A DNA stretch of 46,517 nucleotides from Candidatus Nanopelagicales bacterium (GTDB taxonomy: Bacteria > Actinomycetota > Actinomycetes > S36-B12), in assembly GCA_017857705.1 (NCBI GenBank), contig JAFMCP010000006.1:1-46517 (forward strand). Direction: 5' to 3'. The translations under genes and the position numbers were made by a program. The notes below the pieces were generated by a model, which was not told the origin of the DNA, ran no database searches, and worked only from the letters and a program-made list of their open reading frames with translations. Positions 1 through 46,517 of this stretch are shown here, piece by piece (within the stretch, counting starts at the first letter, position 1; each line of letters opens with the position of its first letter).

Positions 1-294
1 CTCGCGTCCTACTTCCCGAACAAGGTTCACCAGCAGATCGTGAACGAGCCATTCGTCTCCCTTGGTGCACCAAGCCAATTCGACGTAATTGCCCGACTCC
101 ACGGTGGTGGCACAAGCGGCCAAGCCGGCGCACTTCGATTGGGTATTGCTCGTTCGCTCAATGGAATTGATACAGAAGGCAACCGCGCTATTTTGAAGAA
201 AGCCGGATTCCTCACTCGTGACCCAAGGGCCAAGGAGCGCAAGAAGTACGGTCTGAAGAAGGCTCGTAAGGCCTCGCAGTACAGCAAGCGGTAG
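1..294 (+). CDS. rpsI: 30S ribosomal protein S9, C-terminal part (5' truncated by window edge)
   Basis: Frame 1 open from base 1; ends [29 protein letters not shown], typical S9 tail. Confidence 0.96.
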
Positions 295-330
295 TCGAAG
301 TGGCTCACACCACTTTGTGGGGCTAATTTC

Positions 331-1683
331 ATGGGGCTATTTGGAACAGATGGCGTTCGCGGTCTAGCAAATAGGGATCTAACTGCCGAATTGGCATTGG
401 ATCTTTCAGTTGCAGCCGCGCACGTTCTGGCCGATTCAGGTGAATTCGCAGGTCACCGCCCCAGAGCAATTGTTGGTCGTGACACGCGAGCTTCAGGGGA
501 GTTCCTTGAGGCCGCGGTTGTCGCGGGTCTTGCTAGCGCAGGCATTGACGTAACTCTTGTTGGAGCGCTCCCGACTCCAGCGATTGCCTATTTAGTTGCA
601 TCCACGAATGCAGACCTTGGGGTTATGCTCTCGGCCTCTCACAACCCAATGCCGGATAACGGCATAAAGTTCTTTGCTAAAGGTGGCGTCAAACTCGACG
701 ACGCTTTGGAAATCGCGATTGAAAACCGAATGCGTGAGCCCTGGGAGCGACCCGTCGGCAGTGATGTGGGTCGAGTTGTGAGTGATGCCAGTGCAGCTGA
801 TCTATTTGTTTCCCACTTACTTTCCACTCTCAATTCCGAGACACCACTCTCCGATCTGAAAGTCGTTGTTGATTGTGCGAATGGTTCGGCCAGTGTTGTT
901 GGGCCAGAGGCGTTGCGTCGTGCTGGCGCCGAAGTTATTGCCATCCATGCTGCACCCAATGGATTAAACATTAACGAGGGTTGCGGGAGTACTCACCTTG
1001 ACGACCTTCGAGTCGCCGTCGTTGAGCATGGTGCTGACGCAGGAATTGCTTTCGATGGGGATGCAGACCGGTGCCTAGCAATTGACGCATTTGGCAATGA
1101 CGTCGACGGTGACCACATTCTGGGGATCCTTGCAATCTCGATGGCCGCTTCTGGCACTTTGGTTCATGACACGGTGGTGTCAACGGTGATGGCAAATCTT
1201 GGTTTCAACCAAGCAATGGATGCAGCAGGAATCGCGGTGATTGCAACAGCGGTTGGTGACCGGTACGTTTTGGAATCCATGCGTGAAAATGGTTTTGTTC
1301 TTGGTGGTGAGCAAAGCGGGCACGTCGTTATGAGCGAGTTTGGAACGACCGGTGACGGTGTTTTGACCGCCTTGCATTTATTGGAACGCGTCCGCCGGAG
1401 CGGAAAGACTTTGGCCGAGCTCGCCGGCGTCGTCACCAAGTTGCCTCAGGTGCTCATTAATGTCGATGGTGTCGATCGCAATGCACTCGGCACAAATGCA
1501 CGGGTCAGTGCCGAACTTGAACTCCTTCAGTCGGCCCTGCAGGGAAGTGGCCGTATTCTCCTTCGCCCATCGGGGACCGAGCCGGTAATTCGAGTCATGG
1601 TTGAAGCGGAGAGCCAGGCTTGGGCTCAAGAGGTTGCCGAGCAGTTGGCACGGGTAATTGTCGCTGAACTTGCCCTGAACTAG
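331..1683 (+). CDS. glmM: Phosphoglucosamine mutase
   Basis: MGLFGTDGVRG start; active-site LSASHNPMPDNGIKFF; DGDADRC metal loop; RPSGTEPVIRVM. Confidence 0.97.
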   Translation: MGLFGTDGVRGLANRDLTAELALDLSVAAAHVLADSGEFAGHRPRAIVGRDTRASGEFLEAAVVAGLASAGIDVTLVGALPTPAIAYLVASTNADLGVMLSASHNPMPDNGIKFFAKGGVKLDDALEIAIENRMREPWERPVGSDVGRVVSDASAADLFVSHLLSTLNSETPLSDLKVVVDCANGSASVVGPEALRRAGAEVIAIHAAPNGLNINEGCGSTHLDDLRVAVVEHGADAGIAFDGDADRCLAIDAFGNDVDGDHILGILAISMAASGTLVHDTVVSTVMANLGFNQAMDAAGIAVIATAVGDRYVLESMRENGFVLGGEQSGHVVMSEFGTTGDGVLTALHLLERVRRSGKTLAELAGVVTKLPQVLINVDGVDRNALGTNARVSAELELLQSALQGSGRILLRPSGTEPVIRVMVEAESQAWAQEVAEQLARVIVAELALN

Positions 1684-1770
1684 TCCGCTATGAATTCCGA
1701 CTCAAATATGAGCCCAAAAGGGAAACTGGCTACTGATCTCTATGACGTATGTTGAGAATAGCCGCGGCGG

Positions 1771-1785
1771 TAGGCTGAGTCAGTG
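1771..1785 (+). promoter_or_regulatory. Predicted -10 (TAGGCT) 6 nt before the glmS GTG start; leaderless promoter
   Basis: TAGGCT 1771-1776, N6, GTG 1783. Confidence 0.5.
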
Positions 1786-3633
1786 TGCGGAATCGTTGGA
1801 TACGTCGGTGAGAAGCAGGCCCTTGAAATCATTGTCGAAGGGCTGCGTCGAATGGAGTATCGAGGCTATGACTCAGCAGGGGTTGCGGTAATCGCTGACG
1901 GCACTCTGGAAGTACGCAAGAAGGCAGGAAAACTCGGAAATCTGGAACTTCTCCTTGGCCAAGACCCAATGCCAGGTTCCACCACAGGAATTGGTCACAC
2001 TCGCTGGGCAACCCACGGAGGCCCAACCGATCGTAATGCCCACCCCCACGTAAGTTCAGATCAACGGATTGCCGTGATCCATAACGGAATCATTGAAAAC
2101 TTTCAGGTATTGCGCACTGAACTTGAAACTTCAGGAATTTTGCTTGAGTCTGAAACCGACACTGAAGTCGTTGCCCACATGATGGCGCGGGCACTACCTG
2201 ATGTTGGTAACTCCTTACCACTGGCAATGCAGGCGGTGTGCTCCCAACTTCAAGGCGCTTTCACCTTGGTAGTGATTGATCGGGAGCAACCGGATCTTGT
2301 GGTGGGTGCTCGCCGAAATTCACCACTTGTTGTAGGACTGGGTGAAGGTGGTAATTTCTTGGCATCAGATGTCAGCGCATTCGTTGCCCATACCCGTTCA
2401 GCACTGGAACTAGGCCAAGATCAAATTGTGATCATGAAAGCGGACTCCGTTGTTGTCACCGATTTCACTGGGAAAGTCGTGCAACCAAAACCTTTCACGA
2501 TTGATTGGGATGCATCCGCTGCTGAAAAAGGTGGATTTGACCTGTTCATGTTGAAAGAGATCTCAGAGCAGCCGAAGGCTGTTGCAGATTCACTCCTTGG
2601 TCGCATCGATGAGAATCAGCGGATCAAATTGGATGAACTCAGTATTGACCCTGCAGTATTGCAGCACATTAATAAGGTAATTGTGATTGCCTGCGGAACT
2701 GCAGCGCACGCTGGAATGGTGGCCAAATACGCAATTGAGCATTGGACGCACCTTCCTGTTGATGTCGAACTGGCGAGTGAATTCCGCTATCGGGATCCAA
2801 TCGTTGGTCCTGACTCGCTGGTTATTGCTATTTCGCAATCAGGTGAAACTATGGATACCTTGATGGCACTGCGATATGCCAAGTCGCAGGGTGCTCGCAC
2901 ACTGGCTATTTGCAATACGGTCGGATCAACAATTCCCCGTGAATCTGACGCTGTGATTTACACCTACGCCGGACCGGAAATCGCCGTTGCCAGTACTAAG
3001 GCATTTCTCACCCAAATTACGGCAACCTATTTGGTTGGTTTGTTTCTGGCTCAAGTTCGTGGGGTCATGTTCGAGGACGAAATTCGAGCGATTCTCGAGG
3101 ATCTTGGCGATATGCCTCGACAGGTTGACCTCGTACTGGATACAGCAGAACCTGTTCGTGAACTTGCCCGCTCCCTTGCATCTGCTCGTTCGGTTCTATT
3201 TCTTGGACGCCACGTTGGTTACCCGGTTGCCCTTGAGGGGGCACTGAAACTCAAGGAGTTGGCCTACATGCACGCTGAAGGTTTCCCTGCAGGGGAACTC
3301 AAGCACGGGCCTATAGCTTTGATTGAAGAGGGAATTCCCGTGATTGTGATTGTTCCTTCACCCAAGGGCCGTGCGGTTTTGCACGACAAGATGGTGTCGA
3401 ATATCCAAGAGGTGCGTGCTCGCGGAGCCAAAGTGATTGCAATCGCTGAAGAGGGTGACGAAAGTATTGTTCCCTTCGCGGATCACATTATTCGTATCCC
3501 TGCTGTCCCCACTCTGATGCAACCACTCGTAGCGGTTGTGCCTCTGCAAATTTTTGCCTGCGAGATGGCCAGAGAAAAGGGTCATGACGTTGATCAGCCT
3601 CGCAACCTTGCCAAGTCCGTAACGGTTGAGTAG
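1783..3633 (+). CDS. glmS: Glutamine-fructose-6-phosphate aminotransferase (isomerizing)
   Basis: MCGIVGYVG N-terminal nucleophile Cys; SIS domains; C-terminal PRNLAKSVTVE. Confidence 0.98.
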   Translation: MCGIVGYVGEKQALEIIVEGLRRMEYRGYDSAGVAVIADGTLEVRKKAGKLGNLELLLGQDPMPGSTTGIGHTRWATHGGPTDRNAHPHVSSDQRIAVIHNGIIENFQVLRTELETSGILLESETDTEVVAHMMARALPDVGNSLPLAMQAVCSQLQGAFTLVVIDREQPDLVVGARRNSPLVVGLGEGGNFLASDVSAFVAHTRSALELGQDQIVIMKADSVVVTDFTGKVVQPKPFTIDWDASAAEKGGFDLFMLKEISEQPKAVADSLLGRIDENQRIKLDELSIDPAVLQHINKVIVIACGTAAHAGMVAKYAIEHWTHLPVDVELASEFRYRDPIVGPDSLVIAISQSGETMDTLMALRYAKSQGARTLAICNTVGSTIPRESDAVIYTYAGPEIAVASTKAFLTQITATYLVGLFLAQVRGVMFEDEIRAILEDLGDMPRQVDLVLDTAEPVRELARSLASARSVLFLGRHVGYPVALEGALKLKELAYMHAEGFPAGELKHGPIALIEEGIPVIVIVPSPKGRAVLHDKMVSNIQEVRARGAKVIAIAEEGDESIVPFADHIIRIPAVPTLMQPLVAVVPLQIFACEMAREKGHDVDQPRNLAKSVTVE

Positions 3634-5110
3634 TTCGATGATTCCGCCTCTGGTGTCCAACGATCTTGGTTTACCAGTATTTGCGGTTGCGCAGATCCGG
3701 GCCGCTGAGGAGCGAGCATTTTTGGTGACGGCTCCGGGTTCGCTCATGCAACGTGCCGCATTCGCGCTCGGGGTTGGTTGCGCTGATTTATTGCGAGAGA
3801 CCTTTGGTCGTGTTTATGGCACATCAGTCTTAGTTGTTGTCGGTCCTGGCAATAACGGCGGGGATGCACTTTTTGCCGGGGCGTTACTGGCGCGACGCGG
3901 TGTTCGCGTACGAATTTATTGTGTTGTACCAGGTGTGTTCCATGAGGCGGGTTTTGTCGAGGCTCGTGCTGCTGGTGCTCGTGTGATCGATTCATTGGTA
4001 GGTGAATTCGATTTAGTGCTTGACGGGATTGCAGGGCTGGGTAGTTCGCGACCAGTTGATATCGAACTTGCGCGTTTTATTAATTTGTCACCACTCGTTG
4101 TCGCCGTTGACATTCCAAGTGGGGTGAATGCCGACACGGGTGATTGTGAGGTCGAAGCTTGTATTCACGCCGACGTGACATTTACTTTTGGTGCGCTTAA
4201 GCCTGGCTTGGTACTCGCTCCCGGTGCTGCATTTGTTGGTGCGATTCAAGTGGTTGATTTAGATCTGGAATTTGATTCTGATCCGGTATTGCAAATATTG
4301 GGGGATCATGAGGTAGCTGAGTTAGTGCCGGCCCTGAGTTTTGATTCCTACAAGTATTCCCGGGGAGTCGTAGGAATTGCTGCGGGGTCACCAAGTTATC
4401 CCGGCGCGGCGATGCTTAGCGTCTTAGGCGCGCAGCACAGTGGCGTTGGCATGGTCATGTTCCGTGCGGGATTCGTTGACCGTTCAGTGGTACTGGAGTC
4501 ATTGCCCAACGTTGTTTCAATTGATTCCGATTCACCACGAATCACGGGGTGGGCGGTTGGTCCGGGGTTTTCAGGTCGCGAGGCTGAATACGATTTCTTG
4601 ACCTGGGTTCTCCGCGATGGGTTGCCGGTAGTTCTTGACGCTGGCGCACTCAGTGATGTTGCGGACTCAGTTGATTTGCGTGCCGCGGTTGCCTCGCGCT
4701 CGGGGGTGACGGTAATAACCCCGCACGTGGGTGAGTTTCGGCAATTGTTTCCAAGGTTGGTTGGTTTCGACCTTGATTCGGTGCGCGCGGCTGCCCGTGA
4801 ATTAAATGTAATTGTGGTGGCGAAGGGTCCACGAACTCTGGTGGTTGGTCCTGATGGCCGCGCATTTGTCGACATTGAGGCAAGTCCAGCAATGGGCACC
4901 GCTGGATCAGGTGATGTACTGACCGGAATTATTGGCGGGCTGCTCGCGGGCAGCGATCTTGATAGTGGTGACGCCTTGGCAATTGTTGCGGCAGGTGTGT
5001 GGATTCACTCCCGGGCCGGACGAATTGCAGAGGCTCAATCGGAGAATCCCACGGCTGTTGATATTGGCAATATGGTGGGTATGACGGGCATGGTGCTGCG
5101 TGACGTCTAA
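3626..5110 (+). CDS. nnrDE: Bifunctional NAD(P)H-hydrate epimerase / ADP-dependent NAD(P)H-hydrate dehydratase (start may be ATG 3638)
   Basis: VVVGPGNNGGDALFAGALLARRG (YjeF_N) and GTAGSGDVLTGIIGGLLA (carbohydrate kinase-like) motifs. Confidence 0.93.
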   Translation: MSSSMIPPLVSNDLGLPVFAVAQIRAAEERAFLVTAPGSLMQRAAFALGVGCADLLRETFGRVYGTSVLVVVGPGNNGGDALFAGALLARRGVRVRIYCVVPGVFHEAGFVEARAAGARVIDSLVGEFDLVLDGIAGLGSSRPVDIELARFINLSPLVVAVDIPSGVNADTGDCEVEACIHADVTFTFGALKPGLVLAPGAAFVGAIQVVDLDLEFDSDPVLQILGDHEVAELVPALSFDSYKYSRGVVGIAAGSPSYPGAAMLSVLGAQHSGVGMVMFRAGFVDRSVVLESLPNVVSIDSDSPRITGWAVGPGFSGREAEYDFLTWVLRDGLPVVLDAGALSDVADSVDLRAAVASRSGVTVITPHVGEFRQLFPRLVGFDLDSVRAAARELNVIVVAKGPRTLVVGPDGRAFVDIEASPAMGTAGSGDVLTGIIGGLLAGSDLDSGDALAIVAAGVWIHSRAGRIAEAQSENPTAVDIGNMVGMTGMVLRDV

Positions 5111-6263
5111 TTCTGTTGCTATGCCTAATGCCCGGGCTTGGGCAAATGTTAGTGGCGATTCGATCCTGCATAATTACGACACCATTCGGGGGATTGCCGG
5201 CGTCCAAGTGATGGCTGTTGTTAAAGCAGATGCATATGGACACGGGGCTGATTTCGTTGCCCCGTTGCTTCGCGCGCATGGAGTCACTTGGTTGGGGGTC
5301 GCTCTCCCCTGCGAAGCGCTGGCTTTGCGGGCTGCAGGAGATCGCGGGAATCTACTGAGTTGGCTGAGTACGCCAGGGGATCCTGACCTTGTCGCCTGTG
5401 TTGAAGTCGATGTTGATCTTTCTGTTTCGAACTCCCGTGAATTAGAAGAGATTGCGGTCGCGGCTCGCAGTTTGGGGAAGTGCGCGAATATTCATGTGAA
5501 GATTGATACGGGTTTGAATCGGAACGGTATACCTATTAATGAACTGGGTCCATTGCTCACTGATTTGAGAGCATTGGTTGCGGAGGGCGTAATCGGTGTG
5601 CGCGGCGTGTGGAGTCACTTAGCGAGTGCTGATCATGTGGACCCTGAAATTGCCCATGAATCAGTTTCTGCCCAGCGCGCGGTCTTCAAGTTGGCACTTG
5701 CAGATTTTGAAGCGGTGGGAATTGAACCTGAGGTGATTCACCTTGCCAATACTGCGGGAGCCTTGTGGCATCCTGATTCTCGATTTAATCTTGTTCGCGC
5801 AGGCATTGGCATGTATGGGCTCTCACCGAATGTGGCGCGGGCGAGTTCAAGTGAATTGAATTTGGTGCCGGCCATGACGCTCATTGCACGACTTAGTGCG
5901 GTGAAATCGGTGCCTGCTGGGGCGGGAGTGTCCTACATGCACACATGGATCGCGACCCGGGATTGCCAACTTGGCCTGGTGCCGTTGGGTTATGGCGATG
6001 GAATTCCACGCAGTGCAAGCAACCGCGTGGCTGTTTGTGTTGCGGGGGAATTAATGGCTCAGGTGGGAACAATTGCTATGGACCAATTCCTGATTGACAC
6101 AACAGATTCTGCTGCTGACGTTTCCGAAGGCAGTGAGGTGTACTTATTCGGACCGGGAGGACACGGCGAATTAACAGCGGATCAGTGGGGCGAACTTAGT
6201 GGGAGTATCGGATACGAGATAGTCACTCGGCTCGGATCGCGAATCCCGCGGGTTCACGTGTGA
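5100..6263 (+). CDS. alr: Alanine racemase
   Basis: VVKADAYGHGA PLP-lysine motif; HIKIDTGLNRNG-like region; GYGDGIPR. Confidence 0.96.
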   Translation: MTSNSVAMPNARAWANVSGDSILHNYDTIRGIAGVQVMAVVKADAYGHGADFVAPLLRAHGVTWLGVALPCEALALRAAGDRGNLLSWLSTPGDPDLVACVEVDVDLSVSNSRELEEIAVAARSLGKCANIHVKIDTGLNRNGIPINELGPLLTDLRALVAEGVIGVRGVWSHLASADHVDPEIAHESVSAQRAVFKLALADFEAVGIEPEVIHLANTAGALWHPDSRFNLVRAGIGMYGLSPNVARASSSELNLVPAMTLIARLSAVKSVPAGAGVSYMHTWIATRDCQLGLVPLGYGDGIPRSASNRVAVCVAGELMAQVGTIAMDQFLIDTTDSAADVSEGSEVYLFGPGGHGELTADQWGELSGSIGYEIVTRLGSRIPRVHV

Positions 6264-6326
6264 GTTTTTTTGCTTCATTGGTAGTTTGATTCTTATTCCT
6301 TTGACGATGGGCGGTGAGGTGGGCAG

Positions 6327-7403
6327 GTGGCTGTAGATTTTGGCAAAGTAGCTGGACGCGCCGTTCTCTCACTCGGCGCCGTGGCTCTCGGGGCCGCTGC
6401 AGGTGCAGCCGCAGAGCGTTTGGTTATGCGATTCAGCGCTACCCCGGATCGGGATACTGATTTGACGGAGTTCTATTCCTTACATGGCGAGCCATTTGAG
6501 GTTTTTACCTCCGACGGTGCGGTGCTCGCAGGTGAAGTTGATCGGCTGCCTGGATCACGAGTCACAATCATCATGCCCCATGGCTTCGCGTTGAACCGCA
6601 ACTCGTGGTACTACCAGCGTTTGGCCTTACGTGATCGTGCAACATTGGTTTTCTATGACCAGAGGGGGCACGGGGAGTCCACCTATGTCGCTGATGCACA
6701 AACCCGAGATCACAGCATTGATCAACTTGGACGTGATGTGTATTCGGTGATCAATCAGGTTGCACCACAAGATACGGTGATTCTGATCGGGCACTCAATG
6801 GGTGGAATGTCAATTCTGGCATTGGTGCAGCAGCACCCAGAACTCTTCGGCACTCAAGTAATTGGTGTTGGGTTGATCTCTAGCGCTGCCAGTGCTGTTG
6901 GTGCTTCAACCTTGGGTTTGCCCGCACCGATCTCTCGAGTTGTGCAAGGGCTGGTCCCTGGCGTTGCTTCTATCGTGGCCAAAGGCGGAACCGCACTTTC
7001 CCACTCGCGCTGGAGCAAAACCGACCTAGGACTGCTGCTGACGCGCCTGTACTCATTTGGATCGGTTGCCCCAGTTCATGCGGGTGAATTTGTTGCTGAC
7101 ATGGTCTCGTCAACGAATTTCAATATCTTGGTTGACTTTCTACCAAATATTTACGAGCACGACAAACTCAGTTCCCTCGAGCCGCTGCAGCAAGTAGAGA
7201 CTTTGGTGATTGTCGGTGAATCTGATCGATTGACCCCACCGGCACTGAGTGAGGCCATCATTGAATGCGTTCCCGGTGCTGAGTTAGTTGTGCTCGCGGA
7301 GAGCGGTCACATGGTGACAATTGAGCGCCATGTGGAAGTAAATGAACTTCTCACTGGATTTGTTGACAGGGTAATTGAAAGACATGACCAGCATGAGAAT
7401 TGA
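6327..7403 (+). CDS. Alpha/beta hydrolase
   Basis: HGFALN, YDQRGHGES, GHSMGGMS nucleophile elbow; located between alr and tsaE. Confidence 0.9.
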   Translation: MAVDFGKVAGRAVLSLGAVALGAAAGAAAERLVMRFSATPDRDTDLTEFYSLHGEPFEVFTSDGAVLAGEVDRLPGSRVTIIMPHGFALNRNSWYYQRLALRDRATLVFYDQRGHGESTYVADAQTRDHSIDQLGRDVYSVINQVAPQDTVILIGHSMGGMSILALVQQHPELFGTQVIGVGLISSAASAVGASTLGLPAPISRVVQGLVPGVASIVAKGGTALSHSRWSKTDLGLLLTRLYSFGSVAPVHAGEFVADMVSSTNFNILVDFLPNIYEHDKLSSLEPLQQVETLVIVGESDRLTPPALSEAIIECVPGAELVVLAESGHMVTIERHVEVNELLTGFVDRVIERHDQHEN

Positions 7404-7851
7404 GACTGCAGAACAAATGCAATCCCTTGGCGTATCAATCGCTGCGGTTGCTCGTGGCGGTGACGTCTTGATTCTCACAGGTGATTTGGGTGCCGGTAAA
7501 ACCACTTTTGCCCAGGGTGTTGCACGGGGACTGGGAATTACCGAACCCGTGACCAGTCCAACTTTTGTCATGAGTAAGTCGTACCCGTCAGTTGGATCAC
7601 TGGGACTATTGCACCTTGATGTGTATCGCGTGAGTGCGGTTGATCAACTTTTGGATCTGTGGTCAGAAATCGATGCCGAAAACGCACTGACATTGGTTGA
7701 GTGGGGTGGCCCGTGGGCAGGCGAATTTGGTGAGACGGTTGTTGAAATGCGGATAGATTCGGAATCCGAGACTGGGCGTGAAATTCACTTCACTTCCTAC
7801 CCACCATCAGGCGACGCGTTTCTTCGTCGCGTTGAATCAGTGGTCAAATGA
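7384..7851 (+). CDS. tsaE: tRNA t6A biosynthesis ATPase TsaE (ORF also open from 7375)
   Basis: LTGDLGAGKTTFAQGVARGLG Walker A; VTSPTFVMSK; LVEWGGPW. Confidence 0.94.
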   Translation: MTSMRIETAEQMQSLGVSIAAVARGGDVLILTGDLGAGKTTFAQGVARGLGITEPVTSPTFVMSKSYPSVGSLGLLHLDVYRVSAVDQLLDLWSEIDAENALTLVEWGGPWAGEFGETVVEMRIDSESETGREIHFTSYPPSGDAFLRRVESVVK

Positions 7852-8444
7852 AAATCCTGGCAATTGATACGTCCACGGAATTGACTTCAATTGCCTTGGT
7901 GGATTCTGGCACCGTGATCTCTATGGCCAGTCACACTGATGCCCGTGGTCACGTGGAGGCGATTGGAGCATTGTTCACCGAACTGGAATTAGATCTGAGT
8001 TCGCTACCCGACTTGATTGCTTGTGGTGTGGGTCCGGGGCCATACACGGGATTGCGTGTTGGGATTGCATTTGCCCAAGGATTGTCCGCAGCTTGGTCAG
8101 TACCGGTTGTCGGAGTCTGTTCACTCGATGCTGTTGCTAATGCAATTATTCGACAGGAACTAGTTTCCCCTAGTGACGAATTCATCGCAGCAACCGATGC
8201 CCGCCGTAAGGAGTATTACTGGGCAAAATTTGATAGCGGCGGTAAAAGATTATTTGGGCCCAATGTTGGTCTTACGGAGGTTGTCCGGGAGTTGGTACTC
8301 GAATCAAGAATTTCGTTGGTGGCAGACGTTTTGCCGCACGCAATTGATGTGGCCGCGTGTGCGTTACGCGGCGATCAATTGGATGTGACTCCCATGTATT
8401 TACGAGAAGCTGATGCTCAGCCGAGTGTGCGGGTGCAGTTGTGA
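7848..8444 (+). CDS. tsaB: tRNA t6A biosynthesis protein TsaB
   Basis: MKILAIDTSTELTSIALVD; GVGPGPYTGLRVGIAFAQGL; ATG overlaps tsaE stop. Confidence 0.95.
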   Translation: MKILAIDTSTELTSIALVDSGTVISMASHTDARGHVEAIGALFTELELDLSSLPDLIACGVGPGPYTGLRVGIAFAQGLSAAWSVPVVGVCSLDAVANAIIRQELVSPSDEFIAATDARRKEYYWAKFDSGGKRLFGPNVGLTEVVRELVLESRISLVADVLPHAIDVAACALRGDQLDVTPMYLREADAQPSVRVQL

Positions 8445-8905
8445 AGACTTCATCAATTGAAATTCGTCCTTTGCGCTGGTGGGATATTCCTGAGATTGAC
8501 AAACTTGAGCGTGACCTTTTTCCCCTTGATGCGTGGTCAACGGATCAATGGTGGCGCGAGCTAGCCCAACCGCACAATCATTATGTTGTTTGTGAGTGTT
8601 CTGGGGTGCTTTGCGGATATGCCGGTCTGAGTGTTGCGGGAAGTGATGCTGACATTCAGACCATCGCGGTTGGTGAACAATTCCAAGGTCATGGAATAGG
8701 TCGTAAACTCTTGGGCCATCTAGTTGACCTGTCGGTGGAATTGGGGGTGATCTTCATTTTTCTTGAAGTGCGCGAAAACAACTCGGCAGCCCTTTCACTG
8801 TATTCATTGTTTGGTTTTAAGGAAATCAGTAAGCGAGTAAATTACTATCCTGATGGAACCGATGCTTTGGTTTTGCGTCGCGATGAACGTGAAAATCGAT
8901 CATGA
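8441..8905 (+). CDS. rimI: Ribosomal-protein-alanine N-acetyltransferase (GNAT)
   Basis: [22 protein letters not shown] acetyl-CoA motif; [19 protein letters not shown]. Confidence 0.94.
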
Positions 8906-9936
8906 GGATCAATGAACCTCTGGTATTGGGAATTGAGACTTCCTGTGATGAAACGGGAGTTGGAATTGTTCGCGGCAGGGAGTTACTGTCCAATGCCTTG
9001 GCATCGAGTGTTGAATTACATGCCCGCTTCGGCGGAGTAGTTCCTGAAGTTGCTAGCCGCGCGCATTTAGAAGCAATGTTGCCAACCATTGAACTTGCTT
9101 GCTCCCAGGCTGGGGTTTCACTCTCAGACATCGATGCCATTGCGGTGACGGCGGGCCCGGGTTTGGTTGGTGCGCTAATTGTTGGAGTTGCATCGGCAAA
9201 AGCACTGGCATTGGGACTTGGTAAACCCATTTATGGAGTGAACCACCTAGCTGCACACGTAATGGTCGACGAGCTTGAGCATGGACCTTTACCCGAGCCG
9301 GTTATTGGATTGCTGGTTTCTGGCGGGCATTCATCGTTAATCAAAGTGGTTAATGGTGACTTCACCTCCCTTGGTCAAACTTTGGATGACGCTGCCGGCG
9401 AGGCATTCGACAAAGTTGCACGCCTCCTTGGATTGCCATTTCCAGGGGGTCCCATGATTGACCAAGCCGCGCAAAACGGGGATCCCAATGCGATTGATTT
9501 CCCTCGAGCTCTGCGCACCGATCCAGCCCATGCCTTCAATTTCTCCTTCTCAGGATTAAAAACTGCGGTGGCTCGTTGGGTTAAAGAGCAGCAAAGGCTT
9601 GGTAACGCGATTTCAGTACCTGATGTCGCTGCTTCGGTTCAGGAGGCAATAGCGGACATTCTGACGAGTAAGGCCATTTCCGCAGCCGTGGATCAAAATG
9701 CACCTCACTTGGTGATTGCAGGGGGAGTTGCGGCAAATTCTCGGTTGCGAGCACTCGCTGCCGAACGTTGTGCTCTCGCCGGAATTGAACTCCGGGTGCC
9801 CAGTCCAGCTTTGTGCACCGACAATGGAGCCATGGTTGCAGCATTGGGGTCTCACCTTCTCCGAGCGGGGGCTGCACCTTCACCTGTCGATTTCCCGGCC
9901 ACCTCAACCCTGGCGGTTAGCGAGGTTCTCTTCTAG
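8902..9936 (+). CDS. tsaD: tRNA N6-adenosine threonylcarbamoyltransferase
   Basis: [48 protein letters not shown]. Confidence 0.97.
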
Positions 9937-10040
9937 ATTCCCAAACGTGGGCTGGCTTCAATTAGGGTTTTGGGGTTAAACTCCTGTGACGCGTGTGATT
10001 AGGCCACGTGAAATATTTTGCGATAGAGAAGGGAGGGGAA

Positions 10041-10811
10041 ATGCGCAGGGGTATTGCTGCATTCACCGGAGGAATTCTGCTTTTTGCTTCTCTTCTGGGT
10101 GTACAGATGGGTTCACATGCAACTGAAAATAATGTTGAGACGGTGGTCCCCGCACGCCAGAATGTTCAAATCCCCAAATCTGTATACCGAATTAAAACTA
10201 AGGATAAGGTCGCCTTCATTACCATCGACGATGGAATTTATAAGACGGAAAATTCGTTGGCCTACGTTAAAGCAAACAAGCTGCCTATCACGGCATTTCT
10301 TTCAGCATGGACCATCAAGAATTCCATGGAGTATTTTAATGAATTCACGCAGTGGGGTTCCGTACAAAACCACTCAGCCACGCATGCCTCATTTGCTAAG
10401 AAATCAACTGACCTGAATCACGAAATCTGCTACGTTCAAAAACGTTTCGGAAAACAATATGACTGGTACCCCTGGATGCTCCGACCTCCATATGGAGCGG
10501 GGCAGGATTCCCAAGCAGTCCGCAAGATGGGTGAGAAATGTGGCATTCAACAAATAGTGATGTGGGATGCTTCGGTTGGCAACGGAAAAATTTCTTATGC
10601 CGATTCAAAGTTGCGACCAGGGTCAATTGTTCTGATGCACTTTTCTAAGTCACTGAAGAAAGATTTGAAACTTGCAGTGAAAAAGATTCGCGAGGCTGGC
10701 CTTGAACCAGCAAATCTAGATGATTACCTTCCGCGGGTAAATAATGTTCCCACAATGCTCAGTTCCCCAAAATTTAGTGTTCGCGCTGGACTAACACAGC
10801 CTGCTCGCTAG
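10041..10811 (+). CDS. Secreted polysaccharide deacetylase (NodB-like); start taken at ATG 10041 with SD gaagggagggg
   Basis: Signal peptide MRRGIAAFTGGILLFASLLG; TIDDG, NHSATH and RPPYGAG NodB motifs. Confidence 0.87.
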   Translation: MRRGIAAFTGGILLFASLLGVQMGSHATENNVETVVPARQNVQIPKSVYRIKTKDKVAFITIDDGIYKTENSLAYVKANKLPITAFLSAWTIKNSMEYFNEFTQWGSVQNHSATHASFAKKSTDLNHEICYVQKRFGKQYDWYPWMLRPPYGAGQDSQAVRKMGEKCGIQQIVMWDASVGNGKISYADSKLRPGSIVLMHFSKSLKKDLKLAVKKIREAGLEPANLDDYLPRVNNVPTMLSSPKFSVRAGLTQPAR

Positions 10812-11988
10812 TACCGCTCCCCAAGATTACGACTGCCCATTCATTGTGATCGGGCTTAGCGCATGTCTTTCTTAAGGTTTTTTGTTCATGCTTGCCGTCT
10901 TTTGTTTTCAACGCTATTCCGGGAAGGTGCTTCACGCGTGACTTGATCTCTCTGACGGGAAATGTGTCATGGACTCGGTACGACCGGGCGTGCGCAAAGG
11001 GAGTTGATGCACCAAAAAGCCAGATGTTCTTTGCGCCGACGGGTGTCAAACCAAGCTCGCTGGCTACCTGCGGGCCGAGCCCGGCACGGGTGATTGCCGG
11101 GTCTAGTTCATAGAGAAAGCCTTCGGCACTGATTTCTGCAGGCATTTGTTTGAGCGGTCCCGAATTTTGGGTAATGACGCTGGTGTCTTCAGTTTCTGAA
11201 TTGATCATGACCGCGTAAGTTCCTGTTGTCGAATTTGTCGTGAACATTTCTACAACGTTTGCATCAAGACTGATGACAAACTGTGCCCAACCTTCTGGTG
11301 GACTAAATGCGGGGGCAGTTTTCACGAAAACGCGAAAATTCTTGGCAATTTCTTTGACGAAAGATATTGGTGGTGACCATCGCTCTGGGTCGCGTTCGGG
11401 GAGTGCGCGGGCACCGTCGAGTGAGCGTGAAGTTCCTCGCCGAGCAGGATCGATAAAGATTGCGGTGTCGATTGGATCCCATTGTTTGAGGTCAAGCAGT
11501 GTGGAGTCGTTGATCAAGACCTTTGCGTCGGGAAGGTTGTGGGCCAACAAGGCAGCCGTATCGGGATCTCGTTCTACGGTGATGGCGTTGAGTCCGGCGT
11601 TAATGAAGGCGGCGCTGTCACTACCAAGTCCAGCGGTGAGGTCAACAACCGCCGTGGCGTCGCTGTGGGAAATTATTTCGGCATGAAATGCCGCGACCAG
11701 CGGGTGACTGGCGGCCTCAAGTCCGTCCCGTGTGAAATACCAATTCAGGCGCTGCCTACCGCTTGACTTCCAGATTACCAAGGCCCTTTCGCGCAGTTCC
11801 ACCTGTTCGAGTGCCAGCCGCACAAAATCCGATCCATGCCCCTGGGCCCGAAGTGAGGTGATCACATTGAGTTCATTTGCTCCGGGTTGCTCCAATGCGG
11901 TCCGCGCTCGAGAAATGAGTTCCTCGCTCGGAACCACTCTCGGGGGAGCCACTCTGTGGGCTGCTACTTCGCTGGGCAGGTGGGACAT
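10774..11988 (-). CDS. Class I SAM-dependent methyltransferase with THUMP-like C-terminal domain
   Basis: VVDLTAGLGSDSAAFI SAM motif I; IFIDPARRG; actinobacterial family. Confidence 0.82.
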   Translation of the reverse strand: MSHLPSEVAAHRVAPPRVVPSEELISRARTALEQPGANELNVITSLRAQGHGSDFVRLALEQVELRERALVIWKSSGRQRLNWYFTRDGLEAASHPLVAAFHAEIISHSDATAVVDLTAGLGSDSAAFINAGLNAITVERDPDTAALLAHNLPDAKVLINDSTLLDLKQWDPIDTAIFIDPARRGTSRSLDGARALPERDPERWSPPISFVKEIAKNFRVFVKTAPAFSPPEGWAQFVISLDANVVEMFTTNSTTGTYAVMINSETEDTSVITQNSGPLKQMPAEISAEGFLYELDPAITRAGLGPQVASELGLTPVGAKNIWLFGASTPFAHARSYRVHDTFPVREIKSRVKHLPGIALKTKDGKHEQKTLRKTCAKPDHNEWAVVILGSGTSEQAVLVQREH

Positions 11989-12000
11989 CGGTCAAGCCTA
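11986..12000 (-). promoter_or_regulatory. Predicted -10 (TAGGCT on minus strand) 6 nt before the methyltransferase ATG; leaderless promoter
   Basis: AGCCTA at 11995-12000, N6, CAT 11986-11988. Confidence 0.5.
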
Positions 12001-12019
12001 GGGGTGAATTGGCGATGGG

Positions 12020-12046
12020 CTGGCACTCGGTTTGACAGAGTGCTAA
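12020..12046 (+). promoter_or_regulatory. CIRCE element 1 (HrcA operator)
   Basis: CTGGCACTC-N9-GAGTGCTAA; right arm perfect, left arm two mismatches to TTAGCACTC. Confidence 0.85.
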
Positions 12047-12060
12047 CTGTTGCGTAACCT
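12032..12060 (+). promoter_or_regulatory. groES promoter: -35 TTGACA, 17-bp spacer, -10 TAACCT
   Basis: TTGACA 12032-12037; TAACCT 12055-12060; overlaps CIRCE 1. Confidence 0.75.
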
Positions 12061-12065
12061 TTGAC

Positions 12066-12092
12066 TTGGCACTCTCACCATGTGAGTGCCAA
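12066..12092 (+). promoter_or_regulatory. CIRCE element 2 (HrcA operator)
   Basis: TTGGCACTC-N9-GAGTGCCAA; arms perfectly complementary. Confidence 0.92.
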
Positions 12093-12163
12093 CTTAAAGA
12101 CCAAATATTCGTAAGTCGCTCCAGCTTTAGGTAGCTGGTGCCCACGAGCCGGAGGAATAAACC

Positions 12164-12463
12164 GTGTCGGTTTCCATTAAGCCCCTAGAAGATCGCATTT
12201 TGGTACAAACCCTCGAAGCGGAGCAAACAACCGCCTCAGGACTTGTTATCCCTGACACCGCGAAGGAAAAGCCCCAAGAGGGCAAGGTTCTCGCAGTTGG
12301 ACCAGGTCGTTTCGACGAAGATGGCGACAAGCGCATTCCCTTGGATATCAAGGTCGGCGACATCGTTATTTACAGCAAGTACGGCGGCACAGAAGTGAAG
12401 TACGACGGACAGGAATACCTGTTGCTGTCTGCTCGCGACGTGCTTGCCATTGTCGAGAAGTAA
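12164..12463 (+). CDS. groES: Co-chaperonin GroES
   Basis: [50 protein letters not shown] start. Confidence 0.98.
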
Positions 12464-12493
12464 AAAAGTAAATCTGAGAGCAAATTCTTGTTT

Positions 12494-12535
12494 CGATGAG
12501 CCCCGCGAATCCTTCGGGAGGCGTGGGGCTCATCG
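12494..12535 (+). other. Stable RNA hairpin in groES-groEL spacer (UUCG tetraloop, no U-tract)
   Basis: CGATGAGCCCC GCG AA TCC [TTCG] GGA GG CGT GGGGCTCATCG. Confidence 0.85.
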
Positions 12536-12592
12536 ACAAGCAGCAAGTACAAGCATAAGTTTTTTTCCGGCACGACTCCACTTCATGATTGA

Positions 12593-14230
<1,638 letters not shown>

Positions 14231-14269
14231 TTCGTGAGCGGCATATTGAATCAAAACATTTTTATACGT

Positions 14270-14306
14270 AAAAGGGTGGGGTCGCAATTGCGGCCCCACC
14301 CTTTTT
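14270..14306. terminator. Bidirectional rho-independent terminator between convergent groEL and whiB
   Basis: AAAAGGGTGGGG-TCGCAATTGCGG-CCCCACCCTTTTT. Confidence 0.9.
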
Positions 14307-14343
14307 ATTGTTTTAAATTTTGAGCACGCCTACTTGTGTGAAA

Positions 14344-14697
14344 TTATGAGGCGGTAGCAATTTGCATGGGGAACCCGATGGGTGCGGTGCTGATCTCACT
14401 ACCCACTGCAGTACTTGCTTTCAAGCGACCGGCATAGATTTCTTCACGTTCGTCTTCGGTGAGGCCACCCCAAACTCCGTAGGGTTCACGAACTGCGAGT
14501 GCATGTTGGGCGCACTGAACCTTGACCGGACATGCCCCACAAACGGCTTTGGCGGATTCATCCCGATTGATACGAGCGGGTCCACGTTCGCCTTCGGGGT
14601 GGAAGAACATATTGGGGTCTTCTCCACGGCAAAGGCCAAGAAGTTGCCAGTCCCAAGTGTCGGCGTTGGGGCCGGGGAGACGGGATACATCAGCCAT
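14344..14697 (-). CDS. whiD: WhiB-family Fe-S transcription factor, WhiD/WhiB3 type (start corrected to 14697 from 14751)
   Basis: MADVSRLPGPNADTWDWQLLGLCRGEDPNMFFHPEGERGPAR; four Cys (C..CxxCxxxxxC); GVWGGLTEDERE; SD AAGGAG 5 nt before ATG. Confidence 0.94.
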   Translation of the reverse strand: MADVSRLPGPNADTWDWQLLGLCRGEDPNMFFHPEGERGPARINRDESAKAVCGACPVKVQCAQHALAVREPYGVWGGLTEDEREEIYAGRLKASTAVGSEISTAPIGFPMQIATAS

Positions 14698-14732
14698 GAC
14701 TACTCCTTGATACTCGTTTGTTCCTGACCTGA

Positions 14733-14762
14733 ATAATACAAAGCGTTTCATAGGTTGGTCAA
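14733..14762 (-). promoter_or_regulatory. whiD promoter: -35 TTGACC, 18-bp spacer, -10 TATTAT (minus strand)
   Basis: GGTCAA 14757-14762 and ATAATA 14733-14738 on plus strand. Confidence 0.65.
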
Positions 14763-14772
14763 TATTTTAATC

Positions 14773-14788
14773 TGTGAGTTGAATCACA
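14773..14788. promoter_or_regulatory. CRP/FNR-type operator, perfect consensus TGTGA-N6-TCACA
   Basis: TGTGAGTTGAATCACA between divergent whiD and merR/B12 gene. Confidence 0.75.
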
Positions 14789-14870
14789 AGATGCGAAATA
14801 TGGACTTATACCCCACACTTGGGTGGTGCCAAAGCCCGTTATTACGCAATCGCACCCGGTCGAGGGCGAA

Positions 14871-17310
<2,440 letters not shown>

Positions 17311-17312
17311 TA

Positions 17313-18422
17313 ATGGTTGAAGTTGTAATTGGTGGGACCAAGTCTGCCCGCCAAGGCTATTCATTTGATCAGGTTGCAATTGCTCCTCAGCGTCGCACCC
17401 GCGATGCGTCTGAGGTGTCAACCAACTGGAGTATTGACGCCTACAAATTTGAGACCCCACTCATTGCAGCACCAATGGATTCGGTTGTGTCACCGGAGAG
17501 CGCTGTCACCATTTCGCGCAATGGAGCACTCGCCGTGCTCAACCTAGAAGGGCTATGGGGGCGCTACGAGGATCCAACCCTTTATCTGCGGGAAATAGCG
17601 AATGTTGACCCTGAGCAAGCAACTGCCTTGCTTCAACGGTTGTATTCGGATAAACCGGTCGACCTCGAATTGATTAAGAACCGAATCACCCAGCTCAAAG
17701 AAAGCGGGATAACAGTCTCGGTTGCAGTATCACCGCAGCGAACGGCCGAGCTGGCCCCTATTGCCGCGAGTAGCGGTGCGGAAATTCTGGTGATTCGAGG
17801 AACAACGGTCTCGGCCGAACACGTAGCCGCGAGTGGTGAACCGCTTAACCTTAAAAGTTTTATTCATGAATTAGACATCCCTGTCATTGTTGGTGGTTGC
17901 GCGACCGCTCAGGCTGCGTTGCACCTGATGCGTACGGGTGCTGCTGGCGTACTTGTTGGTTTTGGTGGGGGTTCTTCGCACACAACAGCGGAAGTTCTGG
18001 GTGTCCGTGTACCCATGGCAACCGCGATCTCCGATGTTGCTTCAGCGCGACGTGACTACCTTGATGAATCAGGTGGCCGGTACGTACACGTGATCGCAGA
18101 TGGATCAATGGGCAACAGCGGAGACATCGTCAAAGCATTTGCTTGTGGCGCTGATGCAGCCATGATTGGTTCGGTTCTCTCACGAGGTACGGACTCACCC
18201 GGTGGCGGTACTCATTGGGGCTCAGAGGCTTGGCACCCCACCCTTCCGCGTGGCGAGCGTCACCAAATGAAACGGGTGGGGAATTTAGAACAAATTCTCA
18301 ATGGTCCAGCCACAACGGGCGACGGCACCATGAACCTCGTTGGTGCATTGCGAAAGGCAATGGCCACGACGGGATATAGCGACCTGAAGGAATTCCAGCG
18401 CATCGAAATGATCGTCTCCTGA
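17313..18422 (+). CDS. guaB3: GuaB3-family IMP dehydrogenase-related protein
   Basis: GYSFDQVAIAPQRRTRDASEVSTNWSIDAYKFETPLIAAPMDSVVSPESA. Confidence 0.93.
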   Translation: MVEVVIGGTKSARQGYSFDQVAIAPQRRTRDASEVSTNWSIDAYKFETPLIAAPMDSVVSPESAVTISRNGALAVLNLEGLWGRYEDPTLYLREIANVDPEQATALLQRLYSDKPVDLELIKNRITQLKESGITVSVAVSPQRTAELAPIAASSGAEILVIRGTTVSAEHVAASGEPLNLKSFIHELDIPVIVGGCATAQAALHLMRTGAAGVLVGFGGGSSHTTAEVLGVRVPMATAISDVASARRDYLDESGGRYVHVIADGSMGNSGDIVKAFACGADAAMIGSVLSRGTDSPGGGTHWGSEAWHPTLPRGERHQMKRVGNLEQILNGPATTGDGTMNLVGALRKAMATTGYSDLKEFQRIEMIVS

Positions 18423-18424
18423 TC

Positions 18425-19960
18425 ATGTCCGGCATAATTGAAGGTCTTGATTACTGGTCCCGAGTTGTAGCACTGCCAAACAACACTTCACAAGATAGTG
18501 TCACCATCCGTTCGCCTTACGGTCAAGAGTTGTATTCACTAAATGTTTCAACCGAAAGTGATGTCACAGCTGCCGTGCAGGCAGCGAGAGCTGCCCAACG
18601 AACTTGGGCAAATCGTTCATTGCGAGAGCGCGCAAGAGTGATCTTGGCCTTTCATGACCTAGTGCTGGCCAACAAAGGCGAACTTCTTGACCTTATTCAG
18701 TGGGAGACGGGCAAACCCCGGCGTGATGCAAATGAGGAGTTACTCGACGTAACACTGAATGCGCGCTATTACGCTCGGCATCTTGGTGCACTCAAAGATC
18801 GAAGGCACTCCGGGGCTTTTCCATTATTGATCAGTGCAATTGAACGTCATGTCCCATTGGGTGTGGTCGGGATTATCGCCCCGTGGAATTACCCGCTCAC
18901 TCTTGCCGTCAGCGACGCGCTGCCAGCCCTACTCGCAGGTAACGGTGTAGTTCTCAAGCCGGATCCACTCACTAGTGTCACTGCGCTCTACGTCATGGAT
19001 TTGCTTTACCAAGCAGGATTGCCACAAGGACTCTTCGGTGCGGTGATTGGCGATGGAGTACAACTGGGAACACCATTAATCAATCAAGTCGAATTCTTGA
19101 TGTTTACAGGTTCAACCAAAGTGGGTCGAATCGTTGCTGCTCAGTGTGGTGAACGCCTGATTGGTTCAGCATTGGAACTTGGCGGCAAGAATGCAATGAT
19201 TATTCGCGCCGACGCTGACATTGAGAAAGCAGCGGAGATTGCAACTCGCGCATGCTTTGGAAACACCGGTCAACTCTGCATAAGTATTGAGCGACTTTAT
19301 GTCCACAGCAGTATTGAACAAGAATTCCTTGACGCCTTTGTCCGAAGAACTCAGGCAATGACCTATCAAGGCTCCGTGGGTTGGGGAGGGTCCTACGGCC
19401 CGCTCATTTCACCTGTTCACGCAACTCGAGTCATGGCTTTTATCACGGATGCGCGCGCAAAAGGTGCCACGGTTCATACGGGTGGTGAGCTCAGCGGTGA
19501 TGCAACTATTGCACCAACAATTCTCACGGGTGTCGCAGAAAACATGAATGTGTGTCGTGAGGAAACTTTTGGCCCCGTCGTTTCGGTTAGCAGTTATTCA
19601 AATGATGCCCAGGCGATCGAATTGGCTAATGACTCCGAATACGGACTTAATGCGAGTGTGATTTCCCGGGACAAGAAACGTGCAATGGCAATTGCCAAGC
19701 AACTAAACGCTGGGACTGTGAACATCAATGAAGGCTATGCAACAGCGTGGTCAACCCTTGGCTCACCCATGGGTGGATTTGGTGCATCAGGGCTTGGTCG
19801 CAGGCATGGATTAGCTGGGATTGTGCAGTACACGGAGTCGCAAACAATTGCCACCCAAAATGCATTGGGCTTTGGCCCACCATTTGGTCTCAGTGACCAA
19901 ACGTGGGGGAACCTCCTCACCACATCACTGGGGCTGATGAAAAAAATCGGTTGGCGATAG
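18425..19960 (+). CDS. Succinic semialdehyde dehydrogenase-like aldehyde dehydrogenase
   Basis: PWNYPLTLAVSDALPALLAGN; ELGGKNAMI; GNTGQLCISIERLYV catalytic Cys; EETFGPVVSV. Confidence 0.9.
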   Translation: MSGIIEGLDYWSRVVALPNNTSQDSVTIRSPYGQELYSLNVSTESDVTAAVQAARAAQRTWANRSLRERARVILAFHDLVLANKGELLDLIQWETGKPRRDANEELLDVTLNARYYARHLGALKDRRHSGAFPLLISAIERHVPLGVVGIIAPWNYPLTLAVSDALPALLAGNGVVLKPDPLTSVTALYVMDLLYQAGLPQGLFGAVIGDGVQLGTPLINQVEFLMFTGSTKVGRIVAAQCGERLIGSALELGGKNAMIIRADADIEKAAEIATRACFGNTGQLCISIERLYVHSSIEQEFLDAFVRRTQAMTYQGSVGWGGSYGPLISPVHATRVMAFITDARAKGATVHTGGELSGDATIAPTILTGVAENMNVCREETFGPVVSVSSYSNDAQAIELANDSEYGLNASVISRDKKRAMAIAKQLNAGTVNINEGYATAWSTLGSPMGGFGASGLGRRHGLAGIVQYTESQTIATQNALGFGPPFGLSDQTWGNLLTTSLGLMKKIGWR

Positions 19961-20008
19961 AAGCCCACATTTGATGAGTCTGGGATCCGAGCCCTTCACC
20001 CTGGTGAT

Positions 20009-20023
20009 TATGGTTAGGCAATG
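20009..20023 (+). promoter_or_regulatory. Predicted leaderless promoter -10 TATGGT, N6, ATG
   Basis: TATGGT 20009-20014 then taggca then ATG 20021. Confidence 0.45.
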
Positions 20024-20272
20024 GACTCCGCCCCAAAGACGTATCTTCGATCGTCTCTGATCGGCGCAATCTTTTTCTTCCTGCCTCTGGGAGTGGTCGC
20101 GGTCTCATTTGCCTTTAGTGCTCGCAATCGGCTGGAGAATGGTGATGAAATTGGAGCGGTGAAGGCGGCTCTTTGGGCCCGTAGATTTATGGTCATGACA
20201 TTTGTTTTTGGCGGGGCTATCTACATCGTGCTGGTTATGGCATTCCTTGCTCTTGGTGCATTCAGTAGTTAA
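20021..20272 (+). CDS. Small two-TM protein, CD225/dispanin-like
   Basis: YLRSSLIGAIFFFLPLGVVAVSFAFSARNRLENGDEIGAVKAALWARRF matches CD225 layout (TM, PLG-VA, GD-GA--A--A). Confidence 0.7.
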   Translation: MDSAPKTYLRSSLIGAIFFFLPLGVVAVSFAFSARNRLENGDEIGAVKAALWARRFMVMTFVFGGAIYIVLVMAFLALGAFSS

Positions 20273-20284
20273 CCGCCCCGCTAC

Positions 20285-20299
20285 TACGCTTAGGTAATG
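20285..20299 (+). promoter_or_regulatory. Predicted leaderless promoter -10 TACGCT, N6, ATG of guaA
   Basis: TACGCT 20285-20290 then taggta then ATG 20297. Confidence 0.45.
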
Positions 20300-21865
20300 G
20301 CTGCGAACCCTTCTGGACCCGTGCTCGTTGTTGACTTCGGCGCCCAATATGCGCAATTAATCGCCCGACGTGTACGCGAGGAAAACATCTATTCTGAGAT
20401 TGTTGCCCACAGCATTACTGCCCAGCAGATAAGTGAAAAATCCCCGTCGGCGATTATTCTCAGCGGTGGCCCGTCCAGTGTTTATGCTCCGGGTGCTCCA
20501 TCATTTGATTCAAAGATTTTCGATTTAGGGATTCCTATTTTCGGGATTTGTTATGGCTTCCAATTAATGGCGAAGTCACTGGGTGGGGAAGTCGCGCACA
20601 CCGGTACAAGTGAATATGGTCGCACTGAACTGACAACAAAGGCGGCAAAGATTTTTTCTGATGTTCCGGAGTCAATCTCAGTCTGGATGAGTCACGGGGA
20701 CGCGGTCAACTCAGCACCCGAAGGTTTTAGTGTTTGTGCGGTCTCAGCCGGTGCACCTGTTGCTGGCTTTGAGGATCTTGAGCATTCACGTGCGGGCGTC
20801 CAGTTCCACCCTGAAGTTATGCACTCGCAGTTTGGCCAGAAGGTTCTTTCCAATTTTTTAATTCGCGTTGCAGGGTGTGAACAAAGTTGGACCATGTCCA
20901 ATGTCATCGAGGAACAGGTTGCCCAAATCTCTGCTCAGATCGGGGAGTCGGAAGTGATTTGTGGACTTTCTGGCGGAGTTGACTCGGCCGTTGCTGCTGC
21001 TTTAGTTCATAAGGCGGTAGGGGATCAACTGACCTGCGTGTTTGTCGATCACGGATTGCTGCGAGCAGGTGAAGCAGAGCAGGTTGAGCGTGACTATGTT
21101 GCAGCAACCGGTATCAAGTTGGTTGTTGTTGATGCAAAAAAGAGGTTCCTTGACGCGCTTGCCGATGTCTCCGATCCGGAAACCAAGCGGAAAATTATTG
21201 GTCGCGAATTCATCCGGGTCTTTGAAGACGCGGCCGCACGCGTTGTTGAACAAGCTGGAAGCACCGGTAAAAAAGTGGAATTCCTTGTGCAAGGAACCCT
21301 CTACCCCGACGTGGTTGAATCCGGAGGTGGCGCAGGCACCGCCAACATTAAAAGTCACCACAATGTTGGCGGCTTGCCAGAAGATTTGGAATTTACTCTG
21401 GTCGAGCCGCTACGCACCCTATTCAAGGACGAAGTTCGCCAGGTGGGCTTAGATCTTGGGCTACCACCGGAAATTGTGTGGCGCCACCCCTTCCCCGGAC
21501 CAGGTTTAGCGATCCGCATTATCGGTGCTGTCAATGAAGAACGCTTGGAGATCTTGCGCCGAGCGGACCTTATTGCTCGTGAGGAGCTCACCGCGGCTGG
21601 CCTAGATCGCGATGTTTGGCAATTCCCTGTCGTACTTTTGGCTGACGTGCGAAGTGTCGGTGTGCAAGGCGATGGCCGTACCTACGGCCACCCAGTCGTA
21701 CTTCGACCGGTATCAAGTGAAGATGCAATGACGGCGGACTGGTCCCGATTGCCGTACGACTTGATTGCAAAAATTTCCAATCGGATCACCAATGAAGTCG
21801 CTGAAGTGAATCGGGTGACCCTGGACGTCACCAGCAAACCACCGGGAACAATTGAGTGGGAATAG
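20297..21865 (+). CDS. guaA: GMP synthase (glutamine-hydrolysing)
   Basis: [11 protein letters not shown] class I GATase; [16 protein letters not shown]-loop; RMTADW-like [17 protein letters not shown] end. Confidence 0.98.
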
Positions 21866-21891
21866 CTAGGTTGAATATCTGGGCCAACCGT

Positions 21892-21906
21892 TAGTGTGGG
21901 TTCATG
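21892..21906 (+). promoter_or_regulatory. Predicted leaderless promoter -10 TAGTGT, N6, ATG
   Basis: TAGTGT 21892-21897 then gggttc then ATG 21904. Confidence 0.45.
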
Positions 21907-22254
21907 GATTTCATTTATAACCTAGTACTAATACTGCATTTCATCGGTCTTGCCAGCTTGGTTGGCGGATTTATTGTGCAGATGTCAAGCCCGACAAAGG
22001 GCGTTAACGCTGCGATGTTTCATGGCGCGCTCACTCAACTTGTCACCGGAGTCATTTTGGTAGGCATGGTGGAAAGTGGGACGGTCGACGGCGCAGTAGA
22101 CACGACAAAGATTGCAGTGAAACTTGTAATCGTGCTGGTCGTAACGGTCTTGGCGTTCATCGGTCGCAAGAAAACCCCGCCGCAGGTTGCATTGTGGGGA
22201 GCCATTGGCGCGCTGAGCATCGCTAATATCTTTATCGCTGTGCTCTGGAGCTAA
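21904..22254 (+). CDS. Small integral membrane protein, unknown function
   Basis: 116 aa, four hydrophobic segments, e.g. LVLILHFIGLASLVGGFIV. Confidence 0.75.
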   Translation: MDFIYNLVLILHFIGLASLVGGFIVQMSSPTKGVNAAMFHGALTQLVTGVILVGMVESGTVDGAVDTTKIAVKLVIVLVVTVLAFIGRKKTPPQVALWGAIGALSIANIFIAVLWS

Positions 22255-22274
22255 ACGTTCAATAACTAAGTGCT

Positions 22275-22982
22275 TCACGCAGTATTAACTACCCGGAAAC
22301 TTTCGGCGAGTGCATCGGGGCCGAACCCTGCATCAATTGCGGTGGCGCTCATCCACGTCCGAATGCGTCCTTCAAGGTCTTCCATGTGACCGGTTTGTGA
22401 TTCATGGGATTGTAGGGCCGCAAGTTTGTGCGGCAGCATTTCGGTGACGTCTTCATAATGATTGACCTCAGGTGCACCCATTACCCACACTTCCTCGACA
22501 CTCCAAGCGTCAAGCCCCTCCGTATCGAGCAGGACCGGGTGGGCAAATGGATTACGGGAATCAGGGTAAACCGAATAAATCGCGGCTTCACCGGCAGCAA
22601 GGTGATCCGGGTGAGCCGAATAAATACGATCCCAATTTCGTTCGGGTGATTGAATCAGGACGCGTTGGGGTCGAACTTGGCGAATCACCCGACTGATATC
22701 CCTGCGTAAGTCCTGAGTCACTTGCAGGTCGCCATCTTGGTAACCCAAAAAGTGAATGTCTGTGACACCAAGGGCTTCACCGGCGGCCCGCTGCTCTGCC
22801 TGGCGAATCTTAGGAATCTCGCTACGGGGAACATCCCGGTCGGCCCCTCCGGCATCGCCGTTGGTGCAAATGCAGTAACTGACGGATATTCCAGCCTGCG
22901 TCCACTTGCGAACAGTGCCTCCCGCGCCGAAATCGACGTCGTCAGGATGGGCTGTGACTACCAGAATGCGCTCGATTTCCAT
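22275..22982 (-). CDS. PIG-L family deacetylase
   Basis: RILVVTAHPDDVDFGAGGTVRKW; HPDHLAAGEAA. Confidence 0.93.
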   Translation of the reverse strand: MEIERILVVTAHPDDVDFGAGGTVRKWTQAGISVSYCICTNGDAGGADRDVPRSEIPKIRQAEQRAAGEALGVTDIHFLGYQDGDLQVTQDLRRDISRVIRQVRPQRVLIQSPERNWDRIYSAHPDHLAAGEAAIYSVYPDSRNPFAHPVLLDTEGLDAWSVEEVWVMGAPEVNHYEDVTEMLPHKLAALQSHESQTGHMEDLEGRIRTWMSATAIDAGFGPDALAESFRVVNTA

Positions 22983-23082
22983 CAAATTCCTTCAATAAAT
23001 CGTTAATTTTGCATAATTTATGAATTACATGCCTGTTCTTACTCGTGTGGATTAGTCACATGCGTCACTTTCGTGTCAGAGT

Positions 23083-25089
23083 ATGCATGTGCTTCCCCAC
23101 AATACAGGGCGTCCTGCCCTGCCTTCCTTGCGTGCGCTTCTGCGCGGTGGCGGAATTTTCGTATTCGCGAGTGCCTTAATTCTGCAGGCCAGTCCTGCAA
23201 CAGCAGATGGCAGCGGATGGCAATCAACCAACTGGACCGGCGTTTTGGCCGGGGCACCCGAGCCTGGTGTCGGCTTGCCTGCTGCACCGGTACCCGCTGG
23301 AGCCCCGGTTGCGCTGCCTGCTGAGTACGACATTCACCCCGAATATGAGGGACAGGCACAGTGCGACCCGGTTGCAAAACCAGGAACCCAGCGCTTTGCT
23401 GACTTGATAAAGGCAACGTACGGTCAAGATGAAGTGGTTTGGATCCCGCGTGACTGCGGAGTCGGTGGCCAAAGTGAGCACAAAGAAGGTCGCGCAATTG
23501 ACTGGATGGTCAATGTGCGATACGCACAGGATCGCGCAGAAGCGGAAGCGTTTCTCAATTGGCTAATGGGACCGGATCAATTTGGAGTTGAATACGGCAA
23601 TGCAATTCGACTTGGTGTTATGTACATCGGTTGGAATGACCGCATTTGGCGTGGTTACGACATTAAGAAAGGGTGGACCGAACTCAAAGGCTGTTTCGCA
23701 AAGCCGGAAAAAGGGTCGGACAACACCTGTCACCGCAATCACATTCACATCTCGCTGACATGGGATGGCGCATCAGGTCGAAGTTCCTTTTGGGACGGCA
23801 CTCCATTTAGCGCTCCATTTTGCCCACGAGATAAATCTTCAGCGGGTGGCGCTCCAGCTACTCGAGTCGGTGGAGTCGTTGCCGTTGATCAAGTTCGTGT
23901 TGTCGGGACTCGATCAGTCACTGGAATAAAAGAACGTTGTCGTTTGCAACAGGATCGCTGGAATGGTGACAGCAAGAGAATCTTTGCGAAAGTTACGGGT
24001 GTCGGGGGTGTCCCCGCTGATGGAGTTGCTGCAGTTCTTGTTCGTGTCTCTGCATTAGGCACCAATGCACCCACAACTTTGCGAGCGTGGGCCCCAGGCG
24101 CGAGTTCCAGTGTTCCCGTGGTTAAAGCGCCGATTAACTCTGACGCATCCGGGGATGCAATTATCCCTGTTGCAGCTAATGGAACTATTGCGATTGCTAC
24201 TACCGCAGGTGCCACCGATGTCACCGTGGACGTTTTAGGTTATTACCCCAATGGCACTGAAGTCGAAAACAAAGCTGAAGTGGTCGGCGACACGCTGGTG
24301 GCTCCAATGACCGAATTCGGGCCTGCGACCGCACCTGCTCCAGTACCAGAGGCACCGGCTTCTCCCACTTTGCCGACACCCGGTGCCGCACCCGAAGAAG
24401 GTGAGTTCATTGGTATTGGCGCCGAACTCGGTTACGAGTCGATAAGCCAAGGGGCTATTCAGCCCGGTGAAACTCGGACTGTGGCCCTTGCGGGGCTACC
24501 GGCCGAGGCAACGAGTGCTCTCGTCACCGTGACGACCAGCGAGTCCACGAAAAAGGGCAAACTTCGTATCGGTCAAATTAACGAGAAAGTTAATGCGGCT
24601 ACCGTCAAGGTGAGAAAGGCAAAAACTCGAACCGCAATTTTGGTTGTCCCAGTTGTAGGGGGCACAGTACAACTTTCGGCCTCTAAAAAGCCATCGGTAC
24701 AGGTGAAAGTAGAGGTATTGGGATACCAAATAAGTGCCGTTCCCCTGAAAGCTCGAGGTATGTCTGGAAAGAAACTCACTAAGTCACAATTTGACGGCAC
24801 CGAGGTGAAACTGGCTAAAGCGACGGGAATCGGTGATGTTCCCAAGAAACGAAAAAATGTGGCAGCGGTTATCTTGCGCGTCAAGACTAAGGGGAAAGGC
24901 GCAGATGGGCGCCTAGCGGCTTATGCGGTGGGTGGTGTTGACTACGGATCACGTTCGGCAACGATCACCTCGAAAGGCAAGACCACCTCCATAGTGGTTG
25001 CTGAAGTGGGGGACAAGGGGCTCGTTGCGCTTGCATCAAACGTTCCGACCAAGGCTTGGGTTACCGTGATTGGTTACATTAAGCGTTGA
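23083..25089 (+). CDS. Secreted modular protein: M15/ARB_07466-like N-terminal domain plus three divergent C-terminal beta-type repeats
   Basis: Signal-like N-terminus ending ASPATADG; CGVGGQSEHKEGRAIDWMV and CHRNHIHISLTWDG zinc-peptidase-like motifs; repeats ending VDVLGYY, VEVLGYQ, VTVIGYI. Confidence 0.8.
   Translation: MHVLPHNTGRPALPSLRALLRGGGIFVFASALILQASPATADGSGWQSTNWTGVLAGAPEPGVGLPAAPVPAGAPVALPAEYDIHPEYEGQAQCDPVAKPGTQRFADLIKATYGQDEVVWIPRDCGVGGQSEHKEGRAIDWMVNVRYAQDRAEAEAFLNWLMGPDQFGVEYGNAIRLGVMYIGWNDRIWRGYDIKKGWTELKGCFAKPEKGSDNTCHRNHIHISLTWDGASGRSSFWDGTPFSAPFCPRDKSSAGGAPATRVGGVVAVDQVRVVGTRSVTGIKERCRLQQDRWNGDSKRIFAKVTGVGGVPADGVAAVLVRVSALGTNAPTTLRAWAPGASSSVPVVKAPINSDASGDAIIPVAANGTIAIATTAGATDVTVDVLGYYPNGTEVENKAEVVGDTLVAPMTEFGPATAPAPVPEAPASPTLPTPGAAPEEGEFIGIGAELGYESISQGAIQPGETRTVALAGLPAEATSALVTVTTSESTKKGKLRIGQINEKVNAATVKVRKAKTRTAILVVPVVGGTVQLSASKKPSVQVKVEVLGYQISAVPLKARGMSGKKLTKSQFDGTEVKLAKATGIGDVPKKRKNVAAVILRVKTKGKGADGRLAAYAVGGVDYGSRSATITSKGKTTSIVVAEVGDKGLVALASNVPTKAWVTVIGYIKR
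23870..25086 (+). repeat. Three divergent protein-level tandem repeats (about 23870-24255, 24430-24735, 24739-25086)
   Basis: Each ends V-x-V-hydrophobic-GY; repeat 1 and 3 share VTGVGGVPADGVAAVLVRV / ATGIGDVPKKRKNVAAVILRV. Confidence 0.75.
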
Positions 25090-25124
25090 TTTTCACCATT
25101 TAATCCCGTGTTGGTGGTGGGGCC

Positions 25125-25139
25125 TAGACTGCATCAGTG
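25125..25139 (+). promoter_or_regulatory. Predicted leaderless promoter -10 TAGACT, N6, GTG of pcrA
   Basis: TAGACT 25125-25130 then gcatca then GTG 25137. Confidence 0.5.
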
Positions 25140-27425
25140 TCTGATTCGAGCCAATCCCAGTTATTCTCGCATCGAGGGGATCAATTACTCGAAGATCTCA
25201 ATCCTGCACAGCGTACGGCGGTTGAGCATCGGGGCAGCCCACTTTTGATTGTTGCTGGTGCAGGGTCAGGGAAAACTAGGGTTCTTACCCGCCGAATCGC
25301 ACATTTGCTGGCCACAGGGGATGCAACCCCTGGACAGATTCTCGCGATCACATTCACCAATAAAGCGGCTGCAGAGATGAAGGATCGAGTCGTCGAGATT
25401 GTTGGCCCAGCTGGTCGATCTATGTGGGTGTCAACATTTCACAGTGCATGCGTGCGTATTTTGCGCGCTGAGGCCCACCGACTCGGGGTCAAATCCAACT
25501 TCACTATTTATGACACCCAAGACTCACTGCGTCTCATCACTTTAATCCTGCGCGATTTAAACATCGATGCGAAGAATACTCGCCCACGCATGGTTCTTTC
25601 TCGGATCTCATCAGCTAAAAATGAGCTAATTGACCATGAAACTTTTCTGACAAACACCCAGTTATCCTCTGACAAGGATGCCGCAATTGAGTCGGTGATT
25701 GCTCAGATTTACCGCGAATATCAAAACCGCCTATCCTTAGCAAACGCATTTGATTTTGACGACCTCATTGGGTCAACCGTCGCCCTATTGCAACTTTTCC
25801 CCGAGGTGGCAAATATGTATCGGCGCCGATTCCGCCAGATCTTGGTTGACGAGTATCAGGACACCAACCACGCCCAGTACATGTTGATCAAGGAACTAGT
25901 CGGGACCATCGCAGCATCACCTGATTCTCCGCCACCGGGCGAATTGTGCGTGGTTGGTGACGCCGATCAATCAATTTACGCATTCCGTGGCGCCACGATT
26001 CGTAATATTGAGGAATTCGAGCGTGACTACCCCAATGCCACCACAATCCTCTTAGAACAAAACTATCGCTCGACCCAAACGATTCTGAGTGCAGCCAATG
26101 CGGTGATTGCGAAAAACACATCCCGCCGGGCTAAGAATTTGTGGACCGATTCGGGTGAAGGTGACCTGATCAAGGTTTACGTGGGAGATGACGAACATGA
26201 CGAAGCGTCATTCATTGCCCGTGAGATCGATCGGATGTCCGATGAAGGAATTTCGCGGCCGGGTGACACAGCTGTGTTTTATCGAACTAATGCGCAGTCG
26301 CGAGCGGTTGAAGAGATTTTTATTCGAACAGGAATGCCCTACAAGGTAGTGGGTGGTGTTCGCTTTTATGAACGCAAAGAAGTCCGAGATATTTTGGCCT
26401 ATCTGCGCACAATTGTTAACCCAGCGGACGAGGTCTCACTGCGCCGAATTCTCAATACGCCTAAGCGCGGGATCGGTGACCGCGCGGAAGCAATGATTGG
26501 CGCCTACGCCGAACGGGAACGCATAACCTTTTTTGAAAGCTTGCAGCGAGCGGCTGACGTGCCTGGACTTGCTACCCGTTCGGTCAGTGCCATCGCAAGT
26601 TTTGTTGAGTTGATGCAGGCGCTTCAGACCCTATTTGAATCGGGTACCGAACCAGCGCTGGTTGTTCAAGCGGCAATTGAACAAAGTGGTTATCTCGCTG
26701 AACTAAGAGCGTCAAATGATTTACAAGATGAAGGTCGAATTGAAAACCTTGCCGAACTCGAGTCGGTTGCGGCAGCCTTCCTAGTCGACAACCCTGAAGG
26801 AACGTTGATTGACTTTTTGGAAAACGTCGCATTGGTCGCCGACGCCGATTCGATCCCAGAAGGCGAGGATCATGGGGGTGTCGTCACACTGATGACCCTG
26901 CATACTGCCAAGGGACTTGAATTCCCGACCGTTTTTCTTACCGGTATGGAAGAGGGAATCTTCCCCCATTCACGCTCTCTGGGTGAAGCGCGTGAGTTGG
27001 AGGAGGAAAGGCGGCTCGCTTATGTAGGAATTACCCGTGCCCGTCAGCGCTTGTTCCTGAGTCGTTCCTTGACCCGGTCCTCGTGGGGGAGTCCGTCAGC
27101 CAATCCGCAAAGCCGTTTCCTCGATGAAATCCCAGAACAGCACCTGAAGTGGGAACGTGAAGCTCCACCAATGTTCGCCACGAGTTCAAGTTTTGGTTCT
27201 ACCAGTTGGTCAGGATCGGATTCTTCGCTCCACCGAGGCAGCAAAAGCGTCAGCGCAAGCACGATCTCACTTAGTGCAGGGGACCGCGTCACCCATGAAA
27301 AATTCGGCATGGGCACGGTGGTTGAAACCGGTGGAAGTGGAGACCGTGCTGATGCAACGATTGACTTCGGCGCCTCGGGGGTCAAGCGACTGTTGCTGCG
27401 TTACGCACCTGTTGAGAAGCTTTAG
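25137..27425 (+). CDS. pcrA: ATP-dependent DNA helicase, UvrD/PcrA family
   Basis: LNPAQRTAVEH Q-motif; AGAGSGKTRVLTRRIAHL; VDEYQDTN; VVGDADQSIYAFRGA; LMTLHTAKGLEFP. Confidence 0.97.
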   Translation: MSDSSQSQLFSHRGDQLLEDLNPAQRTAVEHRGSPLLIVAGAGSGKTRVLTRRIAHLLATGDATPGQILAITFTNKAAAEMKDRVVEIVGPAGRSMWVSTFHSACVRILRAEAHRLGVKSNFTIYDTQDSLRLITLILRDLNIDAKNTRPRMVLSRISSAKNELIDHETFLTNTQLSSDKDAAIESVIAQIYREYQNRLSLANAFDFDDLIGSTVALLQLFPEVANMYRRRFRQILVDEYQDTNHAQYMLIKELVGTIAASPDSPPPGELCVVGDADQSIYAFRGATIRNIEEFERDYPNATTILLEQNYRSTQTILSAANAVIAKNTSRRAKNLWTDSGEGDLIKVYVGDDEHDEASFIAREIDRMSDEGISRPGDTAVFYRTNAQSRAVEEIFIRTGMPYKVVGGVRFYERKEVRDILAYLRTIVNPADEVSLRRILNTPKRGIGDRAEAMIGAYAERERITFFESLQRAADVPGLATRSVSAIASFVELMQALQTLFESGTEPALVVQAAIEQSGYLAELRASNDLQDEGRIENLAELESVAAAFLVDNPEGTLIDFLENVALVADADSIPEGEDHGGVVTLMTLHTAKGLEFPTVFLTGMEEGIFPHSRSLGEARELEEERRLAYVGITRARQRLFLSRSLTRSSWGSPSANPQSRFLDEIPEQHLKWEREAPPMFATSSSFGSTSWSGSDSSLHRGSKSVSASTISLSAGDRVTHEKFGMGTVVETGGSGDRADATIDFGASGVKRLLLRYAPVEKL

Positions 27426-27433
27426 TAACTGGA

Positions 27434-28816
27434 TCAGTTGACTTTAGTTGCCTTGATGACAGCTGAGGCGACTGCGGGGGCAACATTGCTGTCGAAAACA
27501 CTGGGGACAATGTAAACGGGTGAGAGAGCTTTTTCGCTGACGCACTCAGCGATCGCCTTTGCAGAAGCAATAAGGACTTCGTCGGTTATCTCAACTGCAC
27601 CGCTGTCAAGTAGTCCACGGAAAATTCCCGGGAATGCAAGTACGTTGTTAATTTGATTCGGAAAGTCACTGCGTCCTGTAGCCACAACCCTGGCAAATTT
27701 AGCCGCTTCAATTGGATTGATTTCTGGGTCAGGGTTTGCCAGTGCGAAAACAATTGAATCCTTGGCCATCTTTTCAACGTCAGCTGCAGTGATCACATTA
27801 GGTTGAGAAACACCAATAAAGACATCAGCACCAACCAGCGCCTGCGTGAGTGCGCCTTCGAACCCACTCAAGTTGGTGCGTTTCGCTAGTTCGGTGCGAT
27901 CGGGGTCAAGATCGGTTCTGCTGGTTGAGACAGCTCCTTTTGAGTCGAACAACGTGATGTTTTCGACGCCCGCATGAAGTAATAACTGCGCAACTGCAGC
28001 ACCTGCTGCACCCGCGCCTGACATGATAATTTTCAACGACGAGAGGTCCTTCTTTACCAATTTTGATGCGTTAATCAGTGCGGCCAACACAACAACAGCT
28101 GTGCCGTGTTGGTCATCGTGAAAAACTGGAATATTCAGGCGTTCGCGCAGTCTGCGTTCGACCTCAAAGCAACGCGGTGCTGAAATATCCTCGAGGTTGA
28201 TCCCTCCGAATCCAGGGGCAATAATTTCAACCGTTCGTACGATTTCATCAACATCTTGGGTGTCGAGGCAGATTGGCCATGCATCGACGTTGGCGAATTT
28301 CTTAAAGAGCGCAGCTTTGCCCTCCATGACCGGCATGGAAGCTTCTGGGCCAATATTCCCCAGGCCAAGAACCGCAGATCCATCGGTTACGACAGCAACA
28401 GTATTGCGTTTGATGGTCAGATTTCGAGCATCAGAAGGGTTGTCCGCGATGGCAAGACACACTCGGGCCACCCCGGGGGTGTAGGCGCGAGCTAAGTCGG
28501 TCCGGTTGCGCATCGGGACTTTGATGCCAACCTCAATTTTCCCGCCCAGATGAACAAGGAAAACCGAGTCACTGACTTTGTCGACTTTGCATCCTTCAAT
28601 GCCATTGAGGATTTCCCGGATTGACTCCGCGTGGTCTGTGTCATGTACTAGCGCGCTGAGGTCGACCACTGTGGTCTCAGTACCAGGGTCGGAGACGTCT
28701 AGGCCTGTGATGACGCCACCGGCATCGCTCACAGCCGCAATAATTTTCCCAGAAGCGTGCAGTTCGGGTGTGACGTGCATTCGAATGGTGATCGAGTAGC
28801 CGGTTGCCTGTGTCAT
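27434..28816 (-). CDS. NAD(P)-dependent malic enzyme with N-terminal ACT domain (start corrected to 28816)
   Basis: YTPGVARVCLAIA; VTDGSAVLGLGNIGPEASMPVMEGKAALFKKF; DDQHGTAVVVLAALINA. Confidence 0.95.
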   Translation of the reverse strand: MTQATGYSITIRMHVTPELHASGKIIAAVSDAGGVITGLDVSDPGTETTVVDLSALVHDTDHAESIREILNGIEGCKVDKVSDSVFLVHLGGKIEVGIKVPMRNRTDLARAYTPGVARVCLAIADNPSDARNLTIKRNTVAVVTDGSAVLGLGNIGPEASMPVMEGKAALFKKFANVDAWPICLDTQDVDEIVRTVEIIAPGFGGINLEDISAPRCFEVERRLRERLNIPVFHDDQHGTAVVVLAALINASKLVKKDLSSLKIIMSGAGAAGAAVAQLLLHAGVENITLFDSKGAVSTSRTDLDPDRTELAKRTNLSGFEGALTQALVGADVFIGVSQPNVITAADVEKMAKDSIVFALANPDPEINPIEAAKFARVVATGRSDFPNQINNVLAFPGIFRGLLDSGAVEITDEVLIASAKAIAECVSEKALSPVYIVPSVFDSNVAPAVASAVIKATKVN

Positions 28817-28829
28817 GGCTATCAGCCTA
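28814..28829 (-). promoter_or_regulatory. Predicted leaderless promoter -10 TAGGCT (minus), N7, ATG of malic enzyme
   Basis: AGCCTA 28824-28829, N7, CAT 28814-28816. Confidence 0.5.
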
Positions 28830-28883
28830 CGACCGGTGTAATTCAAGGGGTTGAGGGCTATGAAGAGTATTTTTCTAGAGCGA

Positions 28884-28899
28884 TAGCATTCTCCCCATG
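28884..28899 (+). promoter_or_regulatory. Predicted leaderless promoter -10 TAGCAT, N7, ATG
   Basis: TAGCAT 28884-28889, N7, ATG 28897. Confidence 0.5.
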
Positions 28900-29307
28900 A
28901 GTACAGAGGAACGTCCGATCCGAGTGGTAATTGCGAAACCCGGATTAGACGGCCACGACCGTGGTGCAAAAGTAATTGCCCGAGCATTGCGTGATGCTGG
29001 GTGTGAAGTTATCTACACGGGACTGCACCAAACACCCGTGGCAATTGCCGCGACTGCAGTTCAAGAGGACGCCGACGTGATCGGAATTTCAATTCTTTCG
29101 GGAGCGCATCTCACTCTCTTCCCGGAATTATTGAATGAATTGGCTGCGGCAGGTGCGGCAGATATCGTCGTTTTCGGCGGTGGAATCATTCCTGAAGCTG
29201 ATATTCCTGTCCTCAAATCAGCAGGTGTTGCAGAAATCTTTACCCCGGGAACAACAACCCAGTCGGTCGTGGATTGGGTAAACGAGCACGTCTCGGCACG
29301 CCGCTAG
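28897..29307 (+). CDS. Stand-alone cobalamin-binding protein (methylmalonyl-CoA mutase C-terminal-domain / small-subunit like)
   Basis: [39 protein letters not shown]; DxHxxG B12 motif; SGAHLTLFP. Confidence 0.92.
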
Positions 29308-29419
29308 CCGGTAGTGCGTGCAAGATCACACAGATAGTGTCCAAAATCAGGTCAGCGGGTCAATAGGCTTAGGCGGCACGCCGGGCGTGGATTAAATCAT
29401 CATGAATTAGGGAGTTTTT

Positions 29420-30592
29420 GTGGATCTGTACGAATACCAAGCCAAGGAACTTTTCGGAAAGCATGGGCTCCCCATTACCGCTGGTGATGTCGCGCTTGAT
29501 GTTGACGGAGCCGTTGCGATCGCTGAATCCATTAATGGCCCAGTGGTCGTAAAAGCTCAGGTAAAAGTGGGTGGCCGTGGCAAAGCAGGTGGAGTGAAGC
29601 TTGCAAAAAACCCAGCGGAGACGCGCGAGATTGCTGGAGCGATTTTGGGCATGGACATTAAGGGTCACACCGTCCACAAGGTGCTCGTAGCCCACGCCGC
29701 AGATATTGCCGAGGAATACTACGTCTCGTTTTTGCTTGATCGGGCTAACCGTTCATTCTTGGCAATGGCCAGTGTCGAGGGTGGCGTCGAGATCGAGGAA
29801 GTTGCCGTCAACAACCCTGAGGCACTCGCAAAAATCAGGGTCGACGCCTTAGAGGGTGTCACACCGGAAAAGGCCCGCGAGATTGCCGCAGCAGCAAAAT
29901 TTGACGAGGCGATTCAAGGACAGGTTGCCGACATTCTGGTCAAATTGTGGGAAGTCATGGTTGCTGAAGACGCAACTCTCGTTGAAGTAAATCCCCTGGT
30001 TCTTACTCCGACAGGTGAGGTGCTCGCGCTCGACGGCAAAGTAACGATCGATGACAACGCTGGCTACCGTCAACCTGACCATGCAGCTTTTGATGACTCG
30101 GCCGCCGATGACATTGAAACCCGCGCAAAAGCAATGGATCTGAACTACGTCAAACTCCAAGGCGACGTGGGAATCATCGGAAACGGTGCCGGTTTAGTCA
30201 TGAGCACCCTCGACGTTGTTGCATACGCAGGAGAGGAGTTTGGTGGCATAAAGCCGGCGAACTTCCTTGACATTGGTGGTGGAGCGTCGGCTGAGGTCAT
30301 GGCAAACGGTCTCGACATTGTTCTCAATGACCCCGAAGTCCAAGCGGTCTTTGTCAATATCTTCGGCGGTATTACTGCATGCGATGCAGTGGCCAACGGG
30401 ATTCTGCAAGCAGTTGATCAACTTGGAGACAGTGTTACCAAGCCGATCGTCGCTCGCATTGACGGAAATAACGCTGTTGAAGGCAGGGCAATTCTCAACA
30501 AAGCAAATCACAAATTTATTGAACTAGTTGACACCATGGACGCAGCAGCGCGCCGGGTGGCTGAACTCGCAGCAGCTCGAAAGGGAGCGTAA
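29420..30592 (+). CDS. sucC: Succinate-CoA ligase (ADP-forming) beta subunit
   Basis: [52 protein letters not shown]. Confidence 0.97.
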
Positions 30593-30596
30593 TCCA

Positions 30597-31463
30597 ATGG
30601 CAATTTGGCTCAATGAAGATAGCAAAATTCTTGTTCAGGGAATGACCGGATCCGAGGGCACAAAACACACGCGCCGAATGGTTGCAAGTGGAGCCAAGGT
30701 CGTTGCAGGAGTTACACCCGGCAAAGCAGGCGCTGATGTTGACGGGATTCCGGTTTTCAACGACGTTGCAAGTGCAATGGCGGCAACCGGTGCGAATGTC
30801 TCTGTGGTTTTCGTGCCACCCAAGTTTGCCAAGGCTGCAGTTGAAGAAGCTGTTGATGCAAAAATACCGCTCTGCGTTGTGATCACCGAAGGAATTCCCG
30901 TTCATGACACCGCGCAGTTCTTCCAATACGCGGTGAATGCGGGAACCACGAGGATTATTGGACCGAACTGTCCAGGAATCATTAGCCCAGGTGCATCAAA
31001 TGCAGGGATTATTCCGTCTGACATTACTAAGCCGGGTCGAATCGGGCTGGTCTCAAAGTCAGGAACTCTGACTTACCAAATGATGTACGAGCTCCGTGAT
31101 TTTGGCTTCTCCACCTGTGTAGGAATTGGTGGCGACCCCATCATTGGAACAACCCACATTGATGCACTCGAGGCATTTCAAAATGACCCCGATACCGACG
31201 CAATCGTCATGATCGGCGAAATTGGTGGCGATGCGGAAGAGCGGGCCGCAGCCTACATAAAAGAGCATGTCACCAAGCCTGTAGTCGGCTACGTCGCCGG
31301 TTTTACTGCGCCAGAAGGAAAGACAATGGGTCACGCGGGAGCGATCGTTTCCGGTTCATCGGGGACAGCTGTTGCGAAAGCGGAAGCACTAGAAGCAGCA
31401 GGAGTAAAAGTGGGCCGCACGCCAAGTGCAGCTGCTGAGCTGATGCGCAAGATTCTGTCCTAA
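30597..31463 (+). CDS. sucD: Succinate-CoA ligase alpha subunit (start corrected to 30597)
   Basis: [58 protein letters not shown]. Confidence 0.97.
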
Positions 31464-31474
31464 GCGGCTGTGTG

Positions 31475-31496
31475 CCTTGGTCGAAAATGGCCAAGG
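31475..31496 (+). other. Hairpin in sucD to DUF6350-like spacer, no U-tract
   Basis: CCTTGGTC-GAAAAT-GGCCAAGG. Confidence 0.7.
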
Positions 31497-31502
31497 GAAA
31501 GG

Positions 31503-31517
31503 TAGATTGTGCTTGTG
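31503..31517 (+). promoter_or_regulatory. Predicted leaderless promoter -10 TAGATT, N6, GTG (31515)
   Basis: TAGATT 31503-31508, gtgctt, GTG 31515. Confidence 0.45.
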
Positions 31518-32825
31518 AATCAGCAGGCACCGCCAGAGATGGGAACACCTGCGCAGGAAGCGGAAGTAAGTGAAACGCCTTCTGAAATGGTATTAGGCGG
31601 AACCAGAAATCGAATAGTGGGTTTGACCAGTAAACCTGCGGTGAGCTCAATAACTTGGTCAATCATTTTTTGTTGTTCGGTAATCGTTGTAACAGTTACT
31701 CTTGCATCCCTCATTTTATTGCCGACTTTGTTTTTTGGCGGTGATCGTCCATCCACTGTCAAAGGGTATCTAGATGCGGTCACTTGGGGTTGGCTATTAA
31801 TGAATGGCGTACCACCAAAACTGGGTTCGGCCACCATCACCTTGGTTCCATGGGGTCTGGCAATAATCCCGTGGGCATTACTGTTTCGCGCCGGCAGGTC
31901 GTTCTCGCTTCGCACCACTAAGGGAACACAATGGCGGGTACTCGGTGGAGTCACAATGGTGGTGATCTATGTAGGGGCGATAGTTGCAGCTGCCCACTTC
32001 ACCACCTCAATCAATGTTTCGTTCAATGATTGGTGGGCTCTTAGCGTGTCATTCGTCATTGGCGTTAGTGCCGTGACAGTAGGGGTTCTTAGTGGCGCCA
32101 ACACCCAATTGGGTTTAAGAATTCCGGCCCTTGCAATGTTCGTGTTGAAAAGGGGTGTTGCTGCTGCAGCAACGTTTATTGGAGTTGCCTCGCTCCTTCT
32201 TGCGCTGCGCCTTCTCGTTAATTTTGACGTAGCAATGGATTTATTTAGGGGCCTAAATCCTGGGTGGAGCGGATTTTTGGCAATGCTGGCTCTCACCATT
32301 GGATATCTACCCGTGCTTGTTACCTGGAGCGCCGCTTATATTGTTGGCGCAGGTTTTAGCATTGGACCGGATGTAGTGGTTTCCCCGTTCATTCCGGTGA
32401 CCGCTCCCACTCAACTACCACCATTTCCGCCACTAGTTGCCATCCCTGAAACTGCAGGGGCCCTGGTGTGGCTGCTTCCACTATTTGTAATTTCGATCGG
32501 TGTGGTTTGGGGTATTGGAATCTCAAAAAGCCTGGGAAAAGAAAGCGCGATGGTTCGCTCGGTTATCGGTTTGGCGGTGGCATTTGTGGGAGCCGTGATT
32601 TTTTATGTTCTTGCATTAATGTCTCTCGGGAATTTGGGTGATGTTCGCCTAGTTTCATTGGGTCCTGATCCATTGTTGTCGGCCTCACTCCTATGGATTT
32701 TGCTGGCCGTTGGTATCACTCCAACGGCCGTACTGCCGGCAAAAACATTTGTACGAAACCGCCGAGTGAAAATTTCGATAGTCCCAGAGCCTCAACTCGG
32801 TGAAGTACAGCGCACTCATGAGTAG
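31515..32825 (+). CDS. Multi-pass membrane protein, DUF6350-like
   Basis: About 8-9 hydrophobic segments; position between sucD and purN as in other actinobacteria. Confidence 0.72.
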   Translation: MNQQAPPEMGTPAQEAEVSETPSEMVLGGTRNRIVGLTSKPAVSSITWSIIFCCSVIVVTVTLASLILLPTLFFGGDRPSTVKGYLDAVTWGWLLMNGVPPKLGSATITLVPWGLAIIPWALLFRAGRSFSLRTTKGTQWRVLGGVTMVVIYVGAIVAAAHFTTSINVSFNDWWALSVSFVIGVSAVTVGVLSGANTQLGLRIPALAMFVLKRGVAAAATFIGVASLLLALRLLVNFDVAMDLFRGLNPGWSGFLAMLALTIGYLPVLVTWSAAYIVGAGFSIGPDVVVSPFIPVTAPTQLPPFPPLVAIPETAGALVWLLPLFVISIGVVWGIGISKSLGKESAMVRSVIGLAVAFVGAVIFYVLALMSLGNLGDVRLVSLGPDPLLSASLLWILLAVGITPTAVLPAKTFVRNRRVKISIVPEPQLGEVQRTHE

Positions 32826-33540
32826 GGAATTGAATGGAGTTCGATTCGGTGCCGCAGTGGGGTGGGCGAGAGTTGCATTTACGAAAAACCTTCTAGCATT
32901 TATAGCACTCGCTGTTATAGTCATGATTCTGCAATTTGGGCAGCAGTTTGCAGCGAATCCATTCACTGAATCCTTTACCCGCTGTATCGAAGTGGGCGGT
33001 GCCGGAGCGACGTTGGACTCAGCGGCAATGGCAACTTGTTTTGAATCAGAGATGGGGTCGCTTCTGCTTATTATCCTTCTGGCAATTGTGTTCGTAGTAG
33101 CCTCTTTCTTAGCAACAGCAGGCGTGATTCGAGGCGCTCTCTATGTCACGCTCGGCCGAAAAATTGGATTTGCTGACACATTCACAGGTCCTCACTTTGG
33201 GGCATTTGTCTTGACCGTATTACTGATCATGGTTACCTTCATTGCGGGACTATTCCTTTTCATTGTGCCAGCAATATTCGCTGTCTTATTATTTCAATTT
33301 GCCCCATTTTTTGCCCTTGATCGTGGCGTGACACCATTTCAAGCACTGAAAGCAAGTAGCCATTTGGTACGCCGCAACTGGCCACTGGCAATTTTAATTT
33401 TGTTGTTCAGTGGCGCTTCGTATTTGATTTCGGGTTTATTCTGGGGGATTCCGACCCTGCTCTTCCTACCTCTAGCAGCTTTGGTGACCGGATATGCATA
33501 CCGAACACTTCAAGGCGAGATGGTTGATCCAACACCGTGA
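32818..33540 (+). CDS. Integral membrane protein of unknown function
   Basis: Hydrophobic segments NLLAFIALAVIVMILQF, LLLIILLAIVFVVASFLATAGVI; ATGAGTAG overlap with upstream gene. Confidence 0.75.
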   Translation: MSRELNGVRFGAAVGWARVAFTKNLLAFIALAVIVMILQFGQQFAANPFTESFTRCIEVGGAGATLDSAAMATCFESEMGSLLLIILLAIVFVVASFLATAGVIRGALYVTLGRKIGFADTFTGPHFGAFVLTVLLIMVTFIAGLFLFIVPAIFAVLLFQFAPFFALDRGVTPFQALKASSHLVRRNWPLAILILLFSGASYLISGLFWGIPTLLFLPLAALVTGYAYRTLQGEMVDPTP

Positions 33541-34115
33541 CTGCTCGAATAGTCGTTTTGGCTTCCGGCACAGGGACGCTTTTCGAGGCACTTTTGGATT
33601 CCAGATTGGGAATCAGTGTGGTCGCCTTGGTGACCGATCAGCCCGGCGCCAGGGCAGTTGATATTGCACTGAGTCGTGAGATCCCGGCCCGGAAAATTTC
33701 CCTCTTAGATTTTGACTCGCGCGAGACGTGGGAAAACGAATTTCTTAGGCAGGTTAAGGAATTGAATCCAGATCTCATTGTGGCTGCGGGGTTCATGCGC
33801 ATTCTCAGTCCCGTTTTTGTCAACGAGTTCCCCAGTCAAATAATTAATTCACATCCATCCTTGCTACCCCAATTTCCTGGTGCACATGCCGTACGCGATG
33901 CCATGGCGGCAGGGGCCACGGTCACAGGCTGCACGATTCATTTCATTGATGAGGGTGTAGATACGGGGAAAATAATTTCTCAGGAACAAGTAGATGTACT
34001 CCCGGGTGAAAGTGAAGAGCAGTTGCACGAAAGAATAAAGACAGTTGAACGCACTCTCCTTCCCCAAAGTGTTGAACGGCTACTAATTGAGCGACTCGGG
34101 AAAGGGTTTCAGTGA
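33537..34115 (+). CDS. purN: Phosphoribosylglycinamide formyltransferase
   Basis: [45 protein letters not shown]. Confidence 0.96.
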
Positions 34116-35665
34116 CAATTCGGCCGATCAAACGGGCGTTAATTTCGGTTTACGACAAGAGTGGGGTCGTTGAATTAGCCCAAGCCTTGTCGCAATATGG
34201 CATTGAGATAGTTTCGACCGGCAGCACGGCCGCGACCATCGAAGCGGCCGGCATTGCGGTGACCCCGGTTCCTGCGGTCACAAATTTCCCAGAGTGTCTT
34301 GATGGACGGGTCAAGACCCTCCACCCTGGTATTCATGCCGGTCTACTTGCTGACTTGCGCAATCCTGACCATGTCTCTCAATTAGAAGATCTTGGGATTA
34401 AAGCATTTGACTTGGTTGTGGTGAATCTTTATCCATTCAATGAGACTGTTGCCAGCGGAGCCAAAATCGATGACTGTGTTGAGCAAATCGATATTGGTGG
34501 TCCAGCCATGATTCGCGCGTCAGCGAAGAACTACGCCAATGTTGCCGTGGTGGTTTCCCCGAGCAGCTACCAGGAAGTTCATTCTGCACTCGATGCTGGT
34601 GGGACCACCCTTGTTCAGCGTGCAGTGCTGTCAGCGCAGGCCTTTGCTCACACGGCCACCTACGACATCGCAGTTGCAACCTGGATGTCGAATGTTGTTG
34701 CCCCTGATGAAAGTGAATTTCCTCGCTGGCGAGGGACGGCGTGGACTCGCAGTGAAGTGCTTCGATACGGGGAGAACCCGCACCAAAGTGCTGCTTCGTA
34801 TGTTGGGATCGGTCATGAAATTGGAATTGCTAACTCACAGCAGTTGCACGGAAAACCGATGTCCTACAACAACTTCATTGACGCGGATGCTGCTCGCCGT
34901 GCCGCATTTGATTTCTTGGAACCAACCGTGGCGATCATCAAGCATGCAAACCCTTGCGGAATCGCTTCCGGGCTGGATATTGAGGAGGCCTACCACAAGG
35001 CACACGCCACGGACCCTGTCTCGGCCTTTGGTGGTGTGGTTGCAGCCAATCGCACGGTGACGAAAGAAATGGCAGAATCATTGTCGAAGGTTTTCACCGA
35101 GGTAGTGATTGCCCCTGATTTTGATGCGGACGCCTTAATCGTCCTGAAAGAAAAAGCCAATCTTCGGATTCTGGTCGCACCCGGACCCCATCCGGGCCGA
35201 AGAGTGGAAGCGCGCACAATTTCAGGGGGACTACTTGTGCAAAGCGTCGACACCGTGAACGACAGTGGCGACAATCCAGCCAACTGGACGCTCGTCAGTG
35301 GTGAGCCAGCGACTAAGGCGACCATGCGTGACCTCGAGTTCGCTTGGAAAGCCTGCCGATCCGTTAAGTCAAATGCCATTCTTTTAGCTAAAAATCTCGG
35401 TGCGGTCGGAATAGGAATGGGTCAGGTCAACCGGGTTGACTCCGCGCACCTATCCGTGGCTCGAGCCGGGGAGCGGGCGCTCGGCTCGGTCGCTGCATCC
35501 GATGCCTTCTTCCCATTCGCAGACGGGCTGCAAGTATTGCTAGACGCGGGGATAGGCGCGGTTGTGCAACCTGGCGGTTCCGTGCGTGATGAAGAAGTCA
35601 TTGCGGCAGCCCAAGCCGCCGGAGTCAGCATGTACTTCACGGGAACCCGCCATTTCTTCCACTAG
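34112..35665 (+). CDS. purH: Bifunctional AICAR transformylase / IMP cyclohydrolase
   Basis: [57 protein letters not shown]. Confidence 0.98.
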
Positions 35666-36620
35666 CCCGAAACGTGGCGTAGCCAGCGCCAAGGTCTTTC
35701 TACCCATCACTTTCGTGGTGGGATCGCTCACAGCGTGGCAAGCCAGAGCAAATGGTGAACTGGCCGTTTTGGTAGGCAGCGGACTTGAAGCTGCAGTCTG
35801 GAGTTTTGGCTCCGGATTAATCATGCTGACAATTTTGCTTACGTTCAATCAGCGAATGCGTGTGGGTGTGAAAAAAGTAGTCAAGGGGGTGCGCAACCGA
35901 GATTTCCCCCGATGGCACATTTTGGGTGGCCTACTCGGTGGGACATTTGTAGGAGTTCAGGCGAGCGTAGTTCCACTCATCGGCGTTGCATTATTTACCG
36001 TGGCTGTTGTTGCCGGTCAAAGTTCCAACGCCCTCCTCGTTGACCGATTTGGGTTAGGCCCGGCGGGTGTCACTTCAATTAGCCCGATCAGGGTGCTCGC
36101 GAGTGTACTTGCGGTGGGAGGCGTAATTATTGCGGTATCAAATAGATTGGCGGGTGAAGTTTCGCTAATTCCAGTGGCCTTGTCTTTCCTCGTCGGCGCG
36201 CTGATCGCCATTCAGCAAGCGATCAACGGTCGAATAGGCATAACGGCTGGAAATGCATTTTCCTCAACGTGGTTTAACTTCGTTTTCGGAACCAGCGCAC
36301 TGTTGGCTGCTTCATTTACTCAAGTTTTTTGGGGTGATATGCAGGTGTCCACCCTTCCCAGTAATTCATGGTGGGTGTACACCGGTGGAATCGTGGGTGT
36401 CGTGTACATCGCGATGTCGGTCTGGGTCGTGCCAAAAGTTGGCGTGTTAATTTTCGTGCTCATTTCAGTCAGTGGACAACTGACTGGCGCGCTAGTCCTC
36501 GACCTCATAATGCCCACCAGTGGAACGGTGATCACACCCACATTGTTTATTGGTGTTGGGTTAACTTTCTTGGCGGTAGCGTTGTCAGTATCGCCGAAGC
36601 TAATAGCATCTCGGCGTTAA
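35589..36620 (+). CDS. DMT-superfamily transporter, YdcZ/DUF606-like (start uncertain; ATG 35589 overlaps purH)
   Basis: [32 protein letters not shown] and [29 protein letters not shown] paired halves. Confidence 0.82.
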
Positions 36621-36696
36621 GTGGGCCAAATCTTGATGCACGATCATGGTGAGGACCTGGTACGAGAGCAAACCCTGCATGGGAGAGACTAAGGCC

Positions 36697-37542
36697 ATGA
36701 TTCTTGACGGCAAAGCAACGGCAGCACTGGTCAAGGCGGAACTCAAGGTTCGAGTAGATGCACTCAGAGCGAAAGGGATCGTGCCAGGACTGGGTACGGT
36801 TCTGGTCGGTGAGGACCCCGGTTCACACGCTTATGTTGGGGGAAAGCACAAGGACTGCGCCGAAGTCGGGATTTCATCTATTCGCATTGATCTGCCCACC
36901 GATTCAACCCAGGCTGACATTGACGCCCATATCGCTACATTGAATGCCGATCCTTCGGTTACCGGTTACATAGTTCAACTTCCACTGCCCAAGCATCTGG
37001 ATGCTAATCGAGTTTTGGAACTTATGGATCCGGGCAAAGATGCTGACGGCCTGCATCCCATGAACCTTGGTCGACTTGTATTGGGGATTCCAGCTCCTTT
37101 GCCATGCACTCCAGCAGGAATTGTTGAACTGCTCAGGCGCTATGCAGTGCCAATTAACGGTGCCCACGTAGTAATTGTGGGAAGGGGAGTCACCGTCGGC
37201 CGACCACTGGGACTTCTCCTTACCCGCAAAAGTGAAAATGCAACCGTGACCCTTTGCCACACAGGAACCAAGGATCTTTCAGAACAAATGAGGAGAGCGG
37301 ACATTATTGTCGCGGCCGCAGGTGTCCCGGCAATTGTTACTGCGGCCGACGTGAAGCCCGGTGCCGCTGTACTTGATGTAGGGATCACCAGAACAGATGC
37401 AGGTTTGGTTGGGGACGTCGCATCCGATGTAATCGATGTGGCTGGTTTCCTTGCCCCTATGCCGGGCGGTACCGGCCCCATGACCCGGGCCATGCTGCTG
37501 GCCAATGTTGTGGCCCGCGCCGAGGAACTAGCCAAAGGCTAA
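36697..37542 (+). CDS. folD: Methylenetetrahydrofolate dehydrogenase / cyclohydrolase
   Basis: [71 protein letters not shown]. Confidence 0.97.
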
Positions 37543-37549
37543 AAATCAC

Positions 37550-37852
37550 ATGGCAAATTCACGCGAGGAAAATGTGCACCGGCTTCCACGGTCAAGATTT
37601 CGAGAATGGCCGATTTCACTAGTCTTATTCGGGATCGCAATCTCGATGGTTTTCGTGGCAACGGACCATTTTCGGCGGGGGTCGGTGGTCCTCGCGGTGA
37701 GTGTCGTGCTGGCCCTCTTCCTTCGGCTCTTCCTCCCAGAAAATCAGGCAGGAATGCTCTCGGTTCGCTCGAAAAGCGTCGATGTCATCATTTTGACCGT
37801 TTTGGGTGTGGGATTGACCATATTTGCCCTCTGGGTTCCGGCCCCGAACTAA
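37550..37852 (+). CDS. DUF3017-like small membrane protein
   Basis: Three hydrophobic segments; RLFLPENQAGMLSVRSKSVDVIILTVLG; between folD and mdh. Confidence 0.8.
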   Translation: MANSREENVHRLPRSRFREWPISLVLFGIAISMVFVATDHFRRGSVVLAVSVVLALFLRLFLPENQAGMLSVRSKSVDVIILTVLGVGLTIFALWVPAPN

Positions 37853-37872
37853 AAATAAAAGGCGCGAGGCGG

Positions 37873-37890
37873 TATCTTGACGTCAAGATA
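37873..37890. promoter_or_regulatory. 18-bp perfect palindrome upstream of mdh, candidate operator
   Basis: TATCTTGACGTCAAGATA. Confidence 0.7.
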
Positions 37891-37929
37891 TTTTTATTTC
37901 GTCCCGTACATCCACTAAGGAGATAACAC

Positions 37930-38886
37930 ATGGCCCGCTCTGGCAAGGTTTCAGTAATTGGCGCAGGTTTCTATGGTTCGACGACCGCTCTGCGCCTGGC
38001 TGAATACGACATCTTTGAAACGGTTGTTCTCACCGACGTGGTTGAGGGTAAGGCTGAAGGCCTCGCATTGGACATGAACCAGTCGCGCTGGATTGAAGGA
38101 TTTGAAACCAAGCTCGTTGGCCAGACCACAGGGATGGACGGTAGTGGCTACGAGGCCATCTCCGGTTCCGAGATCGTTGTCATGACGGCGGGGCTGCCTC
38201 GCAAGCCAGGCATGAGTCGCATGGATCTCATTGAAACAAATGCAAAGATCATGCGCGGTGTTTGTGAGAACATTGCTAAGTACGCTCCAGATTGCATTGT
38301 GATCAATGTTGCCAATCCACTTGATGAAATGACCGCACTCGCACAAATTGTCACAAAGTTCCCTTACAACCGGGTGATTGGCCAAGCAGGGATGCTTGAC
38401 ACGGCTCGTTTCTCACACTTTGTCGCAGAGGAACTCAATGTCCCAGTTGGATCTGTCACAACACTGACTCTGGGCTCACACGGTGACACAATGGTTCCCG
38501 TCGCATCAGCCTGCAGCGTTGACGGAAAACCGCTTAGCGATCTGCTTTCACAGGAGCAGATTGACGAGCTCGTCGTGCGCACTCGCAATGGTGGAGCTGA
38601 AATCGTTGCCCTGCTGAAAACGGGATCGGCCTACTACGCACCGTCAGCGGCGGCTGCACGTATGGCCCGCGCGGTCCATGAAAATTCGGGCAAGGTTATG
38701 CCCGTGTGTGCATGGGTTGACGGTGAATACGGTCTCTCCGGCGCCTACCTTGGCGTTGAAGCTGAAATTGGTAAAGAGGGAATTAAGAAGATTGTTGAAA
38801 CACCACTCACTGATTCAGAGAAAGTCCTTCTCGTTGAAGCTTATGAAGCGGTTAAAGCCAAGCAAGCCGACGTCTCTGCCCTGTAA
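37930..38886 (+). CDS. mdh: Malate dehydrogenase, LDH-like type
   Basis: KVSVIGAGFYGSTTALRLAE; GLPRKPGMSRMDLIETNAKI; GQAGMLDTARF; LTLGSHGDTMVP. Confidence 0.94.
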   Translation: MARSGKVSVIGAGFYGSTTALRLAEYDIFETVVLTDVVEGKAEGLALDMNQSRWIEGFETKLVGQTTGMDGSGYEAISGSEIVVMTAGLPRKPGMSRMDLIETNAKIMRGVCENIAKYAPDCIVINVANPLDEMTALAQIVTKFPYNRVIGQAGMLDTARFSHFVAEELNVPVGSVTTLTLGSHGDTMVPVASACSVDGKPLSDLLSQEQIDELVVRTRNGGAEIVALLKTGSAYYAPSAAAARMARAVHENSGKVMPVCAWVDGEYGLSGAYLGVEAEIGKEGIKKIVETPLTDSEKVLLVEAYEAVKAKQADVSAL

Positions 38887-38933
38887 AAACGAACCACTTT
38901 TTCCACTAGGCCCCCACTCAAGGAGTAATCCCC

Positions 38934-40154
38934 ATGTCACAAAAAATCAAGGTTATTAACCCGGTCGTTGAACTTGACGGCGACGAAATGACTCGAATCA
39001 TTTGGCACTTCATCAAGGCAGAGTTGATTGAAAAATATCTTGATGTTGACTTGAAGTATTTCGACTTGAGTATGGAAAACCGTGATGCAACAGATGATCA
39101 GGTCACGATCGATTCAGCACATGCAATTCAAAAATATGGCGTTGGCGTGAAGTGCGCAACTATCACACCCGATGAAGCGCGTGTTGAAGAATTTGGCCTG
39201 AAGAAAATGTGGAAGTCACCTAATGGAACAATTCGTAATATTCTTGGCGGTGTTATTTTCCGTGAACCGATTATTATTTCGAACATTCCTCGGCTTGTTC
39301 CAGGTTGGACCCAGCCAATAATTATCGGTCGTCACGCATTTGGAGATCAATACAAGGCTACTGATTTCAAAGTTCCCACCGCGGGAACTCTCACCATGAC
39401 ATTCACGCCAACTGACGGATCCGAACCGATGGAATTCAATGTTTTCGACTTCCCAGCAGGTGGCGTCGCAATGGGCATGTACAACTTGGATGAGTCAATC
39501 CGCGACTTTGCGCGCGCCTCAATGCGCTATGGCCTCACTCGCGGTTACCCCGTTTATCTGTCCACTAAAAACACCATCTTGAAGGCCTATGATGGTCAAT
39601 TCAAGGATATTTTCGCTGAAATTTTTGAGACCGAATTCAAAGCCGAGTTTGAGGCCGCGGGCATTACCTATGAACACCGGTTGATCGACGACATGGTGGC
39701 AGCTGCCATGAAGTGGGAAGGTGGCTACGTCTGGGCCTGCAAGAACTACGACGGCGACGTTCAGTCCGACACGATTGCCCAAGGCTTTGGTTCACTGGGC
39801 TTGATGACAAGTGTGCTTATGACCCCTGATGGCAAGACGGTTGAAGCCGAGGCAGCTCACGGCACGGTCACCCGTCACTACCGCCAGCACCAGCAGGGAA
39901 AGCCAACGTCCACGAACCCAATTGCTTCAATCTTTGCGTGGACACGTGGACTTGAGCACCGGGGCCTGTTGGATAGCACCCCAGAGGTCAGCGAATTTGC
40001 TCGTACGCTTGAGAGGGTTTGCATTGAAACTGTTGAGGCTGGTGACATGACCAAAGATTTGGCCATGTTGGTCGGACCCGAACAAAAGTGGCTCACGACA
40101 CAAGATTTCCTGACTGCAATTGACACACGCCTACAGGGAGCAATGCGTTCCTAA
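38934..40154 (+). CDS. icd: NADP-dependent isocitrate dehydrogenase (eukaryote-like homodimeric subfamily)
   Basis: [54 protein letters not shown]. Confidence 0.97.
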
Positions 40155-40168
40155 CGTAAATAAAGTTC

Positions 40169-40181
40169 TAAGGTTAAGCCT

Positions 40182-40184
<3 letters not shown>
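40169..40184 (+). promoter_or_regulatory. Predicted leaderless promoter -10 TAAGGT, N7, GTG
   Basis: TAAGGT 40169-40174, taagcct, GTG 40182. Confidence 0.45.
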
Positions 40185-43696
<3,512 letters not shown>

Positions 43697-43749
43697 AACA
43701 ACCCCATGCTAACCCCAACGAGTCCAATTGGGAGAAAGGCATGGCGGGC

Positions 43750-43765
43750 TGTGGATTGGGTCACA
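43750..43765. promoter_or_regulatory. CRP-type site, one mismatch (TGTGG-N6-TCACA)
   Basis: TGTGGATTGGGTCACA in divergent dacA/gabD intergenic region. Confidence 0.5.
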
Positions 43766-43828
43766 CCCTAGTCACGGCAGGGGTCCCGGGACTAGATTTA
43801 GGTTAAGCCCTCCTATGAAAGGTCTCAT

Positions 43829-45286
43829 GTGAGAATCACGGCCCCCTCTGATGCTTTGCCCGCAAGCACGCCAACCCGTCTGCTTATTGGGGGAGAGTGG
43901 GTCGCAACCGCTGCTGGGTTCAATGTGATTAACCCGGCTTCCTACGGAACTTTGGCGACAATCGGAGATGCCGGTGTTGCAGAGGGCATTCAAGCCGTTG
44001 ATGCAGCCCATGGGGCATTCCCAGCATGGTCGATCACACCAGCCCGAGTCCGGGCTGAAATTTTGCGAAAAGCATTTGACATTATGGTGGCGGAAATTGA
44101 TGACTGCGCTCGACTGATTGCCCTTGAAAACGGGAAAGCCTGGCGTGATGCCATGGGTGAAGCACTCTATGCTGCTGAATTCTTTCGCTGGTTTTCTGAG
44201 GAAGCCTCACGGGTTGAAGGGGGATTTCGTTACGCCCCGAACCGTGATAAGACCATCATTACTGATCACAAGCCTATGGGTGTTGCCTACATGATCACTC
44301 CATGGAATTTCCCCGCAGCCATGATTACCCGCAAGCTGGGTCCCGCTTTGGCTGCTGGTTGCACGGCTGTTCTGAAACCACCAGCGGAGACGCCATTGAC
44401 CGCACTGTGGATTGGCAATGTCCTCGAGCGCGCGGGGGCGCCTGCTGGCGTTGTCAATATTGTGACCACATCAAAATCTGGGGAGGTATCTGCAGCGATT
44501 CTGGCTGATCCACGTATTGCCACTTTGTCGTTCACCGGATCGACCTATGTCGGCAAGTTGCTACTCAAGCAAACGGCGGATCGAGTACTTCCGAGCTCAA
44601 TGGAGCTTGGCGGGAATGCTCCATTTCTTGTTCTGGAAGGCTCTGATGTGGATCACGCTGTTGAAGGCGCCATGATCGCGAAAATGCGCAATGGTGGTTC
44701 GGCCTGCACCGCCGCAAATAGGTTCTATGTCCACGAATCGATCAGTGGCGAGTTTGCTGACAAGTTTGAGGCAGCCTTACGCGGACTCACAATCGGCCCG
44801 GGCACCGATCCGGTTAATGAACTGGGCGCCATGGTCAGTGATAAAGAGCGCGACAAGATTCTGGAACTCATTGGTGAGGCAGAAAATGAGGGAGCGCAGG
44901 TTACTCAAGCGGGCACCGCACCGGATACAGGCGCATTTGTAGCTCCACGAATTGTTCGTGGAATTGAGCACGGCTCAGTGCTGACCCGCAATGAAATATT
45001 TGGTCCGGTTGCGCCAATCGTGACGGTATCCAGCACCGATGAGGCTGTCCGCATGGCCAATGACACGCAATACGGACTCATGTCATATGTATTTGCCAAG
45101 GACAACGGTGAGGGAATCAAAGTTGCCCGCCGGATGGAGTCGGGAATGGTTGCGATTAACCGTGGAATTGCTTCTGACCCGGCTGCACCATTTGGAGGCA
45201 TGAAGGAATCGGGGCTTGGTCGTGAAGGTGGCTTCGCGGGAATTCACGAGTTCTTGGAGACCCAGTATTTTGCAGTCGATGTTTAA
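43829..45286 (+). CDS. gabD: NAD(P)-dependent succinate-semialdehyde dehydrogenase
   Basis: ALENGKAWRDAMGE; TPWNFPAAMITRKLGPALAAGCT; ELGGNAPFLV; GSACTAANRFYV; GGMKESGLGREGG. Confidence 0.92.
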   Translation: MRITAPSDALPASTPTRLLIGGEWVATAAGFNVINPASYGTLATIGDAGVAEGIQAVDAAHGAFPAWSITPARVRAEILRKAFDIMVAEIDDCARLIALENGKAWRDAMGEALYAAEFFRWFSEEASRVEGGFRYAPNRDKTIITDHKPMGVAYMITPWNFPAAMITRKLGPALAAGCTAVLKPPAETPLTALWIGNVLERAGAPAGVVNIVTTSKSGEVSAAILADPRIATLSFTGSTYVGKLLLKQTADRVLPSSMELGGNAPFLVLEGSDVDHAVEGAMIAKMRNGGSACTAANRFYVHESISGEFADKFEAALRGLTIGPGTDPVNELGAMVSDKERDKILELIGEAENEGAQVTQAGTAPDTGAFVAPRIVRGIEHGSVLTRNEIFGPVAPIVTVSSTDEAVRMANDTQYGLMSYVFAKDNGEGIKVARRMESGMVAINRGIASDPAAPFGGMKESGLGREGGFAGIHEFLETQYFAVDV

Positions 45287-45342
45287 AAATGGATGACTCC
45301 AAAGTGACGTAACCGCTCAGGGTTTGATGCTGGCCTCCTACG

Positions 45343-46137
45343 TTAGACACGTCGGAATATGAGCGCCTGCTTCACTTCCTGAATGGCTTTAGTTATCTCA
45401 ATGCCCCGTGGGCAGGCATCCGTGCAGTTGAAGGTTGTGCGGCAGCGCCACACACCCTCTTTGTCGTTGAGGACTTCAAGACGAGCGTTTGATCCGGCAT
45501 CACGGCTGTCAAAAATGAACCTGTGAGCTGCAACAATTGCCGCTGGGCCAAAGTACTGCTCGTTAGTCCAAAAGACGGGGCATGAAGTCGTGCAGGCGGC
45601 GCATAAAATGCACTTTGTAGTGTCGTCAAACCTGGCGCGATCCTCCGCGGATTGAATGCGCTCCTTAGTCGGCTCATGTCCCTCAGGGATCAAGAAGGGG
45701 AGAACCTGGCGGTATGCCGCAAAGAATGGCTCCATGTCGACCACGAGATCCTTCTCAAGGGGGAGCCCTTTGATTGCTTCAACCGTTATGGGTTTGCTGA
45801 TATCAATGTCTTTGACCAATGTCTTACAGGCCAGGCGGTTGCGACCATTGATCCTCATTGCGTCAGAGCCACAAATGCCATGCGCGCAGGAACGGCGGAA
45901 TGTGAGTGAACCATCATGCTCGGCTTTGATTTTTTCCAAGGCGGTAAGGACACGGTCTGTTGGGTATAGCGCAACCGTGTAATCCACCCAATGGGGCTCT
46001 TCGTCAAAATCTGGTTGGTAACGACGGATGCGAAATGTGACATCCGTTGCAACGGGAACCGGGGTTTCAGGCATTACAACGGGAGTGACGTTGCTTGCTG
46101 GCTCTGCCGGGGTTTCGGGCAGGAGTGTGGTTGTCAT
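45343..46137 (-). CDS. sdhB: Succinate dehydrogenase iron-sulfur subunit
   Basis: SCAHGICGSDAMRINGRNRLAC; CILCAACTTSCPVFW; CRTTFNCTDACPRGIEI. Confidence 0.97.
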   Translation of the reverse strand: MTTTLLPETPAEPASNVTPVVMPETPVPVATDVTFRIRRYQPDFDEEPHWVDYTVALYPTDRVLTALEKIKAEHDGSLTFRRSCAHGICGSDAMRINGRNRLACKTLVKDIDISKPITVEAIKGLPLEKDLVVDMEPFFAAYRQVLPFLIPEGHEPTKERIQSAEDRARFDDTTKCILCAACTTSCPVFWTNEQYFGPAAIVAAHRFIFDSRDAGSNARLEVLNDKEGVWRCRTTFNCTDACPRGIEITKAIQEVKQALIFRRV

Positions 46138-46517
46138 TAGTATTTGCGCTCCATTGGCTGGTAGTTGGTAACGCTGACCGGCTTGTAATCCAGGTGAACG
46201 TATTCATCACCTTGGGCATCAATCTTGCGGCTTGCCATTGTGTGGCGCATGAAGTTGACGTCGTCGCGAGCTGGGTAATCCTCACGTGCGTGCCCACCAC
46301 GACTTTCCTTACGCTCAAGTGCGCTCACCACGAGTACCTCGGCCAAGTCGAGTAGGAAGCCAAGTTCAATGGCCTCAAGAAGGTCGGTGTTGTAGCGGGT
46401 TCCCTTGTCTTGGATGGACACATTCTTGTATCGCTCACGCAGGGCTTGAACGTCAATGAGTGCCTGCTTGAGTGTTACTTCAGTGCGGTACACCTGTGCG
46501 TTCATGTCCATGGTTTC
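46137..46517 (-). CDS. sdhA: Succinate dehydrogenase flavoprotein subunit, C-terminal part (continues beyond window)
   Basis: ALERKESRGGHAREDYPARDDVNFMRHTMA; stop TAATG overlaps sdhB ATG. Confidence 0.95.
   Translation of the reverse strand, partial: ETMDMNAQVYRTEVTLKQALIDVQALRERYKNVSIQDKGTRYNTDLLEAIELGFLLDLAEVLVVSALERKESRGGHAREDYPARDDVNFMRHTMASRKIDAQGDEYVHLDYKPVSVTNYQPMERKY

Follow-up and report, generated by a model that had tools for sequence, protein, structure and literature searches.

The intergenic region between whiD, a stress-sensor gene, and a divergently transcribed MerR-B12 regulator gene of an aquatic Candidatus Nanopelagicales bacterium carries a CRP-type palindrome, TGTGAGTTGAATCACA (14773-14788, no strand assigned), which we predict to be an operator for the organism's sole CRP protein, an orthologue of Mycobacterium tuberculosis (Mtb) Rv3676. 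Bound there, CRP would most likely activate whiD and could possibly act on merR-B12 as well, and it would probably not be strictly switched by cAMP; we place the probability of this combined reading at roughly 0.72. That the palindrome is a real and conserved CRP operator is very likely on comparative sequence grounds. The sequence was checked and is an exact TGTGA-N6-TCACA, as the initial annotation of this DNA had claimed. Within the window (the whole 46,517-nucleotide stretch analyzed), the site falls in the gene order groES-groEL, whiD (minus strand), merR-B12 (plus strand), and guaB.

The whiD gene (14344-14697, minus strand) sits between groEL and guaB and encodes a 117 aa member of the WhiB family (Pfam Whib, 2.9e-25) whose best relative of solved structure is Mtb WhiB3 (E 1.6e-35). 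By its domain, its closest relative, and its groEL neighbor, we assign it as a WhiB3/WhiD orthologue, which agrees with the target type named in the initial annotation. The presence of a whiB3/whiD-type gene beside groEL is shared with the groEL1-whiB3 pair of Mtb (PMC3430963) and with the Streptomyces whiD region, while here, in contrast to both, an apparently leaderless CarH-like gene is divergent to whiD. The start of whiD was corrected to ATG 14697 (MADVSRLPGP) from the longer open reading frame start at 14751. Its predicted promoter on the minus strand, TTGACC-N18-TATTAT, consists of a -35 element at 14757-14762, strongly conserved across the order where MerR-B12 is present and forming the first part of a longer block, TTGACCAACCTATGAAACG (14744-14762), and a -10 element at 14733-14738 assigned from sequence and conservation, with an inferred transcription start site (TSS) at ~14726.

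The divergent gene (14826-15791, plus strand) encodes a protein with Pfam MerR and B12-binding domains that matched TtCarH in a PDB search (E 7.5e-16). All four elements of the published light-response signature, GxxW, EH, GxxH, and GxxxP (PMC11796333), were found in this protein; W131, E141, H142, H177, and GxxxP are present, the residue equivalent to H177 being the lower ligand, and H132 is replaced by Glu. The NCBIfam CarH equivalog cut-off was not reached (72 bits versus 400). The protein is best classed from its sequence as CarH-like and not as a CarH equivalog, and its domains and photoreceptor signature bear out the earlier description of the gene. It shares the MerR HTH, the B12 domain, and the GxxW/EH/GxxH/GxxxP elements with the CarH/LitR proteins of T. 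thermophilus, M. xanthus, and B. megaterium but differs from these systems in the Glu at position 132 and in having whiD, rather than carotenogenesis genes, as its partner. A -10-like CACACT (14814-14819, plus strand; CATAAT or CACAAT in relatives) ends 6 nt before GTG 14826, and a hexamer of the CACAAT type is found 6-7 nt from the start codon in nearly all of ~38 loci across the order. From this spacing we infer a leaderless merR-B12 transcript, with GTG 14826 as its most likely start. The -35-like element is GATGCG (14790-14795, plus strand), and most relatives have a similar rATGCG-like word at ~17 bp before the -10.

A CRP dimer at 14773-14788 would lie upstream of both promoters, at 10 bp from the whiD -35 and 1 bp from the merR-B12 -35-like element, with its center at -54.5 and -45.5 from the respective inferred TSSs. 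The canonical class I and class II CRP positions of E. coli are -61.5 and -41.5, and both distances observed here are off these positions. Both do fall in the -60 to -40 zone from TSSs in which Mtb CRP sites cluster (PMC4117774). The promoter and the ~54 bp distance given in the initial annotation hold, and the activating position that it proposed lies in the Mtb range and off the canonical E. coli classes. The most likely mode of action would be activation of whiD through contact of CRP with RNA polymerase, and CRP may act on merR-B12 too.

Alternatively, CRP may act mainly on merR-B12, either by class II-like activation or by repression through occlusion, and affect whiD only indirectly via the CarH-like protein. 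A conserved island extends nearly unbroken from TCACA into AAGATGCG, the merR-B12 -35-like element, which the CRP footprint would cover, and the distances to both the whiD and the merR-B12 elements are invariant in the clade that carries the site. However, the center at -45.5 is 4 bp off the class II position, the spacing to the whiD -35 is just as invariant, and the -35-like element is kept in relatives that do not have the CRP site. We consider this alternative possible but on the unlikely side, and direct activation of whiD is retained as the preferred reading.

The draft genome examined comprises 2.0 Mb (2,003,769 bases) in 161 contigs and is 94% complete. A genome-wide scan recovered one perfect TGTGA-N6-TCACA, which is TGTGAGTTGAATCACA itself. 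As ~2 perfect matches per genome are expected by chance (from 4^-10), this uniqueness carries no evidential weight, and a reversed control pattern also produced one perfect match genome-wide. Allowing up to one mismatch, there was a mild excess, with 67 matches across the genome versus 43 in the control; allowing up to two mismatches within the window, there were 17 versus 25 in shuffles, making the observed matches the rarer. Enrichment of perfect sites was dropped as a line of support (one found, ~2 expected). Intergenic enrichment of near-perfect sites was also weak, with 9 of the 42 examined scored as intergenic, a rough count from a simple ORF caller that missed the whiB1 gene. The lack of genome-wide enrichment and the 9/42 intergenic fraction suggest that the CRP regulon is small or built on degenerate sites. 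The significance of TGTGAGTTGAATCACA, as judged from these sequence comparisons, comes from its location and phylogenetic conservation and not from its count.

In a genus-level comparison, the site was found at the identical location in all eight genomes of one clade, as the perfect palindrome in five and as GGTGA-N6-TCACA in three, and always at 10 bp from the whiD -35. The initial annotation had made its proposal depend on conservation in close relatives, and this clade provides it. Invariant positions among the eight genomes numbered 9 of 10 in the half-sites, as compared to 1 of 6 in the N6 and 3 of 10 in the neighboring spacer (permutation fraction 0.0014). The N6 and the flanks diverged between two subclades while the half-sites stayed. 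This pattern bears on whether the palindrome arose by chance and is simply carried along in a short intergenic region that is conserved as a whole, as the ~2 perfect matches expected per genome would allow. The retention of the half-sites amid diverged surroundings argues against this, as does the probability of ~1e-4, by our own arithmetic, for a perfect site in one given promoter region of ~110 bp, and a chance origin appears very improbable.

A single protein encoded in the genome exceeded the HTH_Crp_2 cut-off, and the CRP/FNR homologue without which the initial proposal would not stand is therefore present. This CRP (G000:C156, 227 aa) aligns over its full length with Mtb Rv3676 (E 4e-84), and its recognition helix, QLVGASRETVNKALADF (SRETVNK), is identical to that of Rv3676, R188 and E189 included. 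An Rv3676-type CRP is retained in most of the genus; crp adjoins an endonuclease III-like gene. Upstream of the whiB1 orthologue (84 aa), a homologous site is present in 12 of 12 readable genomes of the genus, as CGTGAAAGCATTCACA in nine and as variants in three, and in the window's own genome it is CGTGAAAGCATTCACA (L064:1501-1516, G000:C13). Several other families also have the whiB1 upstream site, at distances that vary, and together these occurrences suggest a TGTGA-like specificity of CRP in this lineage. As whiB1 is under CRP control in Mtb (PMC3430963), the conserved whiB1 site supports both this specificity and an old link between CRP and the WhiB family. In Mtb, CRP occupancy is higher at sites with fewer mismatches to the consensus (PMC4117774).

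CRP is not the only regulator with short palindromes of this kind, and the absence of genomic enrichment of perfect sites would also be compatible with binding by some other dimeric regulator. Given that the genome encodes an Rv3676-type CRP with an identical recognition helix, and that whiB1, which CRP is known to target in Mtb (PMC3430963), has a similar conserved motif, we regard another regulator as improbable and CRP as the predicted ligand of the palindrome. The arrangement resembles the Rv3676-whiB1 system of Mtb in its orthologous CRP, its identical recognition helix, and a TGTGA-type site that lies upstream of a WhiB-family gene, within the -60 to -40 range; it differs in that the target is of the WhiB3/WhiD type and the site is common to a divergent B12-MerR gene. 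A search of openly accessible papers returned no direct report of CRP/GlxR control of whiB3, whiD, or whcD. With this prediction, CRP control of WhiB-family genes would reach beyond Mycobacterium into the uncultured aquatic Nanopelagicales, and the CRP-WhiB link would pass from whiB1 to a whiD/whiB3-type gene.

The eight site-bearing genomes make up one side of a tree branch with a support of 100/100. The deeper-branching genomes of the genus (G008, G009, and G011) lack the site, which was not found outside the eight-genome clade among the relatives compared; G007, where the contig ends, and G002, where the gene was not found, were uninformative. This single-branch distribution fits one gain inside the genus, and from the tree the site looks like a single gain. 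The deeper branch without the site indicates that it is not essential for whiD. Among 28 genomes outside the genus, 14 have TTGTTCA/TTATTCA (up to one mismatch) upstream of the whiD -35, at a distance of exactly 17 bp (L020, L022, and L023 are examples of such whiD upstream regions), and the box occurs at any other offset in at most three. In the window's clade, part of the CRP site occupies the position of this box. The CRP site may thus have been gained once in the genus at a place where other genera have an unrelated conserved TTGTTCA box, and would offer an example of promoter rewiring within one genus.

The initial annotation had also placed an input from cAMP, the signal usually ascribed to CRP, at this locus. 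A profile search for class III adenylate cyclases (PF00211) gave no match in any of the 13 congeneric genomes and did give matches in controls and in 16 other genomes; in contrast, the class III cyclase-like proteins of Mtb number at least 16 (PMC4005916). CYTH proteins are present (open frames of 459-525 aa), and a class IV adenylate cyclase is possible among them. The Rv3676 cAMP contacts E80, R89, R130, T134, and N135 are kept in the CRP studied here, and T90 and S91 are replaced by Ala in the CRP of the window's subclade. Rv3676 binds DNA in its apo form, with a gain of only about 2-fold from cAMP (PMC4005916). Because the 13 congeneric genomes gave no class III cyclase match, two contacts are Ala, and the apo form of Rv3676 binds, we do not regard the cAMP input as demonstrated. 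CRP here is probably not a tightly cAMP-gated regulator, and its input to the whiD promoter would probably be no strict cAMP switch. The case poses the question of what signal, if any, acts on an Rv3676-type CRP in genomes where no class III adenylate cyclase can be detected.

Throughout the order, genomes with an adjacent MerR-B12 gene have a recognizable form of the block TTGACCAACCTATGAAACG over the whiD -35. One genome (G037) has whiD with no clear MerR-B12 and does not have the block, the only such motif contrast. Within the genus, the block occurs in essentially one copy per genome, at this promoter, which rules it out as a regulon-wide motif. By eye, nTGA recurs in the block with a period of 11 bp and no complete TnnACA repeat is seen, unlike the tandem 11-bp nnnnTnnACAn repeats of CarH operators. 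Its location over the -35 and spacer of a divergent promoter is a likeness to CarH/LitR systems, as CarH operators often overlap the -35 (PMC9304148). The conservation of the block beside MerR-B12 and its absence from G037 are suggestive of a candidate operator of the CarH-like protein. Across the order, whiD and the divergent MerR-B12 gene mostly occur together or are missing together, and most genomes without MerR-B12 are also without this whiD; this frequent co-occurrence and joint loss suggests a possible light/B12-redox module.

A node at the whiD/merR-B12 region with CRP, WhiD, and the CarH-like protein as its three inputs is a plausible hypothesis, with the cAMP arm weakened. A more specific form, in which a CRP that has lost its response to cAMP would be a recent recruit to a promoter otherwise under a CarH-like B12/light repressor, we consider rather unlikely. 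If true, such a node would tie together carbon/energy state, light/B12, and Fe-S/NO sensing in an aquatic actinobacterium.

Other perfect TGTGA-N6-TCACA sites in the genus are mostly within ORFs, and the only common target is near a secreted-protein gene adjacent to phoH. The secreted proteins beside the PhoH-like gene matched no Pfam family. Two genomes of the genus have CRP-like sites between the PhoH-like gene and the secreted-protein gene (L092:1501-1516 and L039:1501-1516).
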